Source: an uncultured Poribacteria bacterium
Lineage (GTDB): Bacteria > Poribacteria > WGA-4E > WGA-3G
Assembly: GCA_951812525.1 (NCBI GenBank)
Contig: OX638316.1
Location: forward strand, 434,001-498,000
Direction of reading: 5' to 3'
Length of the DNA: 64,000 bases
The notes under the pieces were generated by a model. That model did not search any database. It saw nothing but the letters and a program-made list of their open reading frames with translations, and had not been told where the DNA came from. The translations under genes were made by a program, and so were the position numbers. This document shows, in pieces, positions 1-64,000 of this stretch. How positions within the stretch are numbered: the stretch's first letter is position 1; every line of letters starts with the position of its first letter.

Positions 1-272
1 TGTCCATCGGCTTTCAGATATCCACGTTCCATATACAACGCCTCAACCGCATGTCTCGGCACCAAAAATTGGAAAACAAAAAGAGCGATAATGAAGAGCG
101 TATAAGTCTGCTTCCCGACATCTATTGTCCCTACTGTCCGACGATGTGCATAGAATTCAAATGTCGCTACAAAAAGGATAAACGCGAGCGCACATAAAAC
201 GATGAATTGAACACGTCGATATCTGCGGGAATTGGCATAGCAGCGAAGGTCTTTAAGGATAACGGCTAACAT
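1..272 (-). CDS. ABC-2-type transporter permease, N-terminal fragment
   Basis: Reading the minus strand from ATG at 272 gives an open frame of 90 codons that leaves the window at base 1, so only the N-terminus is seen. It starts MLAVILKDLRCYANSRRYRR, a basic cytoplasmic stretch, followed by a membrane segment (about residues 23-41), a short loop, and a second hydrophobic stretch (about 58-70) ending with FLVPRHAVEAL. This start-and-first-loop layout is typical of ABC-2 permeases, where an ABC ATPase normally lies upstream or nearby. The remainder is outside the window, so the substrate cannot be named. Confidence 0.6.
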   Translation of the reverse strand, partial: MLAVILKDLRCYANSRRYRRVQFIVLCALAFILFVATFEFYAHRRTVGTIDVGKQTYTLFIIALFVFQFLVPRHAVEALYMERGYLKADG

Positions 273-326
273 GATTTTTATGCTGAATTATGAAAATAAA
301 TAGACCTCTCAACTTTCCAAGGGTTT

Positions 327-360
327 CCAATAACCAATTACCAATAGCCCACCACCAATG
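327..360. repeat. Heptanucleotide short tandem repeat, locus A
   Basis: Successive 7-mers CCAATAA, CCAATTA, CCAATAG, CCCACCA and CCAATG lie head to tail between the permease start and the promoter of the next gene. It is one of five intergenic loci of this kind in the window. Confidence 0.6.
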
Positions 361-369
361 TATTTTCCG

Positions 370-398
370 TTGACACATTTCAATAAAACTGCTATCTT
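370..398 (+). promoter_or_regulatory. Sigma70-type promoter of the Gfo/Idh/MocA gene
   Basis: TTGACA (370-375), 17-bp spacer, TATCTT (393-398). The nearest downstream gene starts at 471, giving a leader of about 65 nt that carries the AGGAGG-like ribosome site. Confidence 0.6.
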
Positions 399-470
399 CA
401 GTACCAGCAAAATACACGTGATACCATATCCCACAAGAGGCGAAAGGTTTTATAGGTCAGGAGGTTTTCT

Positions 471-1661
471 ATGTCCAAACTTAACCTCGCTTTGGTTGGC
501 GCAGGACGACGTGGCACAGGTGCCCATCTACCGGTTATTGCGAAACTCAAAGATGTCTACAATCTCGTTGCAATCTGCGACATAGACGAAGCAGTCGCAA
601 CGCGCTACGCCAAAGAATACGGCGCAACGCCATACACCAACGTTCGAGATCTCGTTGCGCACGAAAAACTTGACGTTGTTGATATTACCGCCCCGGCTCC
701 TGCACATCACGCAATCAGTTGCTTCATGGCAGATGAGGGTGTTCACATTCTCTGCGAAACGCCCATAGCCCTTACGCGCCCCACAACCGATCTGATGATT
801 GAACACGCCAGAGCCAATAACGTCAAACTTGAGATAGCTGAAAACTACTACCGCGTGCCACGCGAACGGTTCTTGTCAAAGGTTATCGAAGCAGATATTA
901 TCGGAGAAGTGGCCCGTATTTACCGTATCTTTCACGAGGGCGGTCATCACGGAATGAGTATGCTCCGTCTCCGTGCTGGTGGTGAACCGAAATCTGTGCT
1001 CGGCATCACACAGACGACCCCTGTAATTCCTATTATTGACCGGATGAAACGACATCACACCACCGACAAGTGGAGTCTCGGTTTCATCGAATTCGACAAC
1101 AACGCAACCGCTATCATGGTATACTCCAACGTTATCCACGCCCGTTCCTTGGGACGCGGACAGACAGGCATCTCGCAGATTGATGGTAGCAAAGGCACCA
1201 TCGTCGGTGAAGACATCTACGTTACACCCGCAGATGAACTGGAATCTGGTGCACAAGGCATTGCCTACCGTTCCAAGTCCACCATCATTGATGTCGATGG
1301 CGTTGACGTAATCGAGACGATTGAACTGGAACTTCCAGACCAAATCGTTACGTGGGAAAATCCGTTGAAGAACTATCCAATCTCCGAGAGGCAGATTGCG
1401 GTCGCCGATGAACTTCTCAGCATTGCTACGGCTGTTCTTAATGATGCAGAACCTGAATACGGTGCAGCACGCGCCAGACAAGACCAAGAAATGTACGTCG
1501 CGATGAATGAATCCGGCAATCGTAGTCGAGAAACGGTCACATTCCCTTTAACTGCGTTGACAGCGATGGAACAAGACTTCCACGACAACTACCAGCAACA
1601 GTATGGACATCCAATCGAAGACATTGAAGCGGGGATTGATACATTTTTTGCACGTACTTGA
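471..1661 (+). CDS. Gfo/Idh/MocA-family oxidoreductase with altered EKP motif
   Basis: 396 residues. The N-terminal Rossmann fold is seen as LALVGAGRRGTGAHLP (6-21), followed by a C-terminal beta-sheet substrate domain, the usual layout of NAD(P)-dependent sugar or cyclitol dehydrogenases. A strong GGAGG precedes the ATG. The signature EKP, whose lysine is normally catalytic, reads CETP at residues 95-98, so Lys is replaced by Thr. A single-base error could not cause this (codon ACG). The protein may still bind nucleotide and sugar but its dehydrogenase activity is doubtful. It is monocistronic: its own promoter lies at 370 and a terminator at 1749. Confidence 0.85.
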   Translation: MSKLNLALVGAGRRGTGAHLPVIAKLKDVYNLVAICDIDEAVATRYAKEYGATPYTNVRDLVAHEKLDVVDITAPAPAHHAISCFMADEGVHILCETPIALTRPTTDLMIEHARANNVKLEIAENYYRVPRERFLSKVIEADIIGEVARIYRIFHEGGHHGMSMLRLRAGGEPKSVLGITQTTPVIPIIDRMKRHHTTDKWSLGFIEFDNNATAIMVYSNVIHARSLGRGQTGISQIDGSKGTIVGEDIYVTPADELESGAQGIAYRSKSTIIDVDGVDVIETIELELPDQIVTWENPLKNYPISERQIAVADELLSIATAVLNDAEPEYGAARARQDQEMYVAMNESGNRSRETVTFPLTALTAMEQDFHDNYQQQYGHPIEDIEAGIDTFFART

Positions 1662-1725
1662 CATCATAGCATATTCGGTGAAAGAACTCAAACGTTTTCA
1701 CTAAGCATCTGGCTCCCATTCAGTA

Positions 1726-1747
1726 GGCGAGGTATCCTAACCTCGCC
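1726..1747. repeat. Extragenic palindrome GGCGAGGT/ACCTCGCC, copy 1
   Basis: Perfect 8-bp stem GGCGAGGT (1726-1733) and ACCTCGCC (1740-1747) with a 6-nt loop, preceded by GTA. A near-identical palindrome occurs at 44193-44217, so this is a dispersed REP-like element. Confidence 0.55.
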
Positions 1748-1748
1748 G

Positions 1749-1770
1749 AGGTTTCCGCTTGAAACCTTTT
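1749..1770 (+). terminator. Rho-independent terminator after the Gfo/Idh gene
   Basis: Stem AGGTTTC (1749-1755), loop CGCTT, stem GAAACCT (1761-1767), then TTT. It sits directly after the extragenic palindrome and about 90 nt past the stop codon. Confidence 0.5.
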
Positions 1771-1849
1771 CGTTGTAGAGCGATTTCGGCATCGTGATTT
1801 TTTAACCAAACGGTTTAAAAGTCAAAAAACTGAGTAACCCTATTTTCAC

Positions 1850-1878
1850 TTGACCTATGTTAATATAAATAGTATAAT
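1850..1878 (+). promoter_or_regulatory. Strong sigma70-type promoter with no obvious gene
   Basis: TTGACC (1850-1855), exactly 17 bp, then perfect TATAAT (1873-1878) in an AT-rich setting. No convincing coding frame follows until tatA, which has its own promoter at 2733, so the transcript could be non-coding. Confidence 0.5.
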
Positions 1879-1973
1879 ATATTATAGTGTAACATTTTTA
1901 ACGAGAATTTCCGTGAAACCGATAAGAACACAAAGAACTTGGAATCAAGAAAGATATTACACGTTCCCTCAAA

Positions 1974-1994
1974 AATTTTTCGCAACGAAAAATT
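1974..1994. repeat. 9-bp inverted repeat in gene-free region
   Basis: AATTTTTCG (1974-1982), loop CAA, CGAAAAATT (1986-1994). It lies about 90 nt downstream of the 1850 promoter and would form a small hairpin in that RNA. Confidence 0.4.
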
Positions 1995-2059
1995 AACGTA
2001 AAAAACGACCCTAAACCTATACAGCGACTGGGTTTACAACTCAAATCAAAAAGTTACCC

Positions 2060-2083
2060 AAAAGTTACCAAATGGTAACTTTT
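2060..2083. repeat. Near-perfect palindrome AAAAGTTACC/GGTAACTTTT
   Basis: AAAAGTTACC (2060-2069) and GGTAACTTTT (2074-2083) around AAAT. A further direct copy of AAGTTACC lies just upstream (2051-2058). It could be an operator-like dyad or, with its T-rich 3' end, a terminator for the RNA starting near 1885. Confidence 0.45.
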
Positions 2084-2236
2084 TCAGACGACATCACAAC
2101 ACATCTTTGCCAAGACGTAGGTTGCGTTGAGCGATATACAAAATATAGAAGTATGTCAAAGATTTCCTACATCTCAACGGTTCTATTTGTCAAACCAACA
2201 TTGCGAAACTCAACATAACATACAAATCCCTACTAC

Positions 2237-2340
2237 TTTCCGTATACCTTTCCCCTACTTTCCCCTACTTTCCCTACCCCTTTCTGTATACCTTTCTGAA
2301 CCCTTTTCTGTATACTTTTCTGAACGCCTTTCTGAACCCC
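2237..2340. repeat. Tandem 12-bp (10/12-bp) iteron-like repeat
   Basis: Nine consecutive units each begin TTTC: TTTCCGTATACC, two TTTCCCCTAC, TTTCCCTACCCC, TTTCTGTATACC, TTTCTGAACCCT, TTTCTGTATACT, TTTCTGAACGCC, TTTCTGAACCCC. Two unit classes alternate (GTATAC and GAACCC). The array lies in a gene-free stretch. An open frame at 2127-2486 crosses it but is probably not coding. Confidence 0.7.
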
Positions 2341-2644
2341 AACGGCTACCTATAGCCGACCCAACAAAACATACCGACACCTATGAAACTTTCATAGCAG
2401 CCTTGCAACTCACCTGCTCCCAGACTCGCCTTAAACCCAGACACCACCTACATTCATATCCACTTCCAAAATCAACCATATTTTAGCCTTTACTATGAAA
2501 ACTGTGAAATAAGTCTTACCATCTCCTGATTTCAGGACTGAAAACTATCAACGAAGAGGACTTAACATCGGCGTTATTTGTGGAATCTATGTCATCGGCG
2601 ATTTGCGGTGTACTCGACTAAATGCGACGTGCATTCAGACTAAT

Positions 2645-2696
2645 ACCTAACCACCAACTGCTAATCGACAATCGACAACTGCCGAAAACCGACAAC
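2645..2696. repeat. Heptanucleotide short tandem repeat, locus B
   Basis: Units CACCAAC, TGCTAAT, CGACAAT, CGACAAC, TGCCGAA run from 2652, followed by a related AACCGACAAC. It is part of the dispersed family described for 327-360. Confidence 0.6.
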
Positions 2697-2732
2697 CCTA
2701 AACTAAATGACCCTAAACCCACGAAAAATTAC

Positions 2733-2761
2733 TTGCGAATAAGTGGGTTTAATGATATACT
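2733..2761 (+). promoter_or_regulatory. Sigma70-type promoter for tatA-tatC
   Basis: TTGCGA (2733-2738), 17 bp, TATACT (2756-2761), about 45 nt before the tatA start. AAAGGAGG is present just upstream of that ATG. Confidence 0.6.
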
Positions 2762-2811
2762 AGTAGATTAGTAACGGACTGCCATATCTCATCAAAGGAG
2801 GAACGAAGAAC

Positions 2812-3024
2812 ATGGGAATAGGCGGAATGGAAATCTTTGTCATCCTTGTAGTAGCACTCGTCATTTTCGGACCCAAGAAGCTCCCTGAAATGGGACGTTC
2901 GCTCGGAAAAGCTATCCGAGAATTTAAGAGTGCCGGAAGCGAACTCCAAGATGAACTGACAAAAACGGCAAATGAAATTGATAAGGACCTAGACCAAAAT
3001 ATCAAACCTCCAAAATCGTCCTAA
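2812..3024 (+). CDS. tatA: Twin-arginine translocase subunit TatA/E
   Basis: 70 residues, the usual TatA size. A short N-terminal membrane helix (about 6-20) is followed by the FGPKKLPEMGRSLGKAIREFK hinge and amphipathic helix, then a charged, disordered tail. TatA oligomers form the protein-conducting element for folded Tat substrates in the inner membrane. No separate tatB is seen; as in many non-proteobacteria a single TatA-type subunit may serve both roles. tatC follows after 27 bp. A likely client in this window is the SRRNFLKG-bearing iron-sulfur subunit at 24820. Confidence 0.93.
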   Translation: MGIGGMEIFVILVVALVIFGPKKLPEMGRSLGKAIREFKSAGSELQDELTKTANEIDKDLDQNIKPPKSS

Positions 3025-3051
3025 TCTCTCATTTCGCGAGCCATACGCACT

Positions 3052-3873
3052 ATGGAATCTAACGATGTTGCAATGACCTTCTGGGAGCATCTTGAGGAAC
3101 TCCGAAGGCGAATTATCATCTCTGCTATCGCAATAGCCGTCTTTACGGTGCTGAGTTTATCCTTCAGCAAACCTATTGAGCGGGTAATTAAGTTTCCTTT
3201 AGAAACCTCCATGAACGCCCTGATAGCAAATGCTATTGACGCCGCACCGGGTTCCGAAGGCTCAACACTCGGATTTTTTGCCCTTGCTCTGCGCGCTGGG
3301 AATTCCAACGTCAACGCGACACTCATGAAAGTCGGTCCCTTGGAAGGTATCATGGCATACCTAAAACTGGGAATAACCACCGGCATTTTGCTGGCGCTGC
3401 CGTTAATTATCTACCATATCTGGGCGTTCGTCTTTCCAGCGTTAAATCGAGAAGAACAGCGGTTCGCTGTCCCTCTCTTTTTAATCATTGTCACATTTTT
3501 CGTCCTCGGCGCTACTTTCGCCTACTTTATTGTCACGCCCGTAGTTCTACAATTCTCCGCACAACTGCTTCCAGAACTACCCAACATCTGGGATCTGGAA
3601 AAATATATTAACTTCGTAACACGGTTAATCTTAGGATTCGGTATCGCTTTCGAGCTGCCGATCGTAATGGCGTTTCTGTCCTACATCGGAGTGATTGACG
3701 CGCGGGGATTCCGTGAAAAGCAGAACTATGCGCTGCTCGGTATTTGTATCATGTCAGCCCTGTTGACCCCCGCAGACCCAGGTTCAATGCTGCTTATGGC
3801 TATACCGCTCTTTGTTTTGTATCAACTCGGTATCTTCTTCGCTTATCTCGTCGAAAAGGAGTCAGAAATATAA
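3052..3873 (+). CDS. tatC: Twin-arginine translocase subunit TatC
   Basis: 273 residues, slightly longer than the common 240-260. It opens with the conserved MTFWEHLEELRRRI cytoplasmic motif (residues 8-21) that contributes to twin-arginine signal recognition, and has about six membrane helices through to the FFAYLVEKE end. The first periplasmic loop is long (about residues 45-95). TatC is the signal-peptide receptor of the translocase. It lies 27 bp after tatA and its stop overlaps the next start (TAATG), so the three genes are probably translated from one mRNA. Confidence 0.93.
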   Translation: MESNDVAMTFWEHLEELRRRIIISAIAIAVFTVLSLSFSKPIERVIKFPLETSMNALIANAIDAAPGSEGSTLGFFALALRAGNSNVNATLMKVGPLEGIMAYLKLGITTGILLALPLIIYHIWAFVFPALNREEQRFAVPLFLIIVTFFVLGATFAYFIVTPVVLQFSAQLLPELPNIWDLEKYINFVTRLILGFGIAFELPIVMAFLSYIGVIDARGFREKQNYALLGICIMSALLTPADPGSMLLMAIPLFVLYQLGIFFAYLVEKESEI

Positions 3874-4646
3874 TGTCTAACGAGTCTTTGCAGCAACAAC
3901 TCTCCTTGCTGCACCAATTGCAAGAACGCGACATAGAACTATTATCAATCCATCAAAAACTTCAAACCTTTCCACACCAGATTGCGGACCTAAAGGCAGG
4001 TGTCGTACAATCTGAAGAAGACATGGCAGCGAAGTCGGCGGAACTCGCCGAGACAGAGAAGGCACAGCGCGCTAAAAGTGCCAACGTTGAAATGAACGCC
4101 GTACAACGCGAAAAATATCGAAACGAACAGCGAATTGTTACATCCAATGAAGCCTATAGTGCTTTAGAACGGCAGATTGAATTTCTTGACAAAGAAGACG
4201 AAGAAGCGGAAGATACTATCTTAGTTCTTATGGAGGAGAGTGATCGGCTGAAGGAAGAATTGGCAGCATTAGAAGTCGAGGTGAACCGGGAAAAGGAAAA
4301 AACTGCTACTGAAACCGAACAGCTTCAACAAGCAATACGTGCCTTAGAAACCGAAAGTGCCGAAAAATTGGACGAGCGGAAGGCGTTTCTTCCGAAAATT
4401 AACAAGCCACTCAGGGACGAATACCATCGGTGGATGAAATCACGACTTACAAGTAAATCTGGCGCAGCACGGGCGCAAACAGGTTTTGTCGCATTAGGTA
4501 AAAACGGCATCTGTAGCAGCTGCCGTATCGCTATTCAACCGCAGACACTCAAAGAAGCACAAAAGTATGAGAAGCAAGTTTACTGTTCAAGTTGTAAGCG
4601 ATTACTTTACGTCGAACCCGCCACACCCGATACCCCGTTTCCATAA
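3873..4646 (+). CDS. Coiled-coil zinc-ribbon protein (C4-type, DUF164-like)
   Basis: 257 residues from the ATG overlapping the tatC stop; an AAAGGAG site at 3855 supports this rather than a longer frame inside tatC. Residues about 1-190 are an E/K/Q-rich long antiparallel coiled coil. The C-terminus holds a zinc ribbon with Cys214, Cys217, Cys238 and Cys241 (CSSC...CSSC). This architecture matches the widespread zf-RING_7/DUF164 proteins, whose precise function is not settled; nucleic-acid or chaperone-like roles have been proposed. Translational coupling to tatC is the main contextual clue. Confidence 0.85.
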   Translation: MSNESLQQQLSLLHQLQERDIELLSIHQKLQTFPHQIADLKAGVVQSEEDMAAKSAELAETEKAQRAKSANVEMNAVQREKYRNEQRIVTSNEAYSALERQIEFLDKEDEEAEDTILVLMEESDRLKEELAALEVEVNREKEKTATETEQLQQAIRALETESAEKLDERKAFLPKINKPLRDEYHRWMKSRLTSKSGAARAQTGFVALGKNGICSSCRIAIQPQTLKEAQKYEKQVYCSSCKRLLYVEPATPDTPFP

Positions 4647-4724
4647 AAAAGAGATATACTTTCATAGTAAATTTTACAATCGTAACCAGGAGTTAGAGAA
4701 GTTTCCATCAGCAAGGGACCAGAG

Positions 4725-5873
4725 ATGAGCCAAAGACACCTACAATTTCAAGATCGGGTGAATTTAGGCAGTTACTATACACCCCCTGAAATTGTGAATC
4801 TCGCATGGCAGATGATAAATCCGCATCTCGATTCACGGACGACTATCATTGATACTGCGTGTGGATACGGCGATTTTCTGAAAAATCATCAACAATCAAT
4901 CGGTTATGATATAGACGAAACTGCCATCTCGATCGCTAAAACGAATAACAATAAAGCTCAGTTTTTTCAAGGGAATGCTTTACATAACGTTTCCAGAGGA
5001 AAATTTGGCATCCCACCACAGTCTAAATTGATAGTCGTTGGCAACCCACCTTATAACGACAAAACTTCTCTAATTCGCCGAAAAATAAAGTCTGAGTCAT
5101 TTGATATCGACGAAGATCTTACGAGTCGAGATCTCGGTATATCGTTTCTTCGCTCCTACGACAAACTTCAAGCTGATCTGGTTTGCGTTTTACACCCGCT
5201 TTCATACCTAATTAAGCCGACTAATTTCAAGTCGTTAAAGGGGTTTGCTGCCAATTATAAATTGGTAACCGGGCAACTCATCAGTAGTTCAACATTCAAA
5301 GAATCCGCAAAACTGACACCCTTCCCGATTGTTATTGCCCTTTACCAGCGAGATTGCAGAGGTATGGAATATGATTTTATTCGCGCTTTCCGTTTTGATG
5401 TCCATGGAGGAGACTGTTTTTGTCTCAGCGATTTTGATTACATCACAAGTTACATCAACAAGTACCCCAGTAAGAACAGCAAACCAATAGAGAACTCTCT
5501 ATTTTTCTGGACAATGAGAGATATTAACGCATTAAAAAGGAACAAAACCTTCGTCGAAAGAAGCAGCGACAATACAATAAGAATTGACAAGCAGAAACTT
5601 GACTATTACGCTTATGTAGACGTTTTCAAAAGAAACCTATATCGACTCCCCTTCTATTTTGGCAATTGTGACGTTATGATAGACAACAATCTATTCCAGC
5701 AGTTCAAAGATTATTTTATTAGCAGTGCCATTCAGCACCACCCTTCCCTAAAAGACCACTTCCAGATAAAGCTTCTTGAAAAGGAACAGATAGAAATAGG
5801 AATTGATAGATATTTCAAATTGCTATTGGGCAAACATCATTCAGTGCTTCCAGCTTTCGATAATTCACTATAG
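4725..5873 (+). CDS. Orphan N6-adenine DNA methyltransferase (NPPY type)
   Basis: 382 residues. The N-terminus has the TaqI/Eco57I-like opening GSYYTPPEIVNLAW, the SAM-binding motif I region DTACGYGDFL (about 46-55) and the catalytic motif IV NPPYND near residue 107. A C-terminal part without a recognised motif presumably recognises the target. No endonuclease or specificity gene adjoins it: a zinc-ribbon gene lies upstream and a cupin downstream. It therefore looks like a solitary methylase with a regulatory role, or a relic of a restriction-modification system. A different NPPW methylase is at 47645. Confidence 0.75.
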   Translation: MSQRHLQFQDRVNLGSYYTPPEIVNLAWQMINPHLDSRTTIIDTACGYGDFLKNHQQSIGYDIDETAISIAKTNNNKAQFFQGNALHNVSRGKFGIPPQSKLIVVGNPPYNDKTSLIRRKIKSESFDIDEDLTSRDLGISFLRSYDKLQADLVCVLHPLSYLIKPTNFKSLKGFAANYKLVTGQLISSSTFKESAKLTPFPIVIALYQRDCRGMEYDFIRAFRFDVHGGDCFCLSDFDYITSYINKYPSKNSKPIENSLFFWTMRDINALKRNKTFVERSSDNTIRIDKQKLDYYAYVDVFKRNLYRLPFYFGNCDVMIDNNLFQQFKDYFISSAIQHHPSLKDHFQIKLLEKEQIEIGIDRYFKLLLGKHHSVLPAFDNSL

Positions 5874-5893
5874 ATAGGAGATATTCATAAACG

Positions 5894-6220
5894 ATGCCTT
5901 TTTTTGTAATCGAGGAACAACCACAGAAACAGATTTTTGACAGTGCTAAGATTCGGACGCTTCACGGCGAAAAAATAATGATGTCCTTTGTCGATCTGGA
6001 GCCGAATAGTGTTGTCGCTGAACATAGTCACCCCCACGAGCAGATGGGAATGGTCCTGGAAGGAACGTTTGAATTAACCATCGACGGAGACACCCGGCTA
6101 CTGAAAAAAGGCGATGCCTACCTTATCCCTTCCAACGTCAAACACAGTGCGAGAGCCTTCGACGAACCAGCCGTTGCCCTCGACATCTTCAGTCCACCGC
6201 GAGAAGACTATAAGCAATGA
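5894..6220 (+). CDS. Single-domain cupin protein
   Basis: 108 residues. The two cupin motifs are clear: HSHPHEQMGMVLEGTFEL (about 41-58) with the metal-binding His, His and Glu, and GDAYLIPSNVKHSARA (about 73-88) with the final His. Small cupins of this type bind a divalent metal; substrates vary and cannot be read from sequence. Its stop overlaps the pgeF start by 4 bp (ATGA), so both are probably co-translated. Confidence 0.85.
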   Translation: MPFFVIEEQPQKQIFDSAKIRTLHGEKIMMSFVDLEPNSVVAEHSHPHEQMGMVLEGTFELTIDGDTRLLKKGDAYLIPSNVKHSARAFDEPAVALDIFSPPREDYKQ

Positions 6221-6972
6221 AGACATATCATACGATTCAGGAACTCGAAGCAACCGGCATCGTCGCCGCAGGCATCACCTCCCGCCGCGGAGGGGTCAGT
6301 CGTGCGCCGTACACGTCCTTGAATCTTGCTGAACATGTCGGTGATGATGCAGACGCAGTTGCAACCAACAGAGAAATTTTCTTTCAACAAAGCGGATTAA
6401 CAGACCTGTATTATTGTCAGCAAATCCACAGTGATCGCGTCATTGATGCTGACTGTACAGCGAACGAAACACTCAAACAACACCCAGAAGCGGATGCGCT
6501 CATCTCCACTCAGCGCGGGGTTCCGTTAGGCATATTCACAGCGGATTGTGTCCCTATTTTCATCTTAGACATTGCAACACCTGCAATCGGCATCGCGCAC
6601 GCCGGGTGGCGAGGCACCCTTGCCCGAATCGCCGTAAATACGTTAGCGCGAATGCAAAACCGCTTCGGTACGCTTGTCACAAACTGCCAAATTCATTTAG
6701 GTCCCTCTATCCAAAAATGTTGCTATACCGTTAGCACAGAACTGCTTGAGCAATTTACGGGACACTTCGGCAGCACTGTCCGCGACGGCACAAACCTGAG
6801 CCTGCAAACAGCAAACGTCAATCAACTGATTGAAATAGGATTACCAGTCGCCTCAATTTCGGTATCTCCATTCTGCACCGCCTGTCGTACAGATCTTTTC
6901 TATTCACACCGAGCTGAATCAGGACGCACAGGTAGAATGCTCTCATTCATCCAACTCAATACAAAAAACTAG
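6217..6972 (+). CDS. pgeF: Peptidoglycan editing factor / purine nucleoside phosphorylase (YfiH/YlmD family)
   Basis: 251 residues, full length for the laccase-domain (DUF152) family. Zinc-site motifs are visible: QIHSDRV (about 69), FTADCVPIF (about 107) and HAGWRGTL (about 128), plus a late ACRTD motif. Family members act as purine nucleoside phosphorylases/adenosine deaminases, and E. coli YfiH as a peptidoglycan muropeptide editing enzyme. It overlaps the cupin gene by 4 bp. It begins the pgeF-yggS-proC-yggT-ileS-like-lspA block that parallels ylmD-ylmE-ylmG-ileS in Gram-positives. Confidence 0.88.
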   Translation: MKTYHTIQELEATGIVAAGITSRRGGVSRAPYTSLNLAEHVGDDADAVATNREIFFQQSGLTDLYYCQQIHSDRVIDADCTANETLKQHPEADALISTQRGVPLGIFTADCVPIFILDIATPAIGIAHAGWRGTLARIAVNTLARMQNRFGTLVTNCQIHLGPSIQKCCYTVSTELLEQFTGHFGSTVRDGTNLSLQTANVNQLIEIGLPVASISVSPFCTACRTDLFYSHRAESGRTGRMLSFIQLNTKN

Positions 6973-7014
6973 AAACTCTTCAATATTATCTTACCCTCGG
7001 TGCCAACGAAAAAT

Positions 7015-7043
7015 TTGCATTCTGTATAAAAATATAGTATCAT
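7015..7043 (+). promoter_or_regulatory. Sigma70-type promoter upstream of the 7224 gene
   Basis: TTGCAT (7015-7020), 17 bp, TATCAT (7038-7043). The next start is at 7224, so the transcript would have an unusually long leader of about 175 nt. Confidence 0.5.
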
Positions 7044-7176
7044 TAATATAAATATAGAGATACCACGGCACGGAGGGAAAGCGTTCCAGTACCATCTGCA
7101 GACGTAACTTAACGCCGATTTAGAACGTTATTTTTTTTATTATATACGCTAACGTGTTAGGCACAATAACCTCTTA

Positions 7177-7199
7177 AAATTGCTGTTCGACAGCAATTT
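7177..7199 (+). other. 10-bp hairpin in the leader of the 7224 gene
   Basis: AAATTGCTGT (7177-7186), loop TCG, ACAGCAATTT (7190-7199). It ends 14 nt before the AAGGAAAG ribosome site. There is no T-run, so it is more likely a leader structure than a terminator. Confidence 0.4.
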
Positions 7200-7223
7200 G
7201 GCATATACCGAAGGAAAGCGAAA

Positions 7224-7526
7224 ATGCGCGCCCTCTTTACGGCGTTATCAATCGTTATAGGTATCATCGGGTTCGTTTTTATTATACTGGGGGGTTATTA
7301 CCCCCGCAAATATCAAGCGGTCTTGTCCGAAAATGTCAGCGCGGTCCAAGTCACACAGGTTTATACGGAGGCAACACACACTATAGCAGTAGGGGTCGGT
7401 ATTGTTGGCGTAGCTATTTTAGTTGCAGTTATAGGTATACTCTTTTACACAAATAAACCCTTAGATGAATACACGCATCCAGAAGATAATTCCGATACGC
7501 AATTGACAGACAATCCCGCAGCTTGA
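7224..7526 (+). CDS. Small membrane protein with two transmembrane segments
   Basis: 100 residues. Hydrophobic helices lie at about 5-25 and 53-75, with a short loop between and an acidic, polar C-terminus (DEYTHPEDNSDTQ). An AAGGAAAG site lies 6-7 nt before the ATG. No family is recognised. It sits inside the otherwise conserved pgeF-yggS block, has its own promoter at 7015, and has a hairpin-bearing leader. Confidence 0.65.
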   Translation: MRALFTALSIVIGIIGFVFIILGGYYPRKYQAVLSENVSAVQVTQVYTEATHTIAVGVGIVGVAILVAVIGILFYTNKPLDEYTHPEDNSDTQLTDNPAA

Positions 7527-7595
7527 CTCATCCCTTTAATCGAATCGACTCTGGAATCGAATCTCGACCTATAGCATCACGCGAGGGATACGCAA

Positions 7596-8321
7596 TTGAA
7601 TCCGATCGCTGATAACCTTTCCAGTATCAACCAACGCATCGCAAACGCAGCGGCACGAAGTAACCGCACACCGGATTCAATAGGACTCGTTGCCGTTACA
7701 AAAGGACGTTCGGTCTCAGAGATGCAGGCAGTCCTTGCTGCAGGTATCACAGACATCGGTGAAAATCGAGTCCAGGAAGCGCAACAGAAATATGCCGTAG
7801 TAAACGCATCTGTTGACGCTATAGCTGCTGTGCCAACTGATAAAACATGCCAGTGGCATCTCATTGGACACTTGCAGAGAAATAAAGTCAAAACGGCATT
7901 AGACATATTCTCGCTGATCCATTCAGTGGACAGTTTACGGCTCTTAGCAGAGATAGCACGCCGTTCCGAAGCGCGCACACAACAGACGGATATTTTAATT
8001 CAGGTAAACACAACTCGCGAGGCAAGCAAGTACGGCTTAAATCCGGACGATTTGCTTGGATTCATGGAAAACGCACAAGCGTATCCGACCGCACGCATTG
8101 TTGGATTGATGACAATGGGACAGTTAGGTGCTTCACCAGACGCAAATCGCTCTGCATTTGCTCTGCTCAGATCGCTTGGTGAAAAAATAGAAGCACAAAA
8201 ATTTCCCGGAGTCACCATGCGGTACCTCTCGATGGGGATGACAAACGACTTTGAGGTTGCCATTGAAGAGGGTGCGAACCTTGTTAGAATTGGTAGGGCA
8301 ATCTTTGATCCTTCAGCGTAA
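7596..8321 (+). CDS. yggS: PLP-homeostasis protein, YggS/YlmE family
   Basis: 241 residues from a TTG start. The fold is that of alanine racemase N-domain proteins. The pyridoxal-phosphate lysine lies in VAVTKGRS (about 33-40), followed by GENRVQEA, WHLIGHLQRNK, VNTTREASKYG and LSMGMTNDFEVAIEEGANLVRIGRAIF, all family hallmarks. It binds PLP and buffers vitamin B6 and amino-acid pools. The family usually has VSKT rather than VTKG at the lysine. It precedes proC, a near-universal neighbour. Confidence 0.93.
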   Translation: MNPIADNLSSINQRIANAAARSNRTPDSIGLVAVTKGRSVSEMQAVLAAGITDIGENRVQEAQQKYAVVNASVDAIAAVPTDKTCQWHLIGHLQRNKVKTALDIFSLIHSVDSLRLLAEIARRSEARTQQTDILIQVNTTREASKYGLNPDDLLGFMENAQAYPTARIVGLMTMGQLGASPDANRSAFALLRSLGEKIEAQKFPGVTMRYLSMGMTNDFEVAIEEGANLVRIGRAIFDPSA

Positions 8322-8384
8322 ACGCCAAACTTGCGGTTCTAAGTACATATCAGCAGACATAGGAAATCTCTTGAGGAAAAAAAA

Positions 8385-9197
8385 GTGGTAGAAGACCTCC
8401 GATTAGGTGTAATAGGCATTGGAAAAATGGGCGGCATCATCGTCCGAAGCATTGCTGATACGGTATTTCCTGCACGGCAAATTTGGGTTACAGATCTGGA
8501 GATCAACCTCGTGAAGCAGCTTTGCGATGAAAAAGGCACCAACGACGCTGGAGATATTGACACCTTGGTAGAAAAGACTGACGTGATTCTCTGTGCAGTC
8601 ACACCACCTGCCATTCCGCATGTCCTGCCACAGGTTGCCCGCAACTTATCAACATCACAATCACTTATTAGCATTGCTGCCGGTGTGACAACAACAACGC
8701 TTGAATCCTATTTTGATACTCCACCCGCTGTTGTTCGGGTGATGCCGAATATTGCCGCTTCGGTAGGGACAGCAATATCGGTATTAACGACAGGCAGCGC
8801 AGCGAACGCGTCACATCTCGCAACAGCACAGAAAATTTTTAACGCCTGCGGCACCTCCTTAGTAATGGACGAACGCCACCTTGACGCTGTCACGGGTGTG
8901 AGTGGAAGTGGTCCGGCTTATGTTGCCCTCTTTATCGAAGCGTTAGCTGATGCCGGTGTCCATGTCGGATTACCTCGAACAGATGCCCAAAAACTCGCAA
9001 CGCATACTGTATTAGGTGCAGCAACAATGTTAGCTGAAACACAGGAACATCCCGCAGTGTTGAAAAATCGGGTCACGACACCTGGCGGCACAACTGCTGC
9101 TGGACTTCACGCGCTGGAAAAAGGAGGCTTGAGGGCAACGCTTACCGAAGCCATTCTTGCTGCAACCGAACGTGCGAAAGAACTTGGCAACTCATAA
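8385..9197 (+). CDS. proC: Pyrroline-5-carboxylate reductase
   Basis: 270 residues, GTG start preceded by TTGAGGAAAA. The N-terminal Rossmann motif is GVIGIGKMGGIIVRSI (about 6-21). The dimerisation domain carries the ProC signature in VSGSGPAYVALFIEALADAGVHVGLPR and the TTPGGTTAAGLHALEKGGLR stretch near the C-terminus. It reduces 1-pyrroline-5-carboxylate to proline with NAD(P)H in the cytoplasm. It lies between yggS and yggT, in the order widely seen in bacteria. Confidence 0.95.
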   Translation: MVEDLRLGVIGIGKMGGIIVRSIADTVFPARQIWVTDLEINLVKQLCDEKGTNDAGDIDTLVEKTDVILCAVTPPAIPHVLPQVARNLSTSQSLISIAAGVTTTTLESYFDTPPAVVRVMPNIAASVGTAISVLTTGSAANASHLATAQKIFNACGTSLVMDERHLDAVTGVSGSGPAYVALFIEALADAGVHVGLPRTDAQKLATHTVLGAATMLAETQEHPAVLKNRVTTPGGTTAAGLHALEKGGLRATLTEAILAATERAKELGNS

Positions 9198-9223
9198 GCT
9201 TAGAAGATGATAAGGCAAAAATT

Positions 9224-9490
9224 ATGGACCTACTGGCTTCGATTCTCAGTGAACTGATTGAAATTTATATGTTCATCATTATAGCAAACGCCATTCTTTC
9301 CTGGTTTGTTTTTGGCACACAAAACTCAGCCATCAAGCAAATCTACTGGATGACAAGTCGTGTCGTGGAGCCAGCTTTGAGCCCGATCCGTAGAGCACTT
9401 GGACCAATGTCCCGGAACCTCGGTATCGACATTTCGCCTTTTATACTGATTCTCCTGCTAATGATCTTGAATCGGATGCTCTTGCCATAA
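9224..9490 (+). CDS. yggT: YggT/YlmG-family membrane protein
   Basis: 88 residues with two membrane helices (about 8-28 and 66-86). The conserved central motif VEPALSPIRRALGP is at about residues 47-60. YggT/YlmG proteins are small inner-membrane proteins linked to osmotic homeostasis and, in Gram-positives and plastids, to division and nucleoid organisation. Its place directly before the ileS-like gene mirrors ylmG-ileS order. Confidence 0.9.
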   Translation: MDLLASILSELIEIYMFIIIANAILSWFVFGTQNSAIKQIYWMTSRVVEPALSPIRRALGPMSRNLGIDISPFILILLLMILNRMLLP

Positions 9491-9615
9491 GATGGATGTC
9501 GTAGTTCGCTTGATGGAATTAAAAACTTAAAGGTAACTCGCAGAAATAAAGTGGAATCCCACCCGAAACCCGTTCGCTAAAACGGTAAGTGCTTCAGAGG
9601 CAACAGTAGGAAAAT

Positions 9616-12357
9616 ATGAAAAAAAGAAATTCCTCCGCAAAAAGCGCGACACGTAAACAAGGCAAAGCAACTAAGGTATCAGAGAACCACCAGTTAGCTG
9701 ACCGAACAGAAGAAAAAGCGATCTTAGACACCTGGGCAAATGCCAATATTTACGCTACAGTGAACAAAAAAGCGAACGCAGCAAGTGTGAAGACGAGGCA
9801 AACGCATCACGCCTCTGAAGCCCAAGCTTATGTCCTTCGTGAGATGCCTTCACCCGTTCATCTACTAACTCTTGATACGCTTTGTAGAAAGATTTGTCAG
9901 GACATCTTCCTCAAAGCTGAATTAATGCAGGGACATCAAGTCACATACGTCCCGGCATGGGAAACCTATCCGCTCTGGATTGAAGAACAAGTCATCGCAG
10001 CAGCAAAATCTAAATCTCCAATCAAACTATCCGTCCTTCGGAAACGCTGTCGGGCACGCCACAAACAAGAATTAGAAATCCAGAAACAAAAATTTCATCA
10101 ACTCGGTATCTTCGCTGACTGGGATACCTCACAGAAGACCCTTGAATCGCGGCAAGAGGCAAGACTCATCGCTCTCATTAGCCGATTACGAGATTCTGAC
10201 TACCTCCACGACCTTCCTCAACTCAGTCCATGGTGTCCCAAATGTACAACCCCGCTTAACGAAACAAACCTCATACAGATGCCAACACAGACATTGAACG
10301 GCTACGTAAAGTTTCCCTTTAATGTCGGGTTAGAAGAATTTGGCACGAATGTCTTCTTCGTCGTGCAACTTCCACATCTTAGGGAAATAGCAGGTACCAC
10401 CGCACTTGGTATTAATGAGAATACTACTTATTGGCTCACCCAATTCGCCGGTGAGTTTCTCCTTTTCTCGGAACCGCAACTGAAAAATTTTGGTCAGCGG
10501 CTTGCCAAAAGACAGCGGAAACCTAAACGTATTAAAGAGATCAAAGCGACCGAACTCACACAGTACACCGTAGCGCACCCGCTTTTTCCATCGAAAGAGT
10601 TAAATATCACACCGATCCCCAAACGTTTCGCCGAAAATTACCCTAAATCACAATCAACATCCCTCCTAAAATCTGGCGTTCTGCCTCTAAATCCAGCACA
10701 CGATCAACTTAGCTACGATATTGCACATGAATTAAATATAGCGTTCATGCCGATTTTCGACGAAACTGGAAGGTTGACAGAAGAGGCGGGGCAACTGTGT
10801 GGCTTATATCTATTTGACGCAGAAATGTTTATTGTTCCTCAATTAGAAAAGTTCGAGTATCTCCTGAAAACGTACAAAGAAGAGAGACACGAATCTCACT
10901 GCCCCCGCTGCAAGGAATTAGCAGTTTTTCGCCCATGTTCAAAATGGGTTTTTTCGATCTCCAAAAATCATGCAACCGTTCAGTCGCTCAACGCTCAAGA
11001 TCATTGGGATAATTACGGAGACACCGAGCATAAAAACATTACCGATGTCCGAAAAGCTGTTCTGAATTTCAGTGATTTGCAAGTTTCTGCACAACGCCAA
11101 TGGGGGATGCCGCTACCAATCCTCCTCTGCGATCGGTGCGACGAACCTCTCACCGATAAAAACACACTCAGTGCCATCCGTAATTCCATTCAGCGCGGTT
11201 TTGAATCTTGGTTTCGATTAAGCGTTGAGGAACTTTTACCCACCGATACACATTGTTCAAACTGCGATTCAAGCGAATTCCGCAAAGAAGCGACTCTCAT
11301 TGATGGCCACTTTGCCAACTTACTTCAAACTATCGACAACTCCGATTTCAAGAAAGCACTGGGAGGCTCGACCAGTGTTATGTTTGTCCCACAACCCAGT
11401 CCCAGCGATTCTAAATGGATAAATTGGTTAGCCGAAATCAGTGTTATTTCCGCTGCGCTTACCAGAAGCCGCCCAATTAAAGAAAGTCAACCTTTTAAGC
11501 AACTAAAACTTAATGTAATGCCAAAAATTGGTAGCGAAATTGAGATTGAAGAGATTCTCCTTAACAAATATCCGGCGGACGTATCGCGCCTTGTTGCTAT
11601 ATCACCCAATTTAGGGACACAGCAGATTAGCCAGCAACGACTTCAAAAAATCATAGAAAGTTATTTAATCGAATATCAGCAACTACAAACGCTATTAGAT
11701 CGCATCAGTGCGCTCCTCCATGAATTCCCTCTCGACGAAGCGCACAACGTCAAGACTGATACCAAAAATCAAGGTGAGGACAAAATTGATCGACAATCTG
11801 ATGCGATAAAAACGGACGCAGGCGATCCATCCAACACCACTGGTAGTGATCGGGAAGTTGATCCAGATAACGCCAACTCCGAAACACTGGATACGGATAG
11901 GATAGACCAAGCAACTACTGACAAGAATCTCACTATCGATTCACTTGCAATAAACGCCACTGCCCAACTTTTACAGGAGGTAGAACACGTCTGCCAAAAT
12001 GGACATTTTCACGAAATGTGGAAAAAGTTAATCAATTTCTGCGAGCAAGACCTCGTATTTTACGTGAAGTCGATAGAATCCCGCGATGCTACAACCCGTC
12101 ACGCAGCACAAAATACACTTGCACAAATCAGCATAGCACTTCTTCAACGTTTCGCACCAGTGGTCCCTTTCTTGGCAGAACACTTCCACCATCTGATTTC
12201 CACAGATAAACGAACCAACAACTATAGCATTTTTCAGAAAAACTGGCATTCTGTGTCGCCTGCTATTCGGCAAAGTCTGCGGGCTTCCCGTACCAAGAAG
12301 AATAATGCAAAAGTAGAATGGGAGGCACTCAAAAACGCCTATAATGCAGAATCCTAA
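9616..12357 (+). CDS. IleRS-like protein lacking HIGH, KMSKS and WFDSG motifs (pseudo-synthetase)
   Basis: 913 residues, close to the 930-940 of bacterial IleRS and colinear with it. Counterparts: the HIGH helix is VHLLTLDTLCRKI (81-93) then MQGHQVTYVPAWETYPLWIE (104-123; family GYDVPYVPGWDCHGLPIE). The CP1 start is WCPKC (206-210); DETGRLTEEAGQLCGLY is at 382-398; HCPRC...SKWVFS at 428-447; SAQRQWGMPLPIL at 491-503. CDRC/CSNC (505-508, 547-550) remain as a zinc site. FRKEATLIDGHFANL replaces the FRKE..I.DVWFDSG region (555-569), and NVMPKIGS (633-640) replaces KMSKSLGN. The anticodon-domain motif RFAPVVPFLAEHFHHL (845-860) survives. An acidic T/N/D-rich insert occupies 708-775, and the C-terminal zinc knuckle is absent. 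The editing WTTTPWTLP is also lost. Aminoacylation seems impossible, yet the frame is intact, and it lies in the ancestral yggT-ileS-lspA slot. A regulatory or tRNA-binding role is inference. Confidence 0.85.
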   Translation: MKKRNSSAKSATRKQGKATKVSENHQLADRTEEKAILDTWANANIYATVNKKANAASVKTRQTHHASEAQAYVLREMPSPVHLLTLDTLCRKICQDIFLKAELMQGHQVTYVPAWETYPLWIEEQVIAAAKSKSPIKLSVLRKRCRARHKQELEIQKQKFHQLGIFADWDTSQKTLESRQEARLIALISRLRDSDYLHDLPQLSPWCPKCTTPLNETNLIQMPTQTLNGYVKFPFNVGLEEFGTNVFFVVQLPHLREIAGTTALGINENTTYWLTQFAGEFLLFSEPQLKNFGQRLAKRQRKPKRIKEIKATELTQYTVAHPLFPSKELNITPIPKRFAENYPKSQSTSLLKSGVLPLNPAHDQLSYDIAHELNIAFMPIFDETGRLTEEAGQLCGLYLFDAEMFIVPQLEKFEYLLKTYKEERHESHCPRCKELAVFRPCSKWVFSISKNHATVQSLNAQDHWDNYGDTEHKNITDVRKAVLNFSDLQVSAQRQWGMPLPILLCDRCDEPLTDKNTLSAIRNSIQRGFESWFRLSVEELLPTDTHCSNCDSSEFRKEATLIDGHFANLLQTIDNSDFKKALGGSTSVMFVPQPSPSDSKWINWLAEISVISAALTRSRPIKESQPFKQLKLNVMPKIGSEIEIEEILLNKYPADVSRLVAISPNLGTQQISQQRLQKIIESYLIEYQQLQTLLDRISALLHEFPLDEAHNVKTDTKNQGEDKIDRQSDAIKTDAGDPSNTTGSDREVDPDNANSETLDTDRIDQATTDKNLTIDSLAINATAQLLQEVEHVCQNGHFHEMWKKLINFCEQDLVFYVKSIESRDATTRHAAQNTLAQISIALLQRFAPVVPFLAEHFHHLISTDKRTNNYSIFQKNWHSVSPAIRQSLRASRTKKNNAKVEWEALKNAYNAES

Positions 12358-12844
12358 AACATCTTGGCGAACTGCCATCCCGCTGATTAGCGTAGCGATT
12401 CCGATGCTAATACTTGATTGGAGTACCAAATGGCTCGTGCAAACCCATATCACCCACATTATGGAGGTAATTCCAATCATTCCGGGTTTCTTCAATCTCC
12501 GGCACGATAGAAATCCTGGAGCGGCTTTTGGTGTGCTCGCCGGACACAGAATCTTACTAATCTTGATTACCATCGCCGCCTTAGCCTTCATCTTTGTCTA
12601 TTATCTACGATTCAGGGAGAGTCGCTGGATGCAGGTCTCACTCGGTTTTCTGCTCGGCGGTGCTATTGGAAACTTCATTGATCGAATCCGCTTGGGTGAA
12701 GTCGTTGATTTTCTCCAATTCGGCATAGCAAGCAAAGGATTGTTTTGGCCAACCTTCAACATCGCTGACGTCTCAGTCTGTATCGGAGCAGGCATGTTAA
12801 TTGTTTATCTCTTCCGCAATCGTAATATCGACTATCAAACTTGA
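12344..12844 (+). CDS. lspA: Lipoprotein signal peptidase (signal peptidase II)
   Basis: 166 residues, four membrane helices. The catalytic aspartates are Asp122 in GNFIDRIRLGEVVDF and Asp142 in FNIADVSV; the substrate-loop motif RNPGAAFGV is at 56-64. It cleaves prolipoproteins before the lipidated Cys in the inner membrane. It overlaps the 3' end of the IleRS-like gene by 14 bp, as ileS-lspA pairs often do. Clients in the window include the lipobox proteins at 48650, 52094 and 52712. Confidence 0.95.
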   Translation: MQNPKTSWRTAIPLISVAIPMLILDWSTKWLVQTHITHIMEVIPIIPGFFNLRHDRNPGAAFGVLAGHRILLILITIAALAFIFVYYLRFRESRWMQVSLGFLLGGAIGNFIDRIRLGEVVDFLQFGIASKGLFWPTFNIADVSVCIGAGMLIVYLFRNRNIDYQT

Positions 12845-12939
12845 TTTCTGAGACCGTAGAAACAGGTTCGCGAGATCATGTCAATGTAGATTTCCTGTAT
12901 TCTGAAATCAATACTACTTTTGATTTAGGAACGTGACGT

Positions 12940-13500
12940 ATGTATAAATTTACCATTCAACTATTCATGATAAGTTTAGCCATCTTCTCTCTCGGATTCG
13001 ACGCGAAAGCGCAATTTCAGACGACACCGCCAGGCCAACCACAACAGGAGGAACAAGAAGAGTACAGCGAAAGTGCGTTACGCCGCTTTGAGATTATCAC
13101 GTTGAGTTCGCTTCCATTCACGGCTGTCCACAGTTACGCGATCGTCCGTGGAATAAAAATGTATACTGCGAATCAATTCGCACCTGAGTTGTCACCGGCG
13201 GACTATCGAATCATCGGTGCTGGCGCAGTCTCCTTATCCCTATTCATTGGACTATGGGATTGGTTACACACCCGCAACGTCGATCGGTCTGCACCGCGTG
13301 TTCCAGAACGAACGCCACCGACACCGCCCGAAGAGGAAGAACCTATAGAAGGACCAATCGCTCGTCTATCCAACACCACGCCATACACAGCAAGATATGG
13401 AAATAGCTCCCTACAAGAATCAATGAACAAGGGACTGAACAGATGGGCAAAAGAGCCTGCTGCTGGGCTCGCAATACCATTCATTCAAATTCGTTTCTGA
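12940..13500 (+). CDS. Exported protein of unknown function with membrane segment and Pro/Glu linker
   Basis: 186 residues. A signal peptide (about 1-25, ending DAKA-Q) is followed by a Q/E-rich stretch, a region with a hydrophobic segment (about 88-103, GAGAVSLSLFIGLWDWLH) and a Pro/Glu-rich tract (RTPPTPPEEEEP). The C-terminus ends in alternating aromatic IPFIQIRF, suggestive of an outer-membrane strand. No family is recognised. A possible role is as an envelope protein next to lspA and fmt. Confidence 0.6.
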   Translation: MYKFTIQLFMISLAIFSLGFDAKAQFQTTPPGQPQQEEQEEYSESALRRFEIITLSSLPFTAVHSYAIVRGIKMYTANQFAPELSPADYRIIGAGAVSLSLFIGLWDWLHTRNVDRSAPRVPERTPPTPPEEEEPIEGPIARLSNTTPYTARYGNSSLQESMNKGLNRWAKEPAAGLAIPFIQIRF

Positions 13501-13537
13501 ACCGAGTTAATCTGTCGAAAGACCGTACAGTTACAAA

Positions 13538-14491
13538 ATGCGTATTCTCTTCATGGGTACCAGTGAGTTTGCTGTTCCAGCACTCAGAGAACTCATCTCC
13601 CACAATTTTGAACTCGTCGGTGTCGTCACACAACCCGACCGACCGAGCGGGCGCGGGAAACGGCTCAATCCGACACCTGTCAAAATAGTCGCAACGGAAC
13701 ACAACTTACCTATCTATCAACCTGAACGGGTAAGAAAACCGGAGTTCATAGGTACTCTTAAACACCTCTCCCTAGATGTAATTATTGTCGCCGCTTTTGG
13801 TCAACTTTTGCCGCAGACAGTCTTAGATATTCCACCCTGTGGAACCATCAATCTACATCCCTCCCTTCTCCCAAAGTACCGCGGTGCTGCGCCTATTCAG
13901 TGGGCATTAATTAACGGAGAAACGGAAACTGGTGTAACGCTTATGTTATTGGACGCAGGTGAGGATACAGGCGACATCATCTGCTCCGAACGTATCCCGA
14001 TCAGCGATACAGACACGGCTTTAACCTTGTCAGAACAGTTGGCTAATCTCGGTGCAAAACAACTCGTCCAAGTGCTATCGAATATGCCAGAGAATGCTCC
14101 ACCGCCAGCGACACCCCAGAACGACGCCGAGGCGACGCATGCCCCACGTTTGACAAAAGAGACAGGACATATCGACTGGCATCAACCCGCAACGACGATC
14201 TACAATCTCGTGAAAGGGACAGCGATATGGCCAGGGGCGTATACTTTCTTTCGGGACGACCTTCGACTCAAGATTATCAGTTGCCAGCCACATCCACGGA
14301 CACACGCCACACCACCAGGGACCCTCGAAATAGTCGAGAAACAAAAACTGATTGTCGCGACAGCAGAAGGTACACTCCAACTGCTACAAATTCAACCCGC
14401 AACTAAAAAAATTATGGAAGCACACGATTTTATCAACGGCTATCAACTCCAAACAGGTGAGCGATTCCTGAAACAAGCCAACCATGAATAG
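13538..14491 (+). CDS. fmt: Methionyl-tRNA formyltransferase
   Basis: 317 residues. The N-terminal formyl-transferase domain has MRILFMGTSEFAVPAL, the SGRGKRL loop (47-53), the catalytic NLHPSLLPKYRGAAPIQWAL (106-125) and the Asp in LDAGEDTGDI. The C-terminal OB-like domain (about 205-315) binds initiator tRNA. It transfers a formyl group from 10-formyl-THF to Met-tRNA(fMet). Its last bases overlap the PASTA gene by 8 bp. Neighbours fmt-PASTA-rpe resemble the fmt-rsmB-pknB-rsgA-rpe cluster of other bacteria. Confidence 0.95.
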   Translation: MRILFMGTSEFAVPALRELISHNFELVGVVTQPDRPSGRGKRLNPTPVKIVATEHNLPIYQPERVRKPEFIGTLKHLSLDVIIVAAFGQLLPQTVLDIPPCGTINLHPSLLPKYRGAAPIQWALINGETETGVTLMLLDAGEDTGDIICSERIPISDTDTALTLSEQLANLGAKQLVQVLSNMPENAPPPATPQNDAEATHAPRLTKETGHIDWHQPATTIYNLVKGTAIWPGAYTFFRDDLRLKIISCQPHPRTHATPPGTLEIVEKQKLIVATAEGTLQLLQIQPATKKIMEAHDFINGYQLQTGERFLKQANHE

Positions 14492-15461
14492 CCTAAATAA
14501 TACCTTATTTGCTACATTCAAGGTCTTCCTCTATCTCCTGATCCTGCTCGGCATAGTCGGTTTGCTAATTATCTTTGTTGTTATTCCGAGATGGATTCGG
14601 ACCGAAGAGGTACTCGTACCGAACATTACCGGCAAAACCTACTACGAGGCTATCCGCATCCTTGATGATGCCGGTCTCCAGCCTGCAAAAGATATTCAAG
14701 AAGCGAGCAGTGATGCCCCCAAAGGTGAAATCGTTGCACAAAGTCCACAGGCTAATTTTAGAATCAAGTATTATCAGCCCGTTCAGATCACAGTTAGTAT
14801 CGGTGCGGAATTAACGCCCGTCCCCTCTGTGATTGGCAAATCGCAGGATGCAGCTTTTGATGTTCTCACATCTGCCGGATTTCGCCCCAATCGGGTCGCA
14901 TACGTCCACTCTGAAAATTATGTCCAAGGAACCGTTATTGCCCAAACACCGCCGGAAGGTGGAGGTCAACGACGTGGGAGTCCGGTTAACCTGTTGGTGA
15001 GCAGCGGTCCCACGCCACAATCTATACAACTTCCGAATTTCCAAAACCAACCCGCTAACGACGTTGTGTCTACACTGGAAGGGGTCGGGCTGAAGATTGA
15101 AACACAATATAGTTCTCATCCGACAATCCCACGAGGGGCAATTATCACGCATAAGCCGCCCGCCGAAGCGATGGTACAAACCGGAGATCTTGTGCTTCTC
15201 GAAATCAGCGGCGCGCAAGGATCAACTGAAAATATTGGTAAACCCCTACCTTTCAAACATCTCGTCAGTGAAGAAGGAAATCTATCGCGCCATGTCAGAA
15301 TTGTTATAAGTGACGACTACGGCGAACGTACTGAAATAGATCAACCTTACGCCCCAGGCACAGTGATTGACTTAGAACAAACAGGCGTTCGGGTTTTCGG
15401 AAAAACACGGGTGATTATCTACGAAAATGGAGAGAAATTACCTGAAGTGATATTTAATTAG
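14484..15461 (+). CDS. Membrane-anchored PASTA-domain protein without a kinase
   Basis: 325 residues. A single membrane anchor (about 10-36) is followed by three PASTA domains: about 45-112 (VLVPNITGKTYYEAIRIL), 113-181 (PVPSVIGKSQDAAFDVL) and 183-249 (IQLPNFQNQPANDVVSTL). A C-terminal segment of about 75 residues is not PASTA. PASTA domains bind muropeptides or lipid II in Ser/Thr kinases and PBPs. Here the kinase is absent although the gene sits where pknB lies in fmt-rpe clusters, suggesting a wall-sensing module that lost or never had the kinase. It overlaps fmt by 8 bp. Confidence 0.85.
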   Translation: MNSLNNTLFATFKVFLYLLILLGIVGLLIIFVVIPRWIRTEEVLVPNITGKTYYEAIRILDDAGLQPAKDIQEASSDAPKGEIVAQSPQANFRIKYYQPVQITVSIGAELTPVPSVIGKSQDAAFDVLTSAGFRPNRVAYVHSENYVQGTVIAQTPPEGGGQRRGSPVNLLVSSGPTPQSIQLPNFQNQPANDVVSTLEGVGLKIETQYSSHPTIPRGAIITHKPPAEAMVQTGDLVLLEISGAQGSTENIGKPLPFKHLVSEEGNLSRHVRIVISDDYGERTEIDQPYAPGTVIDLEQTGVRVFGKTRVIIYENGEKLPEVIFN

Positions 15462-15482
15462 CAAAGATTAAGGAGAATACAA

Positions 15483-16142
15483 ATTCCTATCCCTAAAATT
15501 GCCCCCTCACTACTCGCTGCCGACTTCAGCCGCCTCGGTGAAGAAGTTAAACGGATGGTCGCTGCCGGTGCTGATCTGCTGCATTTTGACGTAATGGACG
15601 GCGAATTCGTTCCAAACTTTGGTATCAGTCCACCTTTCATCGCCGCTGTACGCCAAATAACACAGATTCCTTTCGATGTCCACATTATGGTGACGCATCC
15701 ACTCCGTTATATCGATGCACTTGCTGCAAGTGGTGCCGACATAATTACCTTCCACATTGAAAGTGCAGATAAACCAGAGACGGTAATTTCAGCGATCAAA
15801 TCACACGGACTTAAAAGCGGACTGGCACTTCGTCCGAAAACAGCAATCTCCGCAGTTATGCCCTATCTGTCAGACCTTGACTTGGTACTCCCAATGAGTG
15901 TTGAACCCGGATTCGGTGGCCAAACCTTTCAACACAGTGCCCTTGAGAAAATAGCAGAATTACAACAGATTGCCCCGAAATTGAAGAGACCGCTTGAGAT
16001 TTCTGTCGATGGTGGTGTAACTACAGAGGTAGCACCTCTCGCAATTCATCAAGGTGCTACGATTCTTGTGGCAGGCACTGCTATCTTTGGCAGCCAACAA
16101 CCAGAAGCAATCATTGAAGAACTTCGGAACGGTACTATCTAA
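15483..16142 (+). CDS. rpe: Ribulose-phosphate 3-epimerase with apparent ATT start
   Basis: 219 residues from ATT at 15483. The N-terminal strand PKIAPSLLAADFSRLGEEV, invariant in Rpe, lies upstream of the first in-frame ATG (15555). Between the in-frame TAG at 15459 and 15555 there is no ATG, GTG or TTG. AAGGAG at 15470-15475 is 7 nt before ATT, an ideal spacing. Metal and active-site features are present: HFDVMDGEFVPN, DVHIMV, HIES, SVEPGFGGQ and SVDGGV. The enzyme interconverts ribulose-5-P and xylulose-5-P. Confidence 0.9.
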   Translation: MPIPKIAPSLLAADFSRLGEEVKRMVAAGADLLHFDVMDGEFVPNFGISPPFIAAVRQITQIPFDVHIMVTHPLRYIDALAASGADIITFHIESADKPETVISAIKSHGLKSGLALRPKTAISAVMPYLSDLDLVLPMSVEPGFGGQTFQHSALEKIAELQQIAPKLKRPLEISVDGGVTTEVAPLAIHQGATILVAGTAIFGSQQPEAIIEELRNGTI

Positions 16143-16185
16143 AGTGTTACACTAACGCTCTTAGTACAAAGGGTGTCCTTAATAG

Positions 16186-16938
16186 ATGCACACCTTCTAT
16201 GCACCACCCTCCCAGATTGATGCTGATACCGCTACAATTACCGACGCAGAGCAGCACCACCTCCGCAATGTTCTCCGCATAACGCCCGGCGAGATTATCC
16301 GAATTATTGATGGGCGCGGTAACGTCTACACCGCAGAGATCATTGATGCACTCACAAACCGATCTGCAAGCAAAGCCCGAATTCGCACCCACGAATTTCA
16401 CGCCCACCCTTCACCAACACTCACCCTGTTTCAAGGACTCCCTAAAAACGACAAGATGGCGTTAATTCTCCAAAAGACTACAGAACTTGGCGTTACACGG
16501 ATTGTCCCTCTGCATTCGGAACACGCCTTACAAAAACCGAGTCAAAACCGATACGAACGTTGGCACCGCGTTGTTATCTCTGCTACCAAACAGTGTAAAC
16601 GCGCTTGGTTACCTGAGTTATGTCAGGCACAGCAATTTGACGATGCTTTGGCGCAACTCGAACAGTTTTCGCTCTGTCTTCTCCTCAGTCCAGACACTGA
16701 AGGAACATTTATTTCCCCTCATAGAGAAACACAGCACATTAAAGCAGTTTTGCGAGAAACACCCGACCCAACTGCCATCGCGCTTTTTGTCGGACCTGAA
16801 GGCGGATTTTCCGATCAAGAAACTACTGCAGCAATTCAAAGCGGATGCATCCCGGTAACACTTAGCACAAACATCTTGCGAACAGAAACCGCAGCCATTG
16901 TCGCTGTTGCTGTTGCCGCCTATGAATATCAACTATAG
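16186..16938 (+). CDS. rsmE: 16S rRNA (uracil-1498-N3)-methyltransferase
   Basis: 250 residues. An N-terminal PUA-like RNA-binding domain (EQHHLRNVLRITPGE...DGRG) precedes a SPOUT methyltransferase domain with the knot motifs LQKTTELGVTRIVPLHSEHA (about 101-120), FVGPEGGFSDQE (about 204-215) and LSTNILRTETAAIVAVA. It methylates U1498 at the ribosomal decoding region. It lies 43 bp after rpe. In many bacteria rsmE adjoins prmA, which is not seen here. Confidence 0.93.
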   Translation: MHTFYAPPSQIDADTATITDAEQHHLRNVLRITPGEIIRIIDGRGNVYTAEIIDALTNRSASKARIRTHEFHAHPSPTLTLFQGLPKNDKMALILQKTTELGVTRIVPLHSEHALQKPSQNRYERWHRVVISATKQCKRAWLPELCQAQQFDDALAQLEQFSLCLLLSPDTEGTFISPHRETQHIKAVLRETPDPTAIALFVGPEGGFSDQETTAAIQSGCIPVTLSTNILRTETAAIVAVAVAAYEYQL

Positions 16939-16939
16939 T

Positions 16940-16955
16940 GTGAGTTCGATAAAAA
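16940..16955 (+). repeat. Solitary IS982-end relic
   Basis: GTGAGTTCGATAAAAA is identical over 16 bp to the terminal inverted repeat of the IS at 33274-34279 (33276-33291). No transposase or second end adjoins it, so it looks like a solo end, a scar or a MITE remnant. Confidence 0.5.
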
Positions 16956-17019
16956 TGACTTGTACCCCAAACTTGCCTTGTAGTGAGAGTTTGCGATACC
17001 CATGAGTTCACTTAGCGCG

Positions 17020-17040
17020 GCACAAACTAACAGTTTGTGC
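17020..17040. repeat. 9-bp palindrome GCACAAACT/AGTTTGTGC
   Basis: A perfect inverted repeat with loop AAC in the rsmE-M20 gap. It resembles extragenic REP-type hairpins and could act as a terminator-like barrier, though no T-run follows. Confidence 0.5.
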
Positions 17041-17054
17041 TACAATACATCAAC

Positions 17055-17081
17055 CGACAACTGGTAACTGATAACCACTAA
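17055..17081. repeat. Heptanucleotide short tandem repeat, locus C
   Basis: Units CGACAAC, TGGTAAC, TGATAAC, CACTAA, immediately upstream of the promoter at 17090. Confidence 0.6.
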
Positions 17082-17089
17082 AGAAATCC

Positions 17090-17118
17090 TTGACAAACTT
17101 CTCCACTTTTTGTAAAAT
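17090..17118 (+). promoter_or_regulatory. Sigma70-type promoter directing a probable leaderless mRNA
   Basis: TTGACA (17090-17095), 17 bp, TAAAAT (17113-17118). Only 8 nt separate the -10 element from ATG 17127, so transcription should begin at or within 2 nt of the start codon. No ribosome-binding site is present. Confidence 0.6.
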
Positions 17119-17126
17119 CCCTAACC

Positions 17127-18251
17127 ATGGATGCAAAAGAATTAACCCAAACTCTCATTGGATACAATACAGTAAGCCCCCGCAGCAACGTTGAAGTCAT
17201 GGAGTTTCTCACTGAGACGTTAGAATCCATTGACTGCGAAGTAGAACAGGTTGAATACAGGGATCCGGCGGGCGTGCTAAAAGTAAACTTGATAGGACGC
17301 AAAGGACGCAATACAGACAAACGCGGGCTGGCACTGCTTGGACACATAGATACCGTTCCTGCTATTGGTTGGTCAATGAATCCGTTTGAGGCACGGATCG
17401 CTGACGGAAAGATGTACGGGAGAGGTAGCTGCGATATGAAAGGCAGCGTCGCCTGTATGATTGAGGTTGCTTCGCGTTACGCAGACTCTGAATTAAACGC
17501 ACCGCTCTATGTAGTCATCACCGCTGATGAAGAGGTGGGTTACTTCGGGGCAAGCGCAGTTGTAGAAAAATCGCAGATGTTCAAGAAACATGGCTTTCCG
17601 CAATACGGTGTCGTCGGCGAACCTACAGAACTGCACGCTGTATATGCCCACAAAGGTGCCGTCCGATTTACCGTTACTGCGCACGGACGCGCAGCGCATA
17701 GCAGCACAGGCGAAGGCGATAATGCAAACCTCAAACTAATCCCATTTCTCGCAGAAATGCGCGAGATTTATCAGGAACTGACATCGGACACCCAGTACTA
17801 CAACGCTGAATTTACACCGCCCTTTACTGATTGGAATATTACGATCAGCGACGGTGAGTGTGCAGCAAATATCACTTCACCACTGAGCGTCTGCAGTATT
17901 AACTACCGTCCAATGCCAGGAGATGATGCACAGGTATGGATAGACCGCGCACGTGAATCGGCTGAAAGACATGAGTTAATATTCGACCTGTACATCAACG
18001 CGCCTCCGGTTCGCACATCCCCAGACGCAGAGATCATCCAAACCGCACTCAAGATTACGGGAGAAACCACTCCCCAAACCGTTGCCTACAGTACTGATGC
18101 TACTGTCTTCGCTCAGCACATGGAGACCGTCATCATCGGACCAGGTAGTATTCGGCAAGCACACACCGTCGATGAATGGATGGCATTAGATCAGTTCCCA
18201 CAAGGTGCTTCGATTTTCAACCAATTCGTGGAACGGCTTTGCGTTGGCTAA
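17127..18251 (+). CDS. M20-family metallopeptidase (ArgE/DapE/ACY1-like)
   Basis: 374 residues. Metal-binding motifs are LGHIDTVPA (His and Asp, about 71-79), GRGSCDMKGSVA (about 97-108), TADEEVGYFGA (catalytic Glu pair, about 132-142) and VGEPTELHAVYAHKG. A dimerisation insert spans about 180-290, and the last ligand His is in RQAHTVDEW. It is a zinc deacetylase or desuccinylase/peptidase; the sequence does not fix whether the substrate is N-acetylornithine, succinyl-DAP or another acyl amino acid. Transcription appears leaderless from the promoter at 17090. Confidence 0.85.
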   Translation: MDAKELTQTLIGYNTVSPRSNVEVMEFLTETLESIDCEVEQVEYRDPAGVLKVNLIGRKGRNTDKRGLALLGHIDTVPAIGWSMNPFEARIADGKMYGRGSCDMKGSVACMIEVASRYADSELNAPLYVVITADEEVGYFGASAVVEKSQMFKKHGFPQYGVVGEPTELHAVYAHKGAVRFTVTAHGRAAHSSTGEGDNANLKLIPFLAEMREIYQELTSDTQYYNAEFTPPFTDWNITISDGECAANITSPLSVCSINYRPMPGDDAQVWIDRARESAERHELIFDLYINAPPVRTSPDAEIIQTALKITGETTPQTVAYSTDATVFAQHMETVIIGPGSIRQAHTVDEWMALDQFPQGASIFNQFVERLCVG

Positions 18252-18273
18252 ACACACTGAGTAGATAAATAAA

Positions 18274-18317
18274 TGGCACTCAACCCTTCCTATATGTAGG
18301 CTTGGTATAGAGTGCCA
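18274..18317. terminator. Structured inverted repeat between convergent genes
   Basis: TGGCACTC (18274-18281) pairs with GAGTGCCA (18310-18317). Inside, ACC pairs with GGT and CCTA/TAGG closes a TATG loop. It lies between the M20 gene and the convergent moaE, so it may be a bidirectional terminator. Confidence 0.5.
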
Positions 18318-18354
18318 CTTGCAGACTTCTTATATTATTAGGAAGTTAGCCAAT

Positions 18355-18807
18355 CTATTGAGGGGTTTTACGCATATCAGGGGCATCGAAAAAGACAGCA
18401 TCCGGTTTCACCCACTCCGCTTCACCATCTGCCCACACTTCCCGTTTCCAGATAGGAACAATCTGTTTGAGGCGATCCATTGCATATTTGCATGCTTCAA
18501 ACGCGTCTTTGCGATGTGGTGAAGCGACCGCTACAGCCACACTTACCTCTCCGATCTCCAGTTTCCCAACGCGATGAATCATTGCAACGCGATCAAGTCC
18601 CCATTTCTCCGAGACCTCTTGTGCGATCTCTGCCATTTTCTTCTCTGCCATCGGAGGGTACGACTCATATTCAAGGTGTTTCACCTGCCTGCCATCGGTG
18701 TTATTCCGAACCGTACCAAAGAATAACACGACTGCCCCAGCATCTGGTCCCTCTACCGCTTCACGCACCTCTGCACCCGTAATAACTTCGGTGGTTATTT
18801 TAAACAT
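18355..18807 (-). CDS. moaE: Molybdopterin synthase catalytic subunit
   Basis: 150 residues. Family motifs are GAVVLFFGTVRNNTDGRQVKHLEYESY (about 25-51), WGLDRVAMIHRVGKLEIGEVSVAVAVASPHRKDAFEAC (about 69-106) and the catalytic-lysine segment PIWKREVW (about 117-124). With thiocarboxylated MoaD it converts cPMP to molybdopterin. The start overlaps the moaD stop by 8 bp. Its ribosome site GGAGGA is also the pair of moaD Gly-Gly codons, so the genes are tightly coupled. It supplies cofactor for the Mo enzyme at 24820-28659. Confidence 0.95.
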   Translation of the reverse strand: MFKITTEVITGAEVREAVEGPDAGAVVLFFGTVRNNTDGRQVKHLEYESYPPMAEKKMAEIAQEVSEKWGLDRVAMIHRVGKLEIGEVSVAVAVASPHRKDAFEACKYAMDRLKQIVPIWKREVWADGEAEWVKPDAVFFDAPDMRKTPQ

Positions 18808-19054
18808 CGCATCCTCCCGTCACAGGTGGAATCAGGGCGACCTCATCTCCCTCAGTGAGTTCGGTATTTTCGGTAGCGTATTCCCAATTGACGGCCATTT
18901 GCATCACTTCATAAAACTCAGCGATTTCGGGCCATTCTTCCTCAAGACGTTGTAAAATTGTTCTGACAGTGGCACCGTCTGGCAGGTCCATCTCTTCTTC
19001 AGATCTATCTAACATTTCGTGACATACGGCAAAGTATTTAACTGTGACATTCAT
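18800..19054 (-). CDS. moaD: Molybdopterin synthase sulfur-carrier subunit with residues beyond Gly-Gly
   Basis: 84 residues with a beta-grasp fold: MNVTVKYFAVCHEM, then LPDGATVRTILQRLEEEWPE, and the conserved end VALIPPVTGG at 72-81. Normal MoaD ends in Gly-Gly, which MoeB adenylates; here Cys-Asp-Val follows. The extension exists because the frame continues over the moaE ribosome site and start. Either a protease trims it, as QbsD does for QbsE (Gly-Gly-Cys-Phe), or the protein uses another activation route. Its promoter is at 19110-19138 on the minus strand. Confidence 0.9.
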   Translation of the reverse strand: MNVTVKYFAVCHEMLDRSEEEMDLPDGATVRTILQRLEEEWPEIAEFYEVMQMAVNWEYATENTELTEGDEVALIPPVTGGCDV

Positions 19055-19109
19055 AAGAATTCCTTTGCAACAGAATTGTGGAGGTTAACAACAGTCAGTT
19101 ACACTATAA

Positions 19110-19138
19110 AGTATAGCACAAAATCGGTTATGAGGCAA
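19110..19138 (-). promoter_or_regulatory. Sigma70-type promoter for moaD-moaE
   Basis: On the minus strand TTGCCT (19138-19133), 17 bp, TATACT (19115-19110), about 55 nt before the moaD start. Confidence 0.55.
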
Positions 19139-19209
19139 CTTCTTAGGTAACCCTGCCAAATCCATTCAGTCCTCCTGTAGGAACAAACTCGCAACCATGC
19201 GACGCTTCC

Positions 19210-19230
19210 GGTCAACTGATAACTACTAAC
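19210..19230. repeat. Heptanucleotide short tandem repeat, locus D
   Basis: Units GGTCAAC, TGATAAC, TACTAAC, preceded by GCGACGCTT (19199-19207), the same anchor that precedes locus E at 42660. Confidence 0.55.
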
Positions 19231-19284
19231 TTTATCATTAATTGTCTCCATTACCATAAACCTTCAGCAAAATCTAAAATTATG

Positions 19285-19313
19285 TTGATATTTATTGGAA
19301 ATTCTGATACAAT
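19285..19313 (+). promoter_or_regulatory. Sigma70-type promoter of the 19369 lipoprotein gene
   Basis: TTGATA (19285-19290), 17 bp, TACAAT (19308-19313), about 50 nt before the chosen ATG. This is a reason to reject a longer frame that would start inside the promoter at 19282. Confidence 0.6.
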
Positions 19314-19368
19314 AAAGAAACGGTGTGAATGTGGTTCACCTATTTTGGACTTAACGCAGGAGGTAAAC

Positions 19369-19980
19369 ATGAAACCGAAAGCGATCTGTTATTTCATCAT
19401 CATGCTGCTTGTCACCGGCATGGTCGCCTGTGGTGGAGACGACACGGAGCCCGAATCAACCGAAACGGAGACGCCAGCCACGACAGCATCCCAACCAGCA
19501 GAAGAAACACCAACCCTGGGAAGAGATATTGATTTTGCTGCTGAGGAACAAGCGATTCGTGATCTTTATGCGGTATACGCTACCGCCCATGGCGACCAGG
19601 ACGAGGATATGCTCACAGAAGTTTGGCTCTCAGGCGAAAGCAAAGACATTTTCACTGCTTGGACTTTTTGGGCTGGCACCTTTGAAAAAAATGAAGGAGC
19701 AAAAGCAGTATCGAAAGCATGGGCAGGAATTTTCCGACTCCGCGGCGGGGATATGGCAGTTGATATTACCTATATTGCCATTGATAGTAAAGGCAAAGAA
19801 GCCGTTTTGCGAGGCGCGTATAGCTGGGGCAATCAGGGAGGAGATCTAATTTCCGCACTCAAAAAGGACGGTAATGACTGGAAAATTCGTGCTATTGATT
19901 ATACCAACGGCAACTTTGGGAAACAGGTTAAAGACCTAATCGATCCTGCCCATACCTTCGGAGAAATCGAAGAAGAATAG
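19369..19980 (+). CDS. Probable lipoprotein with NTF2-like (SnoaL/DUF4440) domain
   Basis: 203 residues from ATG at 19369, which follows GGAGG by 6 nt. A signal peptide with a likely lipobox (GMVAC, Cys about 20) leads into a Gly/Asp- and Thr/Glu-rich linker (about 21-55). The NTF2-like domain is about residues 59-190 (EEQAIRDLYAVYATAHGDQDEDMLTEVW, then late strands KEAVLRGAYSWG and WKIRAIDY). Such domains bind small hydrophobic ligands or act as enzymes; no catalytic residues can be assigned. It lies 26 bp before folB, though a functional link is not evident. Confidence 0.75.
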   Translation: MKPKAICYFIIMLLVTGMVACGGDDTEPESTETETPATTASQPAEETPTLGRDIDFAAEEQAIRDLYAVYATAHGDQDEDMLTEVWLSGESKDIFTAWTFWAGTFEKNEGAKAVSKAWAGIFRLRGGDMAVDITYIAIDSKGKEAVLRGAYSWGNQGGDLISALKKDGNDWKIRAIDYTNGNFGKQVKDLIDPAHTFGEIEEE

Positions 19981-20006
19981 AATTAATAGCAAGTTTCACT
20001 AAAATA

Positions 20007-20366
20007 ATGGACAAGCTCATCCTCAAAGGCATCCGATTTCATGGCCACCACGGTGTTCCCGAAGCGGAACGTCAGGTTGGTGGCCATTATGAAATTGATG
20101 CAACCTTGGGCTGTAATCTCGCAAACTCCGGCAGGACCGACACACTTACAGATACAATCGACTATTCTGATGCTGTTACACGTATCGTTGAGATTGGCAC
20201 ACAGCAATCCTTCCAACTCATCGAGGCACTTGCTGAAAAAATCGCAACAGTGATCCTAACTGAATTTGCAGTTGAAGAGGTCCATCTCATCGTTAAGAAG
20301 CTGCACCCACCGATTAAACAACCTATTGACTATTTTGCCGTTGAGATTTTTCGTCGCAATGTATAG
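20007..20366 (+). CDS. folB: Dihydroneopterin aldolase
   Basis: 119 residues, standard FolB length. Motifs are MDKLILKGIRFHGHHGVPEAERQVGGHYEIDATLG (substrate pocket with the conserved GxHGV and Glu), DTIDYSDAV, LIEALAEKIA and the catalytic-lysine region VKKLHPPI. It makes 6-hydroxymethyl-dihydropterin in folate synthesis. The last 8 bp overlap the start of the next gene. folK/folP are not adjacent. Confidence 0.93.
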   Translation: MDKLILKGIRFHGHHGVPEAERQVGGHYEIDATLGCNLANSGRTDTLTDTIDYSDAVTRIVEIGTQQSFQLIEALAEKIATVILTEFAVEEVHLIVKKLHPPIKQPIDYFAVEIFRRNV

Positions 20367-21552
20367 ATTCTCTGCCATCAGCTGTCTCCTCCTGATAACA
20401 ACCACCTTTACACAAGCCGGTGGTATCAAAGAAGTATTATTTCCGGACGCGACACCTGGTATCCAAATCTATCGTTACAATTGGGATGTCGAAACATGTG
20501 TGCTTTACGTCGCTGAGATGTCTCGGCATGAACCGACACTGCACTTTGAGGTGGCACTCGCAAACGCGCAAGTTCTCGGTAAAGAGACCGTACGTGCCAT
20601 GGCAAACCGTCGCACCCAACGTGGAGATCGGCGCGTCCTCGTCGCAGTCAATGGTGGCTTTGGGGTCCTCGGTGATATGCGCGGTTACGGTGGCGTATTA
20701 GAGAACCTGCACATCCAAGACGGCGAATTGATCACACAACCCACTGATACCGAGGCGTGTTTCGGTGTAACCGAATCCGGCGAATTCTTGAGTTCTCCGG
20801 TTGAAATGAAAGCCAGCATCCAAATAGGAACGCATACATTGTCCGTCGGATGTATCAATCAGCGTAGGCTTGACGGGTGTCAGGTAACACTTTATACACC
20901 GCGTCTTGGCGAATCGACACGCACGAACCGTCGCCGCGGTAGAGAGGTACTAATCAGTGGACTCTCACTTCCTTTAACCCCGCAGTACGAACACGCCTAC
21001 CGTGTAGAAGACGTTTCACAGGATGGAAACAACCTTATTCCGAGAGATGGCGCAGTACTCTGGATTAACGCCAGGCTAAAAGACCAAAGCATTTCCGAGT
21101 TCAATGCTGGAGCAAACGGCACGCTCTCACTCTCCCTCTCGCCACCTGAATGGAATCAGGTTCGCCACGCTATAGGCGGACGGCTACGTCTCCTCAAAAA
21201 TGGAAAGATAAACGAGACACTCGAAGAGATGCACAATGCCGAAAAGCGACACACACCCGGCAAACGCTCATCTATGCTAAATCTCAGCCACGAACCCCGA
21301 ACAGCACTCGGTTATAATGCAGATACACTCTTTTTGGTAGTCGCAGACGGACGGCAACCGAAGTATAGCACGGGTCTAACCCTCTACGAACTCGCCAGCA
21401 TTCTCATCGAACTCGGCGCAACGGAAGCGATTAATCTTGATGGCGGCTCCTCCAGCACCTTTGTCGTCAACGATGCCGTTATCAACAAACCCTCTGGGCA
21501 GCAGGAACGAGATGTCTTGAACGCTGTGTTTATTACGATGGATACACAGTAG
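20359..21552 (+). CDS. Secreted phosphodiester glycosidase-domain (NAGPA-like) protein
   Basis: 397 residues from ATG at 20359, which gives a clean signal peptide (MYRFSAISCLLLITTTFTQA); a longer frame would read through folB. The C-terminal part has the NAGPA/DUF2233 signatures TALGYNADTLFLVVADGR (about 315-332), LTLYELASILIELGATEAINLDGGSSSTFVV (about 340-370) and an ERDVLNAVF end. This domain is found in the N-acetylglucosamine-1-phosphodiester glycosidase and in many bacterial envelope enzymes acting on glycans. The upstream half (60-280) is less conserved. Periplasmic or extracellular location is expected. Confidence 0.8.
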   Translation: MYRFSAISCLLLITTTFTQAGGIKEVLFPDATPGIQIYRYNWDVETCVLYVAEMSRHEPTLHFEVALANAQVLGKETVRAMANRRTQRGDRRVLVAVNGGFGVLGDMRGYGGVLENLHIQDGELITQPTDTEACFGVTESGEFLSSPVEMKASIQIGTHTLSVGCINQRRLDGCQVTLYTPRLGESTRTNRRRGREVLISGLSLPLTPQYEHAYRVEDVSQDGNNLIPRDGAVLWINARLKDQSISEFNAGANGTLSLSLSPPEWNQVRHAIGGRLRLLKNGKINETLEEMHNAEKRHTPGKRSSMLNLSHEPRTALGYNADTLFLVVADGRQPKYSTGLTLYELASILIELGATEAINLDGGSSSTFVVNDAVINKPSGQQERDVLNAVFITMDTQ

Positions 21553-21594
21553 GATCGATCTCCCGATCGCGATAAATAACCTCGGAGACTTATC

Positions 21595-22632
21595 TTGAAA
21601 ACCTATTTTAGCGTAGCGCACAGACTTCTAATATTTCTATCACTGCTACTCTACCACATCTTAGCCGCCAACTCAGCAGAGACCCCAAAACTGCTGCAGG
21701 CAGTCCCGCTTTCACAAACAGCGATCCAGTTACAATTTGACGGACAACTGCAAGCAGAAACTGCGGAAAACCTCAACAATTATCAAATTGCCCCCGATGT
21801 CCAACTCGAATACGTCCTACTTGATCAACGACTCAATCGTGTCTTGCTGCTCACTACACCATTGGAAGTAGGAAAAACTTATCACCTCACACCTCCAAAT
21901 TCACAAGCAGACACAGCAATAACACTCCCATCAGAAAACGAAATAACCTTCGGCACAGGCGACGCTGTTACATTCTCTGGAGGTTTACAGGATACGACGC
22001 TCCTTGTGAACAAAGATCGGAAGACCCGAAATAACAACACTGGTGCGGAACCGACCCTTTTATGTGATCCGACAGGCAGTGTCTTTTTCGCCGCTTTTGA
22101 CCTATATGACGCGTTTGAAGACATGGGTATCCGAGAACCGACACAGGTCTTAGAAGCAACAATAAGCCTACATGTACAAAAGTGTGAGTCAGACGCTGTA
22201 CAAAACGTGCTTTTCCGTCGTGTCCTGCTCCCATGGCGAGAGGGGCGAGGCACTTCGGAACGCGCAGAAGACAATGAACTCACCTACAACAGCGCGTTGC
22301 ACCGGAACCTTCCGTGGAATAAGGCACCCGCGCAAGCGATGTTAACCGGAATAGACGGTGATAATGAAAGCGATTACAACGGTTCTGAGGATGTTGCCAA
22401 TCGTATTGACGGGACGTGCGAAATTAGTGGCGCAGGGAAACGTTATACGTTTGAAAGCGACTTGCTCACCAACGCCGTGCGCTTTTGGGTAGCGAACCCT
22501 GATTACAATTACGGGTATCTTTTTGCGTTGCAAGACGGCAGTGCGCCTATCGTTTTCTCTTCAAAAGAGGCAGCTGATGAAAACCTGCGACCAGTCTTAA
22601 CAATTCGGTATCAAACGCAGTCAGGCAAATAA
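21595..22632 (+). CDS. Secreted DNRLRE-domain protein
   Basis: 345 residues from TTG at 21595 with CGGAG upstream. A signal peptide (about 1-28, ILAANSAE) is followed by a fibronectin/Big-like strand-rich part (TPKLLQAVPLSQTAIQLQFDGQL, about 30-125). A C-terminal DNRLRE-like beta-sandwich (about 126-340; SGGLQDTTLLVN, ATISLHVQKCESDAVQNVLFRRVLLPW, RPVLTIRYQ) completes it. DNRLRE modules are carbohydrate-binding-like domains of extracellular proteins. It probably acts with the preceding glycosidase-like protein, 43 bp upstream, on surface glycans; that partnership is inference. Confidence 0.65.
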   Translation: MKTYFSVAHRLLIFLSLLLYHILAANSAETPKLLQAVPLSQTAIQLQFDGQLQAETAENLNNYQIAPDVQLEYVLLDQRLNRVLLLTTPLEVGKTYHLTPPNSQADTAITLPSENEITFGTGDAVTFSGGLQDTTLLVNKDRKTRNNNTGAEPTLLCDPTGSVFFAAFDLYDAFEDMGIREPTQVLEATISLHVQKCESDAVQNVLFRRVLLPWREGRGTSERAEDNELTYNSALHRNLPWNKAPAQAMLTGIDGDNESDYNGSEDVANRIDGTCEISGAGKRYTFESDLLTNAVRFWVANPDYNYGYLFALQDGSAPIVFSSKEAADENLRPVLTIRYQTQSGK

Positions 22633-22689
22633 ACCACGCCGCGCTAAGCAATGTGAAACATACCTATCTATAGAAGCGAGTCGCTAACC

Positions 22690-23976
22690 TCACACATACC
22701 TCCGCAAATGCTCCAAAGTCCGCTCCACCGCGCCCAGATTTTCCTCAATCAATTGCTTCCCGATGCTGCCTGCTGTTGTCCGCGCTGCATCATCTTTCAG
22801 CCACGTTACGACTGCACCCGCTAACTGTTGCGGAGTATGAACCAATTTCGCTGCACCTCGATTTACGAGAAGTGATGCCTCATACGCATTCTGGATAGTG
22901 GGACCAAAAATAACAGGTTTTGCCATTGCGGCGGGTTCCATCACGTTATGAACACTCCCACGAAAACTCCCACCAACAAACGCTACATCTGCCATCCCAT
23001 ATAACTTCGCAAGAATCCCCATTCTGTCAACGATACAGACATCCACTTCCGATAAATCTGCATCAGGTGTAAGTTCAGAAAAGCAGACGTGTGCCAATCT
23101 TTCCCGCTCCAGATGTCCACGAATTTCCTTTATCCGTTCAGGTGTTGGCTCGTGTGGAACTAAGATTAGGTGTGGGGAATCTTCGGGTATATTTTGGCGT
23201 AAAAGCTGGTAAGCAGGCAACAATATTTTTTCATCCTCTGTGTATGTACTACCAGCGATGAAGATAGGACGTTTTAGACTTTTCTGTCCGTGGAAAAATT
23301 CAGGATCAGGTTCAACAGCAGTCGCCCGTCGGTAAACCTGCTCGTAGCGAGTATCACCAGTGACAACGATCTCATGTGTTGGTGAGCAGAGTTCTTTAAA
23401 GCGTGCGGCGTCCGCTTCTGAAATGGCACAATGCACTCGGATCTGTCGATGTACACTCCGAAAAAACGGCTTGGCAAAGCGAGACAGTCGTTTCGATTCG
23501 GCGTGGAGTGTCCCTGCAACCACGATAATAGGAACGTCATGCTTGGAGGCACTCCAAACGAGGTTGGGCCAAATATCGAATTTTGAAAAAACTATTAACG
23601 TAGGTTCAATAAGTTGTATCAAACGTTCGGCGTTCCGCGGTGTATCAAGCGGGAGATAAGCAGTAGCGTCAGCGTAGCGATAGGATCTTGCATTCGGCGC
23701 AACGGAGGGTGAAAAAAAGGTCAGAACAATCCGGGTCTCTTCATAAACGGCTTCGATGAGCGGCTTCGCCTGTTCAAATTCGCCGACGGAGGTAAAGTGA
23801 AACCATACTGTCTTTTCTAAATTTCGCGCTGTCTGGAGCTGTTTCGTGAGTTCGGCAAATACGCCTTTACGTCCTTTGATGCCTTCCCGAATTTTAGGAT
23901 TGCAACACCCGGCACTGTGAAAGCCGACGAACATTGTGGGAATAACAAGCGTGTTATAGACAAATTGCCAGAACAT
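22690..23976 (-). CDS. waaA: 3-deoxy-D-manno-octulosonic acid (Kdo) transferase
   Basis: 428 residues, normal for WaaA/KdtA. An N-terminal membrane anchor is followed by the glycosyltransferase N-domain with VWFHFTSVGEFEQAKPLIE (family WxHxaSvGE), and LPLDTPRNAERLIQLIEPTLIVFSKFDIWPNL (family D.WPN). The C-lobe has FIAGSTYTEDEKILLPAY, LVPHEPTPERI, FVGGSFRGSVHNVMEPAAMAKPVIFGP. It adds Kdo to lipid A at the inner membrane, showing that the host makes LPS-type lipid. The family motif usually reads E.WPN; here it is D.WPN. Confidence 0.93.
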   Translation of the reverse strand: MFWQFVYNTLVIPTMFVGFHSAGCCNPKIREGIKGRKGVFAELTKQLQTARNLEKTVWFHFTSVGEFEQAKPLIEAVYEETRIVLTFFSPSVAPNARSYRYADATAYLPLDTPRNAERLIQLIEPTLIVFSKFDIWPNLVWSASKHDVPIIVVAGTLHAESKRLSRFAKPFFRSVHRQIRVHCAISEADAARFKELCSPTHEIVVTGDTRYEQVYRRATAVEPDPEFFHGQKSLKRPIFIAGSTYTEDEKILLPAYQLLRQNIPEDSPHLILVPHEPTPERIKEIRGHLERERLAHVCFSELTPDADLSEVDVCIVDRMGILAKLYGMADVAFVGGSFRGSVHNVMEPAAMAKPVIFGPTIQNAYEASLLVNRGAAKLVHTPQQLAGAVVTWLKDDAARTTAGSIGKQLIEENLGAVERTLEHLRRYV

Positions 23977-24028
23977 AGCGAACCTTAAAAAGACAAAAAG
24001 ATAGGAAGAGTGGAAAAGAAAATTTCAT

Positions 24029-24058
24029 TCTTCCAGTCTTCCAATCTTCCATTTCCCA
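24029..24058. repeat. 8-bp tandem repeat (TCTTCCA-type)
   Basis: Three consecutive octamers (TTCTTCCA, GTCTTCCA, ATCTTCCA) with a degenerate fourth lie between waaA and trxA. A related pair (TTCTTCCA, CCCTTCCA) lies at 42607-42622. Confidence 0.45.
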
Positions 24059-24084
24059 GAGGTATAATTAGGGGGTATTGGCGC

Positions 24085-24411
24085 TTATAGTGCGTCTAAG
24101 ATTTTTTTCTTAAGTGCGTCTTTAGGCATTGCACCGACAATCTGTCCTGCAACTTTCCCGTCTTTGAACACGAGAAGCGTCGGGATGCTCCGAACACCGT
24201 ATTGCATTGCCGTCTGGCGGTTATCATCAACATTGACTTTCCCGACTTTGAATGCGTCCGAATTCTCGTCGGCGAGCTCCTCCAAGATCGGTGCAATCAT
24301 TTTGCACGGACCGCACCACTCCGCCCAAAAGTCAACAACAATCGGTGTGTCTGATGTAATCACCATTCCTTCAAACGTATCGTCAGTAATTTCAAACGTA
24401 TTCGCAGCCAT
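24085..24411 (-). CDS. trxA: Thioredoxin
   Basis: 108 residues. The active site WCGPC is at 32-36 in VVDFWAEWCGPCKMIAPILEE, with conserved Asp27, cis-proline SIPTLLVF (about 76-83) and the final KDALKKKIL helix. It is a cytoplasmic disulfide reductase. The upstream promoter is on the minus strand at 24512-24541. It diverges from the Mo-enzyme operon. Confidence 0.96.
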   Translation of the reverse strand: MAANTFEITDDTFEGMVITSDTPIVVDFWAEWCGPCKMIAPILEELADENSDAFKVGKVNVDDNRQTAMQYGVRSIPTLLVFKDGKVAGQIVGAMPKDALKKKILDAL

Positions 24412-24511
24412 GGTAGCTCCTTATTGTTTAGCGTCTAATAGGCAGAACTGCCTCTTTTGAGTAATATTTCTCCTTGAGCAATTATCAGTATGAGTGCATC
24501 AAGATATTAAT

Positions 24512-24541
24512 ATGATACCCTATTTTGAGAAAAATTGCCAA
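24512..24541 (-). promoter_or_regulatory. Sigma70-type promoter for trxA
   Basis: On the minus strand TTGGCA (24541-24536), 18 bp, TATCAT (24517-24512), with a leader of about 95 nt before the trxA ATG. Confidence 0.5.
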
Positions 24542-24699
24542 TCAATTTTTCATATTCACAACAGATTAATTCTTATAAAAAAGCGGCTATTTTGGTTTGC
24601 AATCACACCGTGTTTGACACGACAGGCTATTAGATTTTTAATTTTTAGTGATTGGCAACTAAAGACCGAAACCTAATTGTACCTTGCTCGTTTTTTTTA

Positions 24700-24728
24700 T
24701 TGATAAAAAAAGTTGGATTTGGTATACT
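24700..24728 (+). promoter_or_regulatory. Sigma70-type promoter of the PaoABC-like operon
   Basis: TTGATA (24700-24705), 17 bp, TATACT (24723-24728), about 85 nt before the first gene. Nothing beyond an AT-rich stretch and an imperfect CGTGT/ACACG dyad near 24610 was noted between trxA and this promoter. Confidence 0.6.
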
Positions 24729-24819
24729 GAGAAAAATCGAAAGATAACGAATTGTCCAACCGACGCAGTGAATGTAATGTTAAAATGTTAATTTGAACGC
24801 ACAACTGAAGGAGGCACGC

Positions 24820-25455
24820 ATGTCCGATAAAGAAAAAAAACAGGGGACGAATATCTCGCGCCGGAACTTCTTGAAGGGCGTAGGGACTGGTACTGTTGCC
24901 GCGACGGTCGTACCCAGTGTCCTCATCGGCAGCGAGCAAGCCGCCGAAGCCCAAGAGGGTGGCGCTATTTCCAGTGCGACAATTCAACTGAATATCAATG
25001 AGAAATCGTACGAGGTCGAAGTTGAAGCGCGCACAACACTCTTGACAGTTTTACGGGACGGAATGGATACAAGTGGGAACAACGTTGACTTGACCGGCGC
25101 TAAACTCATTTGCGACCGAGGTGAATGTGGCGGTTGTACCGTTATGGTAGACGGACAGACGGTCTATGCTTGCATGATGCTTGCGATGGATGCGCAAGGC
25201 AAGAAGATAACAACCATCGAAGGATTAGCAAACGGAGACGACTTGCACCCGGTTCAGGATGCATTTATCCAACATGATGCCCTGATGTGCGGATTCTGCA
25301 CACCCGGTTTCGTCGTCTCATCCGCAGCACTGTTGAACGAGAACAAAACACCGTCGCTCGATGAAATCAAAGACGGTTTGTCTGGCAATACATGTCGCTG
25401 CGGAACATATCCGTTCATCTTTGATGCTGTCAAAACCGCATCACGGAAGATGTGA
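24820..25455 (+). CDS. Periplasmic aldehyde oxidoreductase, [2Fe-2S] subunit (PaoA-like) with Tat signal
   Basis: 211 residues from ATG at 24820, 5 nt after AAGGAGG. The N-terminus carries a Tat signal (SRRNFLKGVGTGTVAATVVPSVL). Two iron-sulfur domains follow: plant-ferredoxin type CDRGECGGCTVMVDGQTVYAC, then the four-helix domain CGFCTPGFV and CRCGTYPF. This is the small electron-transfer subunit of xanthine-oxidase-family enzymes. A twin-arginine signal on it is characteristic of E. coli PaoA (YagT). The Mo and FAD subunits have no signal and would be exported with it. Confidence 0.9.
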   Translation: MSDKEKKQGTNISRRNFLKGVGTGTVAATVVPSVLIGSEQAAEAQEGGAISSATIQLNINEKSYEVEVEARTTLLTVLRDGMDTSGNNVDLTGAKLICDRGECGGCTVMVDGQTVYACMMLAMDAQGKKITTIEGLANGDDLHPVQDAFIQHDALMCGFCTPGFVVSSAALLNENKTPSLDEIKDGLSGNTCRCGTYPFIFDAVKTASRKM

Positions 25456-25546
25456 GTCCTATTGCTTTACTTGAGAGCGAGCCTCGGCTTGCGAAACGCA
25501 GCAGGCTGCCGTTTTATAGGAGCAGTCGGCTATAGGAGGAACAGAC

Positions 25547-27667
25547 ATGGCATCATGGGGAGAAGCAAGTGAATCTCGTCTTATTGGAAAACGGATAACG
25601 CGTTTATCTGGTAAAGACAAAGTCACTGGAAAAGCGAAATATACTTTTGACATCAATCGACCGGGGATGCTTTATGGACGTATCTTGCGTTCAGACGTTG
25701 CACACGCAACCGTTATGGGCATTGATATGAGTGAGGCAGAAGCACTACCCGGCGTCAAAGCAGTTATACCGCTCATTGAAATCGGAAATAAACTCCGCTA
25801 CCAAGGTCAAGAAATTGCCGCTGTTGCAGCGGAAACGGATGACATCGCCAAAGACGCGATTCGACTCATTCATGTTGACCTAGAGGAGTTACCTCACGTC
25901 GTCACAGAAGCAGACGCGATGGCGGATGGCGCACCGCAAATCCGAGACGATTGGGCGAGCAATCAGAGCGAACCTAATATCAGAGAAGACGGTAACCTTG
26001 AAGCAGGATTTGCCGAAGCCGCTGTTGAGGTAGAAGCTACCTACCATACCGCAGTTCAGACACACGTTTGTTTGGAAACACACGGACACGTCGCCGAATG
26101 GGAAGATGAACAAAACTTGACTGTTTGGGCATCTACACAAGGCGTTTTCGGGGTCCGTAACGATTTCGCCCAACACTTTGAGCTTCCAGCAAACCAAGTC
26201 AGAGTTATTACAGAACACATGGGCGGCGGATTTGGAAGCAAGTTCAGTCCCGGTGTAGAAGGACACGCCGCAGCTGAATTGTCACGTATCAGCGGGAAAG
26301 CCGTGAAGTTAATGCTAACCCGTAAAGCCGAGCACCTCGTCGCTGGCAATCGTCCCTCAATGACGCAGCATGTCCGCGCAGGCGCGACCCGCGACGGACG
26401 ACTCATTGCTTACGATATGAAAGGCCACGGCACGGGTGGTATCTCCAGTGGTGCAGGTTTCCAAGCACCCTACGTCTATCACGTTCCAAATTTGCGCACT
26501 GAAAAAGTGAATGTCGCCACTAATGCAGGGAACCAACGCGCCATGCGTGCCCCAGGACATCCACAAGCCTCATTTGCGATGGACTCTTTGATGGATGAAC
26601 TTGCCGAGAAACTCGGGATGAATCCCTTAGAGTTCCGGCGTATTAATGATGCAAACGAGGTGCGTCAAGCACAATACACCCTCGGTGCCCAAGAGATTGG
26701 ATGGCATCGCCGCAATAGCGTCGCTGGCTCAGGCACAGGTGTGAAGAAACGGGGTATGGGTCTTGGAAGCGGTCTATGGGGTGGCGGCGGCGGACGTGGC
26801 ACGGAAGCACGTGTTACGATCAACTCCGATGGTACTGTCGAAGCCGTCACTGGAACACAGGACATCGGCACTGGTGTACGGACCGTCATTGCAATTATTG
26901 TCGCTGAAGAGCTTGGACTCGCCCCCACTGACATCATGGTAACGGTTGGTGATAGCCAACCGGGACTACCGTCTGGTGGTAGTGGTGGCAGTCAAACAAC
27001 TCCATCCGTTGCGCCGGTCATCAAAACAGCAGCAGCAGCGGCAAAACAGAAGTTGTTTGAACGCATTGCTCCCTTGCTCGATGCCCCTGTTGGCGATCTT
27101 CGCGTCGGTACCGGGACGATTTATGTCGTTTCTGACAGAACCAAGACAATTACGTGGCAACAGGCGGCAGGGCAACTCGGTATGGAAAGCATCAGTGAAG
27201 GTGGACAATGGGATGAAGAGCTCCGCCAAAATGGTGCGGCTGGCACGCAGTTCGCTGAAGTCGAAGTTGATACCGAGACAGGTGCTCTCAAAGTTATCAA
27301 GATTGTCGCCGTTCAAGATTGCGGACTGGCAATTAACCGCCTGACCACGGAGAGCCAGATTAATGGTGGCGTCATCATGGGATTGGGTCAAGCTATACTC
27401 GAAGAGCGGTTCATGGATCCATATACCGGACGGATGCTCAACGCGAATCTTGAGGATTACAAAGTCCCTGGAACTTTTGAGATTCCTGAGATTAAATCCA
27501 TCGTTTTCGATACGCACCGTAAAGTTACAGGTGTCGGTGAACCTCCATGTATCCCAACACCCGGGGCGATCGCTAACGCTGTTTATAACGCAATTGGTGT
27601 GCGAATTCGAGAACTGCCGATAACATCCGATAAGATTCTCACCGCGCTTGTCGAGAAGAAGGCATAA
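25547..27667 (+). CDS. Molybdenum-binding subunit of the PaoABC-like aldehyde oxidoreductase
   Basis: 706 residues. The aldehyde oxidase/xanthine dehydrogenase hammerhead domain (about 22-130; KVTGKAKYTFDINRPGMLYGRILRSDVAHA) precedes the Mo-cofactor domain with GGGFGSKFSPGVEGHAAAELSR (about 225-246), GNQRAMRAPGHPQASFAMDSLMDELAEKLG (about 328-357), TGTQDIGTGVRTVIAIIVAEELGL and the C-terminal catalytic-Glu motif GVGEPPCIPTPGAIANAV. It oxidises aldehydes or N-heterocycles at the Mo centre; the substrate is unknown. A GGAGGAAC ribosome site precedes ATG. Order here is Fe-S, Mo, FAD, whereas E. coli has Fe-S, FAD, Mo. Confidence 0.9.
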   Translation: MASWGEASESRLIGKRITRLSGKDKVTGKAKYTFDINRPGMLYGRILRSDVAHATVMGIDMSEAEALPGVKAVIPLIEIGNKLRYQGQEIAAVAAETDDIAKDAIRLIHVDLEELPHVVTEADAMADGAPQIRDDWASNQSEPNIREDGNLEAGFAEAAVEVEATYHTAVQTHVCLETHGHVAEWEDEQNLTVWASTQGVFGVRNDFAQHFELPANQVRVITEHMGGGFGSKFSPGVEGHAAAELSRISGKAVKLMLTRKAEHLVAGNRPSMTQHVRAGATRDGRLIAYDMKGHGTGGISSGAGFQAPYVYHVPNLRTEKVNVATNAGNQRAMRAPGHPQASFAMDSLMDELAEKLGMNPLEFRRINDANEVRQAQYTLGAQEIGWHRRNSVAGSGTGVKKRGMGLGSGLWGGGGGRGTEARVTINSDGTVEAVTGTQDIGTGVRTVIAIIVAEELGLAPTDIMVTVGDSQPGLPSGGSGGSQTTPSVAPVIKTAAAAAKQKLFERIAPLLDAPVGDLRVGTGTIYVVSDRTKTITWQQAAGQLGMESISEGGQWDEELRQNGAAGTQFAEVEVDTETGALKVIKIVAVQDCGLAINRLTTESQINGGVIMGLGQAILEERFMDPYTGRMLNANLEDYKVPGTFEIPEIKSIVFDTHRKVTGVGEPPCIPTPGAIANAVYNAIGVRIRELPITSDKILTALVEKKA

Positions 27668-27678
27668 GGAGGTAAGCA

Positions 27679-28659
27679 ATGGAAAAATTTAGTTACATTA
27701 ACGCCACCAGTCTCGAGCAGGTCACTTCACTCCTGAGTGAAAGCGCATGGGGAGAAGTCATGCTTATCGCCGGCGGTACAGATCTTCTTGCGGAGCTCAA
27801 AGAGTACATTGAAACTCCGAAGACGCTCGTTAATCTCAAGACATTGCCTGGAATGGACAGTATTACAGCTGATGCATCCGGTCTAAAAATCGGGGCGTTA
27901 GCCACTGTCGCCGACATCGCACGGCATTCGACGATTCAACATCACTATACTGTGTTGGCACAGGCAGCAGCCTCCGTCGCCACACCACAGATACGGAACG
28001 TCGGCACAATCGGTGGGAATCTCTGCCAGAGACCACGATGCTGGTATTACCGCGACGAAACCATCAATTGTCTCAAAAAGGGTGGAGACACCTGCTACGC
28101 AGTCGATGGCTTAAGTAAATACCACGCTATTCTCGGCGGCGATCCAGTCTACATTGTGCATCCTTCAGATCTCGCGCCAGCATTGATAGCGTTAGGTGCC
28201 TCCGTGAAAATCGTCGGACCTGAGGGTGAGAAAACGATGTCCCTTGAGGAATTCTTTACCTTGCCCGCAACTAACCCATTCCGCGAAAACGTGCTTGAAC
28301 CCAACGAAATTGTCGTTGAAGTTACGGTGCCAGCCGCGAAAGCCAACACAAAAAGCTTCTACTTGAAGGCTCGCGAAAAAGGAGCACCCGATTTCGCACT
28401 CTCAAGTGTCGCAGGGGTTTTCGAGATGGATGGGCAAACCTGCAAAACCGCCAGTATTGTACTCGGTGGTGTAGCACCCGCGCCGTGGCGTTCTAAGGAA
28501 GCAGAAGCCGCACTCACGGGCAAGATGATTGACGAATCGGTTAGCACGCAAGCCGGTGCCGATGCTGTCAAGGATGCACAACCCTTGAACGACAACGCCT
28601 ACAAGGTAACCTTAACACAGAACCTCATCAGTCGCGCGGCGATGATGGCTGCAAGCTAA
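27679..28659 (+). CDS. FAD-binding subunit (PaoB-like) with four-Cys insertion
   Basis: 326 residues. The FAD-binding N-domain has MLIAGGTDLLAELKEY (28-43) and ATPQIRNVGTIGGNLC (101-116), and the C-terminal CO-dehydrogenase flavoprotein domain spans about 215-322. A segment after GGNLC has Cys116, Cys121, Cys131 and Cys139 (RPRCWYYRDETINCL...GGDTCYAV). This closely resembles the loop that binds a [4Fe-4S] cluster in E. coli PaoB, so an extra cluster is likely. It lies 11 bp after the Mo subunit, ribosome site AAGGAGG. Confidence 0.9.
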   Translation: MEKFSYINATSLEQVTSLLSESAWGEVMLIAGGTDLLAELKEYIETPKTLVNLKTLPGMDSITADASGLKIGALATVADIARHSTIQHHYTVLAQAAASVATPQIRNVGTIGGNLCQRPRCWYYRDETINCLKKGGDTCYAVDGLSKYHAILGGDPVYIVHPSDLAPALIALGASVKIVGPEGEKTMSLEEFFTLPATNPFRENVLEPNEIVVEVTVPAAKANTKSFYLKAREKGAPDFALSSVAGVFEMDGQTCKTASIVLGGVAPAPWRSKEAEAALTGKMIDESVSTQAGADAVKDAQPLNDNAYKVTLTQNLISRAAMMAAS

Positions 28660-28671
28660 AGGAGCATCGAT

Positions 28672-28911
28672 ATGTCACAAGGAAAAGCACTTCCAATCTT
28701 TGATCGCCCGATATGCCAATACCTTCGGACAAAGGCGATTTATATTCCGGGAGGCAACTTGCAGAACCTCGTTGAAAACAACCCCGGTTCACACTATTGG
28801 TGCAATTGCACGATGCAAGTCGTCGGACCCGATGACCAATTCGTGTCTCCGGACGCTTGTAAACAGGCACGGGACTGTTTCAAACCTGTTGGTGGAAAAC
28901 CGGTCGTCTAA
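28672..28911 (+). CDS. Small Cys-containing protein at the end of the Mo-enzyme operon
   Basis: 79 residues with five Cys (15, 44, 46, 63, 69) including a WCNCTM motif, no signal peptide or membrane segment. AAAGGAG lies before the ATG and it starts 12 bp after the FAD subunit, before the operon terminator at 28951. No family is recognised. Position suggests an accessory factor or metal/cofactor-related protein for the oxidoreductase, but it does not resemble the PaoD/XdhC insertase in size or motifs. Confidence 0.65.
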   Translation: MSQGKALPIFDRPICQYLRTKAIYIPGGNLQNLVENNPGSHYWCNCTMQVVGPDDQFVSPDACKQARDCFKPVGGKPVV

Positions 28912-28950
28912 TCCGGCAACCGGAAGAATGCAAGAAAATCGGAAAAGCAA

Positions 28951-28982
28951 AAGGGTAGTCGGTGACCAGACTGACTACCCTT
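28951..28982 (+). terminator. Terminator of the Mo-enzyme operon
   Basis: AAGGGTAGTC (28951-28960), 12-nt loop, GACTACCCTT (28973-28982). It lies 40 bp after the last stop codon; the T-tract is short and displaced. Confidence 0.6.
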
Positions 28983-29013
28983 CTGCACACTGTTTTTGTG
29001 ACTTTAATTACAA

Positions 29014-29472
29014 ATGTTTCTGAAAGCCTTGATGCAATGGATACATGTCGGTTCCGTCGTCCTGATGATAGGCGGTTTCTTTTTCTTTCGCGTCGTTCTT
29101 CTCCCGATCGCCAACCGCTCAGCTGACCCTGGGGCATTAATAACATCAGCATTACGCCGTTTCGGTGGCATTGTCTGGACGGCGTTGCTAACAGTCCTCA
29201 TATCAGGATTGTATAACTTTATAACCTTTTTTCGTGCCGCACGTGCCGGCTCCGCTGTGAACCCTCTTGCCTCAGATTACTCGCTTTATATCTTCGTCTT
29301 AGGTATCAAACTATTTATCGTTTTTCTGATATTCACATTAGCAATTTTCCTAACTTTTCCATACCCCGTGTTTGAAGTATATCAAAAGAGGCCGACACCG
29401 TGGCTTAACCTCACTGTGATTTTTGGGTTAATAGTCATTTTTCTGTCGGCGTATCTACGCCGGTTAGGATAG
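29014..29472 (+). CDS. Four-helix membrane protein (CopD/DUF2269-like)
   Basis: 152 residues, four predicted membrane helices (about 8-28, 50-72, 86-112, 128-148). It starts MFLKALMQWIHVGSVVLMIGGFFFFRVVLLP; an early WIHVG and mid GIK...LIFTLAI pattern resemble CopD-type proteins, which bind haem or copper in some cases. The first His (11) could be a ligand but others are not clear. The family assignment is tentative. Confidence 0.6.
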   Translation: MFLKALMQWIHVGSVVLMIGGFFFFRVVLLPIANRSADPGALITSALRRFGGIVWTALLTVLISGLYNFITFFRAARAGSAVNPLASDYSLYIFVLGIKLFIVFLIFTLAIFLTFPYPVFEVYQKRPTPWLNLTVIFGLIVIFLSAYLRRLG

Positions 29473-29502
29473 AATGCTCTTGCAACACAATTGGAGGAAG
29501 AA

Positions 29503-30321
29503 ATGGCAGTCTTGAGTTCCGCAGATCGCGATTTTTGGGAAGAAAACGGTTACGTTGTTATTCACAACGCAGCGCCTCCAGAACTCATCCAGAATGTTGC
29601 GCAAGCCGTCTGGAATTTTCTTGAGATGGATGCCGAAAATTCAGACAGTTGGTATCCTGATCCCCCGCGCAAAGGTATCATGGTAGAAATCTACCAGCAT
29701 CCGGCACTCTGGGCAACCCGTCAATTTCCGCGTGTGCATCAGGCTTTTGCCGAAATTTGGGGAACCGAGAAATTATGGGTCAGCTTCGACCGCGCCAGCA
29801 TGAGTCCACCCAACATTTCAGGAAAATTTGAGCGCACAAACTTAGGGCTTCATTGGGACGCATCTGTAGAACTTCCGTTTCGTTTTCACGTCCAAGGTGT
29901 GCTTTATCTTACCGATACCGCCGACAACCAAGGCGCGTTCACTTGCGTCCCCGGTTTCCATCGTAAGATTGAGGAATGGATAAAAAGTCTCCCTGCGGAT
30001 GCCGATCCGAGACAACAAGATTTAGAAGCCCTTGGCGCAATTCCTGTCCCCGGTAAAGCAGGAGATCTCGTAATTTGGCACAGTGCCTTACCTCACAGTG
30101 CCGGTATTAACACCGCTGATGCCCCGCGTGTCGCACAATACATCACTATGTCTCCGACAGGTGAAGCGAACCCAGAAGCACGCGAACGCCGCATCAACGC
30201 ATGGAAGGAGCGTATGGCAGGATTTAGCGGTGAACGCCCAGAAAAAGAGCATCAATCGGGTGAAACTGCTTATCTAACTGAACTCGGTAAAAAGCTATTA
30301 GGACTTGAGACGTGGGGATAA
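29503..30321 (+). CDS. Phytanoyl-CoA dioxygenase (PhyH)-family protein 1
   Basis: 272 residues from ATG at 29503 with GGAGGAAG 5 nt upstream; a TTG four codons earlier is less likely. The Fe(II) ligands are visible as His-x-Asp in LGLHWDASVELPFRF (about 118-132) and the distal His in VIWHSALPHSAG (about 187-198), with Arg in APRVAQY for 2-oxoglutarate. These are non-haem iron oxygenases; substrates range from phytanoyl-CoA to small metabolites and cannot be deduced. It overlaps the FkbM gene by 10 bp. Three PhyH genes occur in the window. Confidence 0.88.
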   Translation: MAVLSSADRDFWEENGYVVIHNAAPPELIQNVAQAVWNFLEMDAENSDSWYPDPPRKGIMVEIYQHPALWATRQFPRVHQAFAEIWGTEKLWVSFDRASMSPPNISGKFERTNLGLHWDASVELPFRFHVQGVLYLTDTADNQGAFTCVPGFHRKIEEWIKSLPADADPRQQDLEALGAIPVPGKAGDLVIWHSALPHSAGINTADAPRVAQYITMSPTGEANPEARERRINAWKERMAGFSGERPEKEHQSGETAYLTELGKKLLGLETWG

Positions 30322-31232
30322 ACCCGCAACACAGGACACAAAGAAAGTACACACTTGCAAAGCGGATTACTAATCAACTCGTCCGTGGCTACCTCCGACG
30401 GTGTCCAATCACCGACGGGAAAAGTCTGCTTTTAAACTTGACGAAGGACTGGATTATCCCTGAAGACCCGATTGTTATCTTTGAGACCAAGTATCCATTC
30501 GAGTTGAAAGCCAACTTAGCAAACCCTGAACACCAATACCTCTATTTTTACGGCACGCATGACGAGAGGTATGTCGTCACCAAACTTCTCAAAATCATCA
30601 AACCCGGAGACATCTGTTGGGACATCGGTGCAAACATCGGGTTCTATACGTGTCTTCTCGCCTCACAGGTTGCAAATACGGGAGCAGTCGTAGCGTTTGA
30701 ACCTGCAGCACTCACCTGCGATTATCTCCATGAAAATGTCTCTCTGAATCAGTTCTCGAATGTCACTGTTGTCAACAAAGGGCTCGGTAACAAAGCAGAA
30801 CAGAGATACCTCCATTACTCCGACGCAGGACTTACTGAAGGCACTGCCTCCTTAAAATATGCTGAAGGACGCACAGCGTCAGAAAGCGTAACACTTGATA
30901 CAATTGACAACCTCATTGCAGAATTGCCGATTCCTGATTTCATCAAGATTGATGTGGAGGGGTATCAGTTAGAGGTGTTACGGGGTGGTGAGCACTGTTT
31001 GAAAACGCGCGCGCCACTTTTAATGGCGGAGCTCAAAGATGTCGGCGAGACGAATCGTGGCGACTTCAGTGAGATTGAAGCCTACGCCACGGACTTAGGT
31101 TATAGCCTTTACGAAATTGGCAAATACTCGCTCAAGGAGTGCGCACATATTTTTGACAGCAAAAGACGCAATTTCTTCTTGGCTAATGAGGATTCACCAG
31201 CTTTTTCCAGAATCGCACCGTGGCTCAGGTAA
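30312..31232 (+). CDS. FkbM-family SAM-dependent methyltransferase
   Basis: 306 residues from GTG at 30312, overlapping the PhyH stop. The SAM motif is CWDIGANIGFYTCLL (about 102-116), followed by GAVVAFEPAALTCDYL, then the FkbM-specific DTIDNLI...PDFIKIDVEGYQLEVLRGGEHCL (about 196-238). FkbM enzymes O-methylate sugars, lipids or secondary metabolites. The N-terminal 85 residues lack a known domain. Overlap with the PhyH gene suggests a joint modification pathway. Confidence 0.88.
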   Translation: MGINPQHRTQRKYTLAKRITNQLVRGYLRRCPITDGKSLLLNLTKDWIIPEDPIVIFETKYPFELKANLANPEHQYLYFYGTHDERYVVTKLLKIIKPGDICWDIGANIGFYTCLLASQVANTGAVVAFEPAALTCDYLHENVSLNQFSNVTVVNKGLGNKAEQRYLHYSDAGLTEGTASLKYAEGRTASESVTLDTIDNLIAELPIPDFIKIDVEGYQLEVLRGGEHCLKTRAPLLMAELKDVGETNRGDFSEIEAYATDLGYSLYEIGKYSLKECAHIFDSKRRNFFLANEDSPAFSRIAPWLR

Positions 31233-31241
31233 GTCAAAACG

Positions 31242-31273
31242 GAGCCGCTGCCCTATGGTAGAGGCAGCGGCTC
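31242..31273. terminator. GC-rich hairpin between convergent genes
   Basis: GAGCCGCTGCC (31242-31252), loop of 10 nt, GGCAGCGGCTC (31263-31273): a perfect 11-bp stem. On the minus strand it is followed by CGTTTT, so it could terminate the aldo/keto reductase operon, and it may also stop the FkbM transcript. Confidence 0.65.
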
Positions 31274-31308
31274 TGTGCATCAAATCAACAGTCACACGTT
31301 TCCGCGTT

Positions 31309-32316
31309 TTAATCCAGTCTGAACCGTCCGAGTACTGGATACGCTGGGTCATTATAACCTTTACCGGTGTGTTCGCCAAGTGGTACCATTTCGTTGATAG
31401 CCGCTTCATCATCTGCCGTTAGCGTACAATCCAAACATCCTAAGTTATCTTCAAGCTGCTGCATCGTCCGCGGTCCAACAATAATAGAAGTAATTACTGG
31501 ATTTGCCAACACCCACGCCAACGAAAATTGCGTTAAAGTTTTGCCGTGCGCATCTGCCAACGGTTTGAGTTGCTGTGCTACTTCATAACTCTCTTCGCGA
31601 AGTTCGGTCTGTAAAATCCGTCTATCCTGTCGCGCCGCCCTTGAACCCTTGGGCGGTTTTTTGCCGGTTAGGTACTTACCCGCCAACACGCCTCGTGCCA
31701 ACGGACTATATGGTACAACTCCGACATCATACTTCTGGCAAAATGGGAGCAACTCCACCTCAGGATCCCGATTCACAATGTTATAGAGCGGTTGGACACA
31801 CACGAATTCCTCCAGCCCATATTTCTCGCTTGTCCAGAGTGCTTCGCAGATACGCCACGCCGCAAAATTGGAGCAGGCAATATAGCGTACCTTGCCCTGC
31901 CTGACGCAATCATCTAACGCACGAAGCGATTCCAAAATCCGTGTCGAGGCATCCCAACGGTGCAAGTAGTAGACATCAATGTGATCCGTATCGAGGCGTT
32001 CAAGGCTTGCTTCCACTGCCGACATAATATGAAATCGGTGTGAACCTGCCGAATTCACATCCTCTCCCATTGAACCGTGTACCTTTGTGGCGACAACCCA
32101 CTTCTCTCGATCAGAACGAATCGCTTTCCCAATAATCCGCTCCGATTCACCGTCGTTGTAGACATTCGCAGTGTCTAAAAAATTAATTCCCGCGTCCAGT
32201 GCCTTGTGGATAATCCGAATTGAATCCTTCTCATTTGTCGGTCCACCGAACATCATCGTCCCGAGACAGAGCGGTGAAACCTGCACACCTGCACGTCCAA
32301 GCGTTCTATATTCCAT
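31309..32316 (-). CDS. Aldo/keto reductase
   Basis: 335 residues, TIM-barrel AKR family. The catalytic tetrad is visible: Asp and Tyr in NFLDTANVYNDGESE, Lys in WVVATKVHG, and His in VYYLHRWDAS. Cofactor residues occur in SNFAAW, YSPLARGVLAGKY and IIVGPRTMQQLEDNL near the C-terminus. It reduces carbonyls with NADPH; the substrate is undetermined. The SDR gene is upstream in the same direction, 23 bp away, likely forming an operon. Confidence 0.9.
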   Translation of the reverse strand: MEYRTLGRAGVQVSPLCLGTMMFGGPTNEKDSIRIIHKALDAGINFLDTANVYNDGESERIIGKAIRSDREKWVVATKVHGSMGEDVNSAGSHRFHIMSAVEASLERLDTDHIDVYYLHRWDASTRILESLRALDDCVRQGKVRYIACSNFAAWRICEALWTSEKYGLEEFVCVQPLYNIVNRDPEVELLPFCQKYDVGVVPYSPLARGVLAGKYLTGKKPPKGSRAARQDRRILQTELREESYEVAQQLKPLADAHGKTLTQFSLAWVLANPVITSIIVGPRTMQQLEDNLGCLDCTLTADDEAAINEMVPLGEHTGKGYNDPAYPVLGRFRLD

Positions 32317-32339
32317 ATTCTCTCTCCTCCCAGATTGGT

Positions 32340-33071
32340 TTATGCCATTCGTATTCCACCATTGACATCAAGCGTCGCCCCAGTCACATAACGTCCCTCT
32401 TCCGAGGCGAGGAAGAGGATAGCAGTTGCAACTTCCGAAGCATCAGCAACACGTCCCAACGGAATCCGATCTATCATATCGGGATGGTTCTTTGTCATCT
32501 CCGTTGCGGCGACCCCGGGTGCGATAGAGTTTACTGTAATTCCGTATTCCCCAAGCGCACCGGCCAACGATTTTGTTAGACACATCACACCCGCTTTAGA
32601 GGCAGAATAAGGCGCAGAGGCGACCAGTCCACCAACCTGTCCCGCCAACGAACCGAGGTTGATGATCCGTCCAGACTTTTGTGCCTTCATCGTCTCCATC
32701 ACCGCCTGTGAACAGAGAAAGGGGCCCTTGAGGTTTACAGCCATCATCCGATCCCATTCGGCTTCCGTGCATGCTTCTATACGCGTATAACTAAAAATAC
32801 CAGCGTTGTTGACTAAAATATCGATCCGTCCGAACGTCCCAAGTGTCTCTTGAACCATTTCACGCACCGAATCACCGTCCGCAACATCGGTTTCAATGAC
32901 TCGACATTTCCTACCCAGTGCTGTGATCTCCGCCGCTGCAGCTTCCGCATTCGCTATATTGACTTCAGGAATCACTATATCCGCACCTTCCTTAGCGAAC
33001 GCCAAGCACGTCGCTTTTCCGATACCACCGCCACCGCCTGTGACGATTGCAACCTGCCCTTCTAAACGCAT
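32340..33071 (-). CDS. Short-chain dehydrogenase/reductase (FabG-like)
   Basis: 243 residues, classical SDR. The cofactor glycine motif is TGGGGGIGKATC (about 10-21), NNAG at about 88, catalytic Ser in LGSLAGQ, Tyr and Lys in YSASKAG (about 153-159), and the C-terminal VTGATLDVNGG. The common C-terminal glycine-rich ending is FabG-like, but a second role in sugar or polyol oxidation is equally plausible given the aldo/keto reductase partner. Ribosome site AGGAGAAATG; promoter at 33166. Confidence 0.92.
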   Translation of the reverse strand: MRLEGQVAIVTGGGGGIGKATCLAFAKEGADIVIPEVNIANAEAAAAEITALGRKCRVIETDVADGDSVREMVQETLGTFGRIDILVNNAGIFSYTRIEACTEAEWDRMMAVNLKGPFLCSQAVMETMKAQKSGRIINLGSLAGQVGGLVASAPYSASKAGVMCLTKSLAGALGEYGITVNSIAPGVAATEMTKNHPDMIDRIPLGRVADASEVATAILFLASEEGRYVTGATLDVNGGIRMA

Positions 33072-33165
33072 CTACATTTCTCCTTTGGCTACTTTTATTT
33101 TAGCGATGCGAAGCCAAACATAGGCATCCGCGACGCGCTTTTTTCTTGAAAAAATACAATCAATC

Positions 33166-33194
33166 ATGATAGCATATTTTCATTATCACACGAA
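33166..33194 (-). promoter_or_regulatory. Sigma70-type promoter for the SDR-aldo/keto reductase operon
   Basis: On the minus strand TTCGTG (33194-33189), 17 bp, TATCAT (33171-33166), leader of about 90 nt. Confidence 0.45.
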
Positions 33195-33273
33195 GTTTGG
33201 AAAAAGTCAACACGGTAGATTAACTCGAAAAACGGTGTTCCTCGTCATCATTAGCACCATATACTTATTAATA

Positions 33274-34279
33274 ACGTGAGTTCGATAAAAAGTTTTAGAG
33301 GTTATTGTGAATCTATAAGTGTTGATTTCATCAAGCCCTTATAGATTCACTGACGGTTTCTTCGCCTGATACGTATAAGCAATCAAGGCGGAAAATACAT
33401 TGACTTGGAAGTTTGTGAAACTTCGGTGCCGCGTATGCTCAAGTTGACTCTGATGCTTCAGCTGGTCAATCACTGACTCAATGCACATCCGCTTCTTCAG
33501 CATCTCCGTATCAAAGTCAGAGAGCGCTTGAGGAGCCATGTTCTTACGCACCTTGGAAATCAAGATGACGCCCTGAGTTTTCAGCACTTCAGATAAGGAA
33601 CCAGAGATATAGCCTTTATCTCCATAGAGTCTTCCAAAAAGACCCTGCGTCAACTCCTCAACACGGCTACGGTCGTCTGTGTTTGCCGGGGTCATCTCAG
33701 CTGAAAGCAGTTCTCCCGCTGTATTGACGATCAGATGGAGTTTAAAACCATAGAACCAACCCACGGAGTTTTTCCCACGACCGGCTTTTTCAGCGAAAAC
33801 GCGATGCCTCTGAATACGGCGGTTCCCACAGACGGCAATCGGTGTTGAGTCAATAAATGAAATACCATTACACTTGCCAAATCGCAGGCGAAGATACTCA
33901 GAGAGTAGCGAGAATACCCCGGACGTGAGTTCAACGAAGCGATTGTAACTGACGAGTTTCGGGAATGCCCAACCTAGATACCGACAGACGTGCTTTTGGT
34001 AATAGTGTTTGAAACTCCTATAGCTGCTCTGATGAAAGTTCACTAGGATCGTCATTACCTCGCTGGGATGTAGATTGCGGGGACGTCCGCGGCTCTCGGG
34101 TGTATCCGAGTCAGAATCTTCAAAGGGCATCTGTTTTTCAGTGGCAAGATAAAAGTCGTCAATATCGCAGAAAAGTGATACAATAGACATTGGAGAACTC
34201 CTTTTGGTATGGGTGTGGTTACCTCATTATACCAAAGGAGTTCTCTAAACCCACCCCTATTTTATTATCGAACTCACGT
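33274..34279 (-). mobile_element. Complete IS982-family insertion sequence
   Basis: 1006 bp. The ends are inverted repeats ACGTGAGTTCGATAA (33274-33288) and TTATCGAACTCACGT (34265-34279). It carries one transposase on the minus strand, the typical organisation of IS982 elements of about 1 kb. It is bounded by the 8-bp duplication TATTAATA. It landed just upstream of the secreted-protein cluster at 34311. Confidence 0.88.
33339..34190 (-). CDS. IS982-family DDE transposase
   Basis: 283 residues, intact. The DDE-type catalytic acidic residues lie in SFIDSTPIAVCGNRR (about 110-124), in the ANTDDR stretch or LYGDKGYISG (about 188-197), and in the late CIESVIDQLKH segment. The basic N-terminal RGRPRNLHPSEVMTIL and the YGFKLHLIVN motif are also present. 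It cuts and rejoins the element's ends. The frame is undamaged, so the IS may still be mobile. Confidence 0.88.
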   Translation of the reverse strand: MSIVSLFCDIDDFYLATEKQMPFEDSDSDTPESRGRPRNLHPSEVMTILVNFHQSSYRSFKHYYQKHVCRYLGWAFPKLVSYNRFVELTSGVFSLLSEYLRLRFGKCNGISFIDSTPIAVCGNRRIQRHRVFAEKAGRGKNSVGWFYGFKLHLIVNTAGELLSAEMTPANTDDRSRVEELTQGLFGRLYGDKGYISGSLSEVLKTQGVILISKVRKNMAPQALSDFDTEMLKKRMCIESVIDQLKHQSQLEHTRHRSFTNFQVNVFSALIAYTYQAKKPSVNL

Positions 34280-34310
34280 TATTAATAATCAGTATAAGGA
34301 GAATTGAAAT

Positions 34311-35276
34311 ATGAAAAAGACGGCGTTTTTGTGCTGGATCAAGCCAGCTTTGATTTTGAGTTTCGTCTGTTTTTTCGCGTTTACAGCGACAGCCCAAAAT
34401 TATTATCCCACTGACATTGGCAATATGTGGGTTTTAGAAAGCAGCGATGGTGAAGTACAGACCACCTATACGCTTGAGGGACCTGAAATTATTGACGGTC
34501 AAGAGCATGTTCTCCTGAAAATTACGACTGAGGAACTCGCCACTGGCGAATCTGAGACTGACCAGTACTTTTTGACCGTTGGTAGCGAAGACATCAAACT
34601 CCACAGAATTATCCTGGAAGACGCTATTGCTACTTTGACTGCGAATTTTCCAGAACCTGTTACTTTTTTTCCTCTACAGTTAGTCTTGGGGGATATGTGG
34701 CAAATAGCAGCGACTGCATCAGCGAAATTAGAAGTCGGACTCACTATAGCTGGACAAAGTGTCACTGATTTAGAAGTTATTGCCATTGAAGACGTGGTTA
34801 CACCGGTCGGAACGTTTCAGAACTGTGCCAAGGTTCGGTTAGAGTTAGAACTCTCTGCTGGCGGATTCCTAAGCCTTGACTCCACCACCTACCAATGGTT
34901 CGCACCGGATGTAGGTCCCGTCCAGTACGAAAACAGCGACGGCGTGATCTTTAGTCTGATAAGTTCCAACCTACTAACCGTCCCTGAAGAACCCGATACC
35001 ACAGAAGAAGAAACCATGCCTGAAACGCCGCCTGAAGAAGAGGTTACACCCGAACCGTCCCCTGAAGAAGACACGATGCCCGAAGAGACGCCTGAGGAAG
35101 ATACTGCTCCTGAGCCTGTACCTTACGACGTGACAGGGGATGGGGTTGTGAATATTTTGGACCTCACTTTCGCTGCTGCTCGCTTCGGAGAATCTGACTC
35201 CGATGCGGATGTTACCGGCGATGGCACCGTTAACATTTTGGATTTGGTGCTTATTGCACAAAACTTCGGCAATTAA
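34311..35276 (+). CDS. Secreted protein, paralogue 1, with Pro/Glu linker and C-terminal dockerin
   Basis: 321 residues. Signal peptide about 1-28 (ends ATAQN). Residues 30-220 form a domain shared with the proteins at 35655 and 38374 (YYPTDIGNMWVLESSDG, then LGDMW, AIEDVVTPVGTFQNCAKV and TYQWFAPDVGPVQYE). A Pro/Glu/Thr linker (about 222-270) leads to two type I dockerin repeats: VTGDGVVNILDLTFAAARFG and VTGDGTVNILDLVLIAQNFG. Dockerins dock to cohesins using calcium, so this protein may be attached to a scaffold or surface partner. The shared domain has no known function. The IS ends only 31 bp upstream. Confidence 0.8.
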   Translation: MKKTAFLCWIKPALILSFVCFFAFTATAQNYYPTDIGNMWVLESSDGEVQTTYTLEGPEIIDGQEHVLLKITTEELATGESETDQYFLTVGSEDIKLHRIILEDAIATLTANFPEPVTFFPLQLVLGDMWQIAATASAKLEVGLTIAGQSVTDLEVIAIEDVVTPVGTFQNCAKVRLELELSAGGFLSLDSTTYQWFAPDVGPVQYENSDGVIFSLISSNLLTVPEEPDTTEEETMPETPPEEEVTPEPSPEEDTMPEETPEEDTAPEPVPYDVTGDGVVNILDLTFAAARFGESDSDADVTGDGTVNILDLVLIAQNFGN

Positions 35277-35324
35277 CCTCAGAAATCCTGTGCCAGTTGA
35301 ATTGCCCAAACCCGCTATTTTTTC

Positions 35325-35353
35325 TTGAATCCCTTTGATAAATATAGTAACAT
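35325..35353 (+). promoter_or_regulatory. Sigma70-type promoter for a 31-residue membrane microprotein
   Basis: TTGAAT (35325-35330), 17 bp, TAACAT (35348-35353), 36 bp before the microprotein start. Confidence 0.4.
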
Positions 35354-35388
35354 TTAGCCATTATTATAGGTAACTTGGAAAAACCAAT

Positions 35389-35484
35389 ATGGTCAGTTGG
35401 AAAATCGCATTAGTTGTAATTGTCATCGCCGTTCTCGTCGTGGCAATCGGAATGTGGTTTGGATATCAATACGTCTCGGAATAG
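35389..35484 (+). CDS. Single-span membrane microprotein
   Basis: 31 codons: MVSWKIALVVIVIAVLVVAI then GMWFGYQYVSE. This is one continuous hydrophobic helix with a short Trp/Tyr-rich end, the look of a bacterial regulatory microprotein. A promoter lies upstream; the ribosome site (TTGGAA) is weak. It is placed between two secreted-protein genes. It is too short for a homology-based call; expression is inferred only from composition and promoter. Confidence 0.4.
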   Translation: MVSWKIALVVIVIAVLVVAIGMWFGYQYVSE

Positions 35485-35654
35485 GATGATATCTCCGCAG
35501 AGGGATGGCGCGAACCCTCTAACATAGTGAACTCGCACCGCGATAAATCGCTTGTGTTTGCCATCCACCGTCGTGAGAATCCCGCAGAGACACTAACACT
35601 ATTAATTTTGTAAGCATTACTAAGTTTGTACCTTTTTGAAAAAAGGAGATAGAT

Positions 35655-38279
35655 ATGAAAATTATAAGACTTGGATCCTGGCTGACACCGCTTTTGGTGT
35701 TAAGCCTTGTATGCAGTTTTGCCCTTACAGCAACAGCACAGAATCATTATCCTATAGAGGTCGGCAATACGTGGACTTTAGACACTGCAGATGGCACTGA
35801 ACAACGACGCTATACGATTACAGGTACCGAAGACTACAATGGTCTAGAGGTTTACGTCCTTAAAATTGACACTGAGACACTCGGCACCAGTGTGATTGTT
35901 CCCGACCAATATTTTATTACCGTCGACGATACAGGGTTGACCTTGCACCAATCTCTCACAGATGAAGGGACATTCGGGTTTGCTGAAATTAATTATGATC
36001 CCCCTACGTTCTTTTTCCCATCATCGCCAACGCTCGGGCAACAGTGGCAGATTACCGGAGAAACGGAACTGAAACTCGTAGGAGCAGCGTCCAACACTAC
36101 GAGTGCAGAGGTGGTAGCGATTGAAGATGTTGTGACCCCGGCTGGTACATTTGTAGACTGTGCCAAGATTGAATTATCCTATAAGGTAACTACTGCTCTT
36201 ATAACACTCCGTCCGGTAGAATATATCTGGCTTGCCCCTGATGTTGGTCCGATTAAATTCGCAAATGATCAGGAAATCGTTTATGAATTGGCAAGCTACG
36301 ACCTAGTCGAACCATCAGCCGTTGAGGAAGCACCTGCGGAAGAGATGCCTGATACGGAAGAAGTGCCTGCTGTAGAAGAAGTCCCCACAGCCGAAGAGAT
36401 GCCCGATCCTGAGGAAGTACCTGCTGTTGAGGAAACACCCTCCGCTGAAGAGGCACCTGCTGAAATGCCGATGAGTCAAATGTTCGAGATTACACTCACG
36501 AACCTGACGATGGGCGAACCCGGCATGGGTGGACAGATCCTTTCACCACCGATCTTCGTGACGCACGCTGCTGGTATTGACCTTGCTCCAGTCGGTGAAG
36601 CCGCAAATCAGGCAATCGTCCTCTTGGCTGAGAACGGAGATGTCTCAGGTCTCGTCGCTCTCGCAGCTGCTGCTGGCGCAAACAGCACGGTCGCTGATGG
36701 CGTTCTTCCTCCGGGTGGTTCCGTTACGGTTACTGTTACGGCTGACATGATAAACTCTTCACTTTCTGTCGGTTCGATGCTCGTGTCAACCAATGACGCA
36801 TTCATCGCTGCTACGGATGTCGCACTTTTTGATGAAGATGGCATGCCTGTGTCAGCGGACATCGACTTAAATGCGTATGATGCTGGTAGTGAAGACAATA
36901 CAGAGATGGCTTCAGATATTCCGGGTCCGCTGGGTTTAGATCCTGCTGTTGATCCAGAAGGAAGCAATGAACGTGTTCCGACGGCAGACGGCGTGATTAC
37001 TGCGCACGAAGGTATTCAAGGTGTTGGTGATGTTGGTGAAGCGTTTGCCTGGGAAGAACCGACGGCAATGCTGACGATTACGCCTGTTGAAGCACCTGCG
37101 CCGCCCGAACCGGAACCGGAACCGATTGTTCCTGGTTTTGATGTTACGCTTGAACCGGGTTTGAATATGGTCTCTGTGCCATTGATGCCGGAAGAACCTT
37201 ACACCGCAAGGTCATTAGCAGAAATGCTCGGTGCAACTGTCATTATTCAACTCGATGCTGCATCGCAGAGTTTCCTTGGTTACACCGTTGCTGATAGTGA
37301 CGACGGTTTTAGCATTGATGGAGGTAAAGGTTATATCGTCAACACACCAACTGGTGGAACAGTAAAGTTCACTGGTGACGCATGGGATAACCAACCTGAG
37401 CCGGAACCTACGCCAGAGGAACCCATGGTTGAAGAGCCAATGGTTGAAGAACCTGCAGCGGAAGAACCGATGGTTGAGGAACCGATGGTTGAAGAGCCTG
37501 TAGTCGAAGAACCAGAAGTTGAAGAGATGCCCGAAGAAATGCCAGAGGAAATGGCAGAAGAGATGGCAGAGGAAATGGCAGAAGAGGACATGGAAGCTGA
37601 CGACGGAGCCGCTGATGATGCCGCTGCCGCCGCTGATGCTGCACCTGCCGCACCTGCTCTCTCCACCTTCAGAACCGCATGGGCGTTCATCGTCACAAGC
37701 GATATTCAAGGCATGGATACTGGAACGGCTTACACTCTCGTCGCTGAGAATCTCCGCACTGGCACCATCGCTACCGAGAACATCACAACAGGTGTGAAAC
37801 GCTCCTCCGCCGTCTGGGCAGATCTCAACCGTAAAAGCGTCGTTGAAGCTGGCGATAAACTCGAAATCGCTCTCTACGACGATCGCGGTCGTGTCGTCTC
37901 TGGTCCCTTCCAACGCACAGTCGCAACGACTGACATCCGCAACGCATTCCTGAGTGTGGATCTGACAGTCGGTGACGTGCGTCCACAGGATACGATTCTG
38001 GCACAGAACTTCCCAAATCCGTTCAATCCTGAAACGTGGATTCCGTATCAGTTGAGCGAAGCGACCGAAGTATCGATTCAGATATATGATGTATCGGGTC
38101 GTTTGGTTCGGAGTTTAGATTTGGGCTGGCAGCCGGTAGGATCGTATATGACGCCATCGAGTGCTGCGTATTGGGATGGTCGTAATGCCGTAGGCGAACG
38201 TGTAGCGAGTGGTATCTACTTCTACACGTTGCAAACATCAGATTTTGCTGCTACTCGAAGGATGGTTATCCTGAAGTAG
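35655..38279 (+). CDS. Large secreted protein, paralogue 2, with spondin-like domain, Glu/Pro repeats and FlgD-like C-terminus
   Basis: 874 residues. Signal peptide about 1-29. The shared N-domain (about 30-215) is followed by a Glu/Pro linker, then a spondin_N-like domain (about 268-470; SQMFEITLTNLTMGEPGMGG, LSPPIFVTHAAG). A segment at about 488-580 (FDVTLEPGLNMVSVPLMPEEPYTAR) follows, then the acidic repeat EEPMVEEP/AEEMAEEM (about 585-655). The C-terminus is FlgD-like: ILAQNFPNPFNPETWIPYQL (787-806), YDVSGRLVR, GERVASGIYFYTLQT, ARRMVILK. Such a tail resembles sorting domains of secreted proteins. It is the central member of the three-paralogue cluster and is followed by a terminator. Confidence 0.8.
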   Translation: MKIIRLGSWLTPLLVLSLVCSFALTATAQNHYPIEVGNTWTLDTADGTEQRRYTITGTEDYNGLEVYVLKIDTETLGTSVIVPDQYFITVDDTGLTLHQSLTDEGTFGFAEINYDPPTFFFPSSPTLGQQWQITGETELKLVGAASNTTSAEVVAIEDVVTPAGTFVDCAKIELSYKVTTALITLRPVEYIWLAPDVGPIKFANDQEIVYELASYDLVEPSAVEEAPAEEMPDTEEVPAVEEVPTAEEMPDPEEVPAVEETPSAEEAPAEMPMSQMFEITLTNLTMGEPGMGGQILSPPIFVTHAAGIDLAPVGEAANQAIVLLAENGDVSGLVALAAAAGANSTVADGVLPPGGSVTVTVTADMINSSLSVGSMLVSTNDAFIAATDVALFDEDGMPVSADIDLNAYDAGSEDNTEMASDIPGPLGLDPAVDPEGSNERVPTADGVITAHEGIQGVGDVGEAFAWEEPTAMLTITPVEAPAPPEPEPEPIVPGFDVTLEPGLNMVSVPLMPEEPYTARSLAEMLGATVIIQLDAASQSFLGYTVADSDDGFSIDGGKGYIVNTPTGGTVKFTGDAWDNQPEPEPTPEEPMVEEPMVEEPAAEEPMVEEPMVEEPVVEEPEVEEMPEEMPEEMAEEMAEEMAEEDMEADDGAADDAAAAADAAPAAPALSTFRTAWAFIVTSDIQGMDTGTAYTLVAENLRTGTIATENITTGVKRSSAVWADLNRKSVVEAGDKLEIALYDDRGRVVSGPFQRTVATTDIRNAFLSVDLTVGDVRPQDTILAQNFPNPFNPETWIPYQLSEATEVSIQIYDVSGRLVRSLDLGWQPVGSYMTPSSAAYWDGRNAVGERVASGIYFYTLQTSDFAATRRMVILK
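37405..37596 (+). repeat. Coding tandem repeat (Glu/Pro/Met/Val-rich)
   Basis: Degenerate 15- to 18-bp units encode runs of PMVEE, PAAEE and PEEMAEE inside the 35655 protein. The translated product is an acidic spacer; expansion or contraction is likely among relatives. Confidence 0.6.
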
Positions 38280-38304
38280 AAAACGCAGCAAATGTGATCC
38301 TTTC

Positions 38305-38338
38305 AAACGCCTTGGTGTTCTCATCAAGGCGTTTTTTT
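38305..38338 (+). terminator. Rho-independent terminator after the large secreted protein
   Basis: AAACGCCTTG (38305-38314), 10-nt loop, CAAGGCGTTT (38325-38334) ending in a run of seven T. A textbook terminator, 25 bp after the stop codon. Confidence 0.85.
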
Positions 38339-38373
38339 GGCACGCAAGACTATTTTTAGATTAGGGGAATCAA

Positions 38374-39180
38374 ATGATTAGAAACATCACATTACTCGCT
38401 GCACTGCTCTGTGCTTTTACCAACATAACTAACGCACAGACCTATTACCCCACAGACATTGGAAATGTGTGGATTCTTGAGAGCGAAGATGGTGCTGAAC
38501 GGATCACTTACGTAATCGGAAAAACCGATGAACGTTTTGATGGGAAAGAGGGACGTATCCTTAGAATTACAACAGCAGTCCTAGGTACAACCACAGCAAA
38601 CATGAGTACATTTTCTATGCAGGTAGACGAAGAAGGCATAAAACTTCATAGAATTTTTACAAGATTTGGTGACATTTTCGGTGAGGCACATGTGGAATTC
38701 TCACCACCAGCCCTCTTTTTTCCAGCAGCACTTGAACTAGAAAAAACTTGGGAAGTTAATGGTGAAACAGAAATAAACATAGTAGGTCCTGTTACACTCT
38801 CCAGTGTAAACGAAGTCATCGCCATTGAAGACGTCGAAACATCGATAGGAATATTCAAGGATTGCGTAAAAATTCAGGTGCAAACAAAAACCACTGCAGC
38901 GTTAGGGACAAGCCGCTCTACCACCTATCAATGGCTCGCACCAGACATCGGACCTGTGAAATTTCAAACGGATCAGGATATCGTCTTTGAATTAGTTAGC
39001 ACCAGCCTGATCCCAACTAAACACCCTTACGATATGAACGCTGATAGGGTTGTGAATATCTTGGACCTTACCTTTGTGGCTGCTCGCTTTGGGCAGACCG
39101 ATCCGAAGGCTGATGTAAACGGTGATGGAATCGTTAATATTCTGGATTTGACGCTTATCGCACAGAATTTTGGAAATTAA
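38374..39180 (+). CDS. Secreted protein, paralogue 3, with C-terminal dockerin
   Basis: 268 residues. Signal peptide (about 1-21, TNAQT), then the shared domain (22-215; YYPTDIGNVWILESEDG, AIEDVETSIGIFKDCVKI, TYQWLAPDIGPVKF). There is almost no linker before two dockerin repeats: MNADRVVNILDLTFVAARFG and VNGDGIVNILDLTLIAQNFG. The first repeat has Asn/Ala in the calcium loop (MNADRV), slightly weakened. Compared with the 34311 protein the Pro/Glu linker is missing. A TolB-like propeller follows, 19 bp after the stop. Confidence 0.82.
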   Translation: MIRNITLLAALLCAFTNITNAQTYYPTDIGNVWILESEDGAERITYVIGKTDERFDGKEGRILRITTAVLGTTTANMSTFSMQVDEEGIKLHRIFTRFGDIFGEAHVEFSPPALFFPAALELEKTWEVNGETEINIVGPVTLSSVNEVIAIEDVETSIGIFKDCVKIQVQTKTTAALGTSRSTTYQWLAPDIGPVKFQTDQDIVFELVSTSLIPTKHPYDMNADRVVNILDLTFVAARFGQTDPKADVNGDGIVNILDLTLIAQNFGN

Positions 39181-39199
39181 GAATGCAAAGGAGGTCTTT

Positions 39200-40117
39200 A
39201 TGAAACGCCGATCCTGCTTATTTCTCTGCGTGTCGATATTACTGGGTATCACACAGATTTGTATTGTTCTCGCCAGAGCCGCAGTAACGTCAAAGATTGC
39301 GTTTACGTCCACTCGCGATGGTGATTCGGAAATCTATGTAATGAATCCGGACAGGAGTCAGCAGGTGAATTTAACCCGATATCCCTCGGCAAGAGATCTC
39401 GCTCCTGCTTGGTCTCCGATGGGTGAATATATTGCTTTTAACTCAGATCGGGATGGAATTCGTGACGTCTACGTTATGGACGCAGACGGAAAAAACGCGC
39501 GGAAGGTGTTTCGGAGTCTGGCTTATAGAGAGTACCCCACATGGTCCCCAGATGGGCAAAAACTGGCTTACTTACGTGCCGAAGACTGGGGTATTTATGT
39601 TGGCACAATAAATGGTGGTCGAGAGGAACGCGTGGCTTCTGCAAACTTTCTCGGTGGCTCGCCCGATTGGTCGCCCGACGGTTCAGAGATAGTCTTTGTA
39701 GCGACAGGTCCCCCAGGATATCTCCTGAAAGTTGTCAATGTTCAAACGCGCAAAGTAAGAGTCATAGTTCCAAACAACGCGGCGAGGACGCTTAGGGATC
39801 CAGCCTGGTCTCCAGATGGCACACGTATAGTGTTCCAATGGTTCAAAAAAGGTATTTACAGCATAAACAAGAATGGCAGGGGTATGAAACGTCTTATTCA
39901 GAACGCAAGCCGTCCGGCTTGGTCCCCACTCGGCGACGAACTCATTTATGGAAAGGACCATCAACTCTTCAAATACAATTTCAGCAACCGCAGAGCCAAT
40001 CAACTCACACACGGGGCAATCAATTTCGGTGCGGATTGGTCTGAACTAAAGTTCTTGTCCGTTCAGCCTCAACACACTTCACTAACAACGACATGGGGAA
40101 CCATCAAACGGAAATAG
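39200..40117 (+). CDS. TolB-like PD40 beta-propeller protein (secreted)
   Basis: 305 residues from ATG at 39200, preceded by AAAGGAGG; a frame starting at 39170 overlaps the preceding gene. Signal peptide about 1-30. Repeated blades have the PD40 pattern AWSPMGEYIAFNSDRDGIRDVYVMD, TWSPDGQKLAYLR, DWSPDGSEIVFVA, AWSPDGTRIVFQW and AWSPLGDELIYGKD. Such propellers act in protein interactions in the periplasm or outside. Its placement after the dockerin paralogue suggests membership of the same surface system, but this is inference. Confidence 0.82.
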   Translation: MKRRSCLFLCVSILLGITQICIVLARAAVTSKIAFTSTRDGDSEIYVMNPDRSQQVNLTRYPSARDLAPAWSPMGEYIAFNSDRDGIRDVYVMDADGKNARKVFRSLAYREYPTWSPDGQKLAYLRAEDWGIYVGTINGGREERVASANFLGGSPDWSPDGSEIVFVATGPPGYLLKVVNVQTRKVRVIVPNNAARTLRDPAWSPDGTRIVFQWFKKGIYSINKNGRGMKRLIQNASRPAWSPLGDELIYGKDHQLFKYNFSNRRANQLTHGAINFGADWSELKFLSVQPQHTSLTTTWGTIKRK

Positions 40118-40136
40118 AGCATAAGACTTAACGAGA

Positions 40137-41705
40137 TTAAATCGAATGCTGTTGCATCTCGCCTGCACCGAGTGCTGTTGTATTCCACACAGCCACCTCA
40201 TCCGTTTTTAATCGCCACGAAACCGTAAGTGGTGAATCGCCGCCGTTGTAGAAAGTCACCTCTGCACTCTTTTCTGTGTTGATTATGGGGCGTACCAAAG
40301 AGAGAAGTGCCGATGGATGGCTCTGTCGGTTCCCCTGTCGGACTTGCAGCAGTTGCGTAACTTCACTCTGAACTTCACGCGTACCGAGAAGCAGCGGACC
40401 ATAGCAGGCTGTGACCGCACCTTGCCCCCAATTCCGTCCATGTCCAGCTGCGACTGAGCAAATTGCCCCGCCCATATCGGCGTGTTCCCGCCCGCCACGC
40501 AGGACACGTCTGGCGATACCTAAACGCATGGCGGCACTTCGCAACGCACGCATAGCGTAGGAAATATCGCCTGTCACCTGATAGGCGAGTGTCAAGGTAG
40601 CAGTTGATGGCTCCTGAATCGGTCTCACCGACCCGTCATCCGACCATTCACCCCAGTACGCCATGTCCGCCCGTTTGCCGACTCCCAGTTCCCGACGGCG
40701 TACCTCTTGCGGGAAAATCAGTGCCAACAATTCCGGCGGCTCATCAGGAAGTTCACTTAATCCTGTCTGGATTTTCTCGTCAAAGCCTGTATCTCCGAAC
40801 GTCCAACGATAATAACTAAGTGCAGCCGCCGCTGGATCGTTATACGGATCGCTGAGCGATGTAACTAACGGCTCTGCAATCCGTTTTGCTGCTGTTTTGA
40901 ATATCTCTTCCCCGGACAGCAGATACAGGTCACCCAATGCATAGATAGCACCAGAAGCCAACAAAACCTCAATACCAACAAGCGGATCGTCGGAAACGTG
41001 ATGCGTACTTGCGACAAGACCGTGTAAATTCTTTGCGTCAACGGCAGCTTCGTCGAGACCTTCCCCGTCATGTGTCCAGAGCAGTGGCATCGGATCGGAA
41101 GCAGAAGTCAGCTGCTCAGCACGCTTTCTGCCGTACCGCAACGCCCATGTCAGATAGCGCTCTTCACCCGTCACACGATATGCTGCGATTGCGATATGGA
41201 TAAATCGAAAATGCTCCGCTAATTCATAAGTGTGCTTTTCTTCGTTTGTTACGAATTGGCTACCGATATTGTAGCCGATAAAGGTATCCCGCGTATAATC
41301 ATACCACGGCGGGACTTCTGGCACCCAGTTTCCGATATGTTCTGCTGCATCTGTTAAGAGATTGACGGCTTCGGTATCTTCGGGTTTCAACCCAATATAA
41401 CGCGGCAAAAAAAGCAGAAACGGCTCCGGTCCGTGATGCGCTTCCGCTTTCGGTTCGTACCCGTGGACACAATCTCGCTTCACCCAACCCTGCAGTGCTG
41501 CCTTCAGCATATCAAAGTGCTGGAGGATAGTTGCATCACCGGTGATTAGATAATGCGGGAACCATGCAAGGGCATAATTCGCCTCGTCCTCGCCACCATC
41601 GTTGGGACCTGGGGGGTCAAGCATCATACTCTGTCTGAGCCAACGGCTCATTTCGGCTTTGAGTGTGCTATAAGCATCATAGCACTCATGGATAGGGGTA
41701 CGCAT
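40137..41705 (-). CDS. Alpha/alpha-barrel protein, uncharacterised (glycoside-hydrolase-like fold)
   Basis: 522 residues from ATG at 41705, with AGGAG upstream; this avoids reading through the isomerase gene. Repeated Trp/Tyr-rich helices (ALAWFPHYLITGDATIL, YRVTGEERYLTWALRYGRKRAEQL, ALGDLYLLSGEEIFKTA, AYQVTGDISYAMRALRSAAMRL) resemble six-hairpin toroids of uronyl hydrolases, heparinases and related enzymes. The C-terminal VRPIINTEKSAEVTFYNGG is beta-rich. Catalytic residues cannot be assigned. It lies 13 bp downstream of the isomerase-like gene, implying action on the same compound. Confidence 0.6.
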   Translation of the reverse strand: MRTPIHECYDAYSTLKAEMSRWLRQSMMLDPPGPNDGGEDEANYALAWFPHYLITGDATILQHFDMLKAALQGWVKRDCVHGYEPKAEAHHGPEPFLLFLPRYIGLKPEDTEAVNLLTDAAEHIGNWVPEVPPWYDYTRDTFIGYNIGSQFVTNEEKHTYELAEHFRFIHIAIAAYRVTGEERYLTWALRYGRKRAEQLTSASDPMPLLWTHDGEGLDEAAVDAKNLHGLVASTHHVSDDPLVGIEVLLASGAIYALGDLYLLSGEEIFKTAAKRIAEPLVTSLSDPYNDPAAAALSYYRWTFGDTGFDEKIQTGLSELPDEPPELLALIFPQEVRRRELGVGKRADMAYWGEWSDDGSVRPIQEPSTATLTLAYQVTGDISYAMRALRSAAMRLGIARRVLRGGREHADMGGAICSVAAGHGRNWGQGAVTACYGPLLLGTREVQSEVTQLLQVRQGNRQSHPSALLSLVRPIINTEKSAEVTFYNGGDSPLTVSWRLKTDEVAVWNTTALGAGEMQQHSI

Positions 41706-41718
41706 CGTTCGTTTTCTC

Positions 41719-42528
41719 CTACAATAGCGATTTGAGAAATTCAATACTCTGTTTCGCAATCGTCTTCGGATCTGGTTTGAAGTCGAAAACCTCCGTTGAG
41801 ACATAACCGCTATAATCAATCTCTTTTAAGGCTTCGATGATCGGTGGATAGTCCACATTACCAGAACCCGGTAGATAACCGTTATCGTCGTTAGAGTGAA
41901 AATGGGCAACATGTGGGGCACAGTTACGAATCTGTGTTGGCATATCCAGCCCTTCCTTCGCAGTACTACAGACATCCAGAATCATCTGAAAATTAGGATG
42001 ATTCACTGCATTCACCATTTCAACGGCTTTGTCAGGGTTCGTGATGAAGTTTGTCTGATCGCTTGACAACGGCTCCATACACAACATCACATTTCTTTCA
42101 CCTGCGAGTGCTGCGCCTTCAGCAAACGTATCGCGAGCATAGCCCCATGCCTCCTCAAACGAGAGTGGGTCTATTACGTTGCGCTGCTGTGGCGAACCGA
42201 TCACCATTACCTTTCCGTTTAAATCGGCGCACAAGTTAATCAGTGCGAGGAAATAGTCCCGCGTCTCTTCACGGATTTCAGTATCTGGATGGTTAATATA
42301 AAGCCCGGGTGGTGAAACCAGCAGCCAATGCAGCCCAGCGATCTCTATCTTTGCGTTATCTGCAGCTTTTCGGATCCGTGTACGTTCAGCGTTACTAATG
42401 TCTAACACCGAATCCGCTAAAGTAAATGGTGCGATTTCAACAGCCTCATAGCCTAATTCAGCGGTATAGGTGAAAACATCTTCTATTTTCCAATCTTCAA
42501 ACATCTCGTTGCATATTGCGAGTTTCAT
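41719..42528 (-). CDS. Sugar phosphate isomerase/epimerase-like TIM barrel (AP endonuclease 2 family)
   Basis: 269 residues from ATG at 42528, with AGGAG upstream. The barrel motifs include MKLAICNEMF, LGYEAVEIAPFTLA, NVMLCMEPLSSDQTNFITNPDKAVEMVNAVNHPNFQMILDVCSTAKEG and HFHSNDDNGYLPGSG, ending in GYVSTEVFDF. Metal-binding Glu (MEPL), Asp (LDVC), His (HFHSND) and Glu (STEVF) match xylose-isomerase-like epimerases. Sugar or inositol-type substrates are typical. Promoter at 42557. Confidence 0.85.
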   Translation of the reverse strand: MKLAICNEMFEDWKIEDVFTYTAELGYEAVEIAPFTLADSVLDISNAERTRIRKAADNAKIEIAGLHWLLVSPPGLYINHPDTEIREETRDYFLALINLCADLNGKVMVIGSPQQRNVIDPLSFEEAWGYARDTFAEGAALAGERNVMLCMEPLSSDQTNFITNPDKAVEMVNAVNHPNFQMILDVCSTAKEGLDMPTQIRNCAPHVAHFHSNDDNGYLPGSGNVDYPPIIEALKEIDYSGYVSTEVFDFKPDPKTIAKQSIEFLKSLL

Positions 42529-42556
42529 TTTTTCTCCTGTATGCATTTTTCTATCT

Positions 42557-42585
42557 ATTCTATAGGGCTTCCGATTTTTTGTCAA
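42557..42585 (-). promoter_or_regulatory. Sigma70-type promoter for the isomerase and alpha/alpha-barrel genes
   Basis: On the minus strand TTGACA (42585-42580), 17 bp, TAGAAT (42562-42557), close to the ATG at 42528. Confidence 0.6.
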
Positions 42586-42659
42586 ATTTCCGCTACCTAC
42601 CGTCCATTCTTCCACCCTTCCATTCTCTGATAGGTGCAAACTTCGTCAGCGACGCTTAC

Positions 42660-42701
42660 CGACCACTGACCGCCGATAGCCGACAGCCAATAACTGAAAA
42701 A
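42660..42701. repeat. Heptanucleotide short tandem repeat, locus E
   Basis: Units CGACCAC, TGACCGC, CGATAGC, CGACAGC, CAATAAC, TGAAAAA, preceded by GCGACGCTT (42649-42657) as at locus D. A pair of TTCCA octamers lies further upstream (42607-42622). Confidence 0.6.
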
Positions 42702-42705
42702 TCGT

Positions 42706-42735
42706 TTCGCACATAAAAAGAAAATATGATATAAT
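42706..42735 (+). promoter_or_regulatory. Possible promoter for the aminotransferase
   Basis: TTCGCA (42706-42711), 18 bp, TATAAT (42730-42735). The -10 is perfect but the -35 is weak. Confidence 0.35.
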
Positions 42736-42790
42736 TACTCATAACTAAGATACTCTTTCACTTTTCGGCATTATAATGGGGGAAAAAAGA

Positions 42791-44137
42791 ATGCATACCA
42801 TTTTAGAGCGTTACCAAAAGACTTTTGCCAAAGACAGAGAAATGTCACACGCCGCAAATCAACTGTTTCCCGACGGCGTAACACATGATGGGCGGCACAT
42901 GTCCCCCTTCCCGATCTATATTACCCATGCCCAAGGCTCAAAGAAATGGGGACTTGCCGACAAAGAATTTATCGACTATTGGGCGGGCCACGGCGCACTC
43001 TTACTCGGTCACAACCCACCGGAAATTGTAGAAGCAGTGACGACCCAGATGCATCGAGGGACACACTACGGAGCATGCCATCCGCTGGAACTGGAATGGG
43101 GTTCACTCGTGACACAGCTGATTCCATCAGCAGAACGCGTCCGATTCGTTAGTTCCGGTACAGAGGCAACACTAATGGCAATTCGCCTTGCGCGCACCTA
43201 TACCGGTAAAAACAAGGTGTTAAAATTTTCAGGACATTTCCACGGCTGGCATGATAGTGTAATTTTAGGCGCATACCCGCCTTTCGATATGAGTGTTCCT
43301 GGCATCCCACAGGAAGTGCGTAACATAACCTTGTTGTGTCCACCGAACGATATTGATGCCGTTGAGACCCAACTGAAAACGGACAAAGATATTGCTTGCA
43401 TCATTATTGAACCGACTGGTGCCTCTTTCGGTATCGTCCCGACCAACGGCACATTTTTAAGGCAGCTGCGTGAATTAACACAAACACACGGGGTTCCCTT
43501 AATTTTCGACGAAGTAATCACGGGGTTCCGAGTCGCACCCGGCGGCGCGCAAGCACATTATAACGTCACACCGGACATGACAACGCTCGCAAAAATATTA
43601 GCAGGCGGACTTCCCGGCGGCGCGCTTGCTGGTAAAAAAGAGATTCTCGAACTCATCTCCATGAAATCAGAACGTGACGGCTTGAAAATGCCACATCCAG
43701 GCACCTTTAACGCCAATCCGCTCTCCGCTTCTGCGGGTATCGCCATGCTTAACTTAATCAAAACAGGTGAACCGAACAAGCAGGCGAATCAGACAGCTGC
43801 ACGACTGCGCACTGAACTGAACAGCGTTATCGATGATTACGAACTCGACTGGGTGGTTTACGGGGAATTTTCGGGGCTTAAGCTGCTCATCGGACACGGT
43901 GAAAACGATATGCGTACCTCGGACTTTGATCCGTATGCGTGGGACTATCGGAAACTGAAGGGGAGTAGCGACGCCGATATGTTAATGCGTCTCCGGTGTG
44001 GTCTGCTGCTGAACGGCATCGATCTTGCCAGCAATGGCGGAATGACGACCACAGCGCATACAGAGGAAGATGTTACGAAAACGGTCGCAGCATTTGCACA
44101 AACCCTTGAATGGCTGAAAGCAGAGAAAGCATTGTAA
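42791..44137 (+). CDS. Class III PLP-dependent aminotransferase / aminomutase-like
   Basis: 448 residues from ATG at 42791 (GGGGGA upstream; an ATG five codons earlier is possible). PLP motifs are VSSGTEATLMAIRLARTYTGKNKVLKFSGHFHGWHD, IEPTGA, LIFDEVITGFRVAPGGAQ with the conserved Asp, and TLAKILAGGLPGGALAG containing the PLP-binding Lys. The overall layout matches glutamate-1-semialdehyde aminomutase (HemL), but generic class III aminotransferases look the same and no hem genes adjoin it. Here it lies near catabolic genes, so a HemL role is not asserted. Confidence 0.88.
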   Translation: MHTILERYQKTFAKDREMSHAANQLFPDGVTHDGRHMSPFPIYITHAQGSKKWGLADKEFIDYWAGHGALLLGHNPPEIVEAVTTQMHRGTHYGACHPLELEWGSLVTQLIPSAERVRFVSSGTEATLMAIRLARTYTGKNKVLKFSGHFHGWHDSVILGAYPPFDMSVPGIPQEVRNITLLCPPNDIDAVETQLKTDKDIACIIIEPTGASFGIVPTNGTFLRQLRELTQTHGVPLIFDEVITGFRVAPGGAQAHYNVTPDMTTLAKILAGGLPGGALAGKKEILELISMKSERDGLKMPHPGTFNANPLSASAGIAMLNLIKTGEPNKQANQTAARLRTELNSVIDDYELDWVVYGEFSGLKLLIGHGENDMRTSDFDPYAWDYRKLKGSSDADMLMRLRCGLLLNGIDLASNGGMTTTAHTEEDVTKTVAAFAQTLEWLKAEKAL

Positions 44138-44192
44138 AGTCGTGCTTACAATGCACGCCACTAAAAGAGACAAAGCGCATAGCGAACTTACG

Positions 44193-44217
44193 GTAGGCGA
44201 GGTTTCCCAACCTCGTC
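44193..44217. repeat. Extragenic palindrome GGCGAGGTT/AACCTCGTC, copy 2
   Basis: Stem GGCGAGGTT (44196-44204) with AACCTCGTC (44209-44217, one G-T pair) and loop TCCC, preceded by GTA. It matches the palindrome at 1726-1747 except for loop bases and one stem position. Confidence 0.55.
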
Positions 44218-44273
44218 CCTTCCCAGTAACGGGTGGTAATCCGAGTACGCGGTGTATCAGTAAAGGAGTATAG

Positions 44274-45257
44274 ATGAAAACGATTACGTATCGCGACGCC
44301 CTCAAGGAAGCGTTGGCAGAAGAGATGGATCGCGATGATGCAGTCTTCATAATGGGCGAGGATATCGCTGAATACGGTGGAGCCTATAAGGTAACAGATG
44401 GGCTTTTTCAAGAATACGGGAAAGACCGCATCCGAAATACACCAATCTCGGAAGCCGCCATTATTGGAACAGCCCTCGGCGCGGCGGTCACGGGAATGCG
44501 TCCTGTTGCCGAGTTGATGTACATCGATTTCACAGCGGTCGGCATGGACCAGATCGTGAACCAAGTCGCTAAGATCCGTTATATGGTGGGTGGGCAGTTA
44601 GATGTGCCACTTGTGATTCGGACGCAGGGTGGTGCCGGTCGATCCTCTGCTGCGCAGCATGCCCAGAGTCTTGAAGCGTGGTTTGTACATATTCCAGGGC
44701 TTCTCGTTGTGATGCCCTCTACACCCTACGATGCAAAAGGATTACTGAAAACAGCGATCCGAGACGACAATCCGATTATGTTCATTGAGCATAAACTCCT
44801 TTACACAGAAGAGGGTGAGATTCCTGAAGAAGAATATACGATTCCGTTGGGTGTAGCGGACGTGAAACGCGAAGGTGAGGATGTGACGATTCTCGCGACA
44901 TCGCGGATGGTTTTGAACGCACTCACCGCAGCAGACGCACTCGCCGCTGAAGGCATTTCTGCCGAAGTTATCGATCCAAGAACACTGATGCCGCTTGACA
45001 AAGACAGTATTCTTAACTCCGTAAAGAAAACGAACCGGCTGCTCATTGCACACGAAGCCGTCGGCAGAGCAGGCTTTGGTGCAGAAATCGCCGCGATGGT
45101 CGTGCGTGAAGCGTTTGACTATCTGGATGCACCTATTGAGCGGGTCGCGGCGGAACCAGTGCCTGTTCCCTTTGCACCGGTGATGGAGAACTTTGTTATC
45201 CCCGATGCAGAACAGATCATTGACGCGGCACGAAAACTCGTCCGTTATGAAATCTAA
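44274..45257 (+). CDS. Alpha-keto acid dehydrogenase E1 beta subunit (lone)
   Basis: 327 residues. Transketolase pyrimidine-domain motifs are ITYRDALKEALAEEMDRDDAVFIMGEDIAEYGGAYKVTDGLFQEYG and PISEAAIIGTALGAAVTGMRPVAELMYIDF. Then come AGRSSAAQHAQSLEAWFVHIPGL and the C-terminal transketolase-C domain with HEAVGRAGFGAEIAA. E1 beta needs an E1 alpha partner to bind thiamine diphosphate, yet none adjoins it: an aminotransferase lies upstream and the next gene is convergent. The substrate (pyruvate, branched-chain or acetoin) is undetermined. Confidence 0.9.
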   Translation: MKTITYRDALKEALAEEMDRDDAVFIMGEDIAEYGGAYKVTDGLFQEYGKDRIRNTPISEAAIIGTALGAAVTGMRPVAELMYIDFTAVGMDQIVNQVAKIRYMVGGQLDVPLVIRTQGGAGRSSAAQHAQSLEAWFVHIPGLLVVMPSTPYDAKGLLKTAIRDDNPIMFIEHKLLYTEEGEIPEEEYTIPLGVADVKREGEDVTILATSRMVLNALTAADALAAEGISAEVIDPRTLMPLDKDSILNSVKKTNRLLIAHEAVGRAGFGAEIAAMVVREAFDYLDAPIERVAAEPVPVPFAPVMENFVIPDAEQIIDAARKLVRYEI

Positions 45258-45281
45258 AAAGTAGATTGCCCTGACGTACCT

Positions 45282-45306
45282 CTGGCACGCGTTGCCAGCG
45301 TGCCAG
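45282..45306. terminator. Inverted repeat between convergent genes
   Basis: CTGGCACGC (45282-45290), 7-nt loop, GCGTGCCAG (45298-45306): a perfect 9-bp GC-rich stem without a T-run, between the E1-beta gene and the convergent transporter gene. Confidence 0.45.
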
Positions 45307-45330
45307 CAGCGGAATGGGATCTGTCAAAAT

Positions 45331-46563
45331 TTAGTTATCTTCTGTCTTTTCTAACCTCTGATACGCACGCACCAAACTGAAAGCGATCGGTGCCCATATC
45401 ACCGCCATCAGCATAGCCGTAATGGAATAGGCAGCACCTACAATCGTTCCTACGCCTAACCGGGCTAGTTCAATCACACCGGCACTCCCACCCTTCGAGA
45501 ATCGATATCCAAACGAATCAATTACCTGTTTCGCACGATAGCGCGAATCGTAAGAGAGCGGCATATAGAACAACTCTTTCGCTGCCCGAAAAATCGAGTA
45601 ATCTAAGGCTTTAAAAATCACATACGCCCCTGTTCCAGTCCGAAGCGAAGGAGACACCGTCAAAATAAGACTGCTGACAAAATGAACTATCGGAACAGAG
45701 AGATGAATGTAACGCAGCGCGATAAACCTAAGTACAAGCGGTACAGCCACCAGTTGCAAAACGCCTGCGCTCAATCCAAGATACCCATACACTGACCCGT
45801 AAAATGCTGTTCGCATATCTGTATCCGGTCGCTCCAATTCCGCCAACACATTGAACCGAAGGTCTAACACAGTAGAGACTACCTGCGTGCTTAAGATTAG
45901 CAGCCCGATAAAAACAAGGTATCTGGAACGAAAAAGGGTCTTCACGCCGACATGTCCCAGCCTACCATCCGCCTCTTCTGGACTTGGTTTCGGTTCACCA
46001 CCAAATCTGTAAGCAATTACACCGAAAACCGCTGTCGGTACAAGGGACGCGGCTGTGAACAACAATAACGCTTCGGTACCTAACACGGTCGCCAACTTAC
46101 TCACAAGCATGCCACCAAGGAACGAACCCAGAGACGCTACGGCACAGAAAGGCCCATTAATCCGCTTCGCCTGTTCAGTCGTTAGTACGCTGTTTACGAA
46201 CGACCAGAATTGCTCAATGATTATTACGATATACGCTTCGCGGAATACATAGATGACCGCCGCAGCTAAATGCACACCACGGATGAGTGCAGCATAGCAC
46301 CCAAGAATTAAAATCGCAGAAAAAAGTGAGGTTACTGCCAACGCACGCGTCGGACCCTGCCACGAAAGAAGACGTCCATAACCGTAGAGCAGCACAAATA
46401 GGCTCGGTGGGACTGCCACCATACCGCGTGGGAGATTCTCGGCACCGTATGCCTCAATGAACAAGGAAGTCGAGACGGAACGGATAAACTCATAACCGAA
46501 TAGTACAAAACTGGCAGCACTACTGATTGCAATGGCGGCGAAAATAAGTCGTCGTGGAAACAT
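45331..46563 (-). CDS. Multi-span transporter resembling nucleotide (ATP/ADP) translocases or MFS
   Basis: 410 residues with roughly 10-12 hydrophobic helices. Conserved spots include YVFREAYIVIIIEQFWSFVNSVLTTEQAKRINGPFCAVASLGSFLGG (about 109-154) and the C-terminal VIFKALDYSIFRAAKELFYMPLSYDSRYRAKQVIDSFGYRFSKGG (about 316-360). The latter closely resembles the Tlc/Npt ATP/ADP exchange-type proteins and their wider bacterial relatives (YR.K..ID......GK). Whether it moves nucleotides cannot be told. It lies 44 bp downstream of a PhyH gene in the same direction. Confidence 0.65.
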   Translation of the reverse strand: MFPRRLIFAAIAISSAASFVLFGYEFIRSVSTSLFIEAYGAENLPRGMVAVPPSLFVLLYGYGRLLSWQGPTRALAVTSLFSAILILGCYAALIRGVHLAAAVIYVFREAYIVIIIEQFWSFVNSVLTTEQAKRINGPFCAVASLGSFLGGMLVSKLATVLGTEALLLFTAASLVPTAVFGVIAYRFGGEPKPSPEEADGRLGHVGVKTLFRSRYLVFIGLLILSTQVVSTVLDLRFNVLAELERPDTDMRTAFYGSVYGYLGLSAGVLQLVAVPLVLRFIALRYIHLSVPIVHFVSSLILTVSPSLRTGTGAYVIFKALDYSIFRAAKELFYMPLSYDSRYRAKQVIDSFGYRFSKGGSAGVIELARLGVGTIVGAAYSITAMLMAVIWAPIAFSLVRAYQRLEKTEDN

Positions 46564-46607
46564 AAACAGAATTTAACTCCCTGAGATCGACCTTTTAAGG
46601 AATTTCA

Positions 46608-47435
46608 TTACCGTTTCGGAATCGTATCCTCAGATGGACGGGGATTGTGCACCCAATGTCCATTCGGATCGGTACCTCTGGCGACAATGGCGCGTTGGTT
46701 CCAATCGTTCGCGGCATGGACTTCGGGCGGGACGAACCGCATCGTCAACCCGCAACGCCGTCGGTCTGAAGTGTTCGGTTCAGAGCCGTGCAACAGCAAA
46801 TCAGAATGCAAGGACATCTGTCCAGCTTTCATTTCAAAAGGAAAAGGCGTATCTCCGTATTGTGTAGCACCATGCACTGTCTGACCGAGTACATTCTTTT
46901 CCTCAGCAGTGCTCCGTTCAAAGGCGATTTGTCCGTGCCGATGTGACTTGGGAATAACAGTCATCGCGCCGTTCTCGACTGCGGCATCGTCAATAGCGAG
47001 CCACACAGTGACGGTTTTGCTTGGGGACAGGGGCCAATAGGAAGCATCTTGATGCCAACTCACCTGCTTGACATCACCCGGCATCTTGCAGAAGTAGTGC
47101 GTCCCCCAACAGATTAGGGTTTCACCAAGCAGATCCTGCACATAATCCAGAATCCTATCTTCCGTAACCAGATCGTGGAGACCTGTGCAGGTGGTGTGCC
47201 ATCCGTTAATGGAGTAGCTATTCATCCCCGCTACCAACGCCTTTTCCATGAGTTGATCGAAATAGGCGCGGTGTTTCGCGATTTCTGATTCAGAAAAGAC
47301 ATCCAAAGGCGAGATGAACCCGTTTTCATTGAAGTGTTCAATTTGAGCAGATGTTAAAGTCGATGGATTTTCGTTTTCAACCGGAAAAAACTGTAGTTTT
47401 CGTTTGAGTTCCGGCATTGCATCCGTAATCGGCAT
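46608..47435 (-). CDS. Phytanoyl-CoA dioxygenase (PhyH)-family protein 2
   Basis: 275 residues. Iron ligands: His-x-Asp in VSWHQDASYWPL (about 128-139) and the distal His and Arg in LLLHGSEPNTSDRRRCGLTMRFV (about 220-242). The cofactor-binding fold is double-stranded beta helix. The substrate is unknown. A sigma70-type promoter on the minus strand (47484-47512) faces the methyltransferase gene's promoter, giving closely spaced divergent transcription. Confidence 0.88.
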   Translation of the reverse strand: MPITDAMPELKRKLQFFPVENENPSTLTSAQIEHFNENGFISPLDVFSESEIAKHRAYFDQLMEKALVAGMNSYSINGWHTTCTGLHDLVTEDRILDYVQDLLGETLICWGTHYFCKMPGDVKQVSWHQDASYWPLSPSKTVTVWLAIDDAAVENGAMTVIPKSHRHGQIAFERSTAEEKNVLGQTVHGATQYGDTPFPFEMKAGQMSLHSDLLLHGSEPNTSDRRRCGLTMRFVPPEVHAANDWNQRAIVARGTDPNGHWVHNPRPSEDTIPKR

Positions 47436-47483
47436 CGGAGCGTCCTCTTTTCTCCAAGTGAGTTAGAAGTTTGTATTGTGCGT

Positions 47484-47512
47484 ATAATACCAAATTCGGA
47501 CGTTGATGTCAA
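47484..47512 (-). promoter_or_regulatory. Sigma70-type promoter for PhyH 2
   Basis: On the minus strand TTGACA (47512-47507), 17 bp, TATTAT (47489-47484). Confidence 0.65.
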
Positions 47513-47527
47513 CGCCGAAAATTCCAC

Positions 47528-47556
47528 TTGACATTTAGCAGGAATAAGTTTATATT
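47528..47556 (+). promoter_or_regulatory. Sigma70-type promoter for the 47645 methyltransferase
   Basis: TTGACA (47528-47533), 17 bp, TATATT (47551-47556). Its -35 lies 15 bp from that of the opposing promoter at 47507-47512, so the two may compete. Confidence 0.65.
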
Positions 47557-47644
47557 AACCGAATAATATGTTAGCAAATGTCTATCCCTGTTGGACAAAA
47601 AAACACACCTACAGAGACCTACCTATTAGAGAAACACTAAGAAC

Positions 47645-48646
47645 ATGGATAACAAACGAGCGAGTGGACGTTATTACACCCGTGGTAACCCGTTTCAGTT
47701 AGAACCATTCCAGACGTGGGCAAAAGAACTTAACTTAGAACAACAGATAACTTTAGAACCGTTTGCGGGTGCTAAGGACATCCCACAACTGATTGACGCA
47801 GCACATCTGCGGTGCCGAGATTGGACATTTTTTGACATTGCACCGGGTGCGAATGGAATTGTACAACGCGACACGCTCGCCGACTTCCCCAAAGGGTTTA
47901 ATGTTTGTATTACCAATCCACCGTGGTTAGCACGTAACTCCGCCACGCGCCGCGGCTTACCTTTCCCAGATGCAACTGACTACGATGATCTCTACAAATA
48001 CGCACTTGAACAATGCCTGACACATTGCGAGTGGGTAGCAGCAATTATCCCAGAAGCGTTTATTCGGAGCGGTCTGTTTCTACAACGGCTACGCGATTTT
48101 ATCTCGTTAGTCCCGGAAACACGGGAGGAAAAAAAACAGGAGAATAAAAAACGAGATACTTCCTATATGTTTGAAGACACGGAACATCCGGTAGGTCTCG
48201 CACTGTTCGCACCCTACCCGACACCGGATGTTAAGATTTGGCGCAATAATCAGCTACTTGGCGGTCTTAATAAACTTCGCAGACACCTTCCGATGCCTTC
48301 TTCAAACCGCAGCATTGTATTCAATGATCCGAAGGGAAATTTGGGACTCATTGCCATAGACAATACTGTCTCCGCCTCTATCCGTTTTTGTCCCCCGGCG
48401 GAACTGAAAGACTATCCTATCCGCGTCCACTGCCGTTCCATTACGAAAATTGGCGTGCCATGGCGTGTGGATATAGATATGCTCAATGCTCGTTTAGCAA
48501 CGATTCGAGAGCAAACTCACGATGTTTTCTTGACGGCGTTCAAAGGCATGCGTCGTGATGGACACTACCGTCGACGGTTAGATTGGGCTTTAACGCGAGC
48601 GATTGTTGATGCCCAACACCTGCAACTTGAAACCAGTGAGGAATAG
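47645..48646 (+). CDS. Second orphan adenine-type DNA methyltransferase (NPPW)
   Basis: 333 residues. Motifs are SGRYYTRGNPFQLEPFQTWAKELNLEQQITLEPFAGAKDI (family motif I region LEPFAG), FFDIAP and the catalytic CITNPPWLARNSATRRG (about 87-103). NPPW is one of the accepted motif IV variants. No restriction gene is adjacent: a PhyH gene lies upstream and a small lipoprotein downstream, starting 3 bp after its stop. It differs from the methylase at 4725 in motif and length, so the host probably has two distinct recognition sites. Confidence 0.7.
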   Translation: MDNKRASGRYYTRGNPFQLEPFQTWAKELNLEQQITLEPFAGAKDIPQLIDAAHLRCRDWTFFDIAPGANGIVQRDTLADFPKGFNVCITNPPWLARNSATRRGLPFPDATDYDDLYKYALEQCLTHCEWVAAIIPEAFIRSGLFLQRLRDFISLVPETREEKKQENKKRDTSYMFEDTEHPVGLALFAPYPTPDVKIWRNNQLLGGLNKLRRHLPMPSSNRSIVFNDPKGNLGLIAIDNTVSASIRFCPPAELKDYPIRVHCRSITKIGVPWRVDIDMLNARLATIREQTHDVFLTAFKGMRRDGHYRRRLDWALTRAIVDAQHLQLETSEE

Positions 48647-48649
48647 AAA

Positions 48650-48982
48650 ATGAACATGCAAAAATTAGTCTGTATTTTTCTATTGATAGCACTCATTATG
48701 CTCGCAGGATGTATACCCGGTGATGGGAAACACACTGAGGAGAAACCGGCTGGATTCTTTTGGGGAATTTGGCACGGGTGGATTGCGCCGATTTCGCTTA
48801 TTTGGGGATTGCTGTTTAACCCAGAGATCCGTCTCTACGAGCCTAATAACAGTGGATGGGCTTACGATTTTGGGTTTTATATCGCCGTTATCAGCGGTTT
48901 TGGTGGTATTTCTCTCTCACGGAGTGGCAAAACCTTCTTCTCACGCAGTAAACGTGAGAAGGCTGAAGTCGGAGGGGAGTAG
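48650..48982 (+). CDS. Small lipoprotein with membrane segments
   Basis: 110 residues. The signal peptide ends in a clean lipobox, LAGC, with the lipidated Cys at about 21. It is followed by a hydrophobic stretch (GFFWGIWHGWIAPISLIWGLLFN) and a second (FYIAVISGFGGISL), then a basic C-terminus. No family is recognised with confidence. It is separated by 3 bp from the methyltransferase, so co-transcription is likely. Confidence 0.65.
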   Translation: MNMQKLVCIFLLIALIMLAGCIPGDGKHTEEKPAGFFWGIWHGWIAPISLIWGLLFNPEIRLYEPNNSGWAYDFGFYIAVISGFGGISLSRSGKTFFSRSKREKAEVGGE

Positions 48983-49080
48983 TAATTACGAATAGAGATT
49001 TTCAAAGGAAACTTGAATGTTAGAACAACACAAATTAACACCGGCGGAAAGTAAATGTTAATAGAGGAGGGATCTAATCA

Positions 49081-50073
49081 GTGAAAGTTTTAGTCATTGG
49101 TGGAACAGGCAACATCAGTCGAGGAATCGTCACGGCGTTGCAGAACCGGAGCCATGAAGTCGTTCTATTCAACCGCGGACAACACGCCGACCCACCACCG
49201 CCTGATATCCGTGTAATTCACGGCGATCGGCAGCATCGCGAGGATTTTGAGACGAAAGTCAGTGCTGAAAATTGGGATGCTGTGATTGATATGATTAGCT
49301 TCAACGCAGACGATGCCGCATCGGCACTTCGGGCATGCCAAGGACGCGTCGGACACTTCGTCCAATGCTCAACCGTGATGACCTATGGACCACCATTTAG
49401 TGGCATTAATCTCCCAGAGACAGCACCATTGCAAGGCACATCAGGCTATGGACTGGGCAAAATCGATGCCGATAATCTCCTGCTGGAGGCACACGCACGC
49501 GATGGATTCCCTGTAACCATCTTCAAGCCGTCGTATACACACGGTCCCGGCATAAATCTTCACCGGCAGGTGGGCGGAGACGGTAGTTGGATTGATCGAT
49601 TACGCAAGGGAAAACCGATCCTCTCCGCAGGCGATGGACTCAATTATTTTCAATTCCTGTCATCTCGCGACGCCGGTGTTGCGTTTACAGATATATTGGG
49701 AAAATCCAATTCCTTCGGTGAAATATACAACATTGTCCACCCAAAAGCGCGAACGTGGGACGAATGGCACCGTGCAGCGGCGGAGGCACTCGGTGTTGAC
49801 ATAGAGATTGTGCATGTATCCCAAGAAACCCTCATCGCGATGGCACCAGAACGGTTCAGTGGTTTACAGGGGAATTTCGGACACACCCAGATCTTCAGCC
49901 ACGAAAAACTCGCAGCAGTCCTACCTGAATTCAGACCACAAATTCCGGTTACAGAGAGTGTAGGAGAAAACATCGCATGGATGGACAAACACAATCTGGT
50001 CCCAGATAGCGATGCCGACGATTTGGAGGATCAAATTATCGATGCAGTTCGCAATCTACCTCGTATTCGGTAG
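49081..50073 (+). CDS. NAD-dependent epimerase/dehydratase family protein
   Basis: 330 residues, GTG start with AGGAGG upstream. The Rossmann motif is VLVIGGTGNISRGIV (about 3-17). Later residues include CSTVMTYGPPFSG, SGYGLGKIDADNLLLEAH (Tyr/Lys, the SDR-extended pair) and FKPSYTHGPG. It resembles the atypical extended SDR group that includes isoflavone-reductase-like and nucleoside-sugar epimerases. The substrate is unknown. PhyH 3 follows 15 bp downstream. Confidence 0.85.
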   Translation: MKVLVIGGTGNISRGIVTALQNRSHEVVLFNRGQHADPPPPDIRVIHGDRQHREDFETKVSAENWDAVIDMISFNADDAASALRACQGRVGHFVQCSTVMTYGPPFSGINLPETAPLQGTSGYGLGKIDADNLLLEAHARDGFPVTIFKPSYTHGPGINLHRQVGGDGSWIDRLRKGKPILSAGDGLNYFQFLSSRDAGVAFTDILGKSNSFGEIYNIVHPKARTWDEWHRAAAEALGVDIEIVHVSQETLIAMAPERFSGLQGNFGHTQIFSHEKLAAVLPEFRPQIPVTESVGENIAWMDKHNLVPDSDADDLEDQIIDAVRNLPRIR

Positions 50074-50088
50074 TGCGGAGGAAAAAAT

Positions 50089-50913
50089 ATGCTAAAAATC
50101 AGATCAGCGTTAGACTCAGAAAGACTCGATCTTGTCGAACATGACCTGCGTGATGTCGGCTTCCATATCATCGAAAATGTAATTACCTATAAAGAAGCAG
50201 ACGAAGCGCGTGAGATAATTTGGAAATTGATTGATGAGGATATTGCTAACGGATATGACCACAGCTACGGCGATGGTAAAATTCGACGCGTCTGGGCAAT
50301 CGTTGGAAAAGCACCTATCTTTCGGTGGTTTATCCAGCATCCGACTGTTGTGGCAGTATGGAAACGGATGCTCGGCGAAGATGTTATCGCCTCAACATTT
50401 ACGGCAAATATCGTTGGTCCGGGCGCGCCTGCAGGCGGTTGGCATATTGACTACCCGTATTGGGCGATGCAAGCCCCCTTCCCGTCTGGTTCACTAACAG
50501 GACAGACGGTTTGGATGTTGGACGATTTTACTGTGGAAAACGGGGCAACAGCGTGTATCCCAGGCTCACATAAAACGCTGCGCCGCCCGGAATTGGGCGA
50601 GGCAGAAGGACTTGAAGTGGCTATTGCTGCCGCGTCAAAAGGCTCAATTTTATTCACAAACGGTGCAATCTGGCACCAGTCTCGACCAAACCTAACGGAC
50701 ACACCACGTGTCGGACTGCTCGGTATGTATAATCGCTCAGTCATTTATCCACAGGAGGATATGCCACGACAGTTGACCGATGCCGAATTGGCGGGTGAAA
50801 GCGATACGCTAAAACAGTTGTTGGGCAGAGATATCGCTTTCCGAGATCCTGACCACGCGCAGAATTGGCGCCGTACGGACACCGGATTCCGTGAAGCCGA
50901 AGGAAATATGTAA
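50089..50913 (+). CDS. Phytanoyl-CoA dioxygenase (PhyH)-family protein 3
   Basis: 274 residues. Iron ligands: His-x-Asp in GGWHIDYPYWAM (about 122-133); distal His in AIWHQSRPNLTDTPRVGLLG (about 200-219), with the 2-oxoglutarate Arg in TPRV. Ribosome site GAGGAAAAA. Together with the epimerase (15 bp upstream) and the Ldh-family gene downstream it may form part of one catabolic pathway; order and spacing support this only weakly. Confidence 0.88.
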   Translation: MLKIRSALDSERLDLVEHDLRDVGFHIIENVITYKEADEAREIIWKLIDEDIANGYDHSYGDGKIRRVWAIVGKAPIFRWFIQHPTVVAVWKRMLGEDVIASTFTANIVGPGAPAGGWHIDYPYWAMQAPFPSGSLTGQTVWMLDDFTVENGATACIPGSHKTLRRPELGEAEGLEVAIAAASKGSILFTNGAIWHQSRPNLTDTPRVGLLGMYNRSVIYPQEDMPRQLTDAELAGESDTLKQLLGRDIAFRDPDHAQNWRRTDTGFREAEGNM

Positions 50914-50942
50914 GTGAATTTTATTCGAGATTGCCTACGGTT

Positions 50943-50971
50943 TTAGACACCATCAAAGATTCTGTTATGAT
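50943..50971 (+). promoter_or_regulatory. Possible promoter for the Ldh-family gene
   Basis: TTAGAC (50943-50948), 17 bp, TATGAT (50966-50971), about 33 nt before the ATG. Confidence 0.4.
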
Positions 50972-51003
50972 GTTTTATAGTTTCAAATTCAAGGAGAACG
51001 TTT

Positions 51004-52047
51004 ATGCCAGTTGTATCTCACGATGTGTTGAGAAAGTTTGTATACGATATATATCGCGGTGCCGGTGGTACAGATGAAGATGCCCGTATCGTCAGCGACC
51101 ACGTCGTCGATTCTAACCTTGCCGGACACGATTCACACGGGGTCATCAATGCGCCTAACTACATCAGCGGAATGGAAGGCGGTCCCGCCGCAGATAAAAT
51201 GGAGATTGTCAGAGAAAGCGGAGCAGCGACGGTTATAAACGCCAACGGCGCGCTCGGTATGGTTGCCGCACGCAAAGCCATGGAGATGGCTATCGAAAAA
51301 GCACAAACCTGCACTATCGGTGCGGTCGGTTTACACCGATGTGGACACGCTGGAAGGATGGGTGAATACCCACCGATTGCAGCACGGGCTGGCATGATCG
51401 GGATCGTCTTACTCAACGGTGGCGGGCGATTCATGCATCCACACGGTGGCACCTCTCGTAGATTGCCACCGAATCCGATTGCGATCTCGGTGCCACGTCA
51501 AGGTGGCGAACCACTCCTTTTGGATATGACACTCAGCGTGGTCGCAGGCGGGAAATTGCTCGTCCAGACCGCTCGCGGTGAATCTATACCTGAAGGATGG
51601 ATGATAGATGCCGAAGGCAAACCGCTCACCGACCCGAATGCCTTCCGCGAACGTCCAGACGATACTGCCGTTATGCCGCTCGGCGGTTTTCAGTTCGGAC
51701 ACAAAGGGTTTGGACTCGGTGTGATGATAGATGCTATCGCTGGTGGACTCTCTTGGGCAGGATGTAGCCGTGATAATCCGACACGCGGGGCAAGTGGCAT
51801 CGTAATGTTTGCGATTAAAATCGAGGATTTCATCGACTTAGCAGATTATGAACAAGAGATTGCGTATCTCGTAGAATGGGTGAAGTCGTCTGCTCGACTG
51901 CCTGGTATTGACGAAATTTATGCTCCTGGAGAATTTGAAGAACGAAGCCGCGAGAAACGCCTGCGCGAAGGAATACCGATTGAGGATCCGACCTGGAACC
52001 GCCTTGTTGAAGCCGCAGAACGTTTCGATGTCGCGATACCCATATAA
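51004..52047 (+). CDS. Ldh-family (malate/L-lactate/ureidoglycolate-type) oxidoreductase
   Basis: 347 residues, normal for this NAD(P)-dependent family, which is unrelated to classical lactate dehydrogenases. Hallmarks are the N-terminal NLAGHDSHGV (about 38-47) with the catalytic His-Asp, VGLHRCGHAGRMGEYP, PPNPIAISVPR and GFKGFGLGVMIDAIAGG-like stretches (about 222-245). It interconverts 2-hydroxy and 2-oxo acids. Substrate not determined. AAGGAG lies 7 nt before the ATG. Confidence 0.9.
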   Translation: MPVVSHDVLRKFVYDIYRGAGGTDEDARIVSDHVVDSNLAGHDSHGVINAPNYISGMEGGPAADKMEIVRESGAATVINANGALGMVAARKAMEMAIEKAQTCTIGAVGLHRCGHAGRMGEYPPIAARAGMIGIVLLNGGGRFMHPHGGTSRRLPPNPIAISVPRQGGEPLLLDMTLSVVAGGKLLVQTARGESIPEGWMIDAEGKPLTDPNAFRERPDDTAVMPLGGFQFGHKGFGLGVMIDAIAGGLSWAGCSRDNPTRGASGIVMFAIKIEDFIDLADYEQEIAYLVEWVKSSARLPGIDEIYAPGEFEERSREKRLREGIPIEDPTWNRLVEAAERFDVAIPI

Positions 52048-52093
52048 TGACAGGCACACACCGTGTGCCGTAAACATACAACAGGAGGAAAAA

Positions 52094-52693
52094 ATGAGAA
52101 TCTGTAGTTTGTTTGTTTTGCTTATCGGCATTACGGGGTGTGCTGCACTGAATCAGCCCATCAATGAGATGACAGCGTCACGCCTCACCTGTGACTCTAA
52201 CCCGGAATTTGTAGACGGTAATCTGGAAACGGAAAGCACATTCGCAGTGAATGGTCTTGTCCGAAAAGCTTACCACCTTTTTGAGGGAGAAGGGCGGCGT
52301 CTCGCCTATGCCCAACGTCGCTATATGACGCAAGTTGAAGGACAACGCCGTACAGAAGCGATTATCAAACTCGATGCACCCACATACGTCTCCTATGTAG
52401 AAGTCTATCCAGCATCGAGACGGATCCAAAACTTCGCGATGATGACAACGACCGAGGATCCCCCACGCTTCGATGTATCCTTTGAGCGTGTGTCCGATAA
52501 ACAGCATGAAGATATAGAAGGACTGACCCCTGTCCGTTTTCGGATCGAACGAGAAGTGCTGTATCTACGGATGACCGCAGATGGAATCGAAGACAAACAA
52601 AATTCCATTCAGGGCGCAAATTCAAGTGTTGAGATACCACTAATAGGAGCTTCAATCCGCGAAGTTAAATTTTACGTACGTCAGACCCCATAA
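52094..52693 (+). CDS. Lipoprotein, paralogue A
   Basis: 199 residues from ATG at 52094 (AGGAGGAAA upstream); a longer frame would overlap the Ldh-family gene. Lipobox ITGC with Cys about 17. The remainder is beta-rich with a shared pattern: SRLTCDSNPEFVDGNLET, QRRTEAIIKLDAPTYVSYVEVYPASRRIQNF, VRFRIEREVLYLRMTADG and GASIREVKFYVRQ. It is clearly homologous to the next gene, 18 bp downstream, but not to any family I recognise. Outer-membrane or periplasmic location is expected. Confidence 0.78.
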   Translation: MRICSLFVLLIGITGCAALNQPINEMTASRLTCDSNPEFVDGNLETESTFAVNGLVRKAYHLFEGEGRRLAYAQRRYMTQVEGQRRTEAIIKLDAPTYVSYVEVYPASRRIQNFAMMTTTEDPPRFDVSFERVSDKQHEDIEGLTPVRFRIEREVLYLRMTADGIEDKQNSIQGANSSVEIPLIGASIREVKFYVRQTP

Positions 52694-52711
52694 CGAAAGA
52701 GGAGAAAGAAA

Positions 52712-53383
52712 ATGAATAGATGGATGTTCAGCATTCTATCGTCTCTGCTATTCGGCGTTATGGGTTGTGCTGTGTTGCAAGAGTCGCCTCCAGTGGAAAT
52801 ACTGTCTTCGCGTCTTACCTGTGGTCAAAATCCCGAAATGGTAGATGGTGATTTGCAAACGGTAGGGATCTTCAAAACGGATGGAACCATCCAAAAAGGG
52901 CCCGGACGCAGCGGACAATATCAGCGTCGAGTGGAAGGCAGCCTCAGAACGGAAACGTTGATTAAACTTGACGCACCAACGTACATTGCCTATGTTGAAA
53001 TCTTCCCTGCCTCAACCATTCCGGGTTTCGTCTTGGATGTCACTGCCGCAGAAAAATCGTCGAACCGGTCACTGATATTTGAACCCGTCAAAGACAAGCG
53101 CGGCGAAAAGGTCAAAGGCGAACAACCCATTAGGTTTCAAATCAGGCGGAAAATTCTCTATCTACGTTTGACGGCTTCCGCATCGGAAGACCCGGAAAAC
53201 GTTGGGGTATACAGCGAGTCTAATATCAGAGAGATGGAGGCCGCGCTCAAATCAGGGGAGGCAAGTCCAGAGGCGATTGAGAGACTGCAACAACAGTGGG
53301 AAAGGCAGAAACGAAGGGGAGCAATGCAAATTGGCCTCAAAGGTGCTGCGATCCGAGAAGTTAAATTCTACGGACGGCAGTAA
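52712..53383 (+). CDS. Lipoprotein, paralogue B
   Basis: 223 residues. Lipobox VMGC (Cys about 19). It shares SRLTCGQNPEMVDGDLQT, RTETLIKLDAPTYIAYVEIFPAS, IRFQIRRKILYLRLTA and GAAIREVKFYGRQ with paralogue A. It has an extra segment (about residues 166-205; REMEAALKSGEASPEAIERLQQQWERQKRRG) that looks like a charged helix. A tandem duplication with later insertion explains this best. Function unknown. Confidence 0.78.
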   Translation: MNRWMFSILSSLLFGVMGCAVLQESPPVEILSSRLTCGQNPEMVDGDLQTVGIFKTDGTIQKGPGRSGQYQRRVEGSLRTETLIKLDAPTYIAYVEIFPASTIPGFVLDVTAAEKSSNRSLIFEPVKDKRGEKVKGEQPIRFQIRRKILYLRLTASASEDPENVGVYSESNIREMEAALKSGEASPEAIERLQQQWERQKRRGAMQIGLKGAAIREVKFYGRQ

Positions 53384-53390
53384 AAACCTC

Positions 53391-53419
53391 TTGACTTTTG
53401 TCTCCAAACATTGTAGAAT
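53391..53419 (+). promoter_or_regulatory. Sigma70-type promoter for phoH-ybeY
   Basis: TTGACT (53391-53396), 17 bp, TAGAAT (53414-53419). The leader to the phoH start is 165-205 nt and contains a duplicated GTATCCAGTTAA (53474-53485 and 53566-53577). Confidence 0.6.
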
Positions 53420-53592
53420 AAAAATAGTCTAACGGTTTACTTAAAATGGATCGGGCAGGTAAGGACCGAATAAGTATCCAGTTAAAAACCGATCACTGCA
53501 GCGAGCTAAATTGGTGTAAAGCCATAAATTTGACTTTTTCCACGGACTTGTGGTAAGTTAAATATAGTATCCAGTTAAGGTAAAATCTATAG

Positions 53593-54645
53593 GTGTCCCA
53601 TACCAAAAAATGGAGGATTAGAATCCGATTGCAAAAACAAGCATTGAAGGGTGTTCCCATACAGAGCAACGCTGAAGTGCAAGCCCTCTTCGGGCAAAGC
53701 GATGCCTTCTTAAAAATCATTGAAGACGATTTCGATGTACGCGTTGTTTTGAAAAGTGACAGCATCGCTGTCATTGGTGAAAACGTCACAGAAGTTAACC
53801 ATGTGACGAGGGTTCTTGAATCATTACTTCACCGCATCCGGAAAGGAGAGCGCATTCAGGCAACCGATGTAAATTACGTTATTCGCGCATCGGGTGCTGG
53901 TGAACAAGATGACTTAGGAGAAACCGGAGCCGAGTCTATTCCGGTATTCTCAAAACGCGGGGTCATTCGTCCCAAAACTGCTGGTCAGAAAAGGTACGTT
54001 GAGGCGATCAAGCACAACGACCTTGTGTTCGGTATTGGACCGGCCGGAACAGGGAAGACTTATCTCGCCATGGCAATGGCTGTTTCCGCACTCAAAAGCG
54101 GACAGGTAAGCCGTATTATCTTGACACGACCTGCCGTTGAAGCTGGCGAGAAACTTGGGTTTTTACCTGGTGATATAGCAGATAAGGTGCATCCATACTT
54201 GCGCCCCCTATACGATGCACTCTACGATATGATGCCGCCAGAGACACTTGACAAATATATTGAACGGAATGTTATTGAGGTTGCACCTATTGCTTTTATG
54301 CGAGGTAGAACACTCAATAACTCGTTTGTCGTCTTAGATGAAGCACAAAACGCAACCATCGAGCAGATGAAGATGTTTCTGACGCGTCTCGGATTCGATT
54401 CAAAAGCCGTGGTCACCGGTGACATTACGCAGACAGACCTCCCAACACATAAGATCTCAGGACTCGCAGACGCACAAGAAGTGCTCTCTGGAATCAAGGG
54501 AATCCAATTCATCTATTTCTCGAAATTTGATGTCGTCCGGCATGAGTTAGTCCAACGCATCGTCGAGGCTTATGAGCAAGCATCACCGTACAATACGAAA
54601 CGGAATGGATCAGATTCACCACGTGTCTCCGGCGAAGAAGGATAA
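53593..54645 (+). CDS. PhoH-family ATPase
   Basis: 350 residues from GTG at 53593; the start is uncertain. GGAGG at 53612-53616 fits a later TTG (53629; 12-nt gap) or even ATC (53623; 6 nt) better. The C-terminal P-loop domain has FGIGPAGTGKTYLAMAMA (Walker A) and NSFVVLDEAQNATIEQMK (Walker B/DEAQNA), with VVTGDITQTDLP after. PhoH/YbeZ ATPases accompany YbeY in ribosome and RNA metabolism, and ybeY follows 5 bp downstream here. Confidence 0.9.
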   Translation: MSHTKKWRIRIRLQKQALKGVPIQSNAEVQALFGQSDAFLKIIEDDFDVRVVLKSDSIAVIGENVTEVNHVTRVLESLLHRIRKGERIQATDVNYVIRASGAGEQDDLGETGAESIPVFSKRGVIRPKTAGQKRYVEAIKHNDLVFGIGPAGTGKTYLAMAMAVSALKSGQVSRIILTRPAVEAGEKLGFLPGDIADKVHPYLRPLYDALYDMMPPETLDKYIERNVIEVAPIAFMRGRTLNNSFVVLDEAQNATIEQMKMFLTRLGFDSKAVVTGDITQTDLPTHKISGLADAQEVLSGIKGIQFIYFSKFDVVRHELVQRIVEAYEQASPYNTKRNGSDSPRVSGEEG

Positions 54646-54650
54646 GCGTT

Positions 54651-55103
54651 TTGATTCGTGTTACGAATACGAGCAACAATACTTCCTTTGATGTAGAAGC
54701 AGTTCACAACGCAGTGCATGCAACGTTAAAGGCGCATGACGCAGAAGCCTATGAAGTTAGCGTTCTCTTGACAGATGATGCCGATATCAGGCAACTCAAC
54801 CGCGACTACCGGGGTATCGATACACCAACGGATGTATTAGCGTTCGCAATGCGCGAAGGTGAAGACACTGATATAAATCCGATCTTGCTTGGGGACCTGG
54901 TTATATCCCTTGAAACTGCAGCACGACAGACCGGGACAAAAGATGGGCTCAGTGGAATTCGCGGAAGCCTTGAAACCGAAGCCGCACTGCTCGCAGTACA
55001 TGGCGTGTTACATCTGCTCGGGTATGACCATCAAACCCAAGAAGAAGCCACAACTATGTTTGAGAAGCAGGAAACTATTTTCAATGCACTGCAGGTCCCG
55101 TAA
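54651..55103 (+). CDS. ybeY: Endoribonuclease YbeY
   Basis: 150 residues from TTG at 54651. The zinc-binding signature HGVLHLLGYDH (about 122-132) is complete. Upstream LTDDADIRQLNRDYRGIDTPTDVLAFAM and LGDLVISLETAARQ are also typical. It processes the 3' end of 16S rRNA and works in rRNA quality control. It sits between phoH and the CBS-domain transporter, the conserved ybeZ-ybeY-ybeX order. Confidence 0.95.
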   Translation: MIRVTNTSNNTSFDVEAVHNAVHATLKAHDAEAYEVSVLLTDDADIRQLNRDYRGIDTPTDVLAFAMREGEDTDINPILLGDLVISLETAARQTGTKDGLSGIRGSLETEAALLAVHGVLHLLGYDHQTQEEATTMFEKQETIFNALQVP

Positions 55104-55156
55104 CACGATTGTCCGCAATCTTCTGAACACCGCATAATTGGTATGTTATAAGGAGC

Positions 55157-56437
55157 GTGATTTTACGTTTGGACGACCTAGACCTAGTCATCAAACTCGT
55201 TAGTTTAGGCATACTCTTAATTCTTAATGCGCTACTTTCAGCTGCCGAGGCGTTGCTTGCCCGGTTAACGCGGGACAATATCCTCAAGTTCGCCGAAGAA
55301 GGTGGAAGGCGTTACGAAGTCCTCACCTCGCTACTGCGCAATCCACGTCGCTACTCACTCACCATTATCACGGCAAAAACCATTCTGATCGTGGCAAGCG
55401 TGATGGTGTTCATGACCTTTTGGAAATATCCAGTGGCGAATGCTGCCCTCGCCGTCGCGTGTTTTGTCATCTTTACTGAACTGTTCCCCAAAAATTATGT
55501 CCAAGGCAGTACGGGAGAAGCAACGATCCGGGCACTTAGTGTTCTCCGCGCTATTTATTGGGGCGGATTCATAGTCCTAATCCCACTAAACTTCGTCGCG
55601 AATCTTCTTGTCCGTGTCTTCGGAGGTAAGGTTACTTCAGCACAAGACAGCCTCGTATCCCCAGAAGTTTTAGAGACGCTTGACAATGTCGCCGATAGCC
55701 AAGAAATCTTAGAACCAGACGATCGGGAAATGATCTCCCGAATTTTAGACCTACCAGACAAAGTCGCCAGAGAGATCATGGTTGCGCGAACCGATATGAT
55801 CTGCCTCGAAGTCACCACTCCCGGTGACGAGGTTTTGCAAACAACCATTACATGCCGACATACCCGTATTCCAATCTACGAAGAAACCATTGACCAAATC
55901 ATCGGAATTTTGCATGTTAAAGATATGTTGGATTGCTGGGCGACAGGCAAACCGGTTAATCTCATAGAACTTATCATCGGTCGAACGCCTTTTTTCACAC
56001 CGGAAAGTAAGAATATTTCCGAACTGTTCCGGGAACTTCGGGCACACAAACAGCACATCGCAATCGTCGTAGACGAATATGGCGGTACCGCCGGGATTGT
56101 GACATTAGAAAACATCATCGAAGAAATTGTCGGTGAAATCCATGACGAAGACGAAATAGACGAACAAGATGACTACATCGAGATGGGTTCCAATACGTAC
56201 TCGGTCGATGCAAGGCTCAATCTTATCGAATTGAACGAAAAACTCGGCACAGAACTGGAAGCAGAAAACATTGATACGATCGGCGGGTTTGTTGTGGACC
56301 ATCTGGGGCGTGTGCCTGAACGGGACACCGTATTCACCTACCGTGGCATCCGCTTCACCATATTCGAGGCAGATGAACGACGTATCCAAAGGATCCAGAT
56401 ACAGATGCCCGATACTGTCGATAATGATGGGGCTTAA
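55157..56437 (+). CDS. CorC/HlyC-family CNNM-type transporter (DUF21-CBS-CorC_HlyC)
   Basis: 426 residues from GTG at 55157; the AAGGAG lies only 1 nt before it, so a start 2-4 codons downstream is possible. Three parts: DUF21 membrane domain (about 10-170), paired CBS domains (about 200-320; VARTDMICLEV, DQIIGILHVKDML, HIAIVVDEYGGTAGIVTLENIIEEIVGEIHDEDE) and the C-terminal CorC_HlyC domain (TIGGFVVDHLGRVPERDTVFTYRGIRFTI). It is a magnesium/cobalt efflux-type protein. In this order it is the ybeX-like partner of ybeY. Confidence 0.93.
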   Translation: MILRLDDLDLVIKLVSLGILLILNALLSAAEALLARLTRDNILKFAEEGGRRYEVLTSLLRNPRRYSLTIITAKTILIVASVMVFMTFWKYPVANAALAVACFVIFTELFPKNYVQGSTGEATIRALSVLRAIYWGGFIVLIPLNFVANLLVRVFGGKVTSAQDSLVSPEVLETLDNVADSQEILEPDDREMISRILDLPDKVAREIMVARTDMICLEVTTPGDEVLQTTITCRHTRIPIYEETIDQIIGILHVKDMLDCWATGKPVNLIELIIGRTPFFTPESKNISELFRELRAHKQHIAIVVDEYGGTAGIVTLENIIEEIVGEIHDEDEIDEQDDYIEMGSNTYSVDARLNLIELNEKLGTELEAENIDTIGGFVVDHLGRVPERDTVFTYRGIRFTIFEADERRIQRIQIQMPDTVDNDGA

Positions 56438-56538
56438 GTGCAAGGATTGGTCTAAGCACATCATAGGCACTACCTCATAAATCTTCCGTCTCCTAAAACG
56501 GATAATATTCGTGAATACGCTGTAAAACTGAAATTAAT

Positions 56539-56567
56539 TTGACAACGCCTAACAAAAAAGGTATAAT
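56539..56567 (+). promoter_or_regulatory. Consensus sigma70 promoter of tRNA-Pro
   Basis: TTGACA (56539-56544), 17 bp, TATAAT (56562-56567): both hexamers perfect. The -10 ends 12 bp before the tRNA. Confidence 0.85.
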
Positions 56568-56579
56568 TAAACACGAGAA

Positions 56580-56654
<75 letters not shown>

Positions 56655-56692
56655 TTTTATCCCTTCAACCACAGCACGTTTACACCAAAACC

Positions 56693-57478
56693 ATGGCAGC
56701 CCAAAAAACGCAAGCGATTGTCATTCGCACCTTCCCCCTTCAGGAATTCCATAAAATCATTACCTTTTATACCCCCGACTTTGGGAAGATCAAAGCGGTT
56801 GCTTATGGTGTAAAAAGCCCGAAAAGCCGTCTTGGTGGGAGTTTAGAACTCCTCAACTACGGAACACTCCTCTTTCAACACCGTGAAAATCGAGAATTAC
56901 AGAACATCACTGATTTCAATCTCCTTGACGGGTTTGACGCAATGCGATCTGATTTCACACGTATCACCTACGGATGTTACTTCGCTGAACTTGTAGACAG
57001 CATCGCATCAGAAGGTGTCTCTAATCCTGAAATTTTCGATCTTCTCTGCACCACTTACCAATTTCTGGCGCACGCTGATGATGTCCTTTTACTTGCGAGA
57101 GGGTTCGAAATTAAGTTTCTGGACTGTGCAGGCTATGGGCCCGAACTTTCGCGGTGTGTTCATTGCAGTTCAACTGTAAAAGGCACATCCCTTGATGAAA
57201 AAAGCGAATCAACCAGCAAATTCGGCGTGGCGTTTAGTGTCCGCTACGGCGGCGTGCTTTGTGGGGATTGCGAAAATCGAGATGGTGCTGCGTTTACTAT
57301 CGCACCCGGTAGCTGCGAGTTGTTAAAGATGCTTCGGAAATCTGAGTGGGATCGGTTTAACCGAATTCGCGCCTCCACCCGCAATCATAAAGAACTTAAA
57401 GGCGTACTTGGCAGTTTCATTGAATATCATACCGAAAGGAACTTAAAAAGCCTCAGATTCATTGAGAGTGTTTTGTAG
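56693..57478 (+). CDS. recO: DNA repair protein RecO
   Basis: 261 residues. The N-terminal OB fold is QAIVIRTFPLQEFHKIITFYTPDFGKIKAVAYGVKSPKSRLGGSL, followed by RecO_C helices with FEIKFLDCAGYGPELSRCVHCSS (about 140-162) and the second zinc-knuckle half GVLCGDCEN; four Cys in two CxxC pairs are present. RecO helps load RecA with RecR. It lies after tRNA-Pro, as the last of the phoH-ybeY-CBS-recO block. Confidence 0.93.
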   Translation: MAAQKTQAIVIRTFPLQEFHKIITFYTPDFGKIKAVAYGVKSPKSRLGGSLELLNYGTLLFQHRENRELQNITDFNLLDGFDAMRSDFTRITYGCYFAELVDSIASEGVSNPEIFDLLCTTYQFLAHADDVLLLARGFEIKFLDCAGYGPELSRCVHCSSTVKGTSLDEKSESTSKFGVAFSVRYGGVLCGDCENRDGAAFTIAPGSCELLKMLRKSEWDRFNRIRASTRNHKELKGVLGSFIEYHTERNLKSLRFIESVL

Positions 57479-57564
57479 GTATCCAAACATTTACAACTTA
57501 GGTTATCTACGCAACATTCATATACTTCGTCTAAAGACGTTTTGAACACATAAGGAGTCATAAA

Positions 57565-60500
57565 TTGAAGAAAAATAATGTTTTGAAAACGCTTAGCAGC
57601 AGGCTTCAGAAACTTGCAAGACTCACCAAAATAGCAGTTTTTTTATTTTTTGCTGTATATCTCATTACAACCATCAACTTTGAGGTCTCCGCTGCTATCA
57701 CTGGTAAAATTTCCGGTGTAATCACTGCTGAAGCGACGAATGAACCACTCGCAAATGTTACAGTAACACTTCTCGGCACAAGCAGTACCGCCACAACAAA
57801 CGATTCTGGTTATTACGTGATGACTAACATTCCACCGGGAGATTACGACGTAAAAACTGAATTGACCGATTACGGTCCTGAAACCGTGGAAGGTGCGAAG
57901 GTACTCGCAGGACTCACGACAACCCTAAATTTCGCCTTGAAGACCGCCGAGACTGTCACACTCGAAGGGATAACGGTAACGGCTGTTAAACCGCTCATCA
58001 AGCGGGATGTTACACAGACAACAAGAATCATTGAATCAGAAGATATTGAGGCAATGCCCCGCGATACGGTAAACGGAATTCTACAAACCCTACCTGGGGT
58101 TGCAGTACTCAACGCAACCGGGTCAACGCATGTTCGTGGCGGTAGGTCAACGGAGGTCCGATATCTTATTGACGGTATCCCAATTAATGATCCAATCGGC
58201 AGAAGTTTGGGCTTGAGTATCGGCACGAATTCTCTTGAGCAAATCGAGTTTATCACGGGTGGATTCAACGCTGAACACGGCGACGCGCAATCTGGCATTG
58301 TTAATCTCATCACGAAAGTTGGAACAAACAAATTCTCTGGTAGAGTCCGCTATCGAGTCGGACAGTGGATGGAGCACCACGGAGATCCGTTATACGGTCC
58401 GTGGCTCGACCCAGACAACGGATTCCGACCTGTCGCACTTGAACCTTTCAGGGGAATATTCATCGGTCAACCTTACGGTTACCAAACGCCATATCGTGGG
58501 CAGGATATCACAGTGGAGGAGTTAGCAGAACGAGAAGGTGATGACAGGATCGTCTTTGCAGAGATTTTCCCCGGCGTTTATGCCGACAGAACAGAAAATC
58601 CGCTACAACCTGTTATAGATTCCGAAACAGGTGAACCGCAAGTTAATCCCGATACAGGTGAAGTGGTCATGTCGCGCCAACCCTACAAGGATGCCGATGG
58701 AACCGTTATCGATTATGAAAAGAAACAGGTTACCCTCTTAGACGGCTACGTTGTGGATTTGGAGCAGTATAGCGGGTTATTCAACGACACGAAAAAATAT
58801 GATTTGTCTCCGAGCCATATCGGTGAATTCGCACTCAGTGGACCTATATGGGGAAACCGACTAACGTTCTCCGCTTCCAGCCAGTTACGACAGGATAATA
58901 GTTTTTTGCCCAATAGTGGCGGAACAGGATATATTTTACAAGGGAAACTGAAGTTTGAAATAACACCGAGTATTAAACTCACCGCAGGTGGACTTTTCGA
59001 TCAGCGAGAAAGCCATTCCTATGGCGGTGGGCTACGCTTTTGGCCAAGTGCCATTCCAGAGTCAAACTCGAATGCGCGGAGTATGTCCGTCCGACTCTCA
59101 CATAATATCAACTCCGGCACTTTCTATACGCTGACACTTGGTCAATTCCATCGTTCCGGTGAGACGAATCAACCCGGAAAAGTGTGGGATCCGTTAGAGA
59201 AGACATTTGATGAGAACGCTTGGGATCCTGAAAAATCCTTCGAGCAGAATCAAGAAGAAGGTAGGATCAGAAATCCGCCGCAACAAGCATATAACGATAC
59301 AACCTACTTTGTTGCAGGAGATAGCAATTCTTGGGGTTCCAGCAGGGCGACAACTTCAATATTGAGAGGAGTTTTTTCCAGTCAAGTTACGGCGAACCAC
59401 CAGATCCAGACAGGCGTTGAATTTTTGGGATACGACCTCTATAATCTCAGCACAACAAATTATGGAAGCTCCAATCTCTACATGGAGTTTTATGATGTCC
59501 AGCCGCAATCTGTGAGTATGTATCTCCAAGACAAGATGGAATATGAAGGCATGATCGTCAACGCCGGATTACGATATGACCTGTATAGTCCGGATGGTAT
59601 CTCACCAGCGGATCCATTGGACCCACTCGAACTGAACGACGATGGTACAATCAAACTGGACAAAAGCACCTATAAAGTCGGTCTACCGATTATCAAAGAT
59701 CCAGTTGAGGCTTCCGTCAAACACATGATCGCGCCACGTCTCGGCATTTCTTTCCCGATTACCGATCAATCGAAGTTGCACTTCACGTACGGGCATTACT
59801 ACCAAATTCCACGAGGTGATGACCTCTACGAAAATCTCAGTTTTGACATGCGAGGCGCAATCCGAAGAAGAGGCAATCCCGACCTAAATCCAGAGAAGAC
59901 TATCGCATACGAAGTCGGAATAATACGGCAATTCACCGACGATTTAACGATAGATATTACCGGGTTCACCAAAGATATTGACAGACTCGTTAATAGCGTG
60001 CATGTTGATATTACCAACGATTACAGCTACTTTATTAATGATGTTTTCAACGATAGACCGCATGGCATTTATGGTCGGGTTCAGGGATTTGAGCTTACGG
60101 TTCGCAAGTGGCGCACGGGACTGAGTCCGGTATCTGGAATGCTTAGTTACACCTATTCTGTTGCGAAAGGTAAAGGTTCCAGCCGAAATCTGGGTTACCT
60201 TACCTACTATCGCTCACAACCTGAGGTAACTGAAAGCCATCCTTTAGCCTGGGATCAGCGTCATGTCTTTTCTGGACTGCTGGACATTCAATTACCCTTC
60301 GATTCTGCTGTCAATTTTATCGGTCGGTACGCCAGCGGCTTGCCCTACACGCCCAATCCGAGATCACCAGTCAAACCCGACATCAACTCGAAGCGTTACC
60401 CGTCAACCTATAACCTTGACGCGCTCTTTAGCAAACAGAGTCGGATTGGTGGGTTGACCTACACCTTCTTTGCAGATATCCGGAACATCTTCAACACAAG

Positions 60501-60633
60501 AAATCTGTATGATCTTCTCGATGCGGTAACGTATGACCGGTACGGTATCCCACTCGATAGCCAGAAGCATTCACATCCGCTGTCGTGGAGCTCTCCGCGG
60601 TTGATTATGATGGGTGTGAGTTTGGACTTTTAG
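57565..60633 (+). CDS. TonB-dependent receptor with N-terminal CarboxypepD_reg domain
   Basis: 1022 residues from TTG at 57565 (AAGGAG 9 nt upstream). A signal or membrane segment (about 26-45) precedes a carboxypeptidase-regulatory-like domain (about 48-135; ITGKISGVITAEATNEPLANVTVTLLG). The plug domain is about 135-260 (IESEDIEAMPRDTVNGILQTLPGV, STHVRGGRSTEVRYLIDGIPIND), and the rest is a long 22-strand-type barrel ending LIMMGVSLDF. Aromatic termination is typical of outer-membrane barrels. The substrate is unknown. A TonB box is not obvious. Confidence 0.88.
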   Translation: MKKNNVLKTLSSRLQKLARLTKIAVFLFFAVYLITTINFEVSAAITGKISGVITAEATNEPLANVTVTLLGTSSTATTNDSGYYVMTNIPPGDYDVKTELTDYGPETVEGAKVLAGLTTTLNFALKTAETVTLEGITVTAVKPLIKRDVTQTTRIIESEDIEAMPRDTVNGILQTLPGVAVLNATGSTHVRGGRSTEVRYLIDGIPINDPIGRSLGLSIGTNSLEQIEFITGGFNAEHGDAQSGIVNLITKVGTNKFSGRVRYRVGQWMEHHGDPLYGPWLDPDNGFRPVALEPFRGIFIGQPYGYQTPYRGQDITVEELAEREGDDRIVFAEIFPGVYADRTENPLQPVIDSETGEPQVNPDTGEVVMSRQPYKDADGTVIDYEKKQVTLLDGYVVDLEQYSGLFNDTKKYDLSPSHIGEFALSGPIWGNRLTFSASSQLRQDNSFLPNSGGTGYILQGKLKFEITPSIKLTAGGLFDQRESHSYGGGLRFWPSAIPESNSNARSMSVRLSHNINSGTFYTLTLGQFHRSGETNQPGKVWDPLEKTFDENAWDPEKSFEQNQEEGRIRNPPQQAYNDTTYFVAGDSNSWGSSRATTSILRGVFSSQVTANHQIQTGVEFLGYDLYNLSTTNYGSSNLYMEFYDVQPQSVSMYLQDKMEYEGMIVNAGLRYDLYSPDGISPADPLDPLELNDDGTIKLDKSTYKVGLPIIKDPVEASVKHMIAPRLGISFPITDQSKLHFTYGHYYQIPRGDDLYENLSFDMRGAIRRRGNPDLNPEKTIAYEVGIIRQFTDDLTIDITGFTKDIDRLVNSVHVDITNDYSYFINDVFNDRPHGIYGRVQGFELTVRKWRTGLSPVSGMLSYTYSVAKGKGSSRNLGYLTYYRSQPEVTESHPLAWDQRHVFSGLLDIQLPFDSAVNFIGRYASGLPYTPNPRSPVKPDINSKRYPSTYNLDALFSKQSRIGGLTYTFFADIRNIFNTRNLYDLLDAVTYDRYGIPLDSQKHSHPLSWSSPRLIMMGVSLDF

Positions 60634-60648
60634 GAAGGAAAATATTGA

Positions 60649-61425
60649 ATGAAGAAAATTAACATCACGAAAGCCGATGTAACTGCTGTAGCAACTAGGG
60701 TAGAAGATTTCTCATCGTATATTCGCGATGCTCGCGTTTCTGTAGATTCCCGACCTTCTGCTATCAAGGTGATCGACTGCGTTCTGTCACTCCGCACAAG
60801 TTATGACAAAACAGTGGTTCCACGACTGAAAACTTTCGGGTCAACCCATCCAGACATACAACAAACCAGCGAATTAGCGACTCTCATAGCAAGCTATCCA
60901 ACACCTTATAAATTTATTCAACAGGAGCTTAATTTCAATTCCGAGCGGAAGGCAAGAATTCTTGAATCTGTTGTAAGATACGTTTGCAAAATTGTCGAGG
61001 AAAACCCAACAGTTTCCGAAGAAAAGGCTCTCAAACAATGGGCAATTAGAGCTAAGCCTCAGGAATGCTATTCACTGAAAATCAAAGGTTTTAAACTCGC
61101 TGGCTTTCAGTACCTCCGAATGCTCTTCGGCGCGGATACCACGAAACCTGACGTGCACATCATTAGATTCTTATCTGATACTTTAAACCGAAAGGTATCA
61201 GCTATTGAGTCACTTCTTCTTCTGGAAGCAGCCTCAGCGCGCGTAGGACTTCCCGTCCGAGCCGTTGACAGTTTTATCTGGAAAAGAGGGGCGCGCGGAC
61301 GACGAGATGCCCCTGAGAAAAACATCGTCCGTCTGGCACCAGATGTTGCCGCTGCTTTCTCGACTGAAAAGGCTGTTAACGAAGCTTTACGAGCTGTGAT
61401 GAAAGAGACGAATAAGGAGAAATAA
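60649..61425 (+). CDS. HhH-GPD-superfamily-like protein, uncharacterised
   Basis: 258 residues, mostly helical. Residues about 144-180 (YSLKIKGFKLAGFQYLRMLFGADTTKPDVHIIRFL) resemble the helix-hairpin-helix plus catalytic-Asp stretch LPGxGxxTA...PxVDTHVxR of DNA glycosylases, with PDVHIIRF supplying the Asp. The usual catalytic Lys position is not clear. A basic tail (WKRGARGRRDAPEK) may bind nucleic acid. It opens the small cluster ending at 63096, separated by 2 bp from the next gene. The fold assignment is inference. Confidence 0.55.
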   Translation: MKKINITKADVTAVATRVEDFSSYIRDARVSVDSRPSAIKVIDCVLSLRTSYDKTVVPRLKTFGSTHPDIQQTSELATLIASYPTPYKFIQQELNFNSERKARILESVVRYVCKIVEENPTVSEEKALKQWAIRAKPQECYSLKIKGFKLAGFQYLRMLFGADTTKPDVHIIRFLSDTLNRKVSAIESLLLLEAASARVGLPVRAVDSFIWKRGARGRRDAPEKNIVRLAPDVAAAFSTEKAVNEALRAVMKETNKEK

Positions 61426-61427
61426 CC

Positions 61428-61688
61428 ATGTCCACAATCATTGAAGGTATATATCGCGACCGTAAGGTTGAGCTCTCGGAAATACCCAGCGATATACATG
61501 AAGGCACACCAGTCATAGTAACTTTTCCATCAGCTAATACTATAGATTTACGGGAACACGGCATTGACAAAGCACAAGCGGCAGAGCTGCGCGCTCGCTT
61601 AGCGTACTTTGCTGAAGATTGGGAAAGTCCTGAGATGAGTGCCTATGATAACTACGATGAGGCAAAATCTAAATTACAAGCACAGTGA
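61428..61688 (+). CDS. AF2212-like (DUF104) antitoxin-type small protein
   Basis: 86 residues. The N-terminal IIEGIYRDRKVELSEIPSDIHEGTPVIVTF (about 4-33) matches the short beta-barrel AF2212-like antitoxin pattern (V.AVYE.GVL.PL...L.EG..V.V). The tail contains AAELRARLAYFAEDWESPEMSAYDNYDEAK, an acidic helix. Such proteins are often antitoxins for PIN-domain toxins or stand alone; no PIN gene is seen here. It lies 2 bp after the HhH-GPD-like gene. Confidence 0.6.
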   Translation: MSTIIEGIYRDRKVELSEIPSDIHEGTPVIVTFPSANTIDLREHGIDKAQAAELRARLAYFAEDWESPEMSAYDNYDEAKSKLQAQ

Positions 61689-61706
61689 GGTAATCTGACA
61701 AATCAA

Positions 61707-62534
61707 ATGAAACTTCAAAGTACAATATCGTTATCAAAAATTTACAATCGAGAAGAGGAGTTTTCTGACGATCTTGCCAATACGCTTGAGGCACTCAAAG
61801 TCGGCAAGTTTGAGGATGCTGAAACAGAATCTAATGTTGGTACACGCAGAGCAGATATTGTCGCTGTCGGCGAGGACGGTATCCTAGTAGTCGAAAACCA
61901 GTTCAATAGGGCAGATTGGGATCACTGGGGTAGACTTGAGGCTTACGCACGCTTAAAGGAGGCCGATGTCGCTGTATTGGTAGCTGAAGACTTTGAAGAA
62001 CTGATGATTGTTACGTGTAATCTACGTAATGAAGACAGCAAAATTGATTGGTACCTAATTCAAGCACAGTCAAATGCACATAAGGAATTGTCCTTTCATC
62101 ACGTTGCGAGACCTGTAATAGATATTCAAACCGAGAAGAAAGCTGAAACTGGTTATAGCGAATTCTGGGCACCGGTCCGCCAAGGCGAACTGGGTAAACT
62201 ATTTGCAGGTAAACCGGTCCCGATTAGTAATGAAGGTTGGATAAGCAAGCATACCCGCAATATTGGAGTAAGCCTCTTTCTTATCAACCAACGATGCTAT
62301 GTTCAATTGTACTTTCAAGGAGAAGACCGCTCGGAACGTAGAGATAGAGTTATGGCGTTATTTCCAGAATCCGATTATGTTTATGAATATAACGATTCAC
62401 CCAAACAGATAAGAGTGCAATTCCCGATCCTTAACAAAGGCAAAAATGACAGAGATGATTGGGATGAAATTCGCGAGAAATTAGTCTCCATGGGTACCGA
62501 CATCTACAACAAAATTAACGAATCTGACCTATAG
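61707..62534 (+). CDS. DUF4268-type protein with PD-(D/E)XK-like N-domain
   Basis: 275 residues. The N-terminal half has NVGTRRADIVAVGEDGILVVENQFNRADWDHWGRLEAYA (about 43-81), the Asp...Glu-x-Gln spacing of PD-(D/E)XK nucleases (Asp50, Glu60, Gln62). The C-terminal half (about 145-270; GYSEFWAPVRQG, NIGVSLFLINQRCYVQLYFQGED, DWDEIREKLV) matches DUF4268. These proteins often accompany restriction or other defence genes. It is third in the cluster; catalytic activity is not proven. Confidence 0.75.
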   Translation: MKLQSTISLSKIYNREEEFSDDLANTLEALKVGKFEDAETESNVGTRRADIVAVGEDGILVVENQFNRADWDHWGRLEAYARLKEADVAVLVAEDFEELMIVTCNLRNEDSKIDWYLIQAQSNAHKELSFHHVARPVIDIQTEKKAETGYSEFWAPVRQGELGKLFAGKPVPISNEGWISKHTRNIGVSLFLINQRCYVQLYFQGEDRSERRDRVMALFPESDYVYEYNDSPKQIRVQFPILNKGKNDRDDWDEIREKLVSMGTDIYNKINESDL

Positions 62535-62547
62535 TGCTGAACTTAAT

Positions 62548-63096
62548 ATGCCATTTGTTGTTGAATTATACTTTGACCTCTCAACTGAAGAGTGCATCCG
62601 TGATGTCTGGACAGCCATTGACGAAGCCGGAATTAGTGATTCCATGATTAAGGGCGGTTACCGTCCACATGTATCACTTGGGGTCTGCAATCATATTGAG
62701 CTTAATACGTTTACACAAGAACTTTCAACCTTTGCTGCAGGTATTGCACCATTTCGATTGTCATTCCCCAATATAGGTATCTTTTCTACATCAGAAGGGG
62801 TTGTCTTTTTGGGTGTAACGGTCACCGAGCAATTGCTCAGTGTACATGCAAGGTTCCACGGAATCTTCAAGAAACACGCACAAGAACAACGGGAATATTA
62901 CACTGTTGGAAATTGGACACCACACTGCACGCTCGCTTTCGGTTTGTCGGAGCATGAGATTGCAGAAGCAATAAAAATTTGTCGACAATTCGCTTTACCG
63001 ATTTCCACGGACATCAAAGAGATCGGAGTGGTAGAAGTCTCCCCTACGAGCTGTCAGACCCTGTATTCATGCAGCCTCAAGTCAGAGAAGGAATAG
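62548..63096 (+). CDS. 2'-5' RNA ligase/2H phosphoesterase-like protein
   Basis: 182 residues. Two His-x-(Ser/Thr)-x motifs diagnostic of 2H phosphoesterases are visible: YRPHVSLGVC (about 44) and TPHCTLAFG (about 130). Family members hydrolyse or ligate 2'-5' phosphodiesters or cyclic phosphates in RNA. It lies 14 bp after the DUF4268 gene and finishes the four-gene run. A role in RNA processing or in a defence system is inferred from company only. Confidence 0.8.
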   Translation: MPFVVELYFDLSTEECIRDVWTAIDEAGISDSMIKGGYRPHVSLGVCNHIELNTFTQELSTFAAGIAPFRLSFPNIGIFSTSEGVVFLGVTVTEQLLSVHARFHGIFKKHAQEQREYYTVGNWTPHCTLAFGLSEHEIAEAIKICRQFALPISTDIKEIGVVEVSPTSCQTLYSCSLKSEKE

Positions 63097-63127
63097 AAGT
63101 ATTTCAGATAGATTCAAAATATAACAG

Positions 63128-64000
63128 ATGAATTTTGTGGGAACCAGTTTCAAAAGTGAATCTACATTCACAAAAATTATCCTACTCTGTATCCTAATTT
63201 CCTCAGGTATTCTGGTGTTCAGGCATGTAGGACACAGTGGGATTACCTACTGGGACGAAGGATTTCACGCTGTCGTCGCCCGGAATTTGACAAAACATCC
63301 GCTCAAATTCACACTCTACGATCAACCGTGGCTTCCTTACGACTACAAAGGTTGGGGAGATAACCACATTTGGCTGCACAAACCGCCTGTCGCCATGTGG
63401 ACAATCTGGCTCTCACACCTAATTTTCGGTATCAACACGTTCGCGCTCCGGTTACCATCCGCAATCAGTTTTGTTGTGACGACTTGGTTGACTTATCGGA
63501 TCGCTGCAGATCTCTTTGACAAACGGACAGGACTCATTGCTGCGTTTCTCCAGGCATTCAATCCGTTCCTTTTTGAATCTGTCCACGGTTATCGCTATTC
63601 GGATCATATTGACATCGCGCTGCTCCTCTGGGTGCAAGTTTCATGCTGGTTTCTACTCCGTGCCATTCGGAGCGGAAAACGGAGGAATTATATTTTATCA
63701 GGCATTACGATGGGGATCGCGTACCTATCGAAAAGCTACCTTGCACTCATCACTTTTGGCATTGCGCTTGTCGTTTGGTGTGTTGCGCGAGGAAAAGAGA
63801 TTTATCACACGAAAACCCCATCGGATAATAGCACGCGAAGTGGGACAACAGAAGTAAAGATTCGTCTCAGCGACATCGGCTTACAACTCTTGGCGGCAAT
63901 TGCGACCGTGGCACCGTGGACAATCTATTGTCTGATTTACTATCGCAAAGAATTTTTATGGGAACACAAACGCGTCCTCGATCATCTCAACACCGATATC
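63128..64000 (+). CDS. Glycosyltransferase family 39-like membrane protein, N-terminal part
   Basis: 291 codons visible from ATG 63128; the gene runs off the right edge. A first membrane helix (about 16-33) is followed by HVGHSGITYWDEGFHAVVARNLTKHPL, with the acidic WDEG motif expected for the GT39/ArnT/PMT luminal loop. A second motif KPPVAMWTIWLSH and several further hydrophobic spans follow. These enzymes transfer sugars from polyprenyl-phosphate donors in the membrane. The donor cannot be named. Confidence 0.8.
   Translation, partial: MNFVGTSFKSESTFTKIILLCILISSGILVFRHVGHSGITYWDEGFHAVVARNLTKHPLKFTLYDQPWLPYDYKGWGDNHIWLHKPPVAMWTIWLSHLIFGINTFALRLPSAISFVVTTWLTYRIAADLFDKRTGLIAAFLQAFNPFLFESVHGYRYSDHIDIALLLWVQVSCWFLLRAIRSGKRRNYILSGITMGIAYLSKSYLALITFGIALVVWCVARGKEIYHTKTPSDNSTRSGTTEVKIRLSDIGLQLLAAIATVAPWTIYCLIYYRKEFLWEHKRVLDHLNTDI

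Follow-up and report, generated by a model that had tools for sequence, protein, structure and literature searches.

The moaD gene described here raises the question of how a molybdopterin synthase small subunit could come to end in Gly-Gly when its gene does not stop there. It lies on the minus strand at positions 18800..19054 of the window (the whole 64,000 nt stretch analysed, from an uncultured Poribacteria bacterium), and encodes an 84 aa protein ending PPVTGGCDV-stop. The product scores 62.5 bits against Pfam ThiS and 74.2 bits against the NCBIfam moaD profile TIGR01682 (cut-off 66.15), and its PDB matches, 1vjk and E. coli MoaD 1fm0, confirm a ThiS/MoaD beta-grasp sequence. It adjoins moaE (18355..18807, minus strand), which encodes the 150 aa large subunit of the synthase (Pfam MoaE, 153.9 bits), a pairing that is kept across the phylum. 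On the minus strand the junction between the two reads GGAGGA TGCG ATG TTT AAA. The GGA GGA at 18812..18817 provides both the terminal Gly-Gly codons of moaD and the GGAGG ribosome site of moaE; it is followed by the tail codons TGC GAT GTT, for Cys-Asp-Val, at 18803..18811, with the moaE ATG at 18807-18805 and the moaD TAA ending at 18800. The genes hence overlap by 8 bp (18800..18807), in which moaD ...T GTT TAA is moaE ATG TTT AA, the moaD stop being built out of moaE codons 2-3 (TTTAA). MoaD carries three extra residues because this stop sits within the moaE start, and as encoded it lacks a C-terminal Gly-Gly, which only the trimming of Cys-Asp-Val would give. The VTGGCDV-stop ending and the coordinates 18800-18817 in the first-pass annotation proved exact when the sequence was reread, and the 8-bp overlap (18807-18800) was seen again. 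Its assignment of the Gly-Gly codons as the moaE ribosome site also stands, except that the ATG lies 4 nt from GGAGGA and not 5, the latter being the distance from the core GGAGG.

Among non-fused Poribacteria moaD genes, the first terminal Gly codon is GGA or GGG in 69/72, against 307/836 of the other Gly codons in the same moaD and moaE genes (Fisher p ~1e-24, with related rows counted singly); the second is mixed, being GGT in 22, GGA in 19, GGC in 19 and GGG in 12. The start of moaE falls exactly 4 nt past the Gly-Gly codons in 67 of these 72 loci, 63 of them tailed and four with a direct stop. Given the codon bias at the first Gly and the fixed spacing of moaE, this duty as a ribosome site looks both selected and old.

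The Poribacteria sample comprised 84 genomes, six of which lack moaE; all 78 moaE loci in the others were read. At these loci moaD is tailed in 64, stops directly after Gly-Gly in eight and is fused to moaE, with an internal Gly-Gly, in four (L072 in G006, L080 in G008, L082 in G007 and L083 in G024); in G025 (L078) and G026 (L068), unlike the other moaE-bearing genomes of the phylum, no moaD precedes moaE. An assembly error was ruled out as the source of the tail, which is carried by 64 of the 78 moaE-bearing genomes. The tail is X-Asp-Val or X-Asn-Val in 61/64 cases: CDV 21 times, SDV six, CNV, LDV and TDV five each, NNV and QDV four each, KNV three, FDV, IDV and RDV two each, and KDV and RNV once each, the tails off this pattern being SYV, RDVQDYC and VCAGLP. 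The Asp/Asn-Val-stop portion is moaE ATGTTTAA in the other frame, '(R)ATG TTT AA' as seen from the moaD frame; in G046, where moaE has TTC AAG, the tail is extended to RDVQDYC.

The first tail residue is of 11 kinds in the phylum and has changed 22 times or more over the tree, with Cys the most frequent (26/64). This frequency favours the idea of a regulated pro-peptide, or of a job of its own for the tail, for example as a Cys sulfur relay or a metal ligand. Set against the variety of residues, the number of changes, the loss of the tail in sister genomes and the determination of residues 2-3 by moaE codons, such a role is very improbable. The Cys was rejected as a functional residue since 11 kinds occupy its position.

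Both states of the moaD end occur within genus g8. Four tailed genomes have GGT, then CAA, CAG or CGA, then GAT GTT; two direct-stop genomes have GGT TAA GATGTT with the moaE start unmoved, such that a single base (CAA to TAA) lies between tail and no tail. With the two states one base apart in one genus, at the same moaE spacing, the tail is, as judged from these sequences, a dispensable by-product, for the loss or gain of which one substitution suffices. On the phylum tree, many branches of which are weak, there have been at least five changes between the tailed or fused state and the direct one. Economy of sequence, which had been proposed as the benefit of the overlap, was rejected as the cause of the tail, because the direct-stop relatives G019 and G020 keep the spacing and the moaE start. 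Relatives that share the overlap yet have a stop codon immediately following Gly-Gly had also been named as evidence against trimming; G019 and G020 do share the moaE start, but their moaD ends before it. They make the tail optional, and trimming is not thereby refuted.

A Gly-Gly end might also be produced without a protease, through frameshifting or early release of the polypeptide at the internal ribosome site, as Shine-Dalgarno-like sequence inside codons can favour pausing. However, neither alternative frame has a stop just past Gly-Gly, the -1 frame continuing ATG CGA TGT and the +1 frame GCG ATG TTT, and the relationship with JAMM proteases described below applies equally to tails of other geometry and to whole MoaD-MoaE fusions. 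This route was rejected on the absence of such stops, and we give it scarcely any credence.

The genome, a single contig of 5.06 Mb with 96% completeness, encodes one Prok-JAB protein only, a JAMM metalloprotease (G000:C1:1686658-1687011; protein at L001:1465-1938) scoring 66.5 bits against Pfam Prok-JAB (cut-off 25). The first-pass annotation had anticipated a dedicated trimming protease, perhaps encoded near moeB or moaA. The JAMM/Mov34-type protein found is of a type known to free MoaD from MoaD-MoaE, but it is not dedicated, and its gene is near neither; it is intact, 1.2 Mb away from moaDE, and follows cysH and a CysO-like carrier gene with the tail RNLS (carrier and JAMM together, L001:1122-1938). 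The zinc site E...HxHPx(6)SxxD is present, and E29, H95, H97, S105 and D108 are invariant in 25/25 aligned Poribacteria JAMMs; a regular expression for the motif took 28/31 JAMMs, the other three being PEECCG, with the motif kept by eye. An AlphaFold2 model (pLDDT 91.9) has an MPN fold and, among PDB structures, matches best P. furiosus JAMM1 in complex with the ubiquitin-like SAMP2 (TM 0.70/0.83). A CysO-like carrier is encoded on the same strand as the JAMM at 25/31 Poribacteria JAMM loci, with a tail in 21 (12 different tails) and without one in four. In G019, which has a direct-stop moaD, the JAMM frame (G019:C111:19046-19387) holds one in-frame TAA, which may be an error or decay.

The present genome has four ThiS-family carriers: MoaD (GG-CDV), the CysO-like protein (AIAGG-RNLS), an xdh-linked carrier (GG-TT) and ThiS, which stops at GG. 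Two of the three siblings of MoaD are hence tailed. We infer, with fair confidence, both a cut and its enzyme: the genome's shared JAMM probably trims Cys-Asp-Val from MoaD before activation. With the moaE ribosome site fixed in the Gly-Gly codons and the ATG 4 nt later, any non-stop codon after Gly-Gly would let moaD continue to the TTTAA stop in moaE codons 2-3. The resulting MoaD precursor, with three extra residues, would be cut after Gly-Gly by the sole JAMM, and trimmed MoaD would then be adenylated and thiocarboxylated by an E1, for which the genome offers two candidates, MoeB and a rhodanese-MoeB. The same JAMM probably also processes the CysO-like carrier (RNLS), and perhaps the xdh-linked one (TT). 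If a JAMM clips after Gly-Gly, loss of the stop would be cheap, and tails would therefore be expected to drift, come and go. Untrimmed MoaD would presumably be inactive.

Short tails of this kind have a parallel in thioquinolobactin synthesis, where the Cys-Phe tail after the Gly-Gly of QbsE is trimmed by the JAMM QbsD; that carrier differs from MoaD in serving a siderophore and in having its protease in the same cluster. By analogy, MoaD would behave as a precursor of the QbsE or the MoaD-MoaE type, the encoded form missing one textbook trait, the Gly-Gly end, which trimming could restore. In the passages of the D. radiodurans study consulted, DRJAMM (DR0402) frees MoaD from MoaD-MoaE (DR2607), is needed for this in vivo, and cPMP accumulates without it (PMC8832034). 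The Gly-Gly there, as here, is not C-terminal, and a JAMM releases it, as is proposed for Poribacteria; unlike that system, as those passages present it, in which a whole fusion is cut, the Poribacteria tripeptide arises from a start/stop overlap and the JAMM lies beside a CysO-like carrier. M. tuberculosis MoaX similarly holds the MoaD Gly-Gly within a longer chain, although as a fusion; it is cut between Gly82 and Ser83, as its activity requires, by a protease not named in the excerpts of that paper used here (PMC4326299). Haloferax HvJAMM1, according to parts of its description, converts a SAMP1-MoaE fusion to active MPT synthase, and resembles the proposed enzyme in freeing the MoaD-like SAMP1; unlike it, HvJAMM1 is archaeal and was tested on linear fusions and isopeptide conjugates (PMC4443979). 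In the CysO/Mec+ cysteine pathway, as outlined in portions of PMC3227635, Mec+ takes cysteine off CysO; the adjacency of carrier and JAMM genes is repeated at L001, here adjoining cysH, where unlike CysO, as those portions describe it, the carrier has an encoded tail of its own. Iyer, Burroughs and Aravind proposed in 2006 that JAB proteins free ThiS/MoaD from fusions, so that the C-terminus becomes available for sulfur transfer (PMC1779556). Unlike the passages of that paper drawn on here, the present analysis treats short tails, the start/stop overlap and the cross-genome association with JAMM (PMC1779556).

MoaD ends were compared with the presence of JAMM over 242 genomes in four sets: Poribacteria, a mixed set of 44 genomes of many phyla reached via MoaE, Chloroflexota and Armatimonadota. 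Genes with a tail or fusion were classed as extended and those stopping right after Gly-Gly as direct; JAMM was called at 40 bits or above, since weaker rows were mostly RadC-size frames (judged by size only). A JAMM was found in 167/175 extended genomes against 29/67 direct ones, giving 167 with and 8 without for the extended state and 29 and 38 for the direct (Fisher 1.8e-18; stratified by set, Mantel-Haenszel p 4.8e-12). For short tails by themselves the counts were 106 with and 2 without, against the same 29 and 38. By set, the numbers with and without JAMM were 66/2 for extended and 6/2 for direct Poribacteria (p 0.053 alone; 63 of the 64 tailed genomes had a JAMM), 14/3 and 5/22 in the mixed set, 75/2 and 10/9 in Chloroflexota, and 12/1 and 8/5 in Armatimonadota (p 0.16 alone). 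A strict control on the tree, restricted to firm branches, left 13 independent pairs, of which about 5 were for, 0.5 against and 7.5 not differing (median p 0.125). The association of tail with JAMM is hence strong by count and has the same direction in every set, but is under-powered in the strictest test; as JAMM is also present in 29/67 direct genomes, it is one-way.

The mixed set derives from 80 loci, from which nine Poribacteria, already sampled, were left out and 27 with no profile-found moaD on the strand were dropped. In Chloroflexota moaE was present in 123/151 genomes, of which 110 were read, the 13 unread all having a JAMM above 40 bits; the 110 included three genomes of the mixed set, and among the remaining 107 there were 11 in which moaD was not found. 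Of the last 20 Chloroflexota regions, seven had been chosen because a JAMM was absent from their genomes, and with these omitted the figures were 75/1 against 10/5 (p 0.00035). In Armatimonadota moaE was present in 32/61 genomes and 30 were read; moaD was not found in three, and one, G114, belonged to the mixed set as well. JAMM absences were entered by hand, and outside Poribacteria they are soft because genome completeness was not given there; at the curated line of about 25 bits (hand-entered, approximate) the counts were 169/6 and 35/32, and the result holds.

The extended genes of other phyla vary in form: Chloroflexota tails, among them A, AA, C, QGCLR and RSDDV, are 1 to 16 residues long and stand alongside 43 fusions, and three Armatimonadota share the Poribacteria layout, with GGAGG then ATGTTTGA at the same spacing and the tails ADV, AHV and CDV. 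The Armatimonadota loci are L187 and L340 (G114), L346 and L348, one of which has the same 17-base stretch, GGAGGATGCGATGTTTG, and the tail CDV.

These counts bear on whether the tail simply stays on, with MoaD working either in its presence or with no free Gly-Gly end. Removal is inferred, and short tails are tolerated in 64/76 readable Poribacteria genes, as this would predict; however, harmless tails should be equally common without JAMM, and were seen in only 2/40 JAMM-less genomes with a direct or tailed moaD. Furthermore, in the sections of PMC4326299 consulted, adenylation and thiocarboxylation require a free terminal Gly in E. coli as well as in MoaX, which has no activity when left uncut. 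We therefore regard retention of the tail as quite improbable.

A second alternative retains trimming but assigns it to another peptidase, a carboxypeptidase or housekeeping protease, leaving the JAMM to serve the CysO-like carrier alone. Eight extended genomes had no JAMM at the 40-bit line: G058 and G114, both with GG-CDV, which favour another enzyme, and the fusions G006, G119, G125, G182, G256 and G335. G058 is 92% complete and 9% contaminated, and G006 is 64% complete; a second JAB profile run over these eight genomes gave one match, a 250-aa frame in G119. The exceptions may reflect draft-genome gaps or another protease. A candidate is the convergent M20 gene at 17127-18251 of the window, which lies beside moaE in 47/77 other Poribacteria moaE loci; the M20 family includes carboxypeptidases. 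However, the best score of its product is to acetylornithine deacetylase (ArgE-like), the tailed loci L015 and L018 have no M20 gene alongside (1.5 kb flank), and there is no obvious reason for an exopeptidase to halt at Gly-Gly. As it is the JAMM that fusions and tails accompany across phyla, another peptidase seems unlikely, although less so than retention of the tail.

Trimming by the JAMM suggests a more general relationship, on which our opinion is evenly divided: that possession of a JAMM makes the stop after Gly-Gly near neutral, such that carriers repeatedly gain, change or lose tails or become fused, bacteria without one mostly stop at Gly-Gly, and a single JAMM matures several carriers, linking the supply of cysteine to that of the molybdenum cofactor. 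Release from fusions by JAMM proteins is known; what would be new are short tails dictated by an overlap, and the relaxation by a JAMM of the MoaD stop position. Within the open-licence literature, at the level of titles and the starts of abstracts, we met neither MoaD tails of this short kind determined by the overlap with moaE nor surveys comparing how MoaD ends with the presence of JAMM. The C-terminus encoded in moaD could then serve to indicate JAMM activity, a general and testable rule that predicts a molybdenum-cofactor role for JAMMs in cysteine-type gene clusters. A tailed moaD would also be predicted not to function where the host has no suitable JAMM, much as MoaX is non-functional in E. 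coli in the passages seen of PMC3227635. The eight JAMM-less extended genomes are the places where another protease may act.

Several further features of this genome relate to the cofactor and its carriers. The gene for the xdh-linked carrier (L005:1477-1743, GG-TT) directly follows one for a xanthine/aldehyde oxidase-like enzyme. The rhodanese-MoeB E1 (L007:1111-2298; C1 ~4,354,050-4,355,240) has an in-frame UGA at the place of the catalytic cysteine (VPS-U-SEAG), and the same genome has a tRNA-Sec above the gathering score; on this reading frame it is likely to be a selenoprotein MoeB, a family reported earlier (PMC1088965). A quick fold of the stretch after the UGA gave no clear SECIS and no special hairpin (z -0.39). 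Within the window itself, approximately 6 kb from moaDE, a xanthine/aldehyde oxidase-like enzyme with a Tat-type 2Fe-2S subunit and a Mo-binding subunit is encoded at 24793-27667, and is likely to use the molybdenum cofactor.
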